Below, piece after piece: positions 1 through 64,000 of a stretch of 64,000 nt of DNA; within the stretch, counting starts at the first letter, position 1, and the number at the start of each line of letters is the position of its first letter. This DNA comes from an uncultured Pseudomonadales bacterium (GTDB lineage Bacteria > Pseudomonadota > Gammaproteobacteria > Pseudomonadales > Porticoccaceae), in contig CALSRZ010000002.1 in assembly GCA_943788895.1 (NCBI GenBank), positions 186,001 to 250,000 of the forward strand, given 5' to 3'. The notes under the pieces were generated by a model. It worked only from the letters and a program-made list of their open reading frames with translations, searched no databases and was not told the DNA's origin. The position numbers were made by a program, and so were the translations under genes.

Positions 1-523
1 GCGGCAGTTATTCTCCCGGCTGATCATGGTATTGAAGGTCTGGCAGATTCCAAAGCCCTGTCCAGCCGACAGCGGGAAAATCTCTATAAAGATATTATTA
101 GTCGCGCCAGCTGCTGGTGTGTTGCACGCTCTACAGTGGCTGAAATTGATCGTTTTAATATATTGCAGGCGACATTGATGGCTATGCGCCGCGCGGTGAT
201 GGGGCTTTCTCAGCAGCCTGATTTTGTCGCCGTCGATGGCAACCGGTTGCCTCAGTGGGAGTATCAGCGGTGAGGCTGTGGTTAAGGGTGATGGCCGGGT
301 AGAGGTTATCAGTGCCGCGTCGATTATCGCCAAAGTGGTTCGCGATGCCGAGATGAAAGCCTTTGATGAGACTTATCCCGGTTACGGGTTTGCCAAGAAT
401 AAGGGTTATGGCACTGCCCAGCATCTCGAGGCTCTCGGGCGTTTGGGTGCAACGCCAATTCATCGTAGAACCTTTGCTCCGGTTCGCGAGCAGCTTGAGC
501 TGACCCAGACAGCGCTTTTTTGA
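1..523 (+). CDS. rnhB: Ribonuclease HII, 5'-truncated by window and frameshifted
   Basis: RNase HII cleaves the RNA strand of RNA/DNA hybrids and excises misincorporated ribonucleotides. The reading frame enters from the left edge in frame 1 ([11 protein letters not shown], then [11 protein letters not shown], typical of the family) and hits a TGA at about 271. The rest of the protein ([23 protein letters not shown]...RDAEM) continues in frame 2, so one extra base lies between about 245 and 275. The C-terminal [15 protein letters not shown] segment is diagnostic. The N-terminal catalytic DE motif lies before the window. Position ahead of dnaE matches the lpxB-rnhB-dnaE order common in gammaproteobacteria. 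The break is more likely a sequence error than decay, because both halves are well conserved. Confidence 0.88.
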
Positions 524-633
524 TTAACGCGATCGCTGTTTAATCGATATAATAATCCCTATAAAGCACGAGCAAATATGAGATAGTTACAGGGACAGCG
601 AACAATAAAAACAGCGCTGTCACCGAGGATATT

Positions 634-1746
634 ATGTTGAGATATGCACAGATAACCGGTTGGGGGAAATACGCGCCACCTCTGCTGATGACTAACGACG
701 ATATGGCAAAGATTGTCGATACCAGTGATGAGTGGATATTTTCCCGCTCAGGTATTCGCCAGCGTCACTACAGTCATATCTCTACCGGTGATATGGCCTG
801 GTCTGGCCGCGGAGCAAGCCCTGGCTGCCGCCGCTACCGCTGCCGATGATATCGACCTGATTGTGCTTGGCTCGACCACCCCTGAAGAGATCTGCCCGAA
901 TACAGCCAGCTATATTAAGAATAAGCTCGGTCGCGTCAAAAGCCGCGGCCTTTGATCTCAATTCCGCCTGTACCAGCTGGTTCTATGGCTTAAATGCGGC
1001 GACAGATATGATTCGTGCTGGCTCTATCAATAAAGCGCTTGGTTATCGGTTCAGAGCGTCTCTCTCTGGCGATGGACTGGCAGAAGCGCGAGTCCTGCTT
1101 TCTGTTTGGCGATGGTGCCGGCGCAGTGCTGATTGAGGCCTCTGATCATCAGTCGGGATTGCTCGCCTCTAAAATCAGCTGTGTGCCCGACAGCCGCGAA
1201 TGCCTGCGTCTTCCCGGTTGGGGTTTGACACCCGAGCACTTCACTGAAGACTTTTTTATCTCCCTGGACTTTGAAGGTCAGGAGATATTTAAAAGCGCGG
1301 TTAAGGGAATGTCCGATGCGATTAATGATGTCCTTGAAAAAGAAAATTTGTCCGCTGAGGATATAGATCTGTTTATTCCCCATCAGGCGAATATTAGAAT
1401 TATCCAGACCCTCGCCAAACGACTGAATTTTCCAATGGAAAAAGTGGTTGTTGCGATTGATGAATATGCCAATACCTCGGCAGCTTCAATTCCTCTGGCA
1501 CTCTGTGATGCCCTTGAAGAGGGGCGGATTAAACCGGGGATGAAAATCCTCACCGCCACCTTTGGAGCCGGCCTCACCTGTGGTGCAGGGGTTATTCATT
1601 GGGGTGATAGGGTTGAACCGCTGGCTGTTTCCGATGCCGCTGTTGCCGACTACGAGGGCACAGTTTTTGATCTGATGGCCGATAGTTTTGTTCACTACGG
1701 TGTCGATGCCAAACATTTATTAAGTAAAGATTCAGCTAAAAGGTAA
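634..1746 (+). CDS. Beta-ketoacyl-ACP synthase III family protein, three frame breaks
   Basis: Thiolase-fold condensing enzyme of the FabH/KAS III family, which joins an acyl-CoA to malonyl-ACP or performs a related condensation. Start ATG at 634 gives [16 protein letters not shown]. The full catalytic triad is visible: Cys in [12 protein letters not shown] (about 970), His in [11 protein letters not shown] (about 1381) and Asn in [13 protein letters not shown] (about 1470). The frame moves by one base near 800, near 935 and near 1040; joining them gives about 370 residues. A roughly 35-residue tail after GVIHWGD makes it longer than E. coli FabH (317). It sits between rnhB and dnaE, away from the fab cluster at 49-52 kb, so it may be a paralogue with its own substrate rather than the housekeeping FabH. 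The exact role cannot be read from sequence. Confidence 0.82.
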
Positions 1747-1751
1747 TTCCA

Positions 1752-5291
<3,540 letters not shown>

Positions 5292-5359
5292 AGCATATTA
5301 ACCAGACAGAAAAGCTGCGTTTGGCAGCACAGATGTCTAGCGTAGATTTTTAGAAGTGT

Positions 5360-5365
5360 TAGAAT
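5360..5365 (+). promoter_or_regulatory. Possible -10 box of accA
   Basis: TAGAAT followed directly by GCGCGC, about 45 bases before the accA start. No good -35 box lies 16-18 bases upstream. The call rests on the same -10 plus GCGC arrangement seen at other housekeeping promoters in this window. Confidence 0.35.
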
Positions 5366-5408
5366 GCGCGCAGCCCCCAATTTGGCAACATACGAGATTT
5401 CTATACCC

Positions 5409-6362
5409 ATGAATTTGAACTATCTCTCTTTTGAACAGCCGATAGCCGAGCTTGAAGCGAAGATTGAAGAATTACAGCTGGTTGGCAATGACAACGATCT
5501 GAATATTGCTGACGAAGTGACCAAGCTGCGTGATAAGTCCCAGAAGTTAACCGAAGGTATTTATGCCAAGTTAACCCCCTGGCAAGTTGTGCAGGTTGCT
5601 CGTCATCCTCAGCGTCCCTATGCTCTCGACTATATCCAGCGCATATTTACCGACTTCGAAGAGATGCACGGTGATCGCCACTTTGGTGATGACAATGCAA
5701 TCGTCGGTGGTGTGGCGCGTCTAAATGGCAAGCCGGTCATGGTTATCGGCGAAGAGAAGGGTCGCGGTGTCAACGACAAGGTGATGCGCAACTTCGGTAT
5801 GCCAAAGCCCGAGGGCTATCGCAAAGCCCTGCGTCTAATGGAGACTGCCGAGCGCTTTAAGCTGCCGGTAATCACCCTTATCGACACCCCGGGAGCCTAT
5901 CCGGGTATCGACTCAGAAGAGCGCAATATCTCTGAGGCTATAGCCCGCAATCTGGCGGTAATGTCACGTCTTAAAACCCCAATTATCTGCACAGTGATTG
6001 GCGAGGGCAGCTCTGGTGGCGCTCTGGCAATCGGTGTTGGCGATCGACTGAATATGCTGCAATACAGCACCTATTTTGTGATCTCACCCGAGGGCTGTGC
6101 GAATATTATCTGGAAAACTAGTGAGAAAGCTTCCCTGGCTGCTGAAGCCATGGGTGTAACCTCCGGTAATCTGGAGAAGCTGGGTATTGTCGATCAGACT
6201 ATTCCCGAGCCTATGGGCGGTGCCCATCGTGATATCGAGACTATGTGTGCAACATTAAAAGACAGCCTGAGCAGTCAGCTTGATGAGTTGTCAGCTGTGC
6301 CTGTAGATCTGTTGTTGGAAAAGCGCTTTGAGCGACTGATGTCCTATGGTCAGCCTGACTAG
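5409..6362 (+). CDS. accA: Acetyl-CoA carboxylase carboxyltransferase alpha subunit
   Basis: AccA pairs with AccD to move the carboxyl group from biotin on AccB to acetyl-CoA, giving malonyl-CoA for fatty acid synthesis. ATG at 5409 gives [19 protein letters not shown], which aligns with the E. coli start ([19 protein letters not shown]); an in-frame upstream ATG at 5364 would add 15 residues with no family counterpart. The product is 317 residues, the usual length. The crotonase-fold core is visible, with [20 protein letters not shown] and the [15 protein letters not shown] loop near residue 198. It lies directly after dnaE, the standard arrangement, and is closed by a strong bidirectional terminator. 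Confidence 0.97.
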
Positions 6363-6378
6363 CTTATCCGCAGCCTAT

Positions 6379-6425
6379 AAAAAAAACCGCGTAATCATTT
6401 AATAAATAGTTACGCGGTTTTTTTT
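6379..6425. terminator. Bidirectional intrinsic terminator, accA / hypothetical gene
   Basis: Stem CCGCGTAA (6387-6394) pairs with TTACGCGG (6410-6417). An A-run lies on the left and a T-run on the right, so it works in both directions between two convergent genes. Confidence 0.9.
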
Positions 6426-6443
6426 CGTCTGTTGACTCCCTAT

Positions 6444-7145
6444 TTAGTTCTCTACTAAAAAAGAAATTGCCGCCAGTGCCTCCGGGTCTTTGGACTTTAA
6501 CTTATTGGCAATATGATGCTGGAAGAAATAGCGAAAATCTTCACTCTTATCCGCTTCAAAGAGACAGTCATCTCCGGGCAGTACCGGCGTGCTGTGAATC
6601 TTGCTGTCGTCGATCAGCATACCGCAGACAGTGCCATCCTGTAGAAGTCTCCAGCTGACCACTTCTTTAAGGGTAATACTTTGAAATTTATCCGCGGAGA
6701 GCACGGCATGGGTGCCAATGGTGTCGGGAATTTCCTGGATAACTTCCAGTGCCGAATCAGATTGGTACTCGTAGTAGTCAGCAGCGGTTTCAAGCTCAAC
6801 TATCTTGTGCAGGGGAGCATTGAAAAAAAGTTCATCAACGCCCTCGTCGTAATAACCCTGCCACTGTCCGTTGAGTGGGTCGTTAATTTCGTCACAGGCA
6901 ACCAGCTGGTCGAGCCATGGCACCAGGCCGACAACTTCACCACTTTCACGCAGCCCCCAGGCGAGGACCTTGATGGAAAATAATTTATCCTGATTCTCTG
7001 AGTTGCAGTAGAGCATCTCGAGACCATCCAGTTCAGGGGCTATACGAATAAGTTTGTTACTGAGACATTCGGAGAGAGGTTTACGGGTAAAAATATCAAT
7101 GACATTATCATGAGAATTCGCTGAGTTAGATACGGATGTGGACAT
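6444..7145 (-). CDS. Conserved hypothetical acidic cytoplasmic protein
   Basis: A 233-residue acidic protein without signal peptide, membrane segment or a motif I recognise. Start ATG at 7145 is preceded by AAGGAG at a good distance (9 bases), so the start is secure. It begins MSTSVSNSANSHDNVIDIF. It contains repeated short aromatic patches (LVPWLDQLVACDE, GQWQGYYDEGVDELFF, FRYFFQHHIANKL). It is transcribed alone, divergent from epmC, and ends at the terminator it shares with accA. Proteins of this general type occur as unannotated single genes in pseudomonad-like genomes, but I cannot name a family with certainty and assign no function. Confidence 0.8.
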   Translation of the reverse strand: MSTSVSNSANSHDNVIDIFTRKPLSECLSNKLIRIAPELDGLEMLYCNSENQDKLFSIKVLAWGLRESGEVVGLVPWLDQLVACDEINDPLNGQWQGYYDEGVDELFFNAPLHKIVELETAADYYEYQSDSALEVIQEIPDTIGTHAVLSADKFQSITLKEVVSWRLLQDGTVCGMLIDDSKIHSTPVLPGDDCLFEADKSEDFRYFFQHHIANKLKSKDPEALAAISFLVEN

Positions 7146-7298
7146 AGGTTACATCTCCTTATCGGGGTTGGGTGGAAACCCTTTTTGCGAAAGTTTTGCC
7201 AAAAATCACACAATAGCTTACTACAGATATTTCACTACATAAGGTACCGCAGAATATTAAAAAGCACAACACTTTGTGGTGTATAAGCAAAACGTCTA

Positions 7299-7304
7299 TA
7301 TAAT
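7299..7304 (+). promoter_or_regulatory. Possible -10 box upstream of epmC
   Basis: TATAAT followed by TGCGCG, 60 bases before the epmC start. The best -35 candidate, TTGTGG at 7274, gives a long 19-base spacer, so this is tentative. Confidence 0.4.
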
Positions 7305-7364
7305 TGCGCGATAGAAACGGTTAGAAATAGTCCTCCAAATCGAGTGAGTTAAAGTATAAAGGCT

Positions 7365-7970
7365 ATGAAATTAGTAATAGCAGCTGAACAGCGTTTACAA
7401 CAGGTTATCTCTGTATTCGATAATCTCTTTGCCACTGAATACAATACCCGCCTGCTCGGCGGCGTCGCTGAACCTGTGTATATACCGGCAGGCCATTCGG
7501 CGGCCCAGGTTGCGGGGGTTGACGGGGATAACAGCCTCCCTGATATCTGCGACTATCATCGTCTGTATTTTCGCGAGGATTACTTTTCCAGCGCACTGCA
7601 TGAGTCGGCACACTGGTGTATCGCCGGTGCTGAGCGGCGCCTGCAAGTGGATTTTGGCTATTGGTACAATCCCGACGGCCGCAGTTCTGAGCAGCAGCAG
7701 GTTTTCGAGCAGGCAGAGACCAAGCCCCAGGCGCTCGAGTGGATGTTTTCGCTTGCCTGCGATCAGAGGTTTCGTATCAGTGCCGATAATCTGGCGGCTA
7801 ATTTGGGGGCCAGCGAACATTTTATTCAGGCTGTTGCCAGCCAAGCTCAGCGTTGGTGTGACAGTCCTATGCCGAGTCGCGGCGAACGCTTTCTCAATGC
7901 TCTGGCTGCGCAGTTTGATCAGGCAAATATTCGCTGTTCGGAGCAGTACCAGAAGGCTAAAATAAATTAA
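7365..7970 (+). CDS. epmC: Elongation factor P hydroxylase
   Basis: EpmC (formerly YfcM) hydroxylates the modified lysine of translation elongation factor P after EpmA and EpmB have added beta-lysine. The family signature is clear: HRLYFREDYFSSALHESAHWCIAG around residues 62-88, then DFGYWYNPDGR, and the helical C-terminal half with FSLACDQRFRISADNLAAN. ATG at 7365 gives 201 residues, close to the E. coli protein (182). The HESAHW segment supplies probable metal ligands. None of efp, epmA or epmB lies in the window. The gene is monocistronic or leads into the nuclease gene 65 bases downstream. Confidence 0.93.
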   Translation: MKLVIAAEQRLQQVISVFDNLFATEYNTRLLGGVAEPVYIPAGHSAAQVAGVDGDNSLPDICDYHRLYFREDYFSSALHESAHWCIAGAERRLQVDFGYWYNPDGRSSEQQQVFEQAETKPQALEWMFSLACDQRFRISADNLAANLGASEHFIQAVASQAQRWCDSPMPSRGERFLNALAAQFDQANIRCSEQYQKAKIN

Positions 7971-8035
7971 AATGAAAACAGCTAAATAACCACAACGGAC
8001 TAACTGAAACAACGCAGGGTTGCGGAGAAAAAACT

Positions 8036-8941
8036 ATGCAGGCTTACTTAATAGATTCATCAATTTATATTTTCCGCAGTTATTTTTCACTGCCGGATAA
8101 TTGGCAGGCTCTGGATTCGGGCTATCCGACCAATGCCGTCTATGGCTTTACCGGGTTTTTGCTCGACCTGCTGCGCAATAAAAATCCTCAGCATCTTTTC
8201 TGCGCCTTTGATGAAAGTCTGCGCAGTGGTTTCCGCCATGATTTATGTCCCGATTACAAAGCCAATCGCGAACTGCCCGACGAAGCGCTGGCCTTTCAGT
8301 TAAATGCCTGTCGTCAGCTATGTCGGGTGCTGGGTATTGCCGAGATGGCTTCGAATACCTACGAGGCGGATGATTTAATCGCGGCGGTGGCGCAAAACAT
8401 CAGGTTGGGGAATGCCCAGCCGGTAATAGTCAGTAGAGATAAGGATCTCACCCAGATTATTCAGGCTGATGATCTGTACTGGGATTTTGGCAAGGCGCCA
8501 CCCAAGACCCAGCGCCAGGTAGAGAAAGACCTCGAGCTGGGTTGCCAGCAGATGGCTGACTTTCTCGCCCTGACTGGGGATAGCAGTGATAATATTGCCG
8601 GTGTTCCCGGTGTTGGGGCCAAGACCGCGAAACAGCTGCTGATGCATTATGCCGATATAGATACCATTTTGGAGCATCTTGACCAGCTCCAGGATTTGCC
8701 GATTCGCGGTGCCTCGAAACTGGCCGATAAATTGGATAACAGTCGTGAGCAGTTGTTGTTGTCGCGGCAACTGACGACGATTGTCGCCGATATTGATAAG
8801 GCGCCAGATCTGGCGCAGATTAGCTGGCAGGGCATTCACTTGGATGGCTTTGAGCTATTTTGCGATGAGATGGGCTTTGGCAGCAGGTTTAATCAGCGTG
8901 CGAAAGAGTTAAAATCTCGTCAGACCGAGGTTATTTGGTAG
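8036..8941 (+). CDS. xni: 5'-3' exonuclease / flap endonuclease (ExoIX-like)
   Basis: Single-domain 5'-nuclease related to the N-terminal domain of DNA polymerase I. The acidic metal-binding sites are visible in order: LIDSS (residue 6), AFDE (about 60), YEADDLIA (about 110), VSRDKDLTQI (about 134) and TGDSSDNIAGVPGVGAKTA (about 184-202), the last being the helix-3-turn-helix DNA-binding motif. Length is 301 residues, a little longer than E. coli Xni (251). Start ATG at 8036 follows GCGGAG. Known family role: removing 5' flaps and RNA primers, with duplex and flap binding. Whether it is catalytically the same as E. coli ExoIX is not decided here. Confidence 0.88.
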   Translation: MQAYLIDSSIYIFRSYFSLPDNWQALDSGYPTNAVYGFTGFLLDLLRNKNPQHLFCAFDESLRSGFRHDLCPDYKANRELPDEALAFQLNACRQLCRVLGIAEMASNTYEADDLIAAVAQNIRLGNAQPVIVSRDKDLTQIIQADDLYWDFGKAPPKTQRQVEKDLELGCQQMADFLALTGDSSDNIAGVPGVGAKTAKQLLMHYADIDTILEHLDQLQDLPIRGASKLADKLDNSREQLLLSRQLTTIVADIDKAPDLAQISWQGIHLDGFELFCDEMGFGSRFNQRAKELKSRQTEVIW

Positions 8942-8976
8942 CCGGGTGATAAATAATAAATAACGGGGATTCCGTT

Positions 8977-10059
8977 GTGAAAATTGTAGCTGATCAAAAT
9001 ATGTTGATGGTCGAGGAATTTTTTGGCCATTTGGGGACGATTGCATATCTTCCTGGCCGCCAGATATCAGCGGCCGATATTGCCGATGCCGATATGCTCT
9101 TGGTGCGCTCAGTGACCCGAGTGGATCGAGCGTTGCTTGAGGGTTCCTCTGTGTCCTTTGTTGGCTCGGCGACCATAGGCACAGATCATGTGGATCAGAC
9201 TTACCTTGCCGAGCAGGGGATTCGCTTTGCCCATGCCCCGGGCTGTAATGCCAACGCTGTTGTTCAGTACGATCTCTCGGTTTTGAGTAATCTTCAGCCG
9301 GATTGGCAGAGCTGCACAGTGGGGATAGTGGGTTGCGGTAATGTCGGCGCTAGGGTCTATCGCACCCTGAAGAGCCTTGGTGTTAACTGCCTTGTCTACG
9401 ATCCATTTCTCAGCGCTGAACAGATTCCCGATCTGGTTGATTTCCAGTCAGTGCTGGCGGCAGATATTATCTGTGTGCATACACCGTTGACCAATGAAGG
9501 GCCATTTCCAACTAAACATTTATTTAATGCTCAGGTGTTGGCAGGTCTTTCCGAAAATACTTTGCTGATCAATGCCGGCCGTGGCGCGGTTATTGATAAC
9601 CGCGCGCTTTTAGAGCTTCTTAAGAGCGGCTCAACATTGCGCGTGGCGCTGGATGTTTGGGAGCCGGAGCCAAATATTAACACTGAGTTGCTCGAGCGAG
9701 TTTTATTGGCAACCCCTCATATAGCAGGGTATAGCCGTGAAGGTAAGGTGAGAGGCACAGAGATGCTGGCGGAGGACTATTATCAATGGTCTGGTAAAGC
9801 TGCTGTTAAGAAAACTGTCACTGCTGAGAAAACTTCAGAGATTGTTCGGGGTGAGGATTTGTCGCAGATTATTCTTGCTGCTTACGATATTGTCGATGAT
9901 GATCGACGTATGCGCGAGGCTATTTATAACTTAACTACGGGCAATTTATCTGCTGGCAGTCGACCTGATTCAGTTGCCGAGATATTTGATCGACTGCGCA
10001 AAGACTATCCCCAGCGCCATGAGTTTACTTACTTCAGCGCTGAGGTGCCGGTTCCCTAA
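8977..10059 (+). CDS. pdxB: Erythronate-4-phosphate dehydrogenase
   Basis: Second step of the DXP-dependent pyridoxal phosphate pathway: oxidises 4-phosphoerythronate to 2-oxo-3-hydroxy-4-phosphobutanoate. GTG start at 8977 after GGGGA gives MKIVADQNML. The D-2-hydroxyacid dehydrogenase fold shows VGSATIGTDHVD, the Rossmann GCGNVGARV (about residue 118), NAGRGAVIDNRALL (about 203) and the catalytic TPHIAGYSREGK histidine (about 247). The C-terminal dimerisation region is shorter than in E. coli (360 against 378 residues). It lies 35 bases after xni and is convergent with alaA. Confidence 0.95.
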   Translation: MKIVADQNMLMVEEFFGHLGTIAYLPGRQISAADIADADMLLVRSVTRVDRALLEGSSVSFVGSATIGTDHVDQTYLAEQGIRFAHAPGCNANAVVQYDLSVLSNLQPDWQSCTVGIVGCGNVGARVYRTLKSLGVNCLVYDPFLSAEQIPDLVDFQSVLAADIICVHTPLTNEGPFPTKHLFNAQVLAGLSENTLLINAGRGAVIDNRALLELLKSGSTLRVALDVWEPEPNINTELLERVLLATPHIAGYSREGKVRGTEMLAEDYYQWSGKAAVKKTVTAEKTSEIVRGEDLSQIILAAYDIVDDDRRMREAIYNLTTGNLSAGSRPDSVAEIFDRLRKDYPQRHEFTYFSAEVPVP

Positions 10060-10062
10060 GTG

Positions 10063-10130
10063 ATCAGGCCCGGCTCTTAGGTTTCGCCTGATTTTAGGTT
10101 TCGTCTGAAGGCTTCTTAGGCTTTGCCTGA
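10063..10130. repeat. Three short near-identical repeats at the pdxB/alaA junction, with a weak hairpin
   Basis: TTAGGTTTCGCCTGA (10077), TTAGGTTTCGTCTGA (10094) and TTAGGCTTTGCCTGA (10116) are three copies of one 15-base unit. The last is the 3' end of alaA, including its stop codon. ATCAGGC (10063-10069) can pair with GCCTGAT (10086-10092) and is followed by TTT, a weak terminator for pdxB. It looks like slippage duplication of the alaA end. Confidence 0.7.
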
Positions 10131-11450
10131 ATTAGCAATCTCGCCAAAGGCATCGGCAATCATTGATTCGGTAATCGGCACTTCCTGACCCGTCTTATCA
10201 ATTATTGCCGCGCCATTTAAACTGTTCGCGGCGGGCTGCTCTCGCAAGCGTCCCAAAAACGCTGCCAGGCGTTCAATTGCTGCAGTTAATTGGTCTTTAT
10301 CCGGCAGGAAGACAATGCGGAAATGCTGTTTGTCAGCAGTGTTAAATGCGCTGCCCTGAACCAGTAAAACACGCTCCTGTTTCAGCAGTTCGAGTACCAG
10401 ATTCTGATCGTCGAGGATTGGATAGACCTCTGGATCCAGTTTTGGAAACAGGTACATCGCTGATTTTGGTTTTACACAGCTGACACCGGGAATCTGAGTG
10501 ATCAGGTCATAGGCCAGATCGCGCTGCTCTAATAGGCGGCCACCGGGCAGGATTAGATCATCAATACTCTGATAGCCACCCAGTGCAGTCTGCACTGCCA
10601 GCATAGCCGGCACATTGGCGCAGAGTCGCATAGAGGCGAGCATTTCCAGCCCTTCAATATAGCTGGCAGCGCGATGTTTAGCGCCGGAGATAACCACCCA
10701 GCCAGAGCGAAACCCAGCCAGTCGATAGGTTTTCGACAGGCCATTAAAGCTTAGGCAGAGTACCTCTGTTGCCAGGGTTGCCAAAGGCACATGCTGGGCT
10801 TTGTCGTAGAGAATGCGGTCGTAAATCTCATCGGCAAAGATCACCAAGTTATGTTTTTCCGCCAGGGCGACTATCTGTTTTAGATTGTTCTCGCTGTACA
10901 CCGCACCGGTGGGATTATTGGGGTTGATCACCACAATACCCTTGGTTTGCGGGGTAATCTTACTTTCGATATCAGCAATATCCGGCTGCCAATCATCAGC
11001 TTCATCGCAGAGATAATGTTGCGGTGTGCCGCCGGCCATTGAGACTGCAGCAGTCCATAGCGGATAGTCGGGGGAGGGGATAAGTATCTCATCGCCGTTA
11101 TTGAGCAGTGCCTGCATCGACATAACAATAAGCTCGCTGACACCGTTGCCCATAATAACGTCATCGACAACAACGTTATCTATACCCTGGGTCTGAGCCC
11201 GCTGCATCACGGCTTTGCGTGCGGCAAACAGGCCCTTGGAGTGGCAGTAGCCCTGGGCATTACGTATATTGTGAATTACGTCGTGCATGATTTCATCTGG
11301 CGCATCGAGACCAAAGGCGCCGGGATTGCCAATATTTAATTTAATAATTCGTTGGCCTTCCTCCTCAAGCAAGTTAGCATGTTCGAGGACTGGTCCGCGA
11401 ATGTCGTAGCAGACGTTGGCTAATTTATCGGACTTTTTTAAATCAGTCAT
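10116..11450 (-). CDS. alaA: Alanine aminotransferase, AlaA type
   Basis: Class I PLP aminotransferase making alanine from pyruvate with glutamate. The sequence tracks E. coli AlaA closely: KLANVCYDIRGPVL at the start, KLNIGNPGAFG, AQGYCHSKGLFAARKA, NNPTGAVYS and the PLP-lysine segment FNGLSKTYRLAGFRSGW (about residue 237-252), then GLEMLASMRLCANVPA. Length is 444 residues, about 40 more than E. coli. The extra C-terminal piece (after LGRLREQPA, ending IANSGKA) has no counterpart I know, and its last 15 bases are duplicated twice downstream. ATG at 11450. Confidence 0.93.
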   Translation of the reverse strand: MTDLKKSDKLANVCYDIRGPVLEHANLLEEEGQRIIKLNIGNPGAFGLDAPDEIMHDVIHNIRNAQGYCHSKGLFAARKAVMQRAQTQGIDNVVVDDVIMGNGVSELIVMSMQALLNNGDEILIPSPDYPLWTAAVSMAGGTPQHYLCDEADDWQPDIADIESKITPQTKGIVVINPNNPTGAVYSENNLKQIVALAEKHNLVIFADEIYDRILYDKAQHVPLATLATEVLCLSFNGLSKTYRLAGFRSGWVVISGAKHRAASYIEGLEMLASMRLCANVPAMLAVQTALGGYQSIDDLILPGGRLLEQRDLAYDLITQIPGVSCVKPKSAMYLFPKLDPEVYPILDDQNLVLELLKQERVLLVQGSAFNTADKQHFRIVFLPDKDQLTAAIERLAAFLGRLREQPAANSLNGAAIIDKTGQEVPITESMIADAFGEIANSGKA

Positions 11451-11524
11451 TTTTCTATTTATTCTTTAAGGGTGGCGTTAAGACCACTTATTGTAGCTAA
11501 ACAAATCTGGGTAGGGGAGTTTTA

Positions 11525-12263
11525 ATGAAAATAATAAATTGGCTGGGGCCGACTGCCTTTTTAGCCGCAGTGATTTCCACCCTGGGTTATCGCTTTGGTT
11601 TTTTGAATTTTCGACTGTCTCTATTGGTATTTGGTCTGGCTACCATTGTCTGCATACTGGTTGTGCTGGCTGGAATTTTTAAGCTGGTTGTTTGTATTTA
11701 CAAACAGCAACGCTATCCCGTTGAGGCAATACCGCTTGTTTTGGCCTGCGCTCTAATACCTGTTCTTACTTTTTATAATCTCGGTAGCGGTGCCTTCAGT
11801 GCGGTTATGATTCACGATATAACCACTGATATTGATAATCCGCCGACTTTTGTTTTTATTCAGCCCGATGATGGTTTCCGGATCAACTCGCTGATATATC
11901 CGGGAGAGAAGGTCAGTGCTATACAGAAGTTGGCCTACCCAGATATCAAACTTTTGTAACACCACTGCCCGGGCGGCGGGTTTTTCAAAAGGCGGTTTTT
12001 GTCGGCAGTCTATTGGGTTGGGAGATTATTGCCACAGATTTGACAGAGCTTCGTTATGAAGCGGTGGCTACAACAGCGCTTTTTGGATTTGTCGACGATA
12101 TTGCGGTTCGGATAACGCCATTGGCGATGGAGGAAGTGCTGTTGATCTGCGCTCAATGTCCCGGGTTGGCATATCAGATTTGGGGGCTAATGCCAAGCGT
12201 ATCCGCAGATTTTTAGTGGAGTTAGAGGCGGTGTTGGAGCAAGAATTAATAAATCTGCAATAG
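11525..12263 (+). CDS. DUF1499 membrane protein, two frame breaks
   Basis: The N-terminal half has three hydrophobic helices (about residues 8-90) and then the DUF1499 opening HDITTDIDNPPTFVF. The frame stops at 11959 after YPDIKLL, but the domain continues in another frame from about 11960 (GWEIIATDL...LRYEAVATTALFGFVDDIAVRI) and again in a third frame from about 12130 (GSAVDLRSMSRVGISDLGANAKRI), ending at TAG 12261-12263. Joined, it is about 246 residues. DUF1499 has no established biochemical role. RBS GGGGAG sits before ATG 11525. It precedes the tRNA-Glu promoter by 24 bases. Confidence 0.82.
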
Positions 12264-12287
12264 TCCTAAAAATAAGCTCAGTTATGC

Positions 12288-12316
12288 TTGACAGTATCCG
12301 GTCAGCTACTTATTAT
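12288..12316 (+). promoter_or_regulatory. Sigma-70 promoter of the tRNA-Glu / tRNA-Gly unit
   Basis: TTGACA at 12288-12293, 17-base spacer, TATTAT at 12311-12316, then a GCGCGCC discriminator. This is a near-consensus promoter with the GC-rich discriminator typical of stringently controlled stable-RNA genes. Confidence 0.9.
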
Positions 12317-12337
12317 GCGCGCCTCCTAGCCAATCAC

Positions 12338-12413
12338 GTCCCGTTCGTCTAGAGGCCTAGGACACCGCCCTTTCACGGCGGTAACAGGGGTTCGACTCCC
12401 CTACGGGACGCCA
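12338..12413 (+). tRNA. tRNA-Glu (UUC)
   Basis: Cloverleaf with acceptor GTCCCGT/ACGGGAC, anticodon stem CCGCC/GGCGG around loop CTTTCAC (anticodon TTC), T-arm with GGTTCGACTCC, discriminator G and encoded CCA. First gene of a two-tRNA transcript. Confidence 0.98.
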
Positions 12414-12443
12414 TTTTTACAAGTTGCTTATGGATTAGCTTCT

Positions 12444-12518
12444 GCGGGAATAGCTCAGTGGTAGAGCACAACCTTGCCAAGGTTGGGGTCGCGAGTTCGA
12501 ACCTCGTTTCCCGCTCCA
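12444..12518 (+). tRNA. tRNA-Gly (GCC)
   Basis: Acceptor GCGGGAA/TTCCCGC, anticodon stem CAACC/GGTTG around TTGCCAA (anticodon GCC), T-arm GAGTTCGAACCTC, discriminator T and encoded CCA. It follows tRNA-Glu by 30 bases and shares its promoter. Confidence 0.98.
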
Positions 12519-12521
12519 ATT

Positions 12522-12557
12522 AAAAAAACGCAAAACTTCGGTTTTGCGTTTTTTTTT
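12522..12557 (+). terminator. Intrinsic terminator of the tRNA unit
   Basis: Stem ACGCAAAAC / GTTTTGCGT closed by a TTCG tetraloop (12537-12540) and followed by a long T-run. The remaining 170 bases up to the next gene contain AT-rich DNA with no further feature that I can support. Confidence 0.93.
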
Positions 12558-12731
12558 GCCAAATATTTTTCAGGTTGTATTTTAATCCTTGAAATAAAAA
12601 TGCTTTATATGCTGACTATAAAGTGTATTCCCCTCTATTTTTATGTGTGTTGACCGCGATACTGGCCCTGAGTTAGGGTGTTTGAACGCTAATTGAATTT
12701 ATAGCAATCTTTACTTATCTGGTGGTTGATC

Positions 12732-13262
12732 ATGCACAATAAAAAAGCTCTTATTGCATTGTTGATTGGCGCTGGGCTGGTCTTTGTTGTCAGTCGGATG
12801 TCGGTTGAGCCTCTGGCAGAGCGGGAGCTGTTAGAAGTGTCAGACTACAGTCCACAGCAGACGTTGTTGAGAGCGGCTGTGGGGGATATGGATTTTTATC
12901 GGCAATTGACTGTTGGTAGCAGTTTGGCTTTGCAGTTGGATGCTGATAACTCTGATGCTTTTGCCGAGGTGGTTGTTACCAAGGTTGTGCTGGAGGGGGA
13001 GGTTACTTCGATAAGGGGTATTGCTTTATCGCAAGACGCTAATGGCTCTATGCTTATGACCATAGGCGATAAATTTATTCATATTTTTTTGGCATTGGAT
13101 AAGGGTATTTACGAGTTCTCTGGAAAAGACTTTCAGGGAGTCCTTGAACGCACCAAAGATATGCGCTTTGCAAACGATACTGCTCTTCGTGTAAACCAGT
13201 CGGTTGAGTTGACTGATCAACCTGTTCGGCGAGCAGTTGTGGTTCCGGTGAATAATCAATGA
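12732..13262 (+). CDS. Hypothetical membrane-anchored periplasmic protein
   Basis: About 176 residues beginning MHNKKALIALLIGAGLVFVVS, a clear N-terminal membrane anchor or signal segment, followed by a soluble domain of mixed beta character. An alternative TTG start lies two codons upstream (12726). I recognise no family. The stop overlaps the next start (ATGA, 13259-13262), so it is translationally coupled to the metalloprotease. That coupling suggests a linked role, for instance as a partner or inhibitor of the protease, but this is inference from position only. Confidence 0.75.
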   Translation: MHNKKALIALLIGAGLVFVVSRMSVEPLAERELLEVSDYSPQQTLLRAAVGDMDFYRQLTVGSSLALQLDADNSDAFAEVVVTKVVLEGEVTSIRGIALSQDANGSMLMTIGDKFIHIFLALDKGIYEFSGKDFQGVLERTKDMRFANDTALRVNQSVELTDQPVRRAVVVPVNNQ

Positions 13263-15736
13263 ATAGATATCTTCTTAGTCTCTTTTTTCTATGCTGTTTT
13301 TCCGGTGCTGCAATAGCAGGTTCACCGGTGGCTATAGACTGCCCCTGCAATCTCTCAAGAATTAATTCCACCGCGGTGGTGATTGATTTCAATCTGGTTT
13401 TTACCCAGAACCTCAATCAATCAAGTTCTCTTGAACTCTATTTATATAGCCATGAGGGTCGCGATGCAGCCCTTAGCGACTACTATATAGTCGCTGCTGC
13501 AGGCCTTGAGCCGATTGCCTTTTCTCAGTCTCCTATCCCTTTTAATATTAAGCTGCCGTTTTATTTTACCGGTTTTGATTCAAGCTATTTGAGTTTGGTT
13601 CTGGTGGATGCCGATACCGGGGAAACGCTCGATTTGGTGCCACTCACTGCTCAGCCTGTATCTGCGTTGCCCGATGCTGGTTTCGTATATAGGTTTGGGG
13701 CCGGAGAGTTGTTTTTTGACCAGAAGCCGAGTTTTGAGGTTAGCGGTAGCGCCTATGAGTTCAATGCTGTAAATATTACTAATAGGTCAAATCCGCTGGG
13801 TTCTGATAATCTTTTTTTCGAGATCAGCGCCTCAGATTTAAGCTCTTACTATACTCTCGATCAGCAGAGTTTTACCCTGAACTATGATGCTCAGGGTAGG
13901 GCTGATATTAATCTACAGGCTGTTGCCAACAGTCTTTTGGATAGTCCTTTAAGTTATGCCCCAGAACATAAATATCTGCAGATAGGCATATACAGGGGTA
14001 GCCAGCTGTTGCTGTCTTACACGGTCGCTATGCTCGACAATTCAGCACTGCCTGATTACAGCCTTGAGTTGTCCGAGGTAGATACTCTGGTCGACAGCGA
14101 TGGCGATACTGTTAGCAACTATGCGGAGCTGTTGAGAGGCACCGCGGCTGATATTCCTGAGTCTGGTGCCAATGCAAATATTGAAGCGGCCTTTTTATAC
14201 GGTGATGCGGCTCTTGAATACTATGGATCTGAATCTGAAATTGAGGCTCAGCTCAGCCATTTACTCAGTGTTGCCAACAATGCCTATACAGATTCAGGAC
14301 TTAATATAAGCCTGCAAAAGTCGGCTCTGATCTATATTGGTGACGATAGGGGTTTTACTAATAATGAATTGCTCGATCGCGTAGCAGACAGATTCTGGCC
14401 GTTTACTAATGTAAATGCGCTGCTGGCCCGCCAGCCGGATATTATTGTTCATCTCAGCACACTCTCCTTTGATGATAACAACGGTGGTATCGCGTGGGTT
14501 AATGGCCACTGGAATGATGGTGTTGTGGATTTTGAGGGTATGGCTGCCTTCGGTACCAATACAGCTGTGGTCGATCTCGATAATACCGCCATAACCCTGG
14601 TTCACGAAGTGGGTCATCTGATGGGGCTGGATCACTCCAGGCCGCAGGTTCAGGGTGCCCATTACAGCAGTTTTCCCTGGGCACTGGGCTATGGTGAAAA
14701 TTCACAGTTCGTCACCATTATGAGCTACCCGGATTTTTATAACTTTGCTCCCCAGGTGGCGCTTTTCTCTTCGCCACAACTTTCTTGTACCCACAGTGGC
14801 AGCAGCTGTGGTCTTTCGCAGAATGATTTTATCAATGGTGCGGATGCGGTCTCGGCGCTGAAAAGTAGTGCCTACCAATGGTCTGCAGTTGCCAATGGCT
14901 TTGCTCCGGCACTGACATTAGTCGGGGACAATCCGCTGTTTCTTGATGCCGGAGGATCAGTTGTCAATTTAGGGGCCGCGGCATTTGATACTGAAGATGG
15001 TGATATTAGTGGCGCGATAAGCTTTACCCAGGTCGTCGATAGCGAGGATCCGGCGGTTGACTATCTGCAGGCCTATTCAGTTACCGATAGTGATAACAAT
15101 AGGACAACGGTTACCCGTAAAGTGTCGCTGGTTGCTGATACGGACTTGGATGGTGTCTATAACCGATTTGATAGCGATGATGATAATGATGGTGTGCCCG
15201 ATGCCAGTGATCAATTTCCTCAAAATAGTCTTTATAGTTCGGATTCCGATGCTGATGGTATCGCTGATGGCTGGGAGATTCTCTATAGTTTAGATGCCAA
15301 TAATCCCGCCGATGCTGCCAGTGATCTGGATGTTGATGGTTTAACTGCACTGGAGGAATTTATTGGCGGGACTATTCCTATCGCCTCCCTTGATATTGAC
15401 GGCAATGGGCAATTCGATGGCCTTACCGATGGCTTGCTTGTACTTCGCTATATGTTCGGTTTTAGCGGTGAGCAGCTGATCAACGGAACTGTGGCTGCAG
15501 ACGCGCTCTATACCAGTGCCAGCGTTATTGAGGCGCGTATCGAAGGTCTCGGAGAGCGCATTGATATTGATGCTAATAACCAGCTCGATGCCCTCACTGA
15601 TGGATTGTTGATTTTGCGCTATTTGCTAGATTTTCATGAGACTGCACTGATTGATAATGCGCTCTCCAATGATGCGTCCAGAGTAGAACCTGCGGCAATT
15701 GAGGCCTATCTGGAGGCCCTGAAAACCGGTAGTTGA
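13259..15736 (+). CDS. Secreted zinc metalloprotease with TSP3 and dockerin-like repeats
   Basis: 825 residues with signal peptide (MNRYLLSLFFLCCFSGAAIA). The metzincin zinc site HEVGHLMGLDH is at about residues 449-459 and a probable Met-turn TIMSY near 487, placing it with reprolysin-like (M12/M72-like) peptidases. After it come a DUF5011/HYR-like beta domain (about 555-625), a calcium-binding type-3 thrombospondin stretch (DSDDDNDGVPDASD, about 638-651), and two EF-hand repeats (DIDGNGQFDGLTDGLLVLRY near 711 and DIDANNQLDALTDGLLILRY near 767). The last two resemble the paired Ca-binding repeats of dockerins. Likely exported by type II secretion. A GNRA-loop terminator follows. Substrate unknown. 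Confidence 0.88.
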   Translation: MNRYLLSLFFLCCFSGAAIAGSPVAIDCPCNLSRINSTAVVIDFNLVFTQNLNQSSSLELYLYSHEGRDAALSDYYIVAAAGLEPIAFSQSPIPFNIKLPFYFTGFDSSYLSLVLVDADTGETLDLVPLTAQPVSALPDAGFVYRFGAGELFFDQKPSFEVSGSAYEFNAVNITNRSNPLGSDNLFFEISASDLSSYYTLDQQSFTLNYDAQGRADINLQAVANSLLDSPLSYAPEHKYLQIGIYRGSQLLLSYTVAMLDNSALPDYSLELSEVDTLVDSDGDTVSNYAELLRGTAADIPESGANANIEAAFLYGDAALEYYGSESEIEAQLSHLLSVANNAYTDSGLNISLQKSALIYIGDDRGFTNNELLDRVADRFWPFTNVNALLARQPDIIVHLSTLSFDDNNGGIAWVNGHWNDGVVDFEGMAAFGTNTAVVDLDNTAITLVHEVGHLMGLDHSRPQVQGAHYSSFPWALGYGENSQFVTIMSYPDFYNFAPQVALFSSPQLSCTHSGSSCGLSQNDFINGADAVSALKSSAYQWSAVANGFAPALTLVGDNPLFLDAGGSVVNLGAAAFDTEDGDISGAISFTQVVDSEDPAVDYLQAYSVTDSDNNRTTVTRKVSLVADTDLDGVYNRFDSDDDNDGVPDASDQFPQNSLYSSDSDADGIADGWEILYSLDANNPADAASDLDVDGLTALEEFIGGTIPIASLDIDGNGQFDGLTDGLLVLRYMFGFSGEQLINGTVAADALYTSASVIEARIEGLGERIDIDANNQLDALTDGLLILRYLLDFHETALIDNALSNDASRVEPAAIEAYLEALKTGS

Positions 15737-15860
15737 GGCCGTTTGAGCAACGTCCGTCGGACGACTGAAATTTTTTTTGAGGGTCTTTCAGGCTTATTCG
15801 TTTTACAGGCAACCTAAAGATGCTTTCTTGTTATTCACGGTAGCAAGATGGGGAGAGCTA

Positions 15861-15886
15861 ACGGACCCGCAAGGGTCCGTTTTTTT
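15861..15886 (+). terminator. Intrinsic terminator after the metalloprotease
   Basis: ACGGACCC (15861-15868), loop GCAA, GGGTCCGT (15873-15880), then TTTTTT. A smaller hairpin CGTCC-gtc-GGACG followed by a T-run sits just after the stop codon at about 15750-15778. Confidence 0.9.
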
Positions 15887-15894
15887 ATGCCTGC

Positions 15895-17028
15895 TTAAAT
15901 CCCAAAAAACTGCCTTATCTCATCTTCTTTTTCCAGCGCATCAGCTGTGCCCATGGCGATCAGTTCGCGACAAAATCCCGGTTCAAAGAGCAGGTAGCTG
16001 GCGGCACTTGAGCCGCCACCGCGCGCAGTGGCACCGGTTAAGCGGAGGAATAATCGCAATGATCTGGGCAGCTCGTGGAGGTACTTCTGGGCAATTTTAT
16101 CTATGGATTCACTGGGTGAGATAGACAGCACCCCGACAGGGTTTAGATCGGTAATATTATTCTTTTCGCGCAGTGACTGGGGTAGTGCACTGGCCAGTCG
16201 ATTGACGCTCTGCAGGGTTTCAAGGTCACTTTCCACGGCATCGATAAAAGCACTGTTAAACATATGCCCAACAATCTGCGCTGTGGAAGGTGAATGTTGC
16301 ATCTCTGTTGATCGCTGGCTGTGGGTGGGGTTGTCGCTTACTCCGATAATCAATAATTGATTGGCGCCCATATGCAGTGCAGGGCTAATCGGTTTTAGCT
16401 GTCGAACAGCGCCATCGCCAAAGTAGTCAGTGCCGATCTGGACTGCCGGAAAGAGCCCGGGAATGGCTGTAGAAGCCATAAGGTGATCAATGCTGATAGG
16501 GATTTTTTCGCCGCGTCGTCGCGAGCGATTCCACACTGGTATCTGTTCCTGACCCTGAAAGAAAGTGACCGACTTGCCCGAGGCGTAACTCATTGCGGTA
16601 ATGGCTATCGCCTGCAGTTCGCCGTTGTCTATAGCGGTATCCAGATAGTCGAACTTTACATAGTCCTCCATCATCTGCCGCAGGGGACTGTTGTCGAGTA
16701 GGGAGATGGGGCGACCTATGCCGTAGCCGCTGTGGACAAAGGAGGCGAGAATATGGAAGGTGTTTTTAATAACCCCAGTGGCATCGGTGCGGTAGACATC
16801 CGCTGGTGTCAGTTCATGCCAGATTCTCTCGAGCTTCTTGGTGCGCAGACGAAATGGCCCGGCTCTTCCCGCTATGGACAGGGCATTTATAGCCCCGGCT
16901 GAGGTGCCGCAGATAATTGGGAAGGGGTTGTAGACAGATCTTGGCAGAATGCTGGCAATGCCTTTTAAAACACCTACCTGATAGGCTGCTCTGGCGCCAC
17001 CGCCGGTTAATACTAACGCTTTACTCAT
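15895..17028 (-). CDS. Patatin-like phospholipase
   Basis: 377-residue patatin-family lipid acyl hydrolase. The oxyanion-hole glycine-rich motif LTGGGARAAYQVGVLKG is at residues 7-23, the nucleophile elbow CGTSAGAINAL at about 40-50, and the catalytic-dyad Asp in GDGAVRQLKP near 208. No signal peptide is seen, so it is probably cytoplasmic or membrane-associated. In this family such proteins release fatty acids from phospholipids. The N-terminal half resembles the RssA group; the C-terminal 120 residues are charged and helical. Convergent with the metalloprotease and divergent from comEC. Confidence 0.9.
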   Translation of the reverse strand: MSKALVLTGGGARAAYQVGVLKGIASILPRSVYNPFPIICGTSAGAINALSIAGRAGPFRLRTKKLERIWHELTPADVYRTDATGVIKNTFHILASFVHSGYGIGRPISLLDNSPLRQMMEDYVKFDYLDTAIDNGELQAIAITAMSYASGKSVTFFQGQEQIPVWNRSRRRGEKIPISIDHLMASTAIPGLFPAVQIGTDYFGDGAVRQLKPISPALHMGANQLLIIGVSDNPTHSQRSTEMQHSPSTAQIVGHMFNSAFIDAVESDLETLQSVNRLASALPQSLREKNNITDLNPVGVLSISPSESIDKIAQKYLHELPRSLRLFLRLTGATARGGGSSAASYLLFEPGFCRELIAMGTADALEKEDEIRQFFGI

Positions 17029-17188
17029 GCTTAATAGATTCCCATTGCCAGGCCGGCGGCCAGTGACTGTCCAAGTTCTTCAAAACTGAGGAGTAGTGGT
17101 GCTCTTTTTCTCTATCACAGGATTAAAGTGTCGCTATCCGTATGGGAACTTTAACAGCCCGACGGATATCTGCAAACAGGGATCCTGG

Positions 17189-19588
17189 ATGTCTTATTTA
17201 ATTATGCTCTCAGTGGGTATTTTCTCCGTTGCCTGGTGGCCCAGTCTACCCAGTCCTGGTTTGTGTATTGTTGTTCTGCTCTGTACTTTACCGCTATGGA
17301 TCTTTGTCCGACTGAGGCTGCCGTTCTTTTTGCTGTTGGGAATACTCTGGGGTCTGTTTTCCGCGCAACTACTGATTAAGGATAGTCTGCCTGCAGCCTT
17401 CGATGGGCAAGAGTTTTTATTGACTGGAAGCATTGTTGGTTTGGTTGATAGCAATGCCAAGCGCAGTCGCTTTGCCTTTCGCGTCGATTCGGCGCAGTTA
17501 TTTTCCGAGGATGCTCAGAGTTCTGTTCTTTCAGCCGAAAATATAGCGATTAAAAAAATATTAATCAGTTGGTATGGGCGCAATGATCTGCGCCCGGGGC
17601 AGCGCTGGCAGTTGGTGGCGCGGTTGCGCCAGCCGCGCGGATTTGTCAATCCACGGGCCTTTGATTATCAGCTCTGGCTGCATCAGCGGGCATACGCAGC
17701 CACAGGTTATGTACGTACCTCTTATCCGGTAAATAGGCTGCAAAAAAAGCCTTTTCTTAGTCTTGACTATCTTCTCACAGCACCTGCAATCCTATCCTCA
17801 GAGTTGCGCACCAGGCTTCGCGAAAGTATCGATAAAACAGATTTATCCGCTCGTGGTAGGGCGGTTATTTTGGCCTTAACTATTGGTGATAAACAGCGCC
17901 TTTCAAACTGGTGGAATGATCTGGCACGGATGGGCATCGTTCATCTGCTGGTGATTTCAGGCTTGCATATAGGGCTTATAGCGTTAATGGGTACGTTGAT
18001 CGGCAGCGGTTTGGTACGTGTAATTATTCTTTTTGGGTATCTGCTGCACAGGGTCGGGCTCTGTTCCTCGATTAAAAGTATGCCCTGGATCGCACCTGTC
18101 TGTGGTTTATTGGCGGCATTTCTCTATAGCCTGCTGGCGGGTTTTTCCCTGCCTACCCAGAGGGCGCTGATTGCGGTGGTCGTGATTGTTGTCGCTAGAC
18201 TCAGTTATAAAAAAATACCACCGTTGCTGTGCATGGCCTGGGCCTTACTGTTAATTGCAATCAGTCAGCCGCTGGCGGTATTAAGTGCCGGGTTCTGGCT
18301 TTCATTTACCGCCGTTGGGTTGTTGGTTTGGTGGTTTTCACCCTGGCAGTCAACACAGCGCAAATCTGCTTTTCCAGGTTCTGCCTGGCGGCGCACCGCA
18401 TCAGCTCAGTTGGCCTTGCTGGTGGCTATGTCAGTGCCGCTGTTATTGTTTCTCGGCAAGGTCTCCTGGCTGGCACCGCTGGTTAATCTTGTGGCGATTC
18501 CCTGGGTATCATTTATTACTGTGCCGCTCTCATTATTGGGTGCTCTTGTACCCTCTAGCTCGCTCGCCGAAATTCTCTGGCAGTGGGCCGATGATTCTAT
18601 AACTGCGCTCTGGTGGCTGTTGGATATTATTCCCGCGCAGTTGGGTTTTATCGTTTCTCCTATGGCTATCTCGTCGCTGCTGCTCGCTGCGCTGATATTG
18701 GCTGGATTGTCGCTAATACTGCCCAGGGGTATAGCGGCGCGATGGGTCGGCCTGGTGCCGTTGGTTGTGCTGGTGCTGTTTCGCCATGCGGATATTCCCC
18801 TGCGTATTACTATTCTGGATGTCGGGCAGGGGCTTGCGGTAACTGTTGAGACGCAAAACCATACGCTGGTGTACGACACAGCGGTTGAGTACAGCAAGCA
18901 GTTTAGCGCCGGCAGCGGCATTATTGCCCCCTATTTATGGCAGCGCGGCCGAGCTCGATTAGACACCACAATTATCAGCCATGAGGATGCCGACCACAGC
19001 GGCGGTTTTGCGTCGCTGCAAAAGGTACTTCCCAGTCAGCGTCTTTTACTGGGTCCAGCGGTTAACTATTCAGATCAGGTGGTTTTAGATGCACAGGTAA
19101 GCATCTGCAGCGCTGGGCAGAACTGGCAGTGGGATAATATTAAATTTCAAATTTTGGTGACGGACAGTCGCCCTGAACATGGCAATAACAGCTCCTGTGT
19201 ACTGCTGATAAGTTTTCTAAATGCCGCAGGTCGACCGGTCAATATTTTGTTGCCCGGCGATATTGAGCGCGGTGGTGAATTGGCATTATTAGACATGGGT
19301 TTGCTCAATGATTCCGCGCTGGATTTACTGGTAGCACCACATCATGGCAGCAAGACTTCATCCACCGGTCCTTTTGTACAGCAGCTGGCGCCACAGCATG
19401 TGGTTTTTTCCGCGGGCTACCGCCATCATTTTGGCCACCCTCATCCCAGCGTTGAAGGCCGCTACCGGGCAGTTGGTGCCCTGCTGTGGAATACAGGGGA
19501 GCAGGGTGCAATAGTCTTTAGCTGGTTGCCCAATAGCGAGTTGCAGGTTTCAGCGGCACGTCATAGGCAGCGTCGCTGGTGGCGTTAG
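17189..19588 (+). CDS. comEC: ComEC/Rec2 DNA-uptake channel protein
   Basis: Inner-membrane channel that takes up single-stranded DNA during natural transformation. The order is N-terminal membrane segments with a DUF4131-type OB domain (KKILISWYGRNDLRPGQRWQ), the multi-helix competence domain starting near HLLVISGLHIGLIA, and a C-terminal metallo-beta-lactamase domain (LDVGQG, HEDADHSGG near residue 598, LLPGDIE, APHHGS). ATG at 17189 (MSYLIML) has AGGGA 7 bases upstream and gives 799 residues; an in-frame GTG at 17096 would add 31. The MBL histidine set looks complete (HxDxDH read as HEDADH), so nuclease activity on the incoming strand is possible. Gene order comEC-exbB-exbD-msbA is usual in pseudomonad relatives. 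Confidence 0.93.
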   Translation: MSYLIMLSVGIFSVAWWPSLPSPGLCIVVLLCTLPLWIFVRLRLPFFLLLGILWGLFSAQLLIKDSLPAAFDGQEFLLTGSIVGLVDSNAKRSRFAFRVDSAQLFSEDAQSSVLSAENIAIKKILISWYGRNDLRPGQRWQLVARLRQPRGFVNPRAFDYQLWLHQRAYAATGYVRTSYPVNRLQKKPFLSLDYLLTAPAILSSELRTRLRESIDKTDLSARGRAVILALTIGDKQRLSNWWNDLARMGIVHLLVISGLHIGLIALMGTLIGSGLVRVIILFGYLLHRVGLCSSIKSMPWIAPVCGLLAAFLYSLLAGFSLPTQRALIAVVVIVVARLSYKKIPPLLCMAWALLLIAISQPLAVLSAGFWLSFTAVGLLVWWFSPWQSTQRKSAFPGSAWRRTASAQLALLVAMSVPLLLFLGKVSWLAPLVNLVAIPWVSFITVPLSLLGALVPSSSLAEILWQWADDSITALWWLLDIIPAQLGFIVSPMAISSLLLAALILAGLSLILPRGIAARWVGLVPLVVLVLFRHADIPLRITILDVGQGLAVTVETQNHTLVYDTAVEYSKQFSAGSGIIAPYLWQRGRARLDTTIISHEDADHSGGFASLQKVLPSQRLLLGPAVNYSDQVVLDAQVSICSAGQNWQWDNIKFQILVTDSRPEHGNNSSCVLLISFLNAAGRPVNILLPGDIERGGELALLDMGLLNDSALDLLVAPHHGSKTSSTGPFVQQLAPQHVVFSAGYRHHFGHPHPSVEGRYRAVGALLWNTGEQGAIVFSWLPNSELQVSAARHRQRRWWR

Positions 19589-19675
19589 GGTTGTTGTGGT
19601 GGGATTTTCAGATTTTTCCTCGACGAGGATTGTGGTAAAGTGAAGCCGAATTTAATGGACTGACTGGAATTCAAC

Positions 19676-20293
19676 GTGTATCAAATTTTCCTCTCTGGTG
19701 GCTGGCTGATGTGGCCACTGTTGATCTGCTCAATTATCGTTGTGGCGATCTCGATCGAGCGCTTTATCACCCTTAAGGCTGACCGTATTATTCCCAGTGG
19801 CATGCTCGCTCGGGTCTGGCAGCAGTTGCGCAATAAAGAACTGCAGGGCGAGCAGCTCAAAGATCTCCGCGATTCGTCACCTCTGGGTTATATCCTCGCT
19901 GCCGGTATCAGTAATTCCGGTCATGGACGGGATATTATGAAGGACAGCATAGAGGAAGCTGCCGGGCAGATTATTCATGAGCTGGAGCGCTTTCTCTCAA
20001 TACTCAGCACTATCGCCAATATGGCGCCGCTAATCGGTCTGCTCGGTACTGTTCTGGGTATGATTCAGGTGTTTGCCGATATCATGTTGTTTGGTACCGG
20101 CAATGCTGCCGAGTTGGCCGGAGGTATTTCCCAGGCACTGATTACCACGGCTGCTGGTTTGACCATTGCGATACCGGCGATGATCTCCAATCGCTATTTT
20201 GAGCGCCATGTGGAATCTCTTGTAGTGCAACTCGAGGGGCAGGCGACCAAGCTTGTTGACGCTATGCACAGCGACCTGTTTAAGCAGCCCTAA
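19676..20293 (+). CDS. exbB: ExbB/TolQ/MotA-family proton channel protein
   Basis: 205-residue inner-membrane protein with an N-terminal helix (GWLMWPLLICSIIVVAISIE) and two more near residues 105-185, the standard ExbB plan. The conserved ANMAPLIGLLGTVLGMI and AALITTAAGLTIAIPA-type pore helices are present (here SQALITTAAGLTIAIPAM). GTG start at 19676. With the ExbD-like protein that follows by 4 bases it forms a proton-driven motor. Placed just before msbA and lpxK, as in many gammaproteobacteria; its partner there is not established and could be a TonB-like protein elsewhere or lipid transport. Confidence 0.9.
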   Translation: MYQIFLSGGWLMWPLLICSIIVVAISIERFITLKADRIIPSGMLARVWQQLRNKELQGEQLKDLRDSSPLGYILAAGISNSGHGRDIMKDSIEEAAGQIIHELERFLSILSTIANMAPLIGLLGTVLGMIQVFADIMLFGTGNAAELAGGISQALITTAAGLTIAIPAMISNRYFERHVESLVVQLEGQATKLVDAMHSDLFKQP

Positions 20294-20297
20294 ACGG

Positions 20298-20778
20298 ATG
20301 AAATTCCATCGCCGCCGCCGTGCTGATAACGGTATTAATTTAACACCGCTGATCGATGTGGTGTTTTTGCTATTGATTTTCTTTATGGTCACCACCACCT
20401 TTACCAAAGAGACCCGGTTGCTGATCGACTTGCCAGAGGCCGATGGCGAGGTTGCCGATAACAGTTCGGCACCTCTGGAATTGGTGATTGGCAAAGATGG
20501 CAGTTACGCGGTTAACGGACAAAATTTGATAAATCGCGATATCAAGACCATTATGGCGGCACTGAGGGATGCCTCGGGGGGCAATGCTGATATTCCGCTG
20601 GTGATTACCGCCGATGCAGCAGGCCACTCATCAGGCAGTTATTACCGCGATGGATGCTGCGGGCAGGCTGGGATTTAGCCAGTTAAATATTGCTACGCAG
20701 CAAGCTGGCGAAGCATCGCCGGAAACGCTGTCAAAAACACAACCAGAAATAACAAAAGCGCCATCACAAGAGCCATAA
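20298..20778 (+). CDS. exbD: ExbD/TolR-family protein, one frame break near its C-terminus
   Basis: ATG at 20298 gives MKFHRRRRADNGINLTPLIDVVFLLLIFFMV: a short basic cytoplasmic tail, then a single membrane helix holding the essential protonatable Asp (LIDVVF). The frame shifts by one base near 20630. Without correction the protein ends as HSSGSYYRDGCCGQAGI at 20678. With correction it runs HQAVITAMDAAGRLGFSQLNI, the normal ExbD periplasmic end, to TAA 20776-20778. About 160 residues. msbA begins 5 bases later. Confidence 0.88.
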
Positions 20779-20782
20779 GATT

Positions 20783-22632
20783 ATGCCCAACCAAACCGTC
20801 GCCGACGGAGCAACAACTTACCTGCGATTATTAAAATATGTGCGTCGATACTGGTTAGCCTTTGTCGTCAGTGTATTTGGCTTGGTGTTGCACTCTTTTG
20901 CCGAGGTCGCCTTTGTTGATCTGCTCGGTTTTATCACCGATACCGTGGGTACCCTGACCAGCTCCTCTGCGGATGTGTCGGCGCAAAGTCTGCCGACTAC
21001 TGGTCATTACTGCGGCACTGGCAAATACCTTTATGGGGGATCTGATGGTCGATCGCCCCTGGTTGGTTATTCCGATTTTTCTGGTGGCTATCAGTGTGCT
21101 GCGCGGCATTGGCTACCTGATTGGCAGCTACGGCCTGGCCTATGTTTCAAATTACCTGGTGCATGCGCTGCGCTCAGATCTTTTTGATAAATACCTGCAG
21201 TTGCCATTTTGTTTCTTTGATCGCTCTATGTCAGGGCATCTGGTGTCGGTGGTTACCTTTAATGTTCAGCAGGTCACTCAGGCCTGTACCAAAGCCTTAA
21301 AAACACTGCTCCAGCAGGGTAGTCTAGTGATTGGACTGCTCGGTTATCTGTTCTATGTAAACTGGAAACTGACGCTGTTCTTTATTGCTGTGATGCCGCT
21401 GATTGCGCTTCTGGTCTCTGTGGTCAGTAAGCGTTTTCGACTGATCAGCACGCGTATCCAATCGGCGATGGGCGATGTTACTCATGTTACTCAGGAGGCG
21501 GTTAACGGCTATCAGGAAGTGCGTATGTTTGGCGCTACTGACAATGAGCGTGAGCGCATGATGCTGGCCAGTCACAGCAATCGTCGCCAGAATATGAAGA
21601 TGGCGCTGACCGAGGGGGTTAGTAATCCTCTGGTGATGCTGTTGGTATCTCTGGCCTTTGGTGGCATTACCGGTTTTATGCTCAGCCCCTCGATCCTCGA
21701 TACTATGAGCACCGGCAGTTTTATTACCTTCTTGGTCGCCTCCGGTATGTTGATTAAGCCGATTCGCCAGGTCACTGAAATTAACAGTGATATCCAGAAG
21801 GGTATTGCCGCTGCGGAATCTATCTTTGATATTCTCGACGCTGAGCCTGAGACTGATAATGGCGCTGTCGAGCTGGATTCGGTGCAGGGCGGTTTTGAGT
21901 TTAAGGATATTAATTTTCAGTACAGCGCCGATGGCCGCATGATTTTGCAGGATATTAACTTCGCCGTTAAGCCCGGAGAGACCATTGCCCTGGTAGGTTC
22001 CTCTGGCAGTGGTAAGACTACATTGGTCAGTTTGATTGCGCGTTTTTACAATCATGGTCAGGGCAGTATTTTGCTCGATGGGGTGGATGTCAATGACTTT
22101 ACCCTGCAAAACCTGCGCAGCCATATTGCCCAGGTGAGCCAGAATGTCACCCTGTTTAATGACAGTATTTTAAATAATATTGCCTATGGTGAGCTCTCCG
22201 GTCGCAGCTTGGCTGAAGTCAAAGCGGCGGCCACTATCGCCCATGCAGACCACTTTATTGAACAGCTTCCCGAAGGCTTACCAGACTCATATTGGTGATG
22301 ATGGCGTAATGCTCTCCGGCGGTCAGCGCCAGCGTATTGCTATTGCCCGCGCGGTGTTAAAAAATGCTCCGGTACTTATTCTCGATGAGGCGACCTCGGC
22401 TCTGGATACAGATTCCGAGCGCCATATTCAGGCGGCACTGGAAGAGTTGATGAAATCCAGAACCACTTTTGTTATTGCCCACAGACTGAGTACGGTTGAG
22501 AAAGCCGACCGCATTTTGGTGATGGAGAAAGGCCGTATTGTTGAGCAGGGCAGTCATCATGAACTGCTCGAGCAGGCTGGTCGATACTCGCAGCTCTACC
22601 ACAATCAGTTTAGCGAGCTGGAGGCGGGCTGA
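20783..22632 (+). CDS. msbA: Lipid A export ABC transporter MsbA, two frame breaks
   Basis: Flips core-lipid A across the inner membrane. Three overlapping frames make one protein of about 616 residues: residues from 20783 to about 20995, then to about 22280, then to 22632. The membrane domain contains [20 protein letters not shown]; the ATPase domain has Walker [10 protein letters not shown] (about 21998), signature LSGGQRQR (about 22312), Walker [12 protein letters not shown] (about 22375) and the switch His in VIAHRLS. The junctions read [16 protein letters not shown] and [19 protein letters not shown]. MsbA is normally essential, so the breaks are probably sequence errors. lpxK follows directly, as usual. 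Confidence 0.92.
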
Positions 22633-22634
22633 TC

Positions 22635-23678
22635 TTGTCTCTGGAACAGGCCATTACCAGTGCATGGGATCGCAATAGCCGTTGGCTAGTCTTGCTAATT
22701 CCCGTTTCCTGGCTGTTCTCCGGGCTATCTGCCCTGAGAAGGCGCTATCTGCAGAATAAATATCAAGGCCGTGCCTACAGTGCGCCGGTGATTGTTGTCG
22801 GCAATATTTCAGTTGGCGGCAGCGGCAAAACCCCATTGATTATTGCCCTGGTAAAGGCGCTTAAACAGCGCGGTTATTCTCCGGGTGTTGTCAGTCGCGG
22901 TTACTCGGGCAATGCCAGCCAATACCCATTATCGGTCAGTCCAGCTACAGCGGTGACTGAAAGTGGTGATGAGCCGCTGTTAATTGCAACTCTGGCCGAC
23001 TGCCCAGTGGTCGTCGATAGCAATCGCCCTGCAGCCGTAGACTATCTGCTTAACAATTTTAATTGCGATCTGGTGCTTAGTGATGATGGGCTGCAGCACT
23101 ATGCGCTGCACAGAGATATTGAGCTGATTGTTGTCGATGGTCAGCGTGGGTTGGGCAATGGTCGACGACTACCGGCAGGGCCACTTCGCGAAGGGCCTCA
23201 GCGCCTCGCACAGGGCGATCTGCTGGTGGTTAACGGTTCTCTGGAGGGCAAGGTTAGCTTGCCAGCTAATTCTGTTCAGCAGATGAATATTCGGCCAACG
23301 CTGTTGCGCCATCTGCAATCTGGCCGTCAGGAGTCCATCGACAATTGGTTGAGCTCTCAGGCTGGCACTGATCAGCAGGTTCATGCTGTGGCGGCGATTG
23401 GCAATCCCCAGCGCTTTGCTAATACGCTGTCTGCGTTGGGTCTATCGGTTATATTGCACAGCTTTGATGATCATCAGACTCTGGATATGAAGGATCTGAG
23501 CTTTGCTGATGATCTGCCGGTGATTGTGACAGCCAAAGATGCAGTAAAACTGTCTGGATTAGCTTTAGAGGAGCAGGGCGCAGGTGCTAATATCTGGGTT
23601 CTCGATATACAGGCGGAGTTCAGTTCAGCCCTGATAGATAAACTTATTACTAAATTGCAGATGCTCAAGGCATCCTGA
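22635..23678 (+). CDS. lpxK: Tetraacyldisaccharide 4'-kinase
   Basis: LpxK phosphorylates the 4' position of the lipid A disaccharide precursor, an inner-membrane reaction using ATP. TTG start at 22635, 2 bases after msbA, with GGAGGCGG inside the msbA end as ribosome site. The Walker [15 protein letters not shown] is at about residues 55-68; SRGYSGNAS and [13 protein letters not shown], both family hallmarks, follow, then [19 protein letters not shown]. Length is 347 residues, close to E. coli (328). Confidence 0.96.
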
Positions 23679-23695
23679 GGTTAAACAATAGCACC

Positions 23696-24460
23696 ATGGA
23701 TTTTATCGTTATTATTCCCGCACGTTACGCATCAACCAGACTACCCGGCAAGCCTCTCCGCGATATTGCCGGAAAGACGATGATTCAGCGGGTCTGGGAG
23801 CAGGCGGGTAAAAGTGCTGCCAGTCGGGTGGTCATTGCCACCGATGATCCGCGTATCGAAAGTGCTGCCAGTGCCTTTGGTGCCGAGGTCTGTATGACCA
23901 ATCCCGATCATCCCTCGGGCACCGATCGCCTTCAGGAAGTCGCCTCTATTCTCAAGCTTGGGGATGATCAGATTGTCGTCAATGTGCAGGGTGATGAGCC
24001 AATGATTCCGCCAGCGGTGATCAATCAGGTGGCCGCCAATCTGGCCGCCAACCCCGGTGCTGGCGTCGCTACACTGGCTGAGCCTATTGATAAGATTGCC
24101 GATCTGCTTAATCCCAATGTGGTTAAGCTGGTTGCTAATAAGCAGGGTATGGGTCTCTATTTTAGCCGTGCGCCGATTCCCTGGCCACGGGACAGCTTTA
24201 ACCAGCTGGCCGTTGAGTTGCCTGAAGAGCTGCCCGCCGAGTTTGATTTCCGTCGCCATATAGGTATTTACGCCTATCGCACATTGGAATTAAATCGCTT
24301 TATCACCTGGCCGGTAGCGCCTATTGAGGAGAGTGAAAAGCTCGAGCAGCTGCGTTTTATGTGGCACGGGGTATCTATTCATGTGGCCGATGCGCTGGAG
24401 AATGTGCCTGCGGGTATAGATACAGAAGAAGATCTCCAGGCCATTATTAATACAATATAA
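23696..24460 (+). CDS. kdsB: 3-deoxy-manno-octulosonate cytidylyltransferase
   Basis: Activates Kdo as CMP-Kdo for addition to lipid [22 protein letters not shown] is the canonical nucleotidyltransferase N-terminus; [21 protein letters not shown] and HIGIYAYR follow. 254 residues, standard length. Lies 17 bases after lpxK in the lipid A operon. Confidence 0.97.
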
Positions 24461-24527
24461 AACATATATTTATCAGATATTTAAGAGAAATATATAGAAA
24501 TAACTTTAATTAATTTTAGGCTCTGCT

Positions 24528-25025
24528 ATGAATGTGGTATCCGTTTTATTTGTCTGTCTTGGCAATATTTGTCGCTCACCTACAGCCCATGGTGTATTTC
24601 AGGGAATGGTAGATAGCAATGGCCTTGGCAATGCTATCAGGGTTGATTCGGCCGGAACTGGTGACTGGCATATTGGCCACTCACCAGATCAGCGCACCGC
24701 CGAAGTAGCCGCAGCCAAGGGCTATGATCTGAGTTCTTTGCGGGCCAGATTGGTCACCAGTGAGGACTTTGATAGTTTTGATTATATTATCGCTATGGAT
24801 AGCGCCAATTTAAGCGACCTTAAAACCATGCAGCCCGCCGATTACACAGGCCATCTCGGACTTTTCCTGGATTTCTCGGTTCAGGACAGTCATACCCAAG
24901 TCCCTGATCCCTACTATGGTGGTGAGGATGGTTTTGAACTGGTATTTAATCTGGTTGAAGAAGCTTCCCAAGGGCTTTTACAGCATATTCAGGCCAATCA
25001 TCAGTTAGGAGACCGTCACTTTTGA
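24528..25025 (+). CDS. Low-molecular-weight protein-tyrosine phosphatase
   Basis: 165-residue cysteine phosphatase with the P-loop VCLGNICRSP (Cys10, Arg16, CX5R) and the general-acid DPYYGGEDGF near residue 127. Family members dephosphorylate tyrosine kinases that control polysaccharide export, or small phosphorylated molecules; the substrate here is unknown. The stop codon overlaps the TTG start of murB (25022-25025), so the two are translationally coupled, as in several pseudomonad relatives. Confidence 0.93.
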   Translation: MNVVSVLFVCLGNICRSPTAHGVFQGMVDSNGLGNAIRVDSAGTGDWHIGHSPDQRTAEVAAAKGYDLSSLRARLVTSEDFDSFDYIIAMDSANLSDLKTMQPADYTGHLGLFLDFSVQDSHTQVPDPYYGGEDGFELVFNLVEEASQGLLQHIQANHQLGDRHF

Positions 25026-26083
25026 GCCTCAGAATCGAACAGCATATCTCCCTGCAGCCTTTTAATAGTCTGGCACTGCCAGCCTATGCAGAGTATTTCT
25101 GTTCGGTCACTGACAAACAGCAGCTGCTCGCCGCTCTCGACTATGCCAGAGAGCATCAGCTTGAGGTTACGCCATTGGGTGGCGGCAGCAATCTTGTGCT
25201 GGCTGGTGATCTATCTGGTTTGGTTATTTACCTGAATATCAAAGGTTTTAGTTATTCTGTTGCCGATGATTCCGTTGAGGTTACCTTTGCCGCCGGTGAG
25301 AGCTGGCATCAGGGGGTTTTAACCACCTTACAGCGCGGCTGGTACGGGTTGGAAAACCTCTCGCTGATTCCCGGCAATATGGGCGCTGCACCGATTCAGA
25401 ATATTGGTGCCTATGGTGTCGAGTTGGCGGATCTGTTTGTCTCCCTGCGCGCAGTTGAGATCGCCACCGGTAAAACCTGTGAATTTGATAAGGCTGCCTG
25501 TCAGTTTGCCTACCGCGATAGCCTGTTTAAAAATGCCGCCCGCGATCGATATATTATTCTCGATATCAGTCTGCGCCTAAGCACCAATCCGGTGGTCAAT
25601 ATTAGCTATCCAGCTCTGCAGGCTGCTGTAGCAGAGGCGGGACTTGAAGCTGATCTATCGCCCGAAGCGGTTAGTCAGCTAGTCTGCCAGATTCGCCAGA
25701 CAAAGCTTCCCGATCCAGCGGTTACCCCGAATGCCGGCAGCTTTTTTAAGAATCCCGTGATTGCAGATTCCGCTGTTGCTGAATTGCATAATCAATATCC
25801 CGAGATGCCGACTTATCCGCAGCCACAGCAGCTCAGCAAAATTCCCGCGGCCTGGTTAATTGATCAATGTGGCTTTAAGGGTGTCAGACGCGGTTCACTG
25901 GGTGTGCATAAGCATCAGGCACTGGTGTTGGTAAACTACCAGACTGATGGTGGCGGCACCGGAGAGCAGTTGCTGGCCCTTGCTGAAGAGCTGCGCGATG
26001 CTGTCTGGCAGCGCTTTGCTATTCGTTTGGAGATTGAGCCTCGAGTCTATGGTCAGGCAGAGCTAGCTGATGGATCTCTTTGA
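25022..26083 (+). CDS. murB: UDP-N-acetylenolpyruvoylglucosamine reductase
   Basis: FAD enzyme of the second committed step of peptidoglycan precursor synthesis. FAD-binding LGGGSNLVL (about residues 53-61), GLENLSLIPGNMGAAPIQNIGAYG, the proton-donor loop NAGSFFKNP (about 238) and the C-terminal EIEPRVYG glutamate are all visible. At 353 residues it is the longer type I form found in E. coli. TTG start overlapping the phosphatase stop; the 3' end overlaps the next gene by 14 bases. Confidence 0.96.
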   Translation: MSLRIEQHISLQPFNSLALPAYAEYFCSVTDKQQLLAALDYAREHQLEVTPLGGGSNLVLAGDLSGLVIYLNIKGFSYSVADDSVEVTFAAGESWHQGVLTTLQRGWYGLENLSLIPGNMGAAPIQNIGAYGVELADLFVSLRAVEIATGKTCEFDKAACQFAYRDSLFKNAARDRYIILDISLRLSTNPVVNISYPALQAAVAEAGLEADLSPEAVSQLVCQIRQTKLPDPAVTPNAGSFFKNPVIADSAVAELHNQYPEMPTYPQPQQLSKIPAAWLIDQCGFKGVRRGSLGVHKHQALVLVNYQTDGGGTGEQLLALAEELRDAVWQRFAIRLEIEPRVYGQAELADGSL

Positions 26084-26675
26084 TCACCAGGTGATTCCCC
26101 TGGCATTGACACCAGAGCGAGATAGCGCGATTAGCTTCTGGCCCAATTGGTTATCGGGTAAAGACGCAGACGATCTGCTACGCAAGTCTATAGAGACTAT
26201 CGACTGGCGTGCAGACAGTATCAGGATTGTCGGTAAACAGATTCCGATACCGCGTTTACAGCAGTGGTTTGGCCAGCCGGGCACCAGCTATACCTATTCT
26301 AATATCTGTCTGCAGGCGGTTGGCTTTCCCGATTGGATAGATCTGATTCGTCACAATGTCGAGTCACAGACTGGCGCGGCGTTTAATCGCGCGCTGGTCA
26401 ATTACTACCGCGACGGCTCGGACAGTGTTGACTGGCATGCGGACGATGAACCCGAGCTTGGTTCAGAGCCGATAATTGCCTCGCTAAGTCTCGGTGTTGA
26501 GCGGGTTTTTCAATTGCGCCACAGGCTGACCAAGCAGCGTATTTCAATCTCTCTGCCCCATGGTTCGCTACTGATGATGGGTGCGGGTATCCAGAACTAC
26601 TGGCAGCATCGTATTGCCAAGGTTGCCAATCTTGAGGAGCCGCGAGTCAATTTTACATTTCGCTATATGAGCTGA
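26070..26675 (+). CDS. alkB: AlkB-like 2-oxoglutarate/Fe(II) dioxygenase
   Basis: 201-residue DNA-repair dioxygenase of the AlkB family. The iron ligands are seen in WHADDE (HxD, about residue 127) and QHRIAK (about 181), and the 2-oxoglutarate-binding RVNFTFR (about 194) is intact, as is NYYRDGSDSVDWH. These enzymes remove alkyl groups from DNA or RNA bases. It resembles the short stand-alone ALKBH2/3-like group common in gammaproteobacteria rather than the E. coli ada-linked form, based on motif spacing only. Overlaps the murB end. Confidence 0.92.
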   Translation: MDLFDHQVIPLALTPERDSAISFWPNWLSGKDADDLLRKSIETIDWRADSIRIVGKQIPIPRLQQWFGQPGTSYTYSNICLQAVGFPDWIDLIRHNVESQTGAAFNRALVNYYRDGSDSVDWHADDEPELGSEPIIASLSLGVERVFQLRHRLTKQRISISLPHGSLLMMGAGIQNYWQHRIAKVANLEEPRVNFTFRYMS

Positions 26676-26703
26676 TCTAAATTAAACAGGGGAGAGTTGC
26701 AGG

Positions 26704-27957
26704 GTGAAGTTATCGAAATTTGGGGAAAACTTTTCCGGTCCGTCGGGTATTGTCGAATTGATGGACGATCTCGGCTCGGCGCTCAATGAAAACCCGGAAA
26801 TGCTGTTTATGGGTGGTGGCAATCCCGGTCGCATCCCCGACGTTGAGCAGGTCTTTAAAGCGCGTCTGGAACAGGTTTTAGCGGATCCGGATCAACTTCA
26901 CAGCCTGATGGGTGTCTATCAGTCACCCCAGGGAGATCGGGGTTTTCGCGAGCAGATTGCCGGGCTGCTCAAACAGCAGTTTGGTTGGAATCTCTCCGCG
27001 CGCAATATCGCTGTTTCAAATGGCAGTCAGTCAGCTTTTTTTGTGCTCTACAATATGTTCGCCGGCGATATGCCCGACGGCAGTCACAGGTCTATCCATC
27101 TACCCCTGGCGCCGGAATATATCGGCTATCGCGATATAGGTTTGACCGACAATTTATTTACCGCAACACGCCCGGAAATCGAGCTGCTTGAAGATAATCT
27201 ATTTAAATACCATGTGGATTTTTCACGCTTAAATATTGGTCAGCAGACTGGTGCGCTCTGTGTTTCCAGGCCGACCAATCCAACCGGTAATGTGTTAACC
27301 GACAGTGAAATTGAGCATCTTGACAGTATTGCCGTGCAACAGGATATTCCGTTTATTCTCGATGGCGCCTATGGTCTGCCATTTCCCGGGATTATCTTTA
27401 ATGATGCCAAGCCCCATTGGAGCGCCAATACCATTCTGGTATTAAGTCTCTCCAAGCTGGGTCTGCCCGGTGTGCGCACGGGGATTATTGTTGCCAGTGA
27501 AGAGATTATTCAGGCCTATACCAGGGTCAATACCATTGTCAGTTTGGCCTGTGGCAATTTGGGTCCGGCGCTGGCCACGGAGCTAGTTGCCAGTGGCGAG
27601 ATACTCGACCTTAGCCGCGAGAAAATTGCGCCCTTTTATCGCCAGCGCGCTGAGCAGACGCTGGTTTGGTTGCGCAGGGCACTGGGTGATCTTCCATACC
27701 GTATTCACCGTCCAGAGGGAGCGATCTTTCTCTGGCTGTGGTTTGAAGGTCTGCCGATTACCAGTCAGGAACTCTACGAGCGACTCAAGGCGAGGGGCGT
27801 GTTAGTGGTTCCCGGACAAAATTTCTTCCCGGGCATTACGGATAACTGGCGGCATAAGCAGGAGTGTATTCGCGTATCCTATGCTCAGGATGCTGCAGTG
27901 GTAGAGGCTGGTGTAAAGATAATTGCCGAGGAAGTTGCCCGGGCTTACGCTGAATAA
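26704..27957 (+). CDS. avtA: Valine-pyruvate aminotransferase
   Basis: Class I PLP aminotransferase that interconverts valine/alanine and their keto acids. Close correspondence with E. coli AvtA: LFMGGGNPGRIP, NGSQSAFFVLYNMFAG, LAPEYIGY, FKYHVDF, CVSRPTNPTGNV, PLP-lysine segment LSLSKLGLPGVRTG (about residue 251) and PEGAIFLWLWF. 417 residues, equal to E. coli. GTG start at 26704 after GGGGAGAG. Confidence 0.95.
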   Translation: MKLSKFGENFSGPSGIVELMDDLGSALNENPEMLFMGGGNPGRIPDVEQVFKARLEQVLADPDQLHSLMGVYQSPQGDRGFREQIAGLLKQQFGWNLSARNIAVSNGSQSAFFVLYNMFAGDMPDGSHRSIHLPLAPEYIGYRDIGLTDNLFTATRPEIELLEDNLFKYHVDFSRLNIGQQTGALCVSRPTNPTGNVLTDSEIEHLDSIAVQQDIPFILDGAYGLPFPGIIFNDAKPHWSANTILVLSLSKLGLPGVRTGIIVASEEIIQAYTRVNTIVSLACGNLGPALATELVASGEILDLSREKIAPFYRQRAEQTLVWLRRALGDLPYRIHRPEGAIFLWLWFEGLPITSQELYERLKARGVLVVPGQNFFPGITDNWRHKQECIRVSYAQDAAVVEAGVKIIAEEVARAYAE

Positions 27958-27973
27958 ACGCTATTAAACCGTT

Positions 27974-29368
27974 CTAAACAGGCGAGTCTTCGATAAAGGT
28001 TTCCAGCGCATTGAGAAGCGCCCTGATCTTGTCGATTGATTCCTGATACTCGCGGTCTTCACGGGAGTCGGCAATAATGCCGCCGCCACCCCAGCAGTGC
28101 AATTGATCACCGTCGGCAATTACCGTGCGAATGGCGATATTGCTATCCATACGATTATTGGCGCTGATATAGCCAATACTGCCGCAGTAAACCGAGCGCC
28201 TGACTGGTTCCAGTTCTTCAATAATTTCCATAGCGCGCTTTTTTGGCGCACCGGTAATTGAGCCGCCGGGAAAACAGTCGCGAAGTAAATTCACCGGGCT
28301 AGAGTTCTTATCCAGCTTGCCGGTAACCGTGCTGACCAGATGGTGGACGTTGGCAAAGCTTTCCAATTCAAAAAGTTTTGGTACGGCGATAGAGCCGGCT
28401 TCGCAATTTTTACTCAGATCGTTGCGCAACAGATCGACAATCATCAGATTCTCGGCGCGATCTTTGCTGCTGTTAACCAGCTGCTCTGATAGCTGCTGAT
28501 CCTCTTCCACCGTAGCGCCGCGTCTGGCGGTGCCCTTAATCGGCTTGGTCTCTACAAGATTGTCTACAGATTGAACAAAACGCTCAGGCGAGAGACACAG
28601 CAACGCTTGATTGGGCCATTGCCAAAAAGCCGAGTAGGGCGATGGCGCTTTTTCTCGCAAGCTTTTGTAGGCTGTCCAGAGATCGCCCTTGAAGCCTGCT
28701 GAGAAATGTTGGGTAAAGTTGGTCTGGTAGCAGTCGCCTGAGGCTATATAGTCTTTGATACAGCGAATTGACTGCTGGTACTGCTCTTGATCCAGTGTCG
28801 CTTGAAACTTGCCTGCAAGGGTAAATACGCGTTTATCTGTATCTGCCTGAGAATTATTTTTAAAGCGCCGAGAAATTTCTTCACGCAGTTCAACAGCACA
28901 GTTTCTATGAAAGATCAGCTGGCACTGTCTGGCACTGTGATCGATGATTAGCGCCCAGAGATAGCGGCCAATTCGCATATCGGGAAGATCGGTTACCGCT
29001 TCAGCGCGGTTCTCTATATCTATTAGACGACGGCCCAGATCGTAACCAAAGTAGCCGATTAAGCCGCCGACAAAAGGGTAGTTGGAGACAGCGTTATCGA
29101 AGGGTAATAGAGGCTGTAAAAGCTGTTGAGCCAGATCAAAAGGATCTCTGTCGCTGGTGGTTTTGCCATTGCTATCGGAGATTGTCGAGAGCGCTCCGCG
29201 GGTTTCTATCAGTGCGTCGGGGCTGGCGGAGATAATATCAAAGCGCCCCTGAGTGCTGCGCGGTTTGCCGCTGTCGAGCCAGATTGCATCGGGCAGGTCA
29301 CGAACCGCTTCAAACAGCTGTTCACTGTCAGGCTGGTAGGGGATTTCTTGAATTTCAATACTCTGCAT
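27974..29368 (-). CDS. pabB: Aminodeoxychorismate synthase component I
   Basis: Makes 4-amino-4-deoxychorismate for folate. ATG at 29368 (MQSIEIQEIPYQP) gives 464 residues, close to E. coli (453). The open frame extends further upstream to 29521, but that part reads through the feoB end and has no family likeness. The chorismate-binding core shows ETKPIKGTARRG (with the PIKGT lysine), ENLMIVDLLRNDL, FPGGSITGAPKKRAMEII and the C-terminal GGGIIADSREDREYQE. The glutaminase PabA is not in the window; pabC is at 52-53 kb. It lies 14 bases after feoB and may be cotranscribed. Confidence 0.94.
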   Translation of the reverse strand: MQSIEIQEIPYQPDSEQLFEAVRDLPDAIWLDSGKPRSTQGRFDIISASPDALIETRGALSTISDSNGKTTSDRDPFDLAQQLLQPLLPFDNAVSNYPFVGGLIGYFGYDLGRRLIDIENRAEAVTDLPDMRIGRYLWALIIDHSARQCQLIFHRNCAVELREEISRRFKNNSQADTDKRVFTLAGKFQATLDQEQYQQSIRCIKDYIASGDCYQTNFTQHFSAGFKGDLWTAYKSLREKAPSPYSAFWQWPNQALLCLSPERFVQSVDNLVETKPIKGTARRGATVEEDQQLSEQLVNSSKDRAENLMIVDLLRNDLSKNCEAGSIAVPKLFELESFANVHHLVSTVTGKLDKNSSPVNLLRDCFPGGSITGAPKKRAMEIIEELEPVRRSVYCGSIGYISANNRMDSNIAIRTVIADGDQLHCWGGGGIIADSREDREYQESIDKIRALLNALETFIEDSPV

Positions 29369-29382
29369 AGATGGCGAGCTTT

Positions 29383-31218
29383 TTATCCGGCAACAGCCTG
29401 CACTATAACAAAGGTCAACCAGGCCGCGGCATAGGCAAGAATACTGTAGCTGACAAATAGCTGTGTGGGTAGACGCCATGAGCCGGTCTCTTTGCGCAGC
29501 ACGGCTAGGGTGGATACACATTGCAGGGCAATAGAGAAAAACACTAACAGGGCAAAGCCGGCGCCGACTGGCAGGCCGCTATTTTGAATATGTTCTGCCA
29601 GAGAGATAATATTTTCTTCGCCGCCTTCAATACCAAATAAGGTTCCCAGAGTGCCGACAAAAACTTCGCGGGCCAAAAATGAGGTAAGGATTGCCACGCC
29701 ATATTTCCAGTCGAGACCGAAAGGCGCAAAAGCTGGTTCAATCCACTGGCCCATCGTTCCGAGCCAGGATTCACCCAGATCGGCTCCCTGATTGGGGAAG
29801 TAGCCGAGTAGCCAGATAACCACTGTCACCAGAAAGATTACCTTACCGGCTTTGGTGACAAAGTGTTTGCTGCGACTCCAGGCATTGCGCAGAAGTGGTC
29901 GCCAGGAGGGTAATCTGTAGGGCGGCATTTCGAGAACAAAAGGCAGGTCGCTCTGCATAGCCTTATTGGTTTTCGAAACCAGTGCGGTGACTAATAGTCC
30001 GCAGACAATCCCAAATACATAGATGCCAAACATTGCCAGACCCTGCCAGCCAATCAGACCGCCAAACATATTCGAGGCGGGGATAAAGGCGGCAATTAAC
30101 AGGCTGTAAACCGGCAGTCGCGCTGAGCAGGGCATCAGTGGAATTGCCAGATAAGTAAGCCAGCGCTTGCGCGGCGAGTCGACGGTACGCGCGGCGTAAA
30201 TACCGGGAATTGCACAGGCGACGCTGGAGAGCATAGGGATAAAGCTTTTGCCAGTCAGGCCGAATAGGCGCAGGGGTTTATGGCAAATAACTGCGGCTCG
30301 AGCTAGGTAGCCACTATCTTCGAGCATGCCGACAACTAGGGTCAGGACAAATATCTGCGGCACAAAGACCAAGAAAGCCCCTATGCCGCCAAAAAGTGCA
30401 TCGGCGGTAAAGTCACTGACAACACCGGCGGGTAATAGCGGCAGAATAAATTCAGCCATTAGTTGCAGGGTGCCTTCGACGCCGTCCATCACCGGTGCCG
30501 CCCAGGTAAAGATGCTCTGGAAGAGCAGATACATAATAACGAGAAAGCTTAGACCGCCAAACCAGGAGTGGAGGAAAAATTCGTCGAGTTTGGTTTGGGC
30601 ATTGATTAACAGGTCACCTTTGGGGCCAAAGTCAGTTGCAAGCTGCTGCGCCTGGCGATGGATTAAGGATTCATCGCTGGCGATAATATCGCTGCTGTAA
30701 GCACTTGGCAGCTGCTGATGATTGATCGCTCTATCCTGCAGCTGCTCAAGACCGCTGCCGGATTTAGCTGAAACGGCGATAACCGGAACGCCCAGTGCTT
30801 TTTCAAGCTTGGCAATATCCATGTTCATGCTGTGCTGTTCCAGCACATCAATCATATTGGCGGCAATAATCAGCGGTTTTTTATGTTCAGCACAGGCATT
30901 GATGACCTGCAGAGCAAAAATTAATCCTTTCTCAAGCCGAGTGACATCGACAACACAGACAACTGTACTGGTCTCCGGATCATTGAGTGCAGTGTAAAAA
31001 GCGTCTACGGCGACCTTTTCCTCACCAGAGATTGTCTGCAGAGAATAGGCGCCGGGGAAGTCGAGAAATTCATTGGAGGGGTGGGCTAGGCTTTTGCCGG
31101 CGTTGATATTTACTGTAATACCGGGAAAGTTGGCAACTTTCTGATTGAGGCCAGTAAGTCGGTTAAAAAGTAAACTTTTACCGGAATTGGGACTGCCAAT
31201 AAGAATGGTTTTTGACAT
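29383..31218 (-). CDS. feoB: Ferrous iron transport protein B
   Basis: Inner-membrane Fe(II) transporter with an N-terminal G domain. G1 GSPNSGKSLLFNRLTG (residues 8-23), the switch region NFPGITVN, G3 DFPGAYSL and G4 NMID are seen, followed by a helical spacer and two Gate-type membrane regions (for example CAIPGIYAARTV and PLMPCSARLPVYSLL). 611 residues, shorter than E. coli FeoB (773), mainly in loops and at the C-terminus. Nine bases after feoA, under a Fur-box promoter. Confidence 0.95.
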   Translation of the reverse strand: MSKTILIGSPNSGKSLLFNRLTGLNQKVANFPGITVNINAGKSLAHPSNEFLDFPGAYSLQTISGEEKVAVDAFYTALNDPETSTVVCVVDVTRLEKGLIFALQVINACAEHKKPLIIAANMIDVLEQHSMNMDIAKLEKALGVPVIAVSAKSGSGLEQLQDRAINHQQLPSAYSSDIIASDESLIHRQAQQLATDFGPKGDLLINAQTKLDEFFLHSWFGGLSFLVIMYLLFQSIFTWAAPVMDGVEGTLQLMAEFILPLLPAGVVSDFTADALFGGIGAFLVFVPQIFVLTLVVGMLEDSGYLARAAVICHKPLRLFGLTGKSFIPMLSSVACAIPGIYAARTVDSPRKRWLTYLAIPLMPCSARLPVYSLLIAAFIPASNMFGGLIGWQGLAMFGIYVFGIVCGLLVTALVSKTNKAMQSDLPFVLEMPPYRLPSWRPLLRNAWSRSKHFVTKAGKVIFLVTVVIWLLGYFPNQGADLGESWLGTMGQWIEPAFAPFGLDWKYGVAILTSFLAREVFVGTLGTLFGIEGGEENIISLAEHIQNSGLPVGAGFALLVFFSIALQCVSTLAVLRKETGSWRLPTQLFVSYSILAYAAAWLTFVIVQAVAG

Positions 31219-31227
31219 TAACTGTGC

Positions 31228-31473
31228 TTATTTGCCTGTGCCGACTTGAGTGCCGACTTCGATCAACGAAGCGACGCTGTCATCGAGAGAGTAAACGCTG
31301 TTATTTACCCGGTAGAGTTTTGGTGCGCCAAGGCTGGGGGAGAGTACACAGGAGATCGACTCGCCGGGATGAAAGCCGAGTTCACTAAGGCGTGTTCTGT
31401 AGCTGCTCTCAAGGCTTGAGACAAAGCTCTGAACAGTGGCGGAGGTTCCCTGTTTAAGATCCCAAAGTGTCAT
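31228..31473 (-). CDS. feoA: Ferrous iron transport protein A
   Basis: 81-residue SH3-like protein that assists FeoB. MTLWDLKQGTSATVQSF and RLSELGFHPGESISCV are the characteristic FeoA segments (TRLSELGF equals the RLxxLGxxxG motif). First gene of the feoAB unit. Confidence 0.92.
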   Translation of the reverse strand: MTLWDLKQGTSATVQSFVSSLESSYRTRLSELGFHPGESISCVLSPSLGAPKLYRVNNSVYSLDDSVASLIEVGTQVGTGK

Positions 31474-31536
31474 TGGTTAATTAATCTCTTGGTTAGCTAG
31501 CATGCAATAGGCTAATTGTACGCCAGATTTGGCTAA

Positions 31537-31565
31537 ATGTTAATAATATTGATTCTCATTCGCAA
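31537..31565 (-). promoter_or_regulatory. feoAB promoter overlapped by a Fur box
   Basis: On the minus strand, TTGCGA (31560-31565) and TAACAT (31537-31542) are separated by 17 bases. The 19-base stretch 31545-31563 matches the Fur consensus at 13 positions, centred on TGATTCTCATT, and covers the -35 box and spacer. Iron-loaded Fur would block the promoter. The rest of the 233-base gap to ygiQ shows only a TACAAT box at 31662. Confidence 0.78.
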
Positions 31566-31706
31566 AAAAGGTTTAAAGCAAAACATTAATCGCAACCAGC
31601 CTGTTACGCGTACTAGAGCCTGTTAGATTGACGAAAAATAAAACAGTCGCTCTAAATCCGTTACAATGGCCGCCGTTTTAACCCTATAGCAAAAGCGTAT
31701 TTATTA

Positions 31707-33908
31707 ATGCCAGCAAAACAACAGTCTCCGACCGCACTCTACAATTACCCAAAATACTGGGCTGAATGTTTATTGCCTGCGCCATTTTTGCCCATGTCTC
31801 GCGATGAGATGGACCAACTTGGCTGGGATAGCTGCGATGTGATTCTGGTAACAGGGGATGCCTATGTGGATCACCCAAGTTTTGGTATGGCAGTGATAGG
31901 TCGTGTTCTGGAAGCTCAGGGTTACCGTGTGGGTATTCTCTCCCAGCCCGACTGGCGCGACCCTGAAAGTTTCAAAGCGCTGGGTAAGCCAAATCTCTAT
32001 TTTGGTGTCACTGCCGGCAATATGGATTCAATGATTAACCGCTATACGGCGGATCGTCGTCAGCGCCATGACGATGCCTATACCGCTGATGATGTTGGCG
32101 GCAAGCGTCCGGATCGCGCGGTGACTGTCTACACTCAGAAGTGTCGTGAAGCCTATTCTGATGCGCCGGTAGTGGTCGGTGGTATTGAAGCCAGCCTGCG
32201 TCGTCTGGCGCATTATGATTATTGGTCGGAGTCGGTTAAGCGCTCGGTGTTAATTGATTCAACTGCGGATATTCTGCTCTATGGCAATGCCGAGCGGGCG
32301 ATGATTGAACTTACTCATAGAATGTCCCGCGGTGAAACTATTCGCGATATTACCGATCTTCGCGGCAGTGCTTATCTGTGCAGAACGCTTCCGCAGGGTT
32401 GGCGTGAAATTGATTCCACTCAGGTCGATCAGCCTGGTCCGCTAACGAAGCCGAAGAATCCTTATGAGTCGTCAAAGACTGGTGATACAGATGATGCCAA
32501 GACGATTCGCATGCGTGCAGACAATCCGTCAACCTGTGCCACTGGTCAGGTCAATCTTGAGGATATTAGTCAGCAGCCACAGCCAGTGGCGATTGTTCCG
32601 GATACTCAGGCGATTAAGACTGATCCCAATAGCACTTATATACGCATGCCATCGTTTGATCAGGTGGTAAAAGATCCGGTTTTATATGCCCATGCCGATC
32701 GAATTTTTCATCGCGAAACCAATCCTGGCAATGCGCGTCCACTGGTGCAGAATCAGGGGCGCAATGATATCTGGGTCAACCCGCCGCCAATCCCCCTCGA
32801 GACTGATGAGCTGGATTGGGTATTTGACCAGCCCTATAAGCGCGTGCCTCATCCAACCTATGGTGAGAGCAAAATTCCCGCCTACGATATGATTCGTTTT
32901 TCGGTGAATATTATGCGCGGCTGTTTTGGCGGCTGTACCTTCTGTTCAATCACTGAGCATGAGGGGCGAATTATTCAGAGCCGTTCTGAGGAGTCGATCC
33001 TCAATGAAGTTGAAAAAATACGCGATATGACGCCGGGCTTTACCGGGGTTATCTCCGATCTTGGTGGTCCAACGGCCAATATGTATCGACTTAACTGCAA
33101 AGATAAAAAGATCGAAGAGACCTGTCGCCGACCCTCCTGTGTCTATCCGACAATCTGTGTCAATCTCGAAACTGACCATAAGCACACCACCCAGCTGTAT
33201 CGCAAAACCCGCAATCTGCCCGGTGTAAAAAAGGTCGTGGTTGCCTCGGGGCTGCGCTATGACTTGGCAGTGCGTGATCCGGAATATGTTAAAGAGCTGG
33301 TGACCCACCATGTCGGCGGCTATCTAAAAATTGCCCCGGAGCATTCCGAGGATGGCCCGCTGAGCAAAATGATGAAGCCGGGCATGGGCAGTTACTATGA
33401 ATTTAAGGAGATGTTCGAACGTTTCTCTAAAGAGGCGGGCAAAAAGCAGTATCTGATTCCGTACTTTATTTCGGCTCACCCGGGTTCAACCAATGAAGAT
33501 ATGATGAGTCTTGGGCTCTGGTTAAAAACCAATGGCTTCCGCGTTGATCAGGTGCAGAGTTTCTATCCGTCGCCAATGGCCTCGGCTACTACTATGTACT
33601 ACACCGAGAAAAACCCCCTTAAACCGCTGGGTAAAAATAACAGCGAGAAGATCTTTAGCGCCAAGAGCCAGGAGCAGCGCACGCTGCACAAGGCATTTTT
33701 GCGTTATCACGATCCGGAGAACTGGCCAATACTGCGCAAGGCGCTGCGACGTATGGGTCGCTCAGATCTGATTGGTAGCGGCGATGGATTCTTGGTGCCG
33801 GGCGAGTCTCGTCGTGAAAAAGAAGTTATGCGTCGCGATTCGAAAAAGGCTAAACCGCAGTTGAAGGCTCAACCTAAGTCGTCCCGTTTAAAGCCTCGCA
33901 GACGCTAG
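31707..33908 (+). CDS. ygiQ: YgiQ family radical SAM protein
   Basis: 733-residue radical SAM protein. The YgiQ N-terminal domain begins near [19 protein letters not shown] and includes [13 protein letters not shown]. The cluster motif [12 protein letters not shown] (CxxxCxxC) is at about residues 404-414, followed by [12 protein letters not shown] and a C-terminal basic tail ([18 protein letters not shown]). The biochemical function of the family is not established. Monocistronic; converges with rsmE with 2 bases between stop codons. Confidence 0.93.
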
Positions 33909-33910
33909 CT

Positions 33911-34621
33911 TTAAGCGGGAAAAAGTCTTGAGATAAGGGCTGGCACTGCGGTTTCTACGCGCAGAATACGCGGCCCTATATGCACAGTTTCAAACCCTGC
34001 TGTATTTAATGATTCTACTTCGTAAGGAATAAAGCCACCCTCGGGCCCTATAGCCAGCGTTGCTGGTTGCTGTATATCAATTGGGCAGCGGGTCTCTGTT
34101 ACTGGGTGCGCCAGCAGATTTTTTCTTCCTTTAATAATTTCCGGCAACTCATCTTCGACAAAGGGTTTAAACCGTTTGCGGATATGCAGCTCTGGCAGAC
34201 TAGTGTCGCGCGCCTGCTCCAAGCCTAAAAGAAACTCTTCCTCTATAGCCTCAGGCTTTAAAAATGGTGTCTGCCAAAAGCTTTTTTCAACTCGGTAAGA
34301 GTTGATTAAGTAGATCTGTTTAACCCCCATGGCGGCAATGGTTTGTAGGCTGCGGCGCAGCATTTTCGGTCGTGGCATAGCCAGTATCAGAGTTAAGGGT
34401 ATTGGTGGTGGGGCGGGGCTATCGAGAACGACCTCGAGCAATGCCTGTGATTTATTTAGCTCAAGAATCGTTGCGCGCCCCATTGCACCATTAAGCTCGC
34501 CAACTCGAATACTGTCGCCGACAGCGCAGCGCTGAACATTGACCAGCTGTTGCAACTGGCGGCCGCTGATACGTGCCTGGTTGCCGGTTAAATTATCGCT
34601 TTTTAGCAGTAGTAGGTTCAT
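33911..34621 (-). CDS. rsmE: 16S rRNA m3U1498 methyltransferase
   Basis: SPOUT-fold methyltransferase that methylates U1498 of 16S rRNA. N-terminal PUA-like domain (GRQLQQLVNVQRCAVGDSIRV), then LILAMPRPKMLRRSLQTIAAMGV and the SAM-binding knot LAIGPEGGF (about residue 192), with IGPRILRVETA at the end. 236 residues, usual length. Confidence 0.95.
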   Translation of the reverse strand: MNLLLLKSDNLTGNQARISGRQLQQLVNVQRCAVGDSIRVGELNGAMGRATILELNKSQALLEVVLDSPAPPPIPLTLILAMPRPKMLRRSLQTIAAMGVKQIYLINSYRVEKSFWQTPFLKPEAIEEEFLLGLEQARDTSLPELHIRKRFKPFVEDELPEIIKGRKNLLAHPVTETRCPIDIQQPATLAIGPEGGFIPYEVESLNTAGFETVHIGPRILRVETAVPALISRLFPA

Positions 34622-34740
34622 GGCGCGGATTGTAAGGTATAAATAGGCTTCCTGCTTACAAGAAGATACTGCTTATTATTGTTGCAGGCTTTAACTCTTT
34701 CTATTCTACTGCTGTTTTATCTTCTATAATTGCCGTAGCT

Positions 34741-34782
34741 TAAGTCTTGTAAGATAAGTCTTGTTAAGATAAGTCTCTTAAC
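34741..34782 (+). repeat. Three tandem 13-15 base repeats upstream of tRNA-Arg
   Basis: TAAGTCTTGTAAGA (34741), TAAGTCTTGTTAAGA (34755) and TAAGTCTCTTAAC (34770) lie end to end, just before the tRNA. A TATAAT lies upstream at 34725-34730 and may be its -10 box. No other feature is evident in the 430-base gap between rsmE and the laminarinase except the tRNA and the promoter described below. Confidence 0.7.
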
Positions 34783-34805
34783 TTAGACGCCGTAACGAAT
34801 GAAAA

Positions 34806-34881
34806 CTCCCCTTGGTGAAATTGGATATCACGCTAGCCTCCTAAGCTTGAATTTCAGGTTCGACTCCTGAAGGGGAGACCA
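34806..34881 (+). tRNA. tRNA-Arg (CCU)
   Basis: Acceptor CTCCCCT/AGGGGAG, D-stem GTGA/TCAC, anticodon loop CTCCTAA (anticodon CCT, reading AGG), T-stem TCAGG/CCTGA around TTCGACT, discriminator A, encoded CCA. The anticodon stem CTAGC/GCTTG has one T-T mismatch (28-42). GAGACCAT at its 3' end is repeated inverted at 34892-34899 and may form a weak terminator. Confidence 0.93.
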
Positions 34882-34948
34882 TTAATTGATTATGGTCTCA
34901 GCTTTCCTTAAGTTCTTTTATTCTGTGGTTTATCCCTCTTAACGTATA

Positions 34949-34978
34949 TTGACCCTTTGGTCGTTAATTCTCTATACA
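34949..34978 (+). promoter_or_regulatory. Probable promoter of the laminarinase gene
   Basis: TTGACC (34949-34954), 18-base spacer, TATACA (34973-34978), 75 bases before the start codon. The start at 35053 has GAGGAG 13 bases upstream. Confidence 0.5.
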
Positions 34979-35052
34979 ACTGGCTATATTCAATTCATAA
35001 TCGAACAGGAATACAGTAGAACTATAAATTTAGTTGAGGAGTTAACACTACG

Positions 35053-38000
35053 ATGTTAGATTATTTAAAGAAGAGCCTGGTAAATTCTTGCGCTGTTTTA
35101 CTGATGTTTTCTGCCGGTGTTGTATCTGCCCAGAATCAATCGGTCAGTGCGGTTGTTTCACAAACGGAAATTCTTCCCGGAGAGACAACCTCTTTATCTA
35201 TTACCTATAACGTCTCCGCCAGTTCTACCGATGGGTTGCTTACCGCCGGCCTGGGTTTGCGCCTTCACTATGACAGCACGGCAGTCTACTGTGACGAATC
35301 TATAATTTCTGATTTACTCGCTGATTCCAGTATCGGCATGCAGCTGATGAACGATACTGATGATAAAGACACTGATGCTTCGACTGATAAATATTTAAAT
35401 ACTGCCTGGGCCAATATTAATGGTGCATGGCCCTCTACTGCCTCATTGCCTGCGACTCTCTATACCCTAAACTGCACTGCTCTTAGTGGTTTTACCGGGA
35501 CCACTCTAAAGTTTTCAACTAGCTCTACGGCCAGTGGCTATGACTTTATAGCTAGCGATATTGTTCTTACTGAGAGATTGCTTCCTACGGATACAACAGC
35601 TCCAGTGATTACTTTGCTTGGTGATGCCCAGGTAACTGTTGATCTAGATGGAACCTATTCTGATTCAGGTGCAGTGGCTGATACTGGTGAAACTATAATC
35701 CTTAGCGGTTTTGTTGATACCAGTACTGTAGGTACTTACACGCTGACTTACTCTGCTACAGATGATGCAGGTAACCAAGCGGATGCTGTGACTCGTACAG
35801 TGATTGTTGTGAATACCGACACTGGCGGCGGCACTGATGGTGGCACTGATGGTGGCACTGATGGTGGCACTGATGGTGGCACTGATCTAACGCTGGATAC
35901 TGATGGTGACGGTATCCCCGATGTTCTGGAAAACGAAACCGGCCGTAATCCATTGATGACTGATTATATGGTTGCTGCGGGTGATAAGTTCAGCTGTGCG
36001 CTGGATGGCTCTGGTGTTTCATGCTGGGGTGATTCCTCTAATAACAAACTTTCTGTGCCAGCTCTTAGTAACCCAACCTATGTAGCTGTTGGCTTTGATC
36101 ATGCCTGTGCGATCGATGACACTGGTGCGGTCTGCTGGGGTAATGGGCAGTATCAGAAGACAACGCCGGCAGTATTATCAAATCCAACCAAACTGGCCCT
36201 GGGCCGTTTAAACAGCTGCGCACTTGATGACACTGGTGTGGTTTGTTGGGGAATTAATACCAGTGGCCGTTCAACGCCACCGTTCCTAAGCAACCCGACC
36301 GACTTGAGTGTGGGCAGTGACCATGCCTGTGCAATTGATGATAGCGGCCTGGTATGTTGGGGCAAACTCTCCTTTAAGCGCGGTCAGTTACCCATTGATT
36401 TGGTGAGCCCATCTCAGGTCTCTGCCGGTTGGTACCACAGCTGTGTGCTGGATGATAATGGCGTGAGCTGCTGGGGCAGTAAAGCCAAGACCGGCACCAA
36501 TGCGCCGCCAGCTCTAAGCAACCCAACAGTTGTTGCAACTGGTACTACATTTAGCTGCGCTATCGATGACACAGGTGTTGTCTGCTGGGGTAATAATGGT
36601 CAGAAGCAGTTGACTCGCGTCCCTGATCTATCCAACCCAACTCAGATAAGTCTGGGTACGGATCACGCCTGTGCGGTTGATGCCACTGGTGTTGTCTGCT
36701 GGGGTAGTACAGGTCGCGGTAAGTCATCGCCTCCTGTGGATATGTCAATAGTTACAGATAACGACAGCGATGGCATTGAGGACTGGGAAGAAGATATTCT
36801 CGGCACCAATAAGTATCTCGCTGACACCGATGGTGATGGCGTAGAAGACAGTATTGATGAAATGCCACTTGATGGTACTGAGTCGCTGGATAGCGATCGT
36901 GATGGCACCGGTAACAATGCCGATGCGGACGATGATAATGACGGTATTCCCGATGCCCTTGAGATCGAGACAGGCCGTGACCCGCTGGTAGTTGATTACG
37001 CAACTGGTGTAGGCGCCAAGTTTAGCTGTGGTATGGATGAAAGCGGTGTTCACTGTTGGGGTGATAGTGCAGATGGTAAGACCTCTGTCCCTGTTCTTAG
37101 CAACCCGACACAGCTTGCAGTTGGCTTCGAGCACGCCTGTGCCATTGATGACACTGGTGTGGTTTGTTGGGGTAAAGATAATGCTGGTAATACAGTAGCG
37201 CCGGCATTGAGTAACCCGGTTGTGGTCTCTGCTGGTCATTATCATAGCTGTGCCATTGATGACACAGGGATTGTTTGTTGGGGTGATACCAGCCATAAGC
37301 TGATGACGCGTATGCCTGAGTTTAGCTACCCAACTGAGGTTAGTGTTGGTGACGAACATGCCTGTGCAATTGATTCCAGTGGTGTGGTTTGTTGGGGTAA
37401 GAAATCCAATAAGCGCGGCCAGGTTCCAAGCGGCTTGGTTAACCCACGACATCTCTCTGCTGGCTTCCTGCACAGCTGTGTTATCGATGACAATGGCGTG
37501 AGCTGTTGGGGTAGCAGAGCCTCTACAGGAACAATTACTCCGCCGACGTTGAGCAATCCAACCTCTGTTGTAGCAGGTAAGACCTTTAGCTGTGCGATTG
37601 ATGACAACGGAGTGACCTGTTGGGGTGCCAATGGGCGCAAGCAAAAGATAGTCCCAACCCTGTACAGCCCGGTTCAGTTGGATCTCGGTAACGACCATGC
37701 CTGTGCGGTCGATGCCACTGGCGTGGTTTGTTGGGGTGGCAACTCCTTAGGTAAGCGCGATGTGCCGACAAACCTCGAGTTTATTTTGGATAATGACAAT
37801 GATGGTGTTGAGGATAAGGATGACCCGGCACCTCTCAACCCTGATGAATACCTGGATACAGATTCCGATGGCTTAGCAAACAATGTTGATCCAGATGATG
37901 ATGGTGATGGCGTCGCAGATATATCCGACGCCTTTCCCCTCGACAGTGCTGAATATCTTGACAGTGACTCGGATGGCATTGGTAACGTAGCCGATCTTGA

Positions 38001-41000
38001 TGATGATAATGACGGTGTTGAAGATTTACTAGATGCATTCCCATTTGATTCTACAGAGACAGTAGACTCAAATGGCGATGGATTTGGTGACAATGCATAC
38101 CCGCCTAACCCTACCAACCCCAATGCAACTTCTTTTACTCTGTCTGCCCCCGGTGCCTCTTCTGTGTCTATGCAGGCGAGTGTCTACAACTGGGAAATTG
38201 GCCGTGCCGATAGTTTTGCTACCGATAACGGTGATGGCACCTGGACTTTGATTGTTGATCCCTCGTGGACATCACAGGTCGATTACAAATGGCGAGTTGA
38301 TGATATTCAGGAGGACTTTTCAAGTGATTACCGAGCTGGGGAATGTTCTTCGGTGTATTTTGCAGGCTATGCAGATACCTGGTTTAACCGTATCTGGAAT
38401 CCCGATAGGGGGGTTGTAACTGATGATATTGCCGGCACCTGTATTGCCGATGATATAACAGGCGGCGGAACAGGTTCCTCGCAGCTCACTATGACCGTCC
38501 GCGCGGATAGCGCCAGTTCTGTACGAATAACGGGTCCATTGTGGGGCTGGGATGTCGCAGCTGGTCCAGTGGCTACTAACAACAATGACGGCACATGGTC
38601 TGTGATATTGGATCCTATGCCGGCTGAAGATATGGAATACCTCTGGGTGATTGATGGTATTCAAGAGAATCTTATCTCCAACGCTGCCAATGCAGAATGT
38701 TCAAACGAAATAAATAGCGGTGCAATGGTCACCGACTATTTCAGCTTTACAAACCGACAATGGATTGTTGGTTCCGGGGAAATTTCAGGGACTGTTGCTA
38801 ATGCCTGCTCGGATTCTGTCATCGTAGATCCGCAACCTCAGCCCACTGTTCTAGCCAATGTGTTATCCAATGGTATTGTCGACAATGGCTGGGATGTTGG
38901 TCTGGCGGCCTTTGATTCCGGTCAGGATTATGCCAGTTGTTACAATGACAATGGCGCAGGCTGCCCCAATGTTTCCTGGTCTCTAGTCAGCGATTCGGAG
39001 CGCGGCGATGTGCTGCAAGTCAGTCATGCAGATACCGGCATCTATGTGGGTATGTATTTCGCTTCCAGTGCTGGACGTGATTTTAGCGCCGCTGCCAATG
39101 GCAATCTTGTTTTTGATATTAAGTCTGTTGCCGGTGATAGCAACTTCGTGGTCAAAGTCGACTGTGATATCCCTGTGCCTCCAACAATATTGATCTGGGT
39201 AGTCAGGGCAGCGCCGGTTGGCAGACCGTTAGTATTCCGGTCTCTACATTGACCAGTAACGGACTTGATTTAACCAGTGTAAGCACGGGTCTGGTTATCT
39301 GGCCCGTAGCGGCGGCTAATACAGTTTATCAACTGGATAATATCCGCTGGGAGGTGCAGGAGGGGGCATCTGAGCCGCAAGTAGATTACACGCCAACTTC
39401 ATACAGCGGCTATTCTCTGGCCTGGAGTGATGAGTTTAATGGCAGTGCTGTTAATAAGTCTGACTGGACCTTTGAAACAGGTCGAGGGAGTAATGGTTGG
39501 GGTAATCAAGAGTCCCAGTTCTACCGCGAAGAAAATACCACGGTTGCCAATGGACTGTTAACAATTGAAGCCAAAGAAGAGAACTTTAATGGTGCCGAAT
39601 ACACCTCCTCGCGATTGATAACCAGAGGTAAGCAGTCGTTTAAATATGGTCGTATAGACGTTCGTGCCAAGCTACCACAAGGGCAGGGGCTGTGGCCGGC
39701 TATCTGGATGTTGGGTGAGCGCTTTGACTCTGTAGGTTGGCCCGCATCTGGCGAGATAGATATTATGGAAATGATTGGTGGTGATGGTCGTGAGGATACC
39801 ATTCACGGCACTATTCACTACGCTGACAATAACGGCTCCCATCAATATGTGGGTGATTCAGTTGGCCTTGTTTCCTGTCAGGCAATTGGTTGTGCCAACA
39901 CTTTTGCCGATGCTTTCCATACCTTTAGTATTGAGTGGGATAGCCAGTCTATTAAGTGGCTGGTGGATGGCGTTGAGTTTGCGTCCCAGCAGATAACCTC
40001 GTCAGATAGGACAGAGTTCCACGAAGAGTTCTTTTTTATAATGAATGTAGCCGTCGGAGGTCAGTGGCCCGGTTATCCCGATAACAGCACCAGCTTCCCG
40101 CAGCAGATGCAGGTGGACTATGTGCGTGTCTACCAGCCAACGCTTAGCCAATTCTCGTTCCTGCAGTCTGATAATCCCGGTCTAAGTTCTGATATTAATC
40201 TCAGTTTGGAGAATGGGGTCTTATCGGGAAGGGCAGCGATTGGCGATAGCGTCGACAATCTGATTGCCAGTTTTCAGCAAGCTGGTGAATCTATCTCTAT
40301 CGATGGTATAGATCAGTTTGATGGTGTTACAAGCAACGATTTTAGCAATCCTCTCAATTATACGATTGTAGGTAATGACGGTCTTGAGACTACTATTGCA
40401 GTTGATCTGGCTGAATTCACCGGCTTGCCAATTGTAAATATTAATACTCTGGGTGGTGTTGGCATTGATTCCAAAGATGACTATGTACTCGGCACAGTTT
40501 CTGTCGATGGTGGTCGTGGTTTCACTGATTTTCCTGAGCTGGCTATTGAAATCAGGGGCAGGGGTAATTCAACTTGGGGACACCCGAAAAAACCCTACCA
40601 GATGAAGTTTGAAGGCAAGGAAGAATTCCTTGATATGCCCAAGGATAAGAAATGGATTTTCCTTGCTGAGTACTCTGATAAAACCTTATTGAGAAATCGT
40701 ATTGCGTTTGAGATGGGCTATATCAGCGATCTCGACTGGACACCTGAGAGCACTTTTGCCGAAGTGTTTATCAATAACCAATATAATGGCACCTATAATA
40801 TTGTTCAAAAGGTTGAGGAGACCAATAGGCGTGTAGCCCTTGGGGATACAGGCTATCTATTGGAAATTGACCAGATATTTAGACTTGACCCGGATGATGT
40901 CTATTTTGAAACCGGGACTTTCTTACTCAATATCAAAGAGCCCAGTCTGGTCGCTAGATGATGCCTCAATTCGTTTATATCCGCGACCTTATCAACAACT

Positions 41001-41549
41001 TTGAAACATGCTTTGTTCGGCAGTAACTTTATGGATCCAACCATAGGTTATGCCTCGTTTATTGATTTGCCGAGTTTTATTGACTGGTACCTGATCAGTG
41101 AAATCACCAAGAATGTCGATTCCGTTTCGTTCTCCAGTATCTATCTAAATGTCATGCCCAATGAAAAGATTAAGATGGGGCCGCTGTGGGATTTCGATCT
41201 GTCTTTCGGCAATGTTGACTATGCCGATAGTCGTTATGCAGAGGGTTTTTGGATTAAGAATAACCCCTGGTATAGCAGGTTATTTCAGGATCCGGCTTTT
41301 GTTGCGCTGGTGCAGGATCGCTTTGCGTACTTTAGAGATAACCAGGCCACAATGCTGGAAAAAATTGATACCTATGCGACTCAATTAAAATGGGCGCAGC
41401 AGGAGAACAATGATAAGTGGCAGACCATTGGTAGCTATGTGTGGCCTAATCCGGTTGTTTACGATACCTATCAGGAAGAGGTTGATCATATGAAGGATTG
41501 GTATGTTCAGCGTATGAATTGGTTGGATGGGGCACTGGGTGATCTTTAG
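35053..41549 (+). CDS. Giant secreted modular GH16 laminarinase with RCC1 propellers and CotH domain (three or more frame breaks)
   Basis: One exoprotein of about 2165 codons, now read in pieces 35053-39252, 39249-40961 and 41001-41549. Order: signal peptide (to about 35131); cohesin-like beta-sandwich (35140-35590); DUF5011-like Ig domain (DTTAPVITLLGD); GGTD linker; two RCC1 propellers (35990-36740 and 37015-37770) separated and followed by calcium-binding TSP3 repeats; two starch-binding-like beta domains (38130-38800); an ExoP-type carbohydrate-binding domain (38850-39345) crossing the first break near 39175; GH16 (39400-40135) with catalytic GEIDIME (39750-39770; nucleophile and acid/base Glu, Asp between); and a CotH kinase-like domain (IRGRGNSTWGHPKKPYQMKF, about 40550; GPLWDFDLSFGN, about 41178), broken near 40955 and 41005. 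GH16 of this type cuts beta-1,3-glucan. The joined frame is strongly supported; what the propellers and CotH do is unknown. Confidence 0.87.
35827..35886 (+). repeat. Five 12-base tandem repeats encoding a GGTD linker
   Basis: GGYGGCACTGAT repeated five times in frame (first copy GGC, others GGT), encoding (Gly-Gly-Thr-Asp)5 between the DUF5011-like domain and the first TSP3 stretch. Likely to vary in copy number by slippage. Confidence 0.95.
35990..37770 (+). repeat. Two tandem sets of seven RCC1-like repeats in the laminarinase
   Basis: Each repeat is about 34 residues and reads like CAIDDTGVVCWG...LSNPT. I count seven in 35990-36740 and seven in 37015-37770, with a TSP3/linker segment between. 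Corresponding blades of the two sets are more alike than neighbours (for example blade 4 with KRGQ, blade 5 with HSCV.DDNGVSCWGS, blade 7 with HACAVDATGVVCWG), which shows that a whole propeller was duplicated. Confidence 0.85.
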
Positions 41550-41617
41550 TGACGGGTAGCTTTAGCAAGCTGTAGCCCAATCAGGTTTGTTAATGCTCTC
41601 TCGAATAAATAAAAGCT

Positions 41618-41649
41618 GTCATCCTGAGTGAAGTGGAAGGATCTCGAAG
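41618..41649. repeat. Short dispersed-type repeat (GTCATCCTGAG... motif)
   Basis: GTCATCCTGAGTGAAGTGGA and the following ATCTCGAAG resemble a short motif that recurs in intergenic DNA of many unrelated bacteria (variants of CATCCTGAGCGAAGCGAAGG from memory). Only one copy is present here. Between 41550 and 41617 I see nothing else. Confidence 0.5.
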
Positions 41650-41720
41650 TTGATTGTAGCTGGCGGGGCTTTTATGGGTGCCTTTGATGATTGTTGGTGG
41701 CGTGTAGAAGGGATTGATGT

Positions 41721-42250
41721 TTATTAGCCTTAAGGCTAATAACCAGTCCTTCGGACCGCCTTTGGCGTCCAAAATGCGTTCGCATTTAGTGATTGTTAAG
41801 GCCCTAAAGGGACTTAAGAACCCCTGCGGGGCAGCGTCGCTATGCTCCTCGTCCAAAATGCGTTCGCATTTAGTGATGGTTATTAGCCTTAAGGCCAATA
41901 AGCAGTCCTGCGGACCGCCTTTGGCGTCCAAAATGCGTTCGCATTTAGTGATTGTTAAGGCCCTAAAGGGACTTAACAACCCCTGCGGGGTAGCGTCGCT
42001 ATGCTCCTCGTCCAAAATGCGTTCGCATTTAGTCGAACCCGCTAGGCTTCTCACCCTATCCCACCGGATACAAAAAAGGGGCTTTTATTGGTGCTTTTAA
42101 TGATTGCCGGTGGGATCGTGTAGTAGGGATTGATGGTTATTAGCCTGAAGGCTAATAACCAGTCCTTCGGACCGCCTTTGGCGTCCAAAACACGATGTGT
42201 TTTGTCGAACCCGCTAGGGTTCTCACCCTATCCCACCGGATACAAAAAAG
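41721..42250. repeat. Island of stacked hairpin repeats (three copies of one module)
   Basis: Module copies begin at 41721, 41880 and 42137 (the last partial). Each is a string of small palindromes: TTAGCCTTAAGGCTAA, GTCCTTCGGAC, CGCCTTTGGCG, AAATGCGTTCGCATTT, CCCTAAAGGG, CCCCTGCGGGG, then AAATGCGTTCGCATTT again. In copy 3 the fourth stem is replaced by AAAACACGATGTGTTTT, a different sequence that still pairs. The segments 41669-41720 and 42082-42136 that precede copies 1 and 3 are also duplicates of each other. Open frames across the island only reflect the repeat and are not genes. Confidence 0.88.
42042..42082 (+). repeat. Mirror copy of the tRNA-Ser 3' end (copy A)
   Basis: CTAGGCTTCTCACCCTATCC followed by CACCGGATACAAAAAAGG resembles, in opposite orientation, the T-arm, acceptor and downstream flank of the tRNA-Ser at 42279-42369. 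ATCCCACCGG (42058-42067) also pairs with CCGGTGGGAT at 42107-42116. Confidence 0.7.
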
Positions 42251-42307
42251 GCCCCTTAAAAAGGGGCCTTTCTTTGTATGGCGGTGGGATAGGGATTCGA
42301 ACCCTAG
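42214..42307. repeat. Imperfect inverted repeat joining the hairpin island to tRNA-Ser
   Basis: Left arm 42214-42257 (CTAGGGTTCTCACCCTATCC, then CACCGGATACAAAAAAGG) matches the reverse complement of right arm 42261-42307, which is the 3' part of tRNA-Ser plus its terminator. The symmetry centre is the terminator loop. The mirrored arm lacks the CCA-end sequence and differs in the T-loop. Confidence 0.8.
42243..42274 (-). terminator. Terminator of tRNA-Ser
   Basis: Hairpin GGCCCCTT / AAGGGGCC (42250-42268) followed on the minus strand by TTTTTTG. A and T runs on both sides would allow termination in either direction. Confidence 0.85.
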
Positions 42308-42369
42308 ATACGCTATTAACGTATGCCAGTTTTCAAGACTGGTGCATTCAACCGCTCTGCCATCCCACC
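42279..42369 (-). tRNA. tRNA-Ser (UGA)
   Basis: On the minus strand: acceptor GGTGGGA/TCCCACC, anticodon stem CCAGT/ACTGG around CTTGAAA (anticodon TGA), long variable arm (ATACG...CGTAT) typical of serine tRNAs, T-arm GGGTTCGAATCCC, discriminator G, encoded CCA. It lies 47 bases downstream of rne on the same strand and has its own promoter. Confidence 0.97.
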
Positions 42370-42381
42370 GTTGAAGGCGCG

Positions 42382-42409
42382 ATTATACAGCGCCTTTTTG
42401 CTAGAACAA
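42382..42409 (-). promoter_or_regulatory. Promoter of tRNA-Ser, with -10 box inside an inverted repeat
   Basis: Minus strand TTGTTC (42404-42409), 16-base spacer, TATAAT (42382-42387), then CGCGCC. AAGGCGC (42374-42380) and GCGCCTT (42390-42396) form an inverted repeat around the -10 box; on the plus strand it is followed by T's and could also act as a terminator. Confidence 0.75.
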
Positions 42410-42416
42410 GTACCAA

Positions 42417-45188
42417 TTACTCTTTGGACGTATTTTCGCTACTTTCTTTTGCCGATCCACTATCAACTGATGGGCTGGCTTCAGATTTTTCTGCATTGCG
42501 CTTCTTTCTTGGGTCATTCGATGCGCGGGCAACTTTGGGCTTCTCGGCAGCTACTGGTGCCGGGGCACTGGTTTCTGCTGGCTTGGGCTTTTCAGTTTTA
42601 CGGCGCTCGGTGCTGACTTCAACGGCACTGACAGGCTTGGGCTTTTTACGCGGATCATTGCTGGCTCTTACCGCAGTTTCCTCTGAGGGCTTGGCGTCGC
42701 TTTTAACCGCCGCTGGCTTCTCTTTAGGGGCAGCCTTCTTTGCAGCTTCAACTTTATCTGTGGAAGCTTTTTCAGCGCTTTTGTTTTCTGTAGCTGTTGC
42801 GTCTTCCGCTGGCTTGGCTGCAGGCTTTCTGCGCGGGCGAGACTTGCGGGCAGGCTTATCTTCGCTTTTGGCTGTGTCAGCTGTTTCGCTTTTTGCCTCT
42901 GTTGCTGCAGCTTCACTCGCTGTGGTATCTGTTGCAGTTTCAACGGAATCAGCTTTTGGCTTCGGCTTGCGCGGAGCGCGTTTGCGCTTTGGCTTTTCTG
43001 CTGGTTTCTCAGCTGCATTGTCGACGGCAGGGCTCTCTACTGGCGCTGCTGTGGCTTCAGTTGTCGCCTCAGCTGTTACTGCAGTTTGATCCAATACTTC
43101 AGCTGGAACATCCTGGCGCTGACGACGACGGCGGGGTCCGCGACGTTTGTCATTAGGGCGTTTCTTTAACTGATTAGCATCTGCTTCCGGGCGCTGGTTT
43201 GGCGCTTGGCTAGTTTCTTTGGCTTGAGTCGCGCTTTCGTTAGCAGCGGGTTTTTGCTGTTGTTCATTGCGACCTTTATTTGAACGATTGTCAGAGGACT
43301 TATTGTTTTTCTGACGGTTATTGGTGCGTTCGCCATCGCGCTGATTCTCATTGCGGTTGCGATTGTTTGGACGACGGTTGCCCTGGCGATTACGGCTGTC
43401 CTGACCACCGCGTCGGCGATTAGAGTTTCCTGAGCCTGTTCTTTTCTGTCCTTGGCGGCCAGTTTTTGTTTCAGTCTCTTTATCACCAAACAAGCTGTTC
43501 CATAGTCGCTTTAACAGTCCTGGTTTTTTAGGCGTTTTGGCGGCTGGGGCAGCAGCTTTTGGCTCAACTTTCGGGGCCGGTGTATTGGGAACCAGAGTTT
43601 TTACTGCAGGCTGTGAGATCGGCAGTGGGGCACTGGCGCTTTCAAGTTCCTGTTCTGGGTCGCTGTGGCTTAGATCGTGAGCTAACTTGTAGCTGAAATC
43701 GGTGCTCTCATCTTCGTCCTGAGTGCGCAGTCTAACCACTTCGAAATGCGGGGTTTCCATCTGGGTATTGGGAAGAACCACAACATTGATCTTGTTGCGT
43801 CCTTCAATTTCGGAAATCTCCGAGCGCTTTTCATTGAGCAGGAAGGTTGCCACAGAGACTGGCACGATAGCGCGAATCTCTTTACTGAACTCTTTCTGAG
43901 CCTCTTCTTCGATCAGGCGCAGGATTGACAGTGCCAGTGAGCGAGTACCGCGGATAGTGCCCTGGCCTTTACAGCGTGGGCAGACTTTCGACATGGTCTC
44001 TTCGAGTGAGGGGCGCAGGCGCTGTCGAGACATCTCGAGCAGGCCAAATCTTGAGATACGGCCAACCTGAACGCGGGCACGGTCAATTTTTAGTGCATCG
44101 CGGGTTTTGTTTTCAACTTCTTTCTGGTGGCGGCTGTTGAGCATATCGATAAAGTCGATAACGATCAGTCCACCGACATCGCGAAGGCGCAGCTGACGAG
44201 CAATCTCTTCAGCAGCTTCCTTGTTGGTGTTAAAGGCTGTCTCTTCAATATCACCGCCCTTGGTTGCGCGGGCTGAGTTGATATCCACAGAGACCATAGC
44301 TTCTGTCACATCGATAACAATCGAACCGCCGGAGGGCAGGCTGACTTCACGACAGAATGCGGTCTCAATCTGGTTTTCAATCTGGTAGCGATTGAACAGC
44401 GGGATTTGATCTTTGTAGAGCTTTACCTTGTTGCTAAAGTCGGGCATGACAGTGCCGATAAAGGCGGCTGCCAGATTGTAGGCATCTTCGCTGTCGACAA
44501 TCACTTCACCGACATCCTGGCGCAGGTAGTCGCGAATAGCTCTTACGATGACATTGCTTTCCTGGAACAGGAAGTGGGGTGCCTTGGCATCAACCGCTTC
44601 ATCATTAATGGTGTTCCATAGCTGTAAAAGATAGTCGAGATCCCATTGCAGCTCTTCGGTGGCGCGGCCAATACCAGCGGTGCGGACGATAGCGCCCATA
44701 CCTTCGGGAATATCCAGTCCGCGCATAGCTTCGCGCAACTCGGCGCGCTCATCGCCTTCGATGCGGCGTGAGATGCCACCGGCACGTGGGTTGTTAGGCA
44801 TCAGTACCAGATAGCGACCAGCGAGACTGATAAAGGTTGTCAGGGCAGCGCCTTTTGAACCGCGCTCTTCTTTTTCTACCTGAACAAGTACTTCCTGGCC
44901 TTCTTTGATCGCATCCTGAATTCTGGCTCGACCACCATCTGAGGATTTTTTCTTGAAGTATTCGCGAGAAATTTCTTTAAGGGGGAGGAAGCCGTGGCGG
45001 TCTGCGCCGTAGTCGACAAATGCCGCTTCTAAACTTGGCTCTACTCTAGTAATTTTGCCTTTGTAAATATTGGCTTTCTTTTGTTCTCTTGTACGGTTTT
45101 CAATATCCAGGTCATAGAGTTTCTGACCATCAACCATCGCTACGCGCACTTCTTCTGGGTGCGACGCGTTTATTAACATACGTTTCAT
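42417..45188 (-). CDS. rne: Ribonuclease E
   Basis: Single-strand endoribonuclease and scaffold of the RNA degradosome. [21 protein letters not shown] is the canonical start; the S1 RNA-binding domain ([20 protein letters not shown]) is at about 41-60 onward; the catalytic Asp pair is in [12 protein letters not shown] and VIDFIDMLN; the zinc-link is CPRCKGQG (about residue 404). The C-terminal 400 residues are low-complexity: Arg-rich RNA-binding stretches ([20 protein letters not shown]) then Lys/Pro/Ala/Glu-rich repeats, expected for the disordered scaffold. 923 residues. Antisense open frames over this GC-biased tail are shadows. The start has AAGGTG upstream and a long leader. Confidence 0.96.
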
Positions 45189-45805
45189 ATTTCACCTTAC
45201 TCATTGTGGAGAGGGAGCAATAGCGAAGAGAAGGGAAGGCAGGTGGGATAAACCAAGCAACCAGGTATAGCTGAAGTATAAAATTAGACACAGCGCATGG
45301 AATGCGGCGTGCCAGATTCTCCTTATTCCCGCAAACACTGGCTTTGAAGCGCAGTTGTCGGGGGATTACTATCCTTAAATTGTGTCTTGTATTCAGTTAA
45401 TCGAGCGGTCTTTTAAGATTTTTTCAGCCTGTATATCTAGGCTTATTCTCTTATAAAGTTCGTTTATCTAAAAGAAAGATAGGCCTCGATGGGTACATCT
45501 TTCTCTAATGCGATTAACTTTTGAAACCTGTTTTAACTTATCTTTCTATGCAGCTCACTCGGCTGTCTTTGAGGTCGGCCCATATTGGCCAGACTCTCCT
45601 GTATTCTTTACCCGCTCGGCAACTGCCTTTTTAGCGGTCAGTTCAAACCTCTGGGCAGCTATAATTTGGCTGGGCAGTAGGGAACTTGGGCCGCAATATA
45701 GCAATATTTACTCACAGCTACAATGTATAGGGTTAATTTAAGTTGGGAAGATCGTTGTTGCCTAGGTACAATGCCGGCCGAAATCATCACATATAGCCGA
45801 CTATT
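45189..45805. other. Intergenic region between rne and rluC: rne leader and divergent promoters
   Basis: 617 bases without a credible gene; the 77-codon open frame at 45508-45741 has no ribosome site or family likeness. Most of it is probably the long 5' leader of rne on the minus strand, which in enterobacteria mediates autoregulation by RNase E. Small inverted repeats are seen, for example AGCCT/AGGCT at about 45426-45443. The right end holds the rluC promoter. I recognise no riboswitch. Confidence 0.5.
45743..45772 (+). promoter_or_regulatory. Possible promoter of rluC
   Basis: TTGGGA (45743-45748), 18-base spacer, TACAAT (45767-45772) followed by GCCGGCC, 34 bases before the TTG start. 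The -35 box is weak. Confidence 0.45.
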
Positions 45806-46759
45806 TTGAGCGAATCTCAGAGCGAACCAAACTTTAATCAAGTCTCTTTTGTCGATATTGGCCCAGAGCAAGCCGGCCAGCGTCTCGATAATTTTCTTAT
45901 TAAAACCCTTAAGGGCGTGCCCAAGTCGCGTATCTACCGCTTGCTACGCAAAGGGGAGGTGCGGGTTAATAAAGGCCGTGTTAAGGCCGATAGCCGTTTG
46001 AAAGAAGGGGATATAGTTCGTCTGCCGCCGATTAGAGTCGCTGAGCGCGGTGCTGCGCCGGTTGTCGGTCGCCAGTTAAAGAAGTATCTCGCCAACAATA
46101 TTCTCTTTGAGGATGAAGGGCTGTTTATCCTTAATAAACCTAGCGGCCTGGCAGTTCACGGTGGTAGCGGTTTATCTCTGGGTGTTATCGAGGCACTGCG
46201 TGCAGAGTATCCTCAATACAGATACCTGGAGCTAGTTCATCGCCTCGATCGCGATACCTCCGGCTGCCTAATACTGGCGAAAAAGCGTGCGGTGTTGATT
46301 GAGCTGCAGAATTCTCTGCGCTACAACAGAATCGACAAGCGCTATATCGCTCTTGCCAAGGGTCGCTGGCCGAAGGGCAAGAATACAATTAATGCACCGC
46401 TGTTAAAAAATACCGTGGAGTCTGGCGAGAGAGTTGTGCGCGTTGATGCTGCGGGTAAGGCGTCGGTGACTCACTTTAAGATCAGGCAGCAATTTGCCAA
46501 TGCTTCCTTGCTGGATATCAAGCTAGAGACTGGGCGAACTCACCAGATCAGGGTCCACTGCCAGTTTGCCGGTCAGCCCTTGGCTGGTGATACCAAGTAC
46601 GGTGATGAACATTTTAATGAGAGCTTAAAAGAAGCCGGTTTAAAGCGCTTGTTTCTGCATGCCGCCAGTTTGCGCTTTAAGCATCCACTCTCCGGTGACT
46701 GGGTTGAGGTCGAAGCACCGCTGCCCGACGATTTAAGTAAGGTGTTAAATAAACTGTGA
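45806..46759 (+). CDS. rluC: 23S rRNA pseudouridine synthase C
   Basis: Makes pseudouridines 955, 2504 and 2580 of 23S rRNA. N-terminal S4 domain (RLDNFLIKTLKGVPKSRIYRLLRKGEVRVNKGRVK) and the catalytic motif HRLDRDTSGCLILAKK with its Asp at about residue 146; RTHQIRVH and GDTKYGDEHFN follow. 317 residues. TTG start at 45806 gives MSESQSEPNFNQV, in line with the E. coli protein, though the ribosome site is poor. Divergent from rne, the usual arrangement. The last bases overlap the next gene. Confidence 0.95.
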   Translation: MSESQSEPNFNQVSFVDIGPEQAGQRLDNFLIKTLKGVPKSRIYRLLRKGEVRVNKGRVKADSRLKEGDIVRLPPIRVAERGAAPVVGRQLKKYLANNILFEDEGLFILNKPSGLAVHGGSGLSLGVIEALRAEYPQYRYLELVHRLDRDTSGCLILAKKRAVLIELQNSLRYNRIDKRYIALAKGRWPKGKNTINAPLLKNTVESGERVVRVDAAGKASVTHFKIRQQFANASLLDIKLETGRTHQIRVHCQFAGQPLAGDTKYGDEHFNESLKEAGLKRLFLHAASLRFKHPLSGDWVEVEAPLPDDLSKVLNKL

Positions 46760-47421
46760 GCCAGACTCTAAGCAAGACAAGTACGCCAAAATTATTAATT
46801 TTTGACTGGGATGGCACGCTTTCCGATTCGGTGGCGCGTATAGCCAAATGTATGCAGATGGCCGCGCAGGAGTATTCACTAGCTGTTCCGGCATACGCTG
46901 ATGTTGCCGAGATTGTCGGTCTCGGCTTGCATGAGGCGACTATGCGTCTGTTTCCAAGTGCTTCCCATTATGAAGCCAGTCTATTGCAGGCCAGTTATTC
47001 CAAACATTATCGCTCTGAAGATCATCAGCCCTGCGATTTTTTCCCCGGCGTTATTGAGACATTGCAAGAGTTGCGTGCAGAGGGTTATCAGATGGCGGTA
47101 GCCACAGGAAAGAGCAGGGCGGGGCTGGATCGAGTTTTGGCTGCTCTGGATATGTCGGGTTTCTTCCACAGTTCGCGCTGTGCTGATGAAACCCTGTCAA
47201 AGCCCCATCCACTGATGCTTGAAGAGCTGCTCTCTGAGTTTGGCATTTCAGCCCATCAGGCGGTGATGGTCGGCGATACTGAGTTTGATATGCAGATGGC
47301 AGAGAATGCCGCTATGCCGCGAATTGCGGTGAGCTATGGCGCCCATCATATTGATCGTCTACGCGCTTTTAAGCCTCTGGCCTGTCTTGATCTGTTTGCG
47401 GATATTAAAGCTGCGCTTTAA
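46756..47421 (+). CDS. HAD-IA family phosphatase, phosphoglycolate phosphatase-like
   Basis: 221-residue HAD hydrolase. Motif I FDWDGTLSDS (nucleophile Asp, residues 17-26), motif II VATGKSRAGL, the Lys region LSKPHPLML and motif IV MVGDTEFDMQMA are all intact, with a C1-type helical cap between. GTG start overlaps the rluC stop (GTGA), so it is coupled to rluC, an arrangement known from Pseudomonas. Likely substrate small phosphate esters; not determined. Confidence 0.92.
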   Translation: MSQTLSKTSTPKLLIFDWDGTLSDSVARIAKCMQMAAQEYSLAVPAYADVAEIVGLGLHEATMRLFPSASHYEASLLQASYSKHYRSEDHQPCDFFPGVIETLQELRAEGYQMAVATGKSRAGLDRVLAALDMSGFFHSSRCADETLSKPHPLMLEELLSEFGISAHQAVMVGDTEFDMQMAENAAMPRIAVSYGAHHIDRLRAFKPLACLDLFADIKAAL

Positions 47422-47435
47422 ACCTTAGATTCTTC

Positions 47436-48017
47436 TTAGACCTCTATACCAAACTCGCGCAATAGATTGCATAGCTCTATTAGCGGCAGGCCGATAAGCG
47501 ATGTTGGATCATTGCTGTTTACTGCACGGAATAGACTGACCCCCAGTGATTCTGCTTTAAAGCTGCCGGCGCAGTCATAGGGCTCTTCAATTCTTAGGTA
47601 ATCTTCAATCTGATCTGCTGTCAGTTCTCTAAAATCGACCTCGGTGGTATTGACCAGAGATTTCTCTACACCCTGATAGATAACAGCTAATCCTGTATGA
47701 AAGAGCACTCTCTGACCGGATTGAGCGGTTAACTGTTTTACCGCCTGAGCATGGTTGCCGGGTTTGCCAAGGACTCTGTTCTGTTGTTGAGTATTTAATT
47801 CAGCAACTTGGTCTGAGCCGATAATCACTGAATCGGGGAATTTCGCTGCTGCTGCGCGTGCCTTTTCAAGCGATAGACGCTCGGCTTGCTGATAACCATT
47901 TTCATCTTTCAGCGGGCATTCATCGATATTTGGCGAGTAGCAGTCAAAGGGCAGTTGCAGGCGTTTAAGCAGTGCACTGCGGTAGGCTGATGAGGAGGCT
48001 AATAGCAGTTTGCTCAT
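47436..48017 (-). CDS. yceF: Maf-like nucleotide pyrophosphatase YceF
   Basis: 193-residue Maf-family house-cleaning enzyme. MSKLLLASSSAYRSALLKRLQLPF is the Maf N-terminus; SLEKARAAA, VIIGSDQVAEL and GKPGNHAQAVKQL give the active site. The YceF subgroup is known to hydrolyse m7GTP; membership is inferred from the SDQVA motif and from the position beside yceD-rpmF, as in E. coli. Divergent from yceD. Confidence 0.92.
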   Translation of the reverse strand: MSKLLLASSSAYRSALLKRLQLPFDCYSPNIDECPLKDENGYQQAERLSLEKARAAAAKFPDSVIIGSDQVAELNTQQQNRVLGKPGNHAQAVKQLTAQSGQRVLFHTGLAVIYQGVEKSLVNTTEVDFRELTADQIEDYLRIEEPYDCAGSFKAESLGVSLFRAVNSNDPTSLIGLPLIELCNLLREFGIEV

Positions 48018-48099
48018 GGATAGATTGCCGGTTAAAAATTAAAGGACACTGTGCAGGGAGTACTAGTCCCATAAAGCGGCCTATTTTGATCATTTTTCT

Positions 48100-48128
48100 T
48101 TGACAGATCAACGTCTTGACCCTATTAT
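48100..48128 (+). promoter_or_regulatory. Promoter of the yceD-rpmF-plsX operon
   Basis: TTGACA (48100-48105), 17-base spacer, TATTAT (48123-48128), then GCGCGCC. The -10 box plus discriminator is identical for 13 bases to that of the tRNA-Glu promoter at 12311, suggesting the same growth-rate control. Confidence 0.88.
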
Positions 48129-48157
48129 GCGCGCCTAACTGGGTACCACCTGTATTT

Positions 48158-48676
48158 ATGGCACTGCCAACTCTAATTGATCCGCGCAAGCTTGCGAACC
48201 AGGGAATTGTCCTCGAAGGCCAATTTCATGATCAGCATTTGCCACGTTTAGCTGAAGCAGTTGCCAGCATAGAGACTCCTCTATCGGCTTTGATTAAGTT
48301 TGAAATCGATGAGGCAAGGGCTAAGGTTGCAAGTGGAACATTGAGCATTTCAGTGTCGGCAGTATGCCAGCGCTGTCTTGATCCGGTCACAGTTGCTCTG
48401 AGCAGTGAGTTTGCTGCACAGGTAATCTGGTCCGAAGATCAGCTGTGCAATGTACCCAGTGATCGAGAGCCTTGGATTGTCGTCGATAAGATGGCCAGTC
48501 TTAATGAGTTGCTCGAAGATGAGATTTTATTAGCTCTGCCGACGGTTAACTACCATGAAAATGGTCTGTGCACCGGAGACACCTTTCTTTCCGAGGACGA
48601 GCGCGGTAACAATGGGGAAGATGATCAGGTTGTCGCTGACAACCCTTTTAATATTTTACAGCAGTTGAAGAAATAA
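48158..48676 (+). CDS. yceD: YceD/DUF177 family protein
   Basis: 172 residues from ATG 48158 (MALPTLIDPRKLANQG), the family's usual start; an upstream in-frame TTG at 48116 lies inside the promoter. The central CQRCLDPV motif and the C-terminal DNPFNILQQLKK are diagnostic. In E. coli YceD affects 23S rRNA accumulation; mechanism not settled. Always found just before rpmF. Confidence 0.93.
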   Translation: MALPTLIDPRKLANQGIVLEGQFHDQHLPRLAEAVASIETPLSALIKFEIDEARAKVASGTLSISVSAVCQRCLDPVTVALSSEFAAQVIWSEDQLCNVPSDREPWIVVDKMASLNELLEDEILLALPTVNYHENGLCTGDTFLSEDERGNNGEDDQVVADNPFNILQQLKK

Positions 48677-48712
48677 CCTCGACTGCACAAGATTATTGCT
48701 CAGGAGTAATCT

Positions 48713-48892
48713 ATGGCTGTTCAGAAAAGTCGCAAGACAAGATCCAAGCGCGGAATGCGTCGTTCACACGATGCGCTGACTGCACCAACTCTTTCAGTTG
48801 ATTCAGTAAGCGGTGAGAAGCACCTGCGTCACAATGTTTCTGCGGACGGTTTCTACCGTGGTCGCAAAGTTGTCGAGCTCGACGCCGAATAA
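48713..48892 (+). CDS. rpmF: 50S ribosomal protein L32
   Basis: 59 residues beginning [20 protein letters not shown], the conserved L32 start, and ending [15 protein letters not shown] stands 6 bases before the ATG. The zinc cysteines of some L32 forms are absent, as in E. coli. Sits between yceD and plsX, 17 bases before the latter. Confidence 0.97.
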
Positions 48893-48908
48893 CTGAAACA
48901 AACAGTCT

Positions 48909-49911
48909 TTGGCAAATTCACTCCGAATTGCCGTCGATGCTATGGGCGGGGACCACGGTCCTCGCGTTACAGTATCTGCGCTGCTTGAATCTCTAAGTCA
49001 CCACAGTAATGTTAGCGCACTGCTGTATGGCGACCGAGACGAGCTGGCGACCCAGTTAAAGTACTGTCAGGATACGAGTATTCTCTCGCGTATCGAAGTG
49101 CGCCACAGCGACTCTAGCGTTAGCAACACCGACAAACCCTCTGCGGTTATCCGCAATAAACGCGATTCCTCGATGGGATTGGCTCTTCAGGCCCTGGCCA
49201 ATAGTGAAGCCGATGCCTTTGTCAGTGCCGGTAATACTGGCGCGATAATGGCCCTGGGACTCTACTACGTTAAATCACTGCCTGGTATTTCTCGTCCGGC
49301 TATCTGTACAGCAATTCCTACCTCCAGTGGTCGCAGCTATGTGCTCGATCTGGGTGCTAATCTCGATTGCTCCGCCGAACAGCTCTATCAGTTTGCACTG
49401 CTGGGGTCGATGATGGCCGCTGAGCTCGATGGTATTGAGGCGCCGGTGGTACGTTTGTTAAATGTCGGTGAAGAAGACAATAAAGGTCATGCTTATATTC
49501 AGGATGCAGCAGCGCTGTTAGAAAATGAGCCGCTGATTAATTACTGCGGCTATATTGAGGGCAACGGTATTTTTGCCGGCGGCACTGATGTGGTGGTCTG
49601 CGATGGCTTTACCGGCAATATCGCCCTGAAAACCAGCGAGGTTTGGTTGCTATGGTGACTGAGCTTTTCCGCGCTGCGGTCGGCAATAGCTGGCTGGCCA
49701 AGTTGGCGCTTTTACTATTGAGAAAACCATTGTTAAAGCTCAAAGCCCAGCTTGATCCAGCTATTTATAATGGCGCCTTTTTTCTCGGTTTAAATGCTGT
49801 GGTGGTTAAAAGTCATGGTCGGGCATCCACAGCGCTTTTGTTCACGCACTGGATGTTGCCATAGATGCAGCCGAGCATCAACTTGCCCGAGGTTTTGTCA
49901 CCTATACTTAA
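48909..49911 (+). CDS. plsX: Phosphate acyltransferase PlsX, two frame breaks
   Basis: Converts acyl-ACP to acyl-phosphate for phospholipid synthesis. TTG start at 48909 gives MANSLRIAVDAMGGDHGPRV, the hallmark N-terminus; VSAGNTGAIMALG and VCDGFTGNIALKT follow. The frame breaks near 49645 (after ALKTSE, continuing VAMVTELFRAAVG) and again near 49825 (after VKSHGRA, continuing IHSAFVHALDVAIDAAEHQL), ending at TAA 49909-49911. Joined length is about 334 residues, normal. Both shifts lose one base. Confidence 0.92.
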
Positions 49912-49965
49912 GCAGAAAATTGGACAACCAGATAAACGCTATAGCAGAAATTTAGTAGAGGAACT

Positions 49966-50899
49966 ATGAACAGTAATTTAGCCTTTGTTTTCCCCGGTCA
50001 GGGGTCACAAAAAATTGGCATGCTCGCAGAGCTTGCCGCCGCAAACCCTCTTGTAGAAGAGACCTTTAAAGAGGCCTCGGATGTGCTCGGCTACGATGCC
50101 TGGAAACTTATTCAGGAAGGCGAGCAGGAAGATATTAATCTTACCGAGCGCACTCAGCCTTTACTGCTGACCTCAAGTGTCGCTATCTGGCGTCTCTGGC
50201 AACAGCAGGGCGGTCCACTGCCAGCGGCAATGGCAGGACACAGTCTCGGTGAGTGGTCGGCGCTGGTCTGTGCCGGCGTGGTCAAGTTTGCCGATGCCGT
50301 GGAAATTGTTCGCGCTCGCGGTGCCTTTATGCAGCAGGCGGTACCTGTAGGTGTCGGCGCTATGGCGGCTATTATGGGCATAGATGATCAAATTGTAATC
50401 GATGCCTGCGCTGAAGCCGCTGAGGATCAAATTGCTCAGCGGTAAACTTTAATGCACCTGGTCAGGTGGTTATTGCCGGTGATGCAGCCGCTGTTGCCCG
50501 CGCTGTTGATATCTGTAAAAAGGCCGGTGCCAAGCGCGCGGTTGAGCTGCCAGTCAGTGCACCATTCCACACCTCACTGATGCGTCCAGCTGCAGATAAT
50601 CTTGCCGAGCTTGTTGCCAGAAAGAGTTCTCTGCACCGCAAATACCGGTGTTGCACAATATTCACGCCCAGCCAGAAGCTGATCCCGAAGCGATCAAGAC
50701 ATTGATGCTCGAGCAGATTTACCAGCCGGTGCTATGGGTTGACTGTGTTAACGGTCTCTCCAGTCGCGGTGCAGAAATATTGATTGAGTGTGGTCCCGGG
50801 CGCGTTCTTAACGGTCTCTCCAAGCGTATTGATCGCGGTTTGACATCGCTGGCCACCGATGATGTTGCCAGCCTCGAAAATGCCCTGACATCAGTTTAA
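49966..50899 (+). CDS. fabD: Malonyl-CoA:ACP transacylase, two frame breaks
   Basis: Loads malonyl onto ACP. MNSNLAFVFPGQGSQKIGML and the nucleophile elbow GHSLGEWSAL (about residue 90) are intact. The first frame ends at 50445 just before AVNFNAPGQVVIAG, which continues in another frame; PVSAPFHTSLM (catalytic His, about 50550-50582) is in the second piece. A further break near 50630 leads into NIHAQPEADPEAIKTLML, ending at TAA 50897-50899. Joined length about 311 residues, as expected. Lies 54 bases after plsX. Confidence 0.93.
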
Positions 50900-50938
50900 T
50901 TTTTAAAGTTTATAAATTAATAATTATAGGAATATCAA

Positions 50939-51682
50939 ATGAGTCTCAATGAAAAAGTAGCTCTGGTTACCGGCGCAACTCGTGGTATTGGTGCGGCTAT
51001 TGCCGCTGGTCTCGGGGAGGCCGGTGCAACTGTTGTAGGTACTGCAACCAGTGAAGCTGGTGCGGCTAAGATTACCGCGCGTTTTAAAGAAAATAATATC
51101 GCCGGTGTTGGCATGGTTCTCGATGTGACTAGCGTCGATTCAGTGAGTCAGGTTATCCAGGCTATCTCCGATCAGTTTGGTGCGCCGACTATTCTGGTCA
51201 ACAATGCCGGTATCACCAAAGACAATATCCTTATGCGCATGAAAGATGACGAGTGGATAGATGTGATGGAAACCAATCTGACCTCGGTATTCCGTCTGGC
51301 TAAAGCCTGTGTACGTCCAATGACCAAGGCGCGCTGGGGCAGAATTATTAATATCAGCTCTGTGGTTGGCGCTATGGGCAATGCCGGGCAGAGTAACTAT
51401 TCGGCGTCTAAAGCGGGTGTCGGTGGTTTTGCTCGAGCACTGGCCAAAGAGTTGGGTTCAAGAAATATTACTGTGAATACAGTTGCCCCGGGTTTTATCA
51501 ATACTGATATGACCAAAGATCTACCAGAGGCTAATAAAGAAGCTCTGCTAACACAGGTTCCGCTGGCCAGATTGGGTGCCCCTGAAGAGATCGCTTCAGT
51601 GGTTTGTTTCCTCGCTGGAGAGGGCGCAGCTTACATAACTGGTGAAACTATCCATGTAAATGGCGGTATGTACATGGCGTAA
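50939..51682 (+). CDS. fabG: 3-oxoacyl-ACP reductase
   Basis: NADPH-dependent short-chain dehydrogenase of fatty acid elongation. GATRGIGAAIA (residues 12-22), NNAGITKDN, the catalytic Ser in NISSVVGAMGN and YSASKAG (Tyr/Lys) are intact, with GETIHVNGGMYMA at the C-terminus. 247 residues. Undamaged, unlike its neighbours fabD and acpP. Confidence 0.98.
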   Translation: MSLNEKVALVTGATRGIGAAIAAGLGEAGATVVGTATSEAGAAKITARFKENNIAGVGMVLDVTSVDSVSQVIQAISDQFGAPTILVNNAGITKDNILMRMKDDEWIDVMETNLTSVFRLAKACVRPMTKARWGRIINISSVVGAMGNAGQSNYSASKAGVGGFARALAKELGSRNITVNTVAPGFINTDMTKDLPEANKEALLTQVPLARLGAPEEIASVVCFLAGEGAAYITGETIHVNGGMYMA

Positions 51683-51725
51683 GTGTTTGATTTAAATAGG
51701 GAATAATCCTTTTTTAAATTGGGCT

Positions 51726-51754
51726 TTAGCATTTTGTAATTTCTAGGGTAGAAT
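51726..51754 (+). promoter_or_regulatory. Promoter of acpP
   Basis: TTAGCA (51726-51731), 17-base spacer, TAGAAT (51749-51754), then GCGCGCC. It gives acpP its own strong promoter inside the fab cluster, matching the need for abundant ACP. Confidence 0.7.
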
Positions 51755-51844
51755 GCGCGCCCGTAAACACAGAATATCGCTGCTAGAGCAAAGTTTGTTC
51801 GGCGGCAAATTAATTAAATATCCGTTAACAGGAGTAGATATACG

Positions 51845-52077
51845 ATGAGTAACATCGAAGAGCGCGTCATCAAAATGGTTGCTGAGCAGCTAGGTGTAAA
51901 AGAAGAAGATGTTAAAACTACTTCATCTTTTGTTGAAGATCTGGGTGCTGATTCACTCGACACAGTTGAGTTGATCATGGCTTTGGAAGAGGAATTTGAT
52001 GCTGAAATTCCTGATGAAGAAGCAGAGAAAATTGCTACAGTACAAGACGCAATTACTTATATCACGCTAACGGCTGA
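51845..52077 (+). CDS. acpP: Acyl carrier protein, frame break near its end
   Basis: [23 protein letters not shown] with the phosphopantetheine site [18 protein letters not shown] (Ser at about residue 37). As written, the frame runs on to 52156 and through a terminator hairpin, giving 103 residues. Restoring one base near 52065 gives ...AITYITANG and a TGA at 52075-52077, that is 77 residues, the standard length, ending before the terminator. I therefore place the true end at 52077. Confidence 0.94.
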
Positions 52078-52094
52078 TATTATTGCATCGCTTG

Positions 52095-52124
52095 AAAAAA
52101 CCGCTCCATTGGGGCGGTTTTTTT
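52095..52124 (+). terminator. Intrinsic terminator after acpP
   Basis: AAAAAACCGCTCC, loop ATT, GGGGCGGTTTTTTT: a strong hairpin with T-run at about 52095-52124. It separates acpP from pabC. Confidence 0.9.
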
Positions 52125-52220
52125 ATGGCTGGAATTTATGTTTAATAGACGCCTGATTAACTCAAGAGTTAGTCCATGAATAGCGTTGTAAATCGCCCGA
52201 GAAGATACAGCAAAGCCCTT

Positions 52221-53036
52221 GACCACTATTAATGGTGTTGAGAGCTGATCTGTTGCCGGTTGCCGATCGCGGTACAGCCTATGGCCATGGTCTTTTTGAA
52301 ACCATGCTGTTTAGCGTGCTGTGGTTCCTCTATGGCAGCGTCACAGCTCGCGGCTAGTTGCTGATGCACCGGTACTTGGGCTGAGTATTAGCCAAACATC
52401 TCTCGACGATAATCTGGCAAATTTATCGATCTGCTTAAGCAGCAATCACAGAGCAGCGGCATTATTAAAATAACTGTCACTGCCGGAACTGGTGGTCGTG
52501 GTTACGCATCACCGGCTAATTTAGCACCGCAGATTATCTGCCAGTTCTCGCCACTGCCAGATAAGCTTGAGCAGCCGCGACGGGAGGGTGTGGCCCTTAC
52601 CCAGTGTCAGTATCCTCTGCCTGCTAATCCTGTCTTGGCTGGAATTAAACACCTCAATCGTCTCGACCAGGTGTTAGCAGGGCTGAGTGGGCTGATGAAT
52701 ATGCCGATGGTCTTATGTATAGCCAGGCGGGCCTGTTGATCGAAACCACCTGCGCCAATATATTTGTCAAGACTGCTGACAACGGCTGGATAACCCCGAA
52801 GCTTGATCAGGCCGGTGTGCGCGGCGTTATGCGCGGCCTGTTGCTGGAAGAGCTTTTTGCCAGACGCGGTTTGCCAGTCTCAGAGGGCGAGATTAGCCGT
52901 CAGCAGCTTGCAAGCGGCTAGCGAGACTTTTATCTGTAGTTCGATTCGTGGATTGCTGCCGGTGACAGAGATTAATGATCTGGGCACTGGTCAATTGGTG
53001 ACTGATACAAAAATGACTTCAATCAGCGCTGTTTGA
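52221..53036 (+). pseudogene. pabC: Aminodeoxychorismate lyase, several frame breaks
   Basis: PLP enzyme (class IV) releasing p-aminobenzoate from aminodeoxychorismate, partner of PabB. Pieces in different frames read in order: TTINGVES then DLLPVADRGTAYGHGLFETML (about 52221-52310), GIIKITVTAGTGGRGYASPAN (about 52460-52520), GIKHLNRLDQVLA with the PLP-lysine (about 52640-52680), LMYSQAGLLIETTCANIFV, QAGVRGVMRGLLLEEL, and ASETFICSSIRGLLPV to TGA at 53036. At least four breaks, but total length (about 271 codons) is normal. TTG 52221 is the likely start. Labelled as broken, though sequence error is just as possible. Confidence 0.82.
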
Positions 53037-53054
53037 TCTCTATGATTGCTACCC

Positions 53055-54103
53055 ATGTTAAAACCTTTGTTGCGCGCCATTATTCTTCTTGTCAATTACT
53101 GCTGCTGTCGCTGTTGCATGCTTTTGGGAACCGCTCAGCGCTATCTCGAGGCTCCCATTCAGCTTACTCGAGTCAGTGAATGGACGATTGACAGGGCAGT
53201 AATCTCAATACGGTTAACCGACAGCTCTCCACAAAGGAGTATTCTTAGTCACCCAAGGCTGATTAGCCTCTATGCGCGACTTACCGGGCAGACCGCGATT
53301 CAGGCGGGCCAGTATCAAATAAACAGTGGCGATACAGCCACAACTCTCTTGCATAGATTTAATCGCGGTGCAGGTTATCGCTATCAGATAACCTTTCCCG
53401 AGGGTTGGACTTACAACAGTGGTTAGCAGCATCTTCGCAGCGTTGAGCAGTTTGCCGATATCGGTAAGCTCAGCCAGGCGCAGATAATGCGTGCCGCCGA
53501 TATCGACAAGCAGCATCCGGAGGGCTGGCTATTTCCAGATACCTACAGCTATATCAGCACAGATACCGGCATTGATATTCTCGCTCGCGCCCATAGCCGC
53601 ATGGTCGACGTATTAGAGCTCGGGCCTGGCAAAATGCGCTCTGCTGACATACCCTATGATTCCGCCTATCAGGCATTGATTATGGCCTCTATTGTTGAGA
53701 AGGAGACTGGCCTTGCCGAAGAGCGCCCGACTATCGCCGGTGTCTTTGTTCGGCGGTTAAATAAAGGTATGCGCCTGCAGACAGATCCAACGGTTATCTA
53801 TGGTCTCGGTGATGCTTACACGGCAACCTTAAGCGTTCACATTTAAAAACCCTCAGCCCTTACAATACCTATATGATTAAGGGGCTGCCGCCAACACCTA
53901 TTGCCATGCCCAGTGCGGCGGCTATCGAAGCGGCACTGCATCCTCTGGCGGGAACCAGTCTCTACTTTGTCGCCCGTGGCGATGGTGGACATTACTTCTC
54001 GGACAGTCTTGAGGAGCACCAAAAGGCGGTGCGAAAATACCAGATTTACCGGCGGGCGGCTGATTATCAGTCAGCGCCCCGGACTGAAGAGCCAGTCAGA
54101 TAA
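53055..54103 (+). CDS. mltG: Endolytic transglycosylase MltG, three frame breaks
   Basis: Inner-membrane lytic transglycosylase that ends glycan strands in peptidoglycan synthesis. ATG at 53055 gives MLKPLLRAIILLVN, a membrane anchor, then a LysM-like region. Near 53408-53430 two compensating shifts hide QQWLAA before LRSVEQFADI. The catalytic domain EGWLFPDTYSY, ALIMASIVEKETGLAEERP (catalytic Glu) and GMRLQTDPTVIYGLG is intact. A third shift near 53825 leads to NLKRSHLKTLSPYNTYMIKGLPPTPI and on to TAA 54101-54103. Joined length about 349 residues, normal. Lies between pabC and tmk as usual. Confidence 0.9.
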
Positions 54104-54170
54104 AAAGTAGAGTGACCAGCGGTTACAGATTGATAGAATAAAACACAAATAAGTCAGCTCGGGGAAGTAG

Positions 54171-54797
54171 ATGCGCGGAAAATTTATTACCGTTGAGGGT
54201 ACTGAAGGTGTGGGAAAAACCACCAATATTCAGTTTATCCAGGCGTGGATGGAAAAGAATAAACTGGCTTTTGCCACTACCCGTGAGCCCGGTGGGACGC
54301 CATTGGCCGAGCAGGTTCGTGAGCTTCTATTAGCCCCCCGCGAAGAGAAGGTCTGCAATACCGCCGAGTTACTGCTGATGTTTGCCGCCCGCGCCCAGCA
54401 TCTCAATCAGGTGATTGAGCCAATGCTCGGTGAAGGTGCCTGGGTTCTCTGTGATCGATTTACCGATGCCACCTATGCCTACCAGGGCGCTGGCCGCAAT
54501 ATGCGCGACGATCTTATCTCTGAACTCGAGTTGCTGGTGCAGGGCAGCCTGCGGCCCGACCTCACATTGATTCTGGATATTCCCGTGGAAATTGGTCTGC
54601 AGCGGGCCGGGGAGCGCAGTACACCGGATCGCTTTGAGCTTGAACGGGTTGAGTTCTTTGAGCGGGTGCGCAATCGCTATTTGCAGATTGCCGCGGATTC
54701 ACCTGAACGCTGTGTCATTATCGATGCCTCGCAGTCTATTGAAGGGGTGCAGGCGCAGATAGAAAAAGCCCTCAATAAATTTTTGGAGAACGCCTAG
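54171..54797 (+). CDS. tmk: Thymidylate kinase
   Basis: Phosphorylates dTMP to dTDP. MRGKFITVEGTEGVGKTTN (P-loop), TREPGGTPLAEQVRELLL, the DR motif CDRFTDATYAYQGAGR and the LID region are present; 208 residues, normal. Its last base is the first base of the holB GTG start, so the two are coupled. Confidence 0.97.
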   Translation: MRGKFITVEGTEGVGKTTNIQFIQAWMEKNKLAFATTREPGGTPLAEQVRELLLAPREEKVCNTAELLLMFAARAQHLNQVIEPMLGEGAWVLCDRFTDATYAYQGAGRNMRDDLISELELLVQGSLRPDLTLILDIPVEIGLQRAGERSTPDRFELERVEFFERVRNRYLQIAADSPERCVIIDASQSIEGVQAQIEKALNKFLENA

Positions 54798-55726
54798 TGC
54801 TTCCATTGCCCTGGCAGGAAACTCTCTGGGATAGCCTCAATAGCAGTATTGATAATGGCCGTTTGCCCCATGCTATTCTGATCAGTGGTCCCAGTGGTAT
54901 TGGCAAGATGCGTCTGGCTAAGGCACTGGCCCAGCATCTGCTCTGCCAGGCAGAGATGACCAAATATGCCTGTGGTTCCTGTAAGGGCTGTCAGTTGCTC
55001 GCCGCCGGAAGTCATGACGATATCAGCATTCTCGAGCCAGAGGAGCCGGGCAAGCCGATTAAGATTGATGCAGTGCGTGGGCTGACCGATTCACTGAGTA
55101 AAACCGCCCATCAGGGTGGCTGGAAGGTGGCAATCTTTGCCCCCGCCGAAGCGATGAATATTAATGCATCCAATGCACTGCTGAAAAATCTTGAAGAGCC
55201 ACAATCGAAAACGCTTCTGATACTGGTGTCCCATAGACCCAGTCTGTTATCGGCAACTATTCGCAGTCGCTGCCAGCAGATACCCATGCCAATTCCCGAC
55301 ACTGCTATTGCCAGCCAGTGGTTGACTGAGGTTACCGGTGATCAGTCTGCGGTCGACAAGGTGCTGTTTCTCGCCAGTGGTAAACCTCTGTTGGCTCTCG
55401 ACTATCTGCAGAGCGACAGCCTGCAGGAGCGACAGAACTTTGAAGAGCTGGTTGCCAATGTCAGGGCCGGTGATATCTCACCTCTGGATGCAGCCCAGAA
55501 ATGCCAGAAGCTCGATGCCAGCCAAACCATCGATTGGTTCAGCAGCTATATTCACCGTCTGGCAACTAATGATTTGGCTGACAAGCCGATTCCGGCGCTG
55601 TTTGGTTTTTCCGATAAATTACTCCAGGCGCGCAACTGGCTCGACAGTGGTAATAACCCCAACCTGCAGCTACTCTGGGAGGAGCTGTTTATGGACTGGT
55701 TGATGGTGTTTGCCGCGCGTAGATAA
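54797..55726 (+). CDS. holB: DNA polymerase III delta' subunit
   Basis: Clamp-loader subunit. PWQETLWDSLNSSIDNGRLPHAILISGPSGIGKMRLAKALA has the P-loop-like region, CGSCKGCQLL provides the zinc-binding cysteines, and NALLKNLEEPQSKTLLIL and RSRCQ complete the AAA+ core. GTG start at 54797. 309 residues, near the E. coli size (334). Confidence 0.95.
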   Translation: MLPLPWQETLWDSLNSSIDNGRLPHAILISGPSGIGKMRLAKALAQHLLCQAEMTKYACGSCKGCQLLAAGSHDDISILEPEEPGKPIKIDAVRGLTDSLSKTAHQGGWKVAIFAPAEAMNINASNALLKNLEEPQSKTLLILVSHRPSLLSATIRSRCQQIPMPIPDTAIASQWLTEVTGDQSAVDKVLFLASGKPLLALDYLQSDSLQERQNFEELVANVRAGDISPLDAAQKCQKLDASQTIDWFSSYIHRLATNDLADKPIPALFGFSDKLLQARNWLDSGNNPNLQLLWEELFMDWLMVFAARR

Positions 55727-55783
55727 GTGACAGCAGTTTTTTCATGCTAAGCTCATAGAAGCACACAAGGAGAGGTGATCTAT

Positions 55784-56128
55784 ATGTTTAACGGTGGCAA
55801 AGGCGGCATTCTCGCCGTCGATATCAGTGATGAAAATCTGCTCTATCAGCACTATATGTCATTTGTCGAAGGTGGCGGTCTATTTGTGCCGACGAAAAAA
55901 AGTTATGAACTTGGTGATGATATCTTTTTCCTTTTAAGTATCTATTTGCGCCCCGAGCCAATCCCCATGACTGGCAAGGTAGTCTGGGTGACGCACAAGG
56001 GTTCTGGGAGTTTTAAAATGCAGGGGGTCGGCGTTCAGTTGGGTGAAGAGCAGGCCGAATTAAAAGTTGATATTGAACAGGCTTTGACCGGTACGGTACA
56101 CTCTCACAAGCCTACATTAACCATGTAG
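55784..56128 (+). CDS. pilZ: PilZ domain protein, type IV pilus assembly type
   Basis: 114 residues from ATG 55784 (MFNGGKGGILAVDISDE), with AAGGAGAGG upstream; a GTG at 55775 would add three residues. Resembles Pseudomonas PilZ in position (after holB, before tatD) and sequence (NLLYQHYMSFVEGGGLFVPT, IPMTGKVVWVTHKG). As in that protein, the RxxxR c-di-GMP motif is missing, so it probably acts in pilus assembly without binding c-di-GMP. Confidence 0.9.
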   Translation: MFNGGKGGILAVDISDENLLYQHYMSFVEGGGLFVPTKKSYELGDDIFFLLSIYLRPEPIPMTGKVVWVTHKGSGSFKMQGVGVQLGEEQAELKVDIEQALTGTVHSHKPTLTM

Positions 56129-56159
56129 AACAATTTCATAATAAAAGACGAAATAACCT

Positions 56160-56936
56160 ATGCTGGTAGACTCTCACTGCCATCTCGATCATTTGGATTT
56201 ATCTGATCGAGAGGGCGGAATCGATGCTGTTCTGGAAGCGGCCAAAGCTCGAGGTGTCAGCCACTTTCTCAGTGTTGCGGTGGATATGCCGACCTCTAAA
56301 TCACTGCTTGAGCTGACTGCCCAACACGACAATGTTTTCTCATCAGTGGGTGCCCATCCACTGCAGAAAGTCCAACAGGAAGTTCCCTCTGTCGAAGAGC
56401 TTATACAGCTCGCGAGTCAACCTGGTGTAGTGGCCATTGGTGAAACTGGTCTGGATAATTTTTACAGCAGTGAAACCATCGATTGGCAGCGGGCGAGTTT
56501 TATCAATCACCTTAAGGCCAGTCAGCAGATTAATAAGCCGGTGATTATTCATACCCGCGATGCCCGTGAAGAGACTATCGATCTACTGCGTCAATACACG
56601 CCCAGTGCCGCTGGTGTGATGCATTGCTTTACCGAGAGCTGGGAGATGGCTGAGCAGGCTCTGGAGCTGGGTTTTTATATCTCCTTCTCTGGTATTGTTA
56701 CCTTTGCCAGTGCCGATGAATTGCGCGATGTTGCGGTCAGGGTGCCATTGGATAGAATACTGGTCGAGACCGATTCTCCTTGGCTGGCGCCAGTGCCCCA
56801 TAGAGGCAAGCAGAACGAGCCGCAGTATGTGCGCGAGGTGGCTGAGTTTATGGCTGATTTAAGGGGTATAAGCCTTGAAGAGTTGGCCGCGGCGACAACA
56901 GATAATTTCCATCGATTATTTCAGATACCCAGATAG
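56160..56936 (+). CDS. TatD family metal-dependent hydrolase
   Basis: 258-residue TIM-barrel hydrolase of the YcfH/TatD group. VDSHCHLDHLDL (HxH metal ligands), GAHPL, IGETGLD, IHTRDA, MHCFTES and VETDSPWLAP give the full ligand set. Some relatives are DNases; here the biological role is unproved. Sits in the usual tmk-holB-pilZ-tatD order and ends 2 bases before the next gene. Confidence 0.95.
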   Translation: MLVDSHCHLDHLDLSDREGGIDAVLEAAKARGVSHFLSVAVDMPTSKSLLELTAQHDNVFSSVGAHPLQKVQQEVPSVEELIQLASQPGVVAIGETGLDNFYSSETIDWQRASFINHLKASQQINKPVIIHTRDAREETIDLLRQYTPSAAGVMHCFTESWEMAEQALELGFYISFSGIVTFASADELRDVAVRVPLDRILVETDSPWLAPVPHRGKQNEPQYVREVAEFMADLRGISLEELAAATTDNFHRLFQIPR

Positions 56937-56938
56937 AG

Positions 56939-57613
56939 ATGAGCATGCCTGAACAGAATAAGAGTCAAACACCGGAATCGAACTTTATTATTCGAACCTT
57001 TCCCGTTGGGCCATTGCAGTGCAACTGTTCGATTATTGGTGATCGCTTGAGTGGCAGGGCACTGGTAGTTGATCCGGGCGGCGATGCCGATAAAATCCTC
57101 GGGCTGCTTAAACAGCTCAATCTCTCGGTTGTGGCGATTATTCACACCCATGCTCATCTCGACCATATACTGGCGGCCGGTGAGATCAAGCAGGCCACAG
57201 GCGCGCCGATCTTTCTGCATAAGGGCGATCAGTTCTTATGGGATATGGTTGAGCAACAGTGTGCAATGTTTGGTGTTCCAGAGATTAGTCTGCCGGAACC
57301 AGACCATTATATAAATGATGATCAGGCGCTGGATTGCTGTGGCGGTGTGGCTATTCATACGCCGGGTCACACGCCGGGTTCGGTGAGTTTTTGGTTTGAA
57401 GAGTACAAGACGTTGATTGCCGGGGATACCTTATTCCAGGGCAGTATTGGTCGCACGGATTTACCTGGCGGCAATTTTGAAGAGATTAAAAAATCTATTA
57501 GCCAGCGTATTTACAGTCTCGACGATGAGGCGGTGGTTATTACCGGTCATGGCCCAAGTACCAGTATCGGCTTTGAAAAACAGAGCAACAATTTTGTTCG
57601 TGGTGCTATTTAA
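56939..57613 (+). CDS. ycbL: Glyoxalase II-like metallo-beta-lactamase fold hydrolase
   Basis: 224 residues with the binuclear metal site THAHLDHILAAG (about residues 66-77), HTPGHTPGSVS, IAGDTLF and a final TGHGPST. FPVGPLQCNCSIIGD at the start is typical of the YcbL group, whose members show type II glyoxalase-like activity. Immediately follows tatD. Confidence 0.88.
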   Translation: MSMPEQNKSQTPESNFIIRTFPVGPLQCNCSIIGDRLSGRALVVDPGGDADKILGLLKQLNLSVVAIIHTHAHLDHILAAGEIKQATGAPIFLHKGDQFLWDMVEQQCAMFGVPEISLPEPDHYINDDQALDCCGGVAIHTPGHTPGSVSFWFEEYKTLIAGDTLFQGSIGRTDLPGGNFEEIKKSISQRIYSLDDEAVVITGHGPSTSIGFEKQSNNFVRGAI

Positions 57614-57666
57614 ACCTGACGCCTTAACAGCGCCTAAGCTATTAAAAAATTTAACAGGAAACCCCA

Positions 57667-58287
57667 ATGAAACAGCAACTGATCACCATGCTCGAACTGC
57701 AGAGCGATATGAATACCAAAGTCCACGCCGACTGGAAGCAGCAAAACTTCGAATGGTATCGCGCCATCTGGGTTGAATGTGCCGAGCTGCTCGATCATTA
57801 CGGTTGGAAGTGGTGGAAGAAGCAGACTCCCGATATTGGTCAGATTGAGCTGGAGCTAGTGGATATCTGGCACTTTGGTTTAAGCCTGTTGCTGCTTAAG
57901 GGTGATTCTCCAGAGGCGATTGCCGATCATGTTATTGAAGCTTTTTCAGCGCCTCAGCAGGGCACTGACTTCAAACTCGATCTGGAAGACTTTACCCATC
58001 ACACCTTGGCCAGCAAAAGCTTTGAAGTGGCGCGCTTTGCCAAGCTGATGCAGGGCATAGATATGGACTTTGAAAATCTCTATGTCGGCTATGTGGGTAA
58101 AAACGTGCTGAATTTCTTCCGTCAGGATCACGGCTATCAGGATGGCAGCTATCAGAAGCAGTGGGGCGGTGTTGAAGATAACGAACACCTGGTGGATATT
58201 GTTGCCCAGCTAGATACAGGTGCGAGCAATTTCAAAGATCAGCTCTACAGCCGTATGCTGGATACCTACAAAAAGCTCTGTGCCTGA
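57667..58287 (+). CDS. dUTP diphosphatase, all-alpha (dimeric) type
   Basis: 206-residue all-helical NTP pyrophosphatase of the dimeric dUTPase family. The metal-binding motifs EWYRAIWVECAELLDHYGWKWWK (ExxE) near residue 28-48 and IELELVDIWHF (ExxD) near 60-70 are clear, with a second set FARFAKLMQG and NFFRQDHGYQDGSY. Removes dUTP to keep uracil out of DNA. Unrelated in fold to the trimeric E. coli Dut. ATG at 57667 with AGGAAACCC upstream. Confidence 0.88.
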   Translation: MKQQLITMLELQSDMNTKVHADWKQQNFEWYRAIWVECAELLDHYGWKWWKKQTPDIGQIELELVDIWHFGLSLLLLKGDSPEAIADHVIEAFSAPQQGTDFKLDLEDFTHHTLASKSFEVARFAKLMQGIDMDFENLYVGYVGKNVLNFFRQDHGYQDGSYQKQWGGVEDNEHLVDIVAQLDTGASNFKDQLYSRMLDTYKKLCA

Positions 58288-58380
58288 TCGAAACCTGTCC
58301 GAAATCAATCAAAAGAGCACTATTTGGCCTATAAATAGTCTCCATTAGTGCTCTGGAGATGCATTTTATTTATGCCGCCT

Positions 58381-58386
58381 TATAAT
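58381..58386 (+). promoter_or_regulatory. Possible -10 box of mdh
   Basis: TATAAT followed by AGCGCC, 48 bases before the mdh start. I find no clear -35 box. Confidence 0.45.
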
Positions 58387-58433
58387 AGCGCCGACTTAAA
58401 ATTTGACGTTATTAACTTCTACGGAGATACACC

Positions 58434-59414
58434 TTGAATTCACCCGTTCGCGTAACAGTTACAGGGGCCGCAGGCCAAATCAGCTACTCTCTATTATTCC
58501 GCATTGCCGCTGGCGAAATGCTCGGCCCAAAGCAGCCGGTTATTTTACAGATGCTTGAAATTACGCCGGCTCTTGAAGCGCTTAAAGGCGTGGCTATGGA
58601 ATTGGAAGACTGTGCTTTTCCACTGTTGGCCGGAATGGTCTGCACCGATGATGCAGCTGTTGCTTTTAAAGACTCCGATTACGCACTGCTGGTTGGCGCA
58701 CGTCCACGTGGCCCAGGTATGGAGCGCAAGGACTTGCTAGAAGCCAATGCGGCAATCTTCTCTGCCCAGGGCAAGGCTCTTAATGACAATGCCTCTAAAG
58801 CTATTAAAGTGCTGGTTGTCGGCAACCCGGCGAACACTAACTCGCTGATTGCCCAGCGCAATGCGCCGGATATCAACCCTCGTCAATTTACCGCAATGAC
58901 GCGTCTCGATCACAATCGCGCGCTGACTCAGATTGCTAACAAAACCGGTACTACAATCAATGATGTTACCCATATGACTATCTGGGGTAACCACTCGGCA
59001 ACTCAGTACCCGGATATCCACCAGACTAAAGTCAATGGCCAAGCGGCTATCGATATGGTTGATCAGTCCTGGTACGAAGAAGAGTTTATTCCTGTTGTTC
59101 AGCAGCGTGGCGCGGCCATTATTAAAGCCCGTGGTGCTTCCAGTGCCGCCTCTGCAGCCAATGCCGCTATTGCACATATGCGCAGCTGGGCTCTGGGTAC
59201 TGCCGAGGGTGACTGGGTCAGCATGGGTGTCTACAGCGATGGCAGCTACGGTATTACTGAAGGCTTGATCTACTCTTTCCCATGTACCTGTAAAGACGGT
59301 GACTGGGAGATTGTTCAGGGTCTGGAAATCAATGATTTCTCCCGCGCTAAAATGTCTGCGACTGAGCAAGAGCTAACTGAAGAGCGCGACGCTGTTCAGC
59401 ACCTGCTTCCATAA
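58434..59414 (+). CDS. mdh: Malate dehydrogenase
   Basis: TCA-cycle oxidation of malate to oxaloacetate with NAD. TTG start at 58434 follows GGAG at 58423. [20 protein letters not shown] (Rossmann), [14 protein letters not shown] (substrate-binding Arg residues), [10 protein letters not shown] and the catalytic pair in MTRLDHNRA and [12 protein letters not shown] are intact. 326 residues: the longer form shared with chlamydia-type and plant cytosolic enzymes, not the E. coli 312-residue form. Followed by a terminator. Confidence 0.97.
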
Positions 59415-59430
59415 CAGTTCCAGCTGTATT

Positions 59431-59469
59431 AAAAAACCGCTTATTTATGACTGGATAAGCGGTTTTTTT
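59431..59469 (+). terminator. Intrinsic terminator after mdh
   Basis: AAAAAACCGCTTAT (59431-59444) pairs with ATAAGCGGTTTTTT (59455-59468), loop of 10 bases, strong T-run. Confidence 0.92.
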
Positions 59470-59569
59470 GTTTTTAAGCGGCTCTAAGCGCAGCTTTCGC
59501 TGGTTCCCCAGAGTAATAATTTGCTACAGTAACCACCGTTAAATTTGATCCCATTAAGGAGAGTTATCT

Positions 59570-60043
59570 GTGGCATTTGCTGAGGTAGGAACAACGGCCA
59601 GTGATTTTTCACTGTTAAATCAGCGCGGCGAAAAGGTCAGTCTTAAAGATTATCGCGGCAAGAAAAATGTAGTTGTGTATTTTTACCCCAAAGCGATGAC
59701 CCCGGGCTGCACAGTTCAGGCCTGTGGCATACGCGATAGCAAGGCAGAATTTGCCGCTGTGGATACTGTAGTGATGGCGGTCAGCCCCGACTCGGTCGAC
59801 AGGCTGGTTAAATTTGAAGATAAGCAGGAGCTTAACTTTACACTGCTGTCCGATGAGGACCACAAAATTACTGAAGAGTACGGCGCCTGGGATTTAAAGA
59901 AGTTTATGGGCCGTGAATATATGGGTGTGCTGCGTTCAACCTTTATTATAGGTAAGGACGGAGAGATCAAATATGTGATGGGCAAGGTTAAAACCAAAAC
60001 TCACCATGAAGATGTGCTGGAGTGGATCAAAGAAAATCTTTGA
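59570..60043 (+). CDS. bcp: Thioredoxin-dependent peroxiredoxin, Bcp type
   Basis: Reduces hydrogen peroxide and organic peroxides. YFYPKAMTPGCTVQACGIRD contains the peroxidatic Cys and, five residues on, the resolving Cys of the atypical two-Cys Bcp class (about residues 45 and 50). GTG start at 59570 with AAGGAG 8 bases before it. 157 residues, normal. Confidence 0.95.
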   Translation: MAFAEVGTTASDFSLLNQRGEKVSLKDYRGKKNVVVYFYPKAMTPGCTVQACGIRDSKAEFAAVDTVVMAVSPDSVDRLVKFEDKQELNFTLLSDEDHKITEEYGAWDLKKFMGREYMGVLRSTFIIGKDGEIKYVMGKVKTKTHHEDVLEWIKENL

Positions 60044-60120
60044 TATCAGCATATAAATTTTTTAAGTAGTATTTACTTAAGCAACTAAAGCTAAGCAACT
60101 AAAACAATTAAGGGTTATTT

Positions 60121-60450
60121 ATGTTTTTTATCTCCAGTGCACATGCACAGTCAGCCGCGCCAACAGGTGATCCGGGAATGATGGGTTCACTGATTATGTT
60201 CGGTGGTCTATTTATCTTTATGTACCTGTTTATTATTCGCCCCCAGCGCAAGCGTCAAAAAGAGCACAATGATTTGCTTGGCAGCCTGAATAAAGGTGAT
60301 GAAGTAACCATGACCAGCGGTATCCTCGGTAAAATTACCAAGATCGAAGGGGATTATGTGGTTCTCGAAGTAAACAACAATCTCGAACTAAAATTCCAGA
60401 TCTCAGCAGTTCATGCTGTGTTGCCTAAGGGCACCATCAAAGCGATCTAA
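60121..60450 (+). CDS. yajC: Sec translocase accessory protein YajC
   Basis: 109-residue membrane protein: GMMGSLIMFGGLFIFMYLFIIRPQRKRQKEH is the single helix and the basic RPQ(R/K)KR motif, then a soluble KGDEVTMTSGILGKI domain. YajC is usually between tgt and secDF, neither of which is here, so the locus has been rearranged. Confidence 0.95.
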   Translation: MFFISSAHAQSAAPTGDPGMMGSLIMFGGLFIFMYLFIIRPQRKRQKEHNDLLGSLNKGDEVTMTSGILGKITKIEGDYVVLEVNNNLELKFQISAVHAVLPKGTIKAI

Positions 60451-60501
60451 TCTGGTCGATAAGTGGCTGTTTCGGCAGCCACTTCTGCTAGTATCAAGCT
60501 T

Positions 60502-61425
60502 ATGATTAGCACTCCTGATAAGTTAGATCTCGCCCAAACACCGACGCCGTTTTATCCGCTTGAGCGTCTGACTGCCCATCTCGGCGGCCCGCGTATCTGG
60601 ATTAAGCGCGACGACCTGACCGGCGCTGCCACCTCTGGCAATAAAATCCGCAAACTCGAATTTCTACTCGCCGATGCCCTGGCTCAGGGTTGCGATACGA
60701 TTATCACCAGCGGCGGTGTCCAGTCTAATCACTGCCGTGCAGTGGCGCTTCTCGGTGCCCAGTTGGGGCTTAAAGTACATCTGCTATTACGCTCGGATTC
60801 AGAGCCAAAAACTGTTGGCAATCTTCTACTCGACCATCTCGCTGGTGCGACTATCAGTCATTACAGCGTCAAGGCGTTTAAACGCCTCGACAGGCTGTTT
60901 GAGCAATGGCAGGATCATTATCAACAGCAGGGCAGCAAAGCCTACGCAATACCTACAGGTGGTAGTAATGGCACTGGTATCTGGGGTTATATTGATGCTG
61001 CTAAAGAACTTGCCGATGACTTTGCCGGTCATAATTTAAAGCCTCAGGCGATAGTCCATGCAACCGGCTCCGGTGGTACCCAGGCGGGCTTAATGCTCGG
61101 CTGCCATCTGCACGGCATAGACAGTCCAGTTAAAGCCTATGCGGTCTGTGACAGCAGCGCCTACTTTGCCGATAAAATCAGTGCTGATCTCAAGGATTGG
61201 CAAGAGAGATATCCCTCGGATATAGATATCAGCGCGCTTAAAGCAGATACCTCAGATCGCTATATAGGCCCGGGTTATGGTCAGGCCGACCCTGAAGTTT
61301 TTGAATTTATAAAACAGCTGGCGGCGATGGAAGGCATACTCCTCGATCCGGTGTACACTGGCAAAGCATTTTATGGTCTGGTTAAAGATATTAAGCAGGG
61401 CAAATATGCGCAGTGGCGACAATAG
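60502..61425 (+). CDS. D-cysteine desulfhydrase / ACC deaminase family PLP enzyme
   Basis: 307 residues from ATG 60502 (MISTPDKLDLAQTPTPFYPL); an in-frame GTG at 60463 would add 13. Fold-type II PLP protein: IKRDDLTGAATSGNKIRKLEFLL carries the PLP lysine (NKIRK), with TSGGVQSNHCRAVA and GSGGTQAGLMLG as phosphate and substrate loops. Closest by eye to D-cysteine desulfhydrase, which makes pyruvate, ammonia and sulfide; ACC deaminase cannot be excluded. Independent gene, 90 bases before the symporter. Confidence 0.87.
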   Translation: MISTPDKLDLAQTPTPFYPLERLTAHLGGPRIWIKRDDLTGAATSGNKIRKLEFLLADALAQGCDTIITSGGVQSNHCRAVALLGAQLGLKVHLLLRSDSEPKTVGNLLLDHLAGATISHYSVKAFKRLDRLFEQWQDHYQQQGSKAYAIPTGGSNGTGIWGYIDAAKELADDFAGHNLKPQAIVHATGSGGTQAGLMLGCHLHGIDSPVKAYAVCDSSAYFADKISADLKDWQERYPSDIDISALKADTSDRYIGPGYGQADPEVFEFIKQLAAMEGILLDPVYTGKAFYGLVKDIKQGKYAQWRQ

Positions 61426-61516
61426 CGATATTGTATTTGTGCATACAGGTGGTTTATTCGGCCTGTTTGCCCAGCAACAAAACCTGGGCTATTAAAAATA
61501 ATAAAAAGGGTTAATT

Positions 61517-62891
61517 ATGTTTGAACAGATAATCGACACTATTAATGGCGCCGTCTGGGGCCCGGTGATGCTGATCCTGCTGTTGGGCACAGGTATCTAT
61601 CTGACCATCGGTCTTAAGGGCATGAGCATCACCCATATTCCCTATGCATTTCGTCAGCTGTTTAAGGGCCGCAAGGGCAGTGGCGAAGGTGAGATCAGTC
61701 CGTTTAATGCACTGATGACCGCGCTTTCATCAACTGTAGGTACAGGAAATATTGCCGGTGTTGCGACCGCTATAGGTATAGGTGGCCCCGGGGCTCTGTT
61801 CTGGATGTGGTGTACCGCGCTTGTGGGTCTGGCGACTAAATATTCTGAAGCGGTGCTGGCGGTTAACTTTCGCGAGACCGATGAGCTGGGCAAAAAAGTA
61901 GGCGGGCCCAATGTACTACATCAAAAATGGTCTGGGTAAAAAGTGGAAGTGGTTGGGAGTCGCCTTTGCTATCTTTGGTTCACTGGCCGGCTTTGGTCTG
62001 GCCAATACAGTGCAATCCAACGCTGTCTCGCAGGTCTTGCAAAGCAACTTCCATGTGCCCACATTGTTTAGCGGTATCCTGATGGCTGTTCTGGTCGGCA
62101 TAGTCCTACTCGGTGGTATTAAGCGTATCGCCGAAGTGGCCGGCAAGCTGGTTCCGTTTATGGCAATTGTCTATTTCCTCGCCACGCTATCTATTCTGCT
62201 TTTAAATGTTACTGAGCTGCCAGCAGCTATCGTCTTTATTGTCGACAGCGCCTTTAATGGCGCGGCAGCTACTGGAGGCTTTGCCGGTGCAACGATTATG
62301 CTGGCGCTGCGTATGGGTGTTGCGCGGGGTATTTTCTCCAATGAATCCGGCCTTGGTTCTGCGCCGATTGCTCATGCTGCGGCTGAAACCAACAGTCCGG
62401 TTCGGCAGGGCACTATCGCCATGCTCGGTACCTTTATCGATACTTTGATTATCTGCACCATGACCGGTTTGGTTCTTGTAGTAACCGGTGTCTGGAATGG
62501 TGAGCCCCAGGGGGCTGCGATGACGCTCTCGGCATTTAAAGCCGAGTTGCCCTATGGCGATATTATTCTCTCTGGTTGTATTGTGCTGTTTGCCTTTACC
62601 ACTATGCTTGGCTGGAGTTACTACGGCGAACGCTGCGCGGAATTTTTGCTCGGCCCCAAGGTTATTGTTCCCTTTAGAATACTCTGGGTGATTGGCGTAT
62701 TTCTCGGCACTCAGATGAGTCTCGAGCTGGTATGGAAGATGTCTGATGCACTAAATGGCATGATGGCGATACCCAACTTAATCGCTCTGGTTTTATTGGC
62801 GCCAGTGGTTTTTCGTCTTACCAGGGAATACTTTGCCGATGAGGAAACATCTCAGGGCAGTACTGATATAACTCAGGAAAAAGCCGGTTAA
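61517..62891 (+). CDS. AGCS-family sodium:alanine symporter, one frame break
   Basis: About 458 residues with some ten membrane helices. ALSSTVGTGNIAGVATAIGIGGPGALFWMW is the AGCS signature region. The first frame ends at 61939 with a spurious NVLHQKWSG. An extra A in CCCAATG at about 61912 shifts the frame, and the protein really continues GGP/MYYIKNGLGKKWKWLG, a family-typical segment, to 62891. It imports alanine or glycine with sodium. The C-terminal tail (FADEETSQGSTDITQEKAG) is hydrophilic. Confidence 0.92.
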
Positions 62892-62906
62892 TCCGGGATT
62901 TAAATT

Positions 62907-63812
62907 ATGGCAAATGGACCCAAACTGGTAATAGCGATCTCTTCAACCGCACTGTTTGATATGCGTGAGAGTCACGATATTTATGAAACTCAGGGCGTTG
63001 CTGCCTATGCTAACTACCAGCGTGAACATGAAGAAGATATTCTCGAACCGGGCGAAGCCTTTCCGCTGGTTACCAAGTTATTGCGCATTAATGAAAAGCT
63101 TGGTGGTGAGCCGCGGGTAGAAGTTATTCTGCTATCGCGCAATTCGGCTGATACTGGATTGCGGGTGTTTAACTCAATCGCTCACCATGGTTTAAATATT
63201 ACCAGAGCAGCCTTTTCTGGTGGCAAGTCTCCCTATAGATATGTCTCGGCCTTTGCCTGCCATCTATTTCTCTCAACCCATGCTCAGGATGTTCGCAGCG
63301 CTCTGGAGAGCGGCATGGCTGCGGCAACCTTGCTGCCATCGCAGAGCGGCTCTAATAATGCCTCAGATGAGCTGCGCTTTGCCTTTGATGGTGATGCAGT
63401 GCTGTTCTCTGATGCTTCGGAACGTATCTTTAAAGAGCGCGGTCTGGATGCCTTTACCGAGAATGAAAAAGCCTCGGCGAGAATGCCCATGGATCCGGGC
63501 CCGTTTAAAAACTTTCTGCAAACCTTGCACAGTCTGCAGGCTGAGTTTCCTGTTGATGAGTGTCCAATTCGCACCGCGCTGGTAACTGCACGCGCTGCCC
63601 CGGCTCATGAGCGGGTGGTACGTACACTGCGCGAGTGGGATATTAGAATTGATGAGAGCCTGTTCCTCGGCGGCCTAAGCAAAGGCGACTTCCTTAAGTC
63701 TTTCGGTGCCGATGTGTTCTTTGATGACCAGCAGGTGCACTGTACCTCTGCCAGCGAGCATGTCGCCACGGGCCATGTTCCCCATGGTGTAGCTAACGAG
63801 AAACAAAAATAA
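62907..63812 (+). CDS. 5'-nucleotidase, cytosolic IA type
   Basis: 301-residue protein of the NT5C1 (5-nucleotidase) family. LVIAISSTALFDM replaces the usual DxD nucleophile region (the family has a degenerate first motif), followed by VEVILLSRNSADTGLRVFNSI, FDGDAVLFSDASE and FLGGLSKGDFLKSFGADVFFDDQ, the last carrying the conserved Asp pair. In this family such proteins dephosphorylate nucleoside monophosphates, AMP in animals. ATG at 62907, 15 bases after the symporter, so probably cotranscribed. Confidence 0.88.
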   Translation: MANGPKLVIAISSTALFDMRESHDIYETQGVAAYANYQREHEEDILEPGEAFPLVTKLLRINEKLGGEPRVEVILLSRNSADTGLRVFNSIAHHGLNITRAAFSGGKSPYRYVSAFACHLFLSTHAQDVRSALESGMAAATLLPSQSGSNNASDELRFAFDGDAVLFSDASERIFKERGLDAFTENEKASARMPMDPGPFKNFLQTLHSLQAEFPVDECPIRTALVTARAAPAHERVVRTLREWDIRIDESLFLGGLSKGDFLKSFGADVFFDDQQVHCTSASEHVATGHVPHGVANEKQK

Positions 63813-63826
63813 CGGTTTTACTCTCT

Positions 63827-64000
63827 ATGGCTGTACTGCGTTCAAGAAAATATTCCAAGCTCGATGATAACGAGATACTCAAGCTCTATGCTCAAGAGCC
63901 AGTAGGGGAGAGCCTGCATTTTTTGCAGATAGAGATTGATCAGCGAAATCTGCAGACCCAAGCTACTGGGGTGATTGACGATAACCGTAAAAAAGCGCGT
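63827..64000 (+). CDS. Hypothetical protein, 3'-truncated by window
   Basis: Open frame from ATG 63827, 14 bases after the nucleotidase, running off the window: MAVLRSRKYSKLDDNEILKL and on for 58 residues. No signal peptide or known motif in the visible part; the start is basic, then amphipathic helical. Function unknown. Confidence 0.6.
   Translation, partial: MAVLRSRKYSKLDDNEILKLYAQEPVGESLHFLQIEIDQRNLQTQATGVIDDNRKKAR

Follow-up and report, generated by a model that had tools for sequence, protein, structure and literature searches.

The stretch of DNA considered here, called the window throughout, comprises 64,000 nucleotides from an uncultured Pseudomonadales bacterium of the family Porticoccaceae and contains an array of stacked hairpins that sits between laminarinase-like open reading frames (ORFs) and an intact tRNA-Ser(UGA) gene (42279-42369, minus strand), found by ARAGORN and matched by Rfam RF00005 at 59.2 bits. 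The array is attached to this tRNA gene, and its natural reading is on the tRNA strand. The original prediction, made from the letters of the sequence, had located a hairpin island in this interval, and the island is present there and folds far better than shuffled sequence, with z-scores of -5.4 for the proximal unit as RNA and of -8.0 and -6.3 for the distal unit as DNA and RNA, respectively. On the far side of the array, the laminarinase-like gene (39249-41549) is apparently split into two ORFs (39249-40961 and 41001-41549), the first of which overlaps the end of another ORF (35053-39252); frameshifts or assembly errors are possible causes of the split.

Followed along the tRNA strand, the tRNA gene gives way to a bidirectional palindrome resembling an intrinsic terminator, with T runs on both sides (42244-42274, from the inverted repeat and the sequence), then to an inverted copy of the tRNA 3' end (42226-42238, minus strand, the exact complement of 42282-42294), and then to two tandem units. 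Each unit is a partial, decayed copy of tRNA-Ser(UGA), consisting of acceptor and T-arm, whose T-loop (TTCGA^ATCCC, with the caret at the split) holds clusters of four hairpins (HP1 to HP4). A unit opens with an arm whose end, GGGTTCGA, is the left half of T-arm and T-loop, and finishes with ATCCC and a decayed acceptor strand, the right half. Drift is evident in both parts, in that the left arm reads GCGGGTTCGA, compared with TAGGGTTCGA in the tRNA, and the acceptor 3' strand is broken.

Of the five clusters in the window, all on the minus strand, the proximal unit contains one and the distal unit four. The proximal 5' arm (42205-42239), recognized from its sequence and flanks, leads into the 74-bp cluster A3 (42131-42204), which is matched by the structure model R1 described below at 34.9 bits and is covered by a sub-threshold match to AaHKsRNA22 (42120-42216). 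Its hairpins, read from sequence and fold, are HP1 (42186-42204, stem AAAACAC/GTGTTTT), HP2 (42174-42182), HP3 (42162-42172), and HP4 (42134-42161, also an inverted repeat), and the unit closes with ATCCC and a diverged acceptor 3' strand, ATCCCTACTACACGATCCCACCGG (42107-42130). The distal unit begins with a second arm ending in GGGTTCGA (42033-42067) and ends with ATCCC and its own decayed acceptor 3' strand (41690-41714). Between these lie clusters B2 (41949-42032, 84 bp), A2 (41874-41948, 75 bp), B1 (41790-41873, 84 bp), and A1 (41715-41789, 75 bp; R1 match of 23.4 bits, L001), which together fill 41715-42032, exactly two repeats of 159 bp, each read as 84 + 75 bp; the direct repeat defines the clusters, and the inner boundaries of B2, A2, and B1 come from the sequence.

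Three copies of a palindromic module had been predicted. Such copies are indeed found: two of 159 bp, 96% identical to each other, lie at 41715-41873 and 41874-42032, and there is a third, incomplete one, although a finer reading resolves each 159-bp copy into two different four-hairpin clusters and the third into one. The predicted replacement of the stem AAATGCG/CGCATTT by AAAACAC/GTGTTTT in copy 3 is seen in the sequence. The further claim that most differences between copies fall in loops or leave a wobble pair holds only in part: at the 6 of 159 positions where copies 1 and 2 differ (placed by eye), one change lies in a loop (41751), one leaves a G.U pair on the minus strand (41737), and one falls at a junction (41832), but the remaining three (41818, and 41743 with 41720) leave two pairs unpaired. 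What had gone unnoticed was that the array is tied to tRNA loops, has flanks copied from a tRNA, and is related to RtT.

Hairpin clusters inside the loops of tRNA copies

Two structure models were used to search for homologs. R1 was built from four close sequences of two genomes other than the focal one and includes no E. coli sequence, and R2 is a hairpin-only model from which the tRNA flanks were left out. The models were restricted to four close sequences because class-wide MAFFT alignments misplaced the hairpins, and this basis narrows the range found. R1 matches 120 of 274 gammaproteobacterial genomes, in 100 of 222 genera, and in a sample of 398 genomes of the phylum R2 matches 77, of which 52 lie outside the class, mostly in one family (f217). 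Within the focal genus R2 finds 5 of 39 genomes and is thus poor at the focal subtype. The same four-hairpin layout occurs in many families, at Ser, Arg, Gln, Leu, Pro, Tyr, Ala, Glu, and tmRNA genes; it is also found away from tRNAs and in arrays of alternating orientation (L159, L166, and L169). A tRNA is present in 24 of the 30 best R1 loci, compared with none of 30 Y1-transposase control loci of about 2-3 kb drawn from 13 of the 16 carrier genomes searched, and a tRNA or tmRNA is present in 18 of 40 R2 loci (3 overlapping). Highly similar dispersed copies in three genomes (G391, G339, and G371) mostly share flanks beyond the cluster, and for this reason clean element ends cannot be taken from them.

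The junctions between clusters and their surroundings were examined in 130 distinct R2 clusters (150 aligned of 152 matches, from 99 loci). The two bases to the left are GA in 94 and CA in 21. A same-strand tRNA shares the locus with 68 clusters, and 54 of these lie 0-400 nt downstream of its 3' end; 60 of the 130 are in loci without an ARAGORN tRNA, some of them cut by contig ends or next to tmRNA. When each cluster was removed with the best of 12 right ends and the 22 joined bases were compared to the neighboring gene, removal restored the same-strand tRNA or tmRNA at 18 bases or more in 45 of 74 cases, at 20 or more in 33, and exactly in 8, in counts that take tandem copies singly and ignore kinship. 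Other tRNAs of the pool, given equal freedom, reach 18 bases in 10 of 370 comparisons and 20 in none. The remaining 29 of the 74 clusters fit at fewer than 18 bases. Good fits are mostly in the T-loop (TTCGA^ATCC), and the junction is a split loop rather than a duplicated core. The anticodon loop is split (CTCGA^AA) in L106 and in three tandem copies in L128, and the D-loop in L050, in each case with the array upstream of the intact tRNA, while in L056 a full-length tRNA-Arg copy split in its T-loop precedes an intact tRNA-Arg. The tandem units of relatives carry clearer tRNA 3' sequence than the decayed units of the window. These comparisons place the hairpin block, in many genomes, within a loop of an incomplete tRNA copy that has an intact tRNA next to it.

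The same association is seen within the focal genome, where R1 returns ten clusters at E <= 0.001, nine of them at a tRNA or tmRNA: eight lie 68-260 nt downstream of a same-strand tRNA (assigned by hand), and the ninth directly follows the tmRNA (L113). The tenth (C1:447269) has no nearby tRNA. A3 is the only one of the window's five clusters among these ten, and the match to this proximal cluster begins about 70 nt past tRNA-Ser. A DNA search finds copies beside tRNA-Ser(GCU), tRNA-Ser(GGA), and tRNA-Leu(CAA), and Rfam RF02902 adds one at tRNA-Leu(UAA) that is absent from the genome-wide R1 list. The focal tmRNA itself (L113 1171-1430, in G000:C5) escapes ARAGORN, and its score of 41.1 bits compares with Rfam's 47.

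Across four genomes of the genus (the focal G000, G017, G018, and G022), 34 of 38 R1 matches are at a tRNA or tmRNA, of which 26 lie at most 700 nt downstream, 1 lies 968 nt downstream, 4 lie just upstream of an intact tRNA, and 3 are at tmRNA T-loops, as read from the sequence; the other four matches have no tRNA or tmRNA nearby. The focal tRNA-Ser(GGA) has a T-loop unit downstream and, upstream, a copy of its own 5' part whose D-loop is split (GGCTGA^A) by a 78-bp insert, the junction agreeing with the intact gene at 14 of 14 bases on the left and 9 of 12 on the right. Comparable D-loop units occur four in a row before tRNA-Ser(GGA) in G017, which also has one with two clusters before tRNA-Ser(GCU), and singly before tRNA-Ser(GGA) in G004. 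With D-loop copies upstream and T-loop units downstream, one tRNA can therefore carry both. An empty site is seen in G025 (L027), where tRNA-Ser(UGA) follows the gene that precedes it in the window and has a plain terminator, with no module on either side in the stretch read. The tRNA-Ser(GGA) of G004 (L029) was rejected as a second empty site, since it lacks a downstream unit but has the D-loop unit upstream. A DNA search with the window unit matches 19 of 56 genomes, the focal one included, some by short pieces only. At one locus of G018 (C4:594755-595353), a series of clusters upstream of an intact tRNA alternates with three weak tRNA matches (33.7-33.8 bits), an arrangement that resembles the anticodon-loop and D-loop arrays.

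Relation to RtT and AaHKsRNA22

A close known counterpart of these arrays is RtT, represented in E. coli by rttR, an annotated small RNA of 171 nt that ends at CCA. The three best R1 matches in E. coli K-12 are the three repeats at tyrV/rttR (E from 1.3e-9 to 1.3e-8), followed by three (E 0.004-0.035) that are these repeats read on the opposite strand; one structure model thus recognizes window clusters A3 and A1 as well as the three rttR units. With the cluster removed, two of the E. coli units agree with tRNA-Tyr at 27 of 27 bases and the third at 26 of 27. Both systems consist of tandem units downstream of a tRNA that end in a copy of the tRNA 3' end, diverged in the window, and both run from a 5' arm with UGAGAA and GGUUCGA through a hairpin stack to AUCC and the tRNA 3' end. 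The window array differs in its position at tRNA-Ser(UGA), its own hairpin sequences, its four clusters in one T-loop, and its decayed 3' ends; it also lies below detection by the Rfam model and is read here as a tRNA-loop insertion. The island is a divergent relative of RtT that has a common plan with it and would work in a similar way, because R1, built without E. coli, picks out the tyrV/rttR repeats.

The Rfam RtT model itself (RF00391, gathering score 45 bits) has no match in the window between 41200 and 42700 at E up to 5 and none in the focal genome under stricter filters, and the array is not filed as RF00391 proper because it falls below Rfam's own threshold. At some loci the model stops just short of its cut-off (42.6 bits against 45 in L156). 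It matches 50 of the 274 class genomes, 18 above the cut-off, and among 14 control genomes only E. coli. Of the 50 RtT-positive genomes, 45 are also R1-positive. Among the 20 best RtT matches, 14 are overlapped by an R2 match at E up to 0.1, including 6 at E <= 0.001, and 19 lie in loci that hold a tRNA. RtT is known as an RNA that the tyrT transcript releases. A published account (PMC4986893, citing Bosl and Kersten 1991) attributes RtT RNAs to tRNA transcripts and gives them a modulating role in the stringent response; PMC4986893 also describes release from other E. coli tRNA operons and places RtT RNAs upstream of tRNA genes in Actinobacillus. Among the search listings and abstract openings covered, in which subscription journals are poorly represented, no report presents RtT as a tRNA-loop insertion or describes a wide distribution.

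The second counterpart is AaHKsRNA22 (RF02902), which has the same layout of HP1, linker, HP2, HP3, GA, and HP4 and gives sub-threshold matches over three window clusters (34.2, 26.8, and 20.8 bits, the weakest at E 0.39, against a gathering score of 39.8). It differs in setting, in that 12 of 13 loci in G306, the one genome with over-threshold matches, have no tRNA. The copies in G306 (L043, L052, L055, L058, L060, and L062) are mostly dispersed, and several carry AAGTGCGGT, which we take to be the Haemophilus uptake sequence, beside HP1.

Covariation and wobble pairs in the stems

Conservation of the stems was followed within the genus in a MAFFT alignment of 27 clusters, comprising 26 of the 27 distinct BLASTN finds and the window cluster A2, added by hand; a 67-nt partial find was left out, and other partial finds were extended. 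Of 699 cells in this alignment, 94.7% are paired, 15 of the 26 pairs have changed on both sides, and 98 cells are double-changed. In 500 shuffles, the paired fraction, the double-change counts, and the covariation score were never attained; the number of further pair types was attained in 18 of the 500, and slid partners are at most 47.5% paired. Among 127 distinct R2-aligned clusters, 22 of 24 pairs change on both sides, in an alignment that itself leans to structure. The homologs are many and their stems change on both sides, contrary to the outcome that would have refuted the original suggestion of selection for structure, or of a copying mechanism working through hairpins; the suggestion is partly supported, and either half of it may hold.

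Wobble pairs bear on whether the stems are kept as RNA or as DNA. Within the genus they are scarce and show no strand bias (8 G.U and 6 A.C), compared with 42 G.U and 4 A.C when acceptor and T stems are counted in 113 tRNAs of the retrieved loci (Fisher p 0.007, on cells that are not independent). Because wobble is scarce and without strand bias, the genus clusters lean towards upkeep at the DNA level or constraint on both strands. The class-wide count, with 104 G.U and 18 A.C, does not differ from the tRNA count (p 0.44); once one HP3 pair with 67 G.U is omitted, a choice made after viewing the table, 37 and 18 remain (p 0.004), and only then does the class-wide wobble lean towards DNA-level upkeep as well.

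Possible origins of the arrays

We consider it likely that the island is an RtT-like array of part-copies of the adjacent tRNA, with clusters in the T-loop between TTCGA and ATCC, and that the clusters belong to an old palindromic family that enters the loops of spare tRNA copies scarlessly. As the sequence can be read, a cluster would enter the loop of a spare copy after GA^ or CA^ and leave no scar, the intact tRNA would be kept next to the array, and units and clusters would then multiply in tandem. The right end of the block (TCA before A) may re-create the site, which would explain head-to-tail stacking (as in L176, L161, and the 84 + 75 bp pairs of the window). If transcription of the tRNA reads through past the terminator, each unit could fold into a minihelix of acceptor and T-arm whose 3' end resembles that of a tRNA and which bears the hairpin stack where the T-loop would be; tRNA maturation could then excise the unit, as has been reported for rttR of E. 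coli.

Taken together, these observations suggest that hairpin blocks in tRNA loops are widespread and little-studied moving or copying DNA. A wider version of this reading, which we put forward tentatively and would not yet call probable, is that the cluster is a non-autonomous mobile DNA found across Pseudomonadota, which may enter the D-, anticodon-, and T-loops of tRNA and tmRNA copies scarlessly after GA or CA, re-create its target, and have its palindromes maintained as DNA, with RtT and AaHKsRNA22 as domesticated or drifted descendants. Should the reading hold, RtT would be one case of a family that reaches almost half of the gammaproteobacteria sampled (120 of 274), and an exact, testable rule would follow, namely that a hairpin block occupies the loop of a spare tRNA copy whose intact counterpart stands next to it. 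It would provide a way to study how tRNA-linked repeats originate and whether selection on RNA or copying through hairpins keeps palindromes perfect, and it might bear on small RNAs that arise from tRNA maturation.

The alternative that survives best dispenses with a moving element and invokes plain tandem duplication, by slippage or unequal recombination, of a tRNA part together with its palindromes, with stems perfected by quasi-palindrome repair. The exact tandem units, the near identity of the two 159-bp copies, and, in the genus set, the few wobble intermediates without strand bias are all what it predicts. The same layout nevertheless recurs at many tRNA and tmRNA genes and in many families, in three different tRNA loops and away from tRNAs, so that duplication alone leaves the arrival of the clusters unexplained, and we regard it as a rather unlikely account of the whole.

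Alternatively, the clusters could be a conserved regulatory RNA, for example a sponge for CsrA/RsmA, with tRNA genes merely providing promoter and processing; GGA in hairpin loops is a binding motif of CsrA/RsmA-like proteins. Covarying stems and the class-wide preponderance of G.U over A.C would fit such an RNA, and GGA is found in the HP1 loop of 117, the HP4 loop of 115, and both loops of 111 of the 127 distinct R2-aligned clusters, in 6 (HP1) and 5 (HP4) of 7 clusters from RtT-model loci, and in the loops of the focal tmRNA and tRNA-Leu(CAA) copies. R2, however, favors GGA loops in retrieval, its source sequences carrying them, and the 27 genus clusters have no GGA loops, the five GGA occurrences caught there being a GGACG linker; for these two reasons the sponge stays a rival only. 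The rttR repeats read from E. coli, too, lack GGA loops. That rttR is annotated as a small RNA, and that RtT RNAs are reported to lie upstream of Actinobacillus tRNA genes (PMC4986893), agrees with a regulatory role, but the scarce genus G.U pairs without strand bias do not, and dispersed copies and arrays of alternating orientation are unlike a gene. On balance we think this explanation unlikely.

Movement of a REP/BIME-like repeat by a REP-associated tyrosine transposase (RAYT), or by some other HUH enzyme that uses single-stranded hairpins as its substrate, is quite improbable. The clusters share with REP/BIME elements their short palindromes and, in some genomes, their dispersed or alternating arrays, and hairpins, scarless junctions, and the alternating orientation of L159, L166, and L169 would suit such an enzyme, as would contig L120, which has a RAYT gene (154.8 bits) with six clusters about 2-4 kb away. 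RAYT genes are also somewhat more frequent in carriers than in other genomes (95 of 120 against 94 of 154, p 0.0015, uncorrected for genome size and kinship). The clusters differ from REP/BIME and RAYT systems in that there is mostly no linked RAYT, each cluster has four hairpins, and the tie to tRNA loops is strong. RAYT has no match in 25 of the 120 carriers, including the focal genome (neither PF01797 nor NF047646 matches in G000), and a cluster accompanies only 2 of 30 Y1-transposase loci; with this absence and this low count, RAYT is unsupported as the mover. The focal genome, 93% complete, has no Y1 transposase match.

Integrative elements that target tRNA genes resemble the arrays in their use of tRNA genes and in the intact tRNA that stays beside the insert; they differ in that the insert here is about 75-85 bp, with no gene, no integrase seen, and a split loop in place of a duplicated core. 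Direct repeats of tRNA 3' ends are expectable for att sites, and tRNA 3' ends are repeated here in direct orientation, while in a single case (L119, G117:C86:43500-48540) an ORF for a XerC-like tyrosine recombinase (2381-3394) lies between clusters that overlap both ends, the end one inverted; even so, scars of phages or integrative elements are a very improbable source, given the split loop at the junction without a duplicated core and the anticodon-loop and D-loop arrays upstream of intact tRNAs. An origin from phages or plasmids was rejected, as two cluster queries have no match in phages or plasmids and one exact cluster pattern has none in viral contigs.

Several minor features of the window adjoin the array that we read as an RtT-like relative. 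No integrase is seen in it, and ORFs of at least 80 aa over it are repeat or tRNA sequence read through. Open frames at 41590-42054 (minus), 41714-42100 (plus), and 42130-43089 (plus) cross the array or the tRNA on both strands and are probably spurious; ORFs of this sort find their way into databases as hypothetical proteins. Sub-threshold Rfam matches to miRNA, sX4, and other families over the tRNA and the terminator palindrome were taken as chance or as tRNA overlap. Another dispersed repeat, GTCATCCTGAGTGAAGTGGAAGGATCTC-like, lies at 41617-41650 and also adjoins arrays in L005, L012, L013, and L032.
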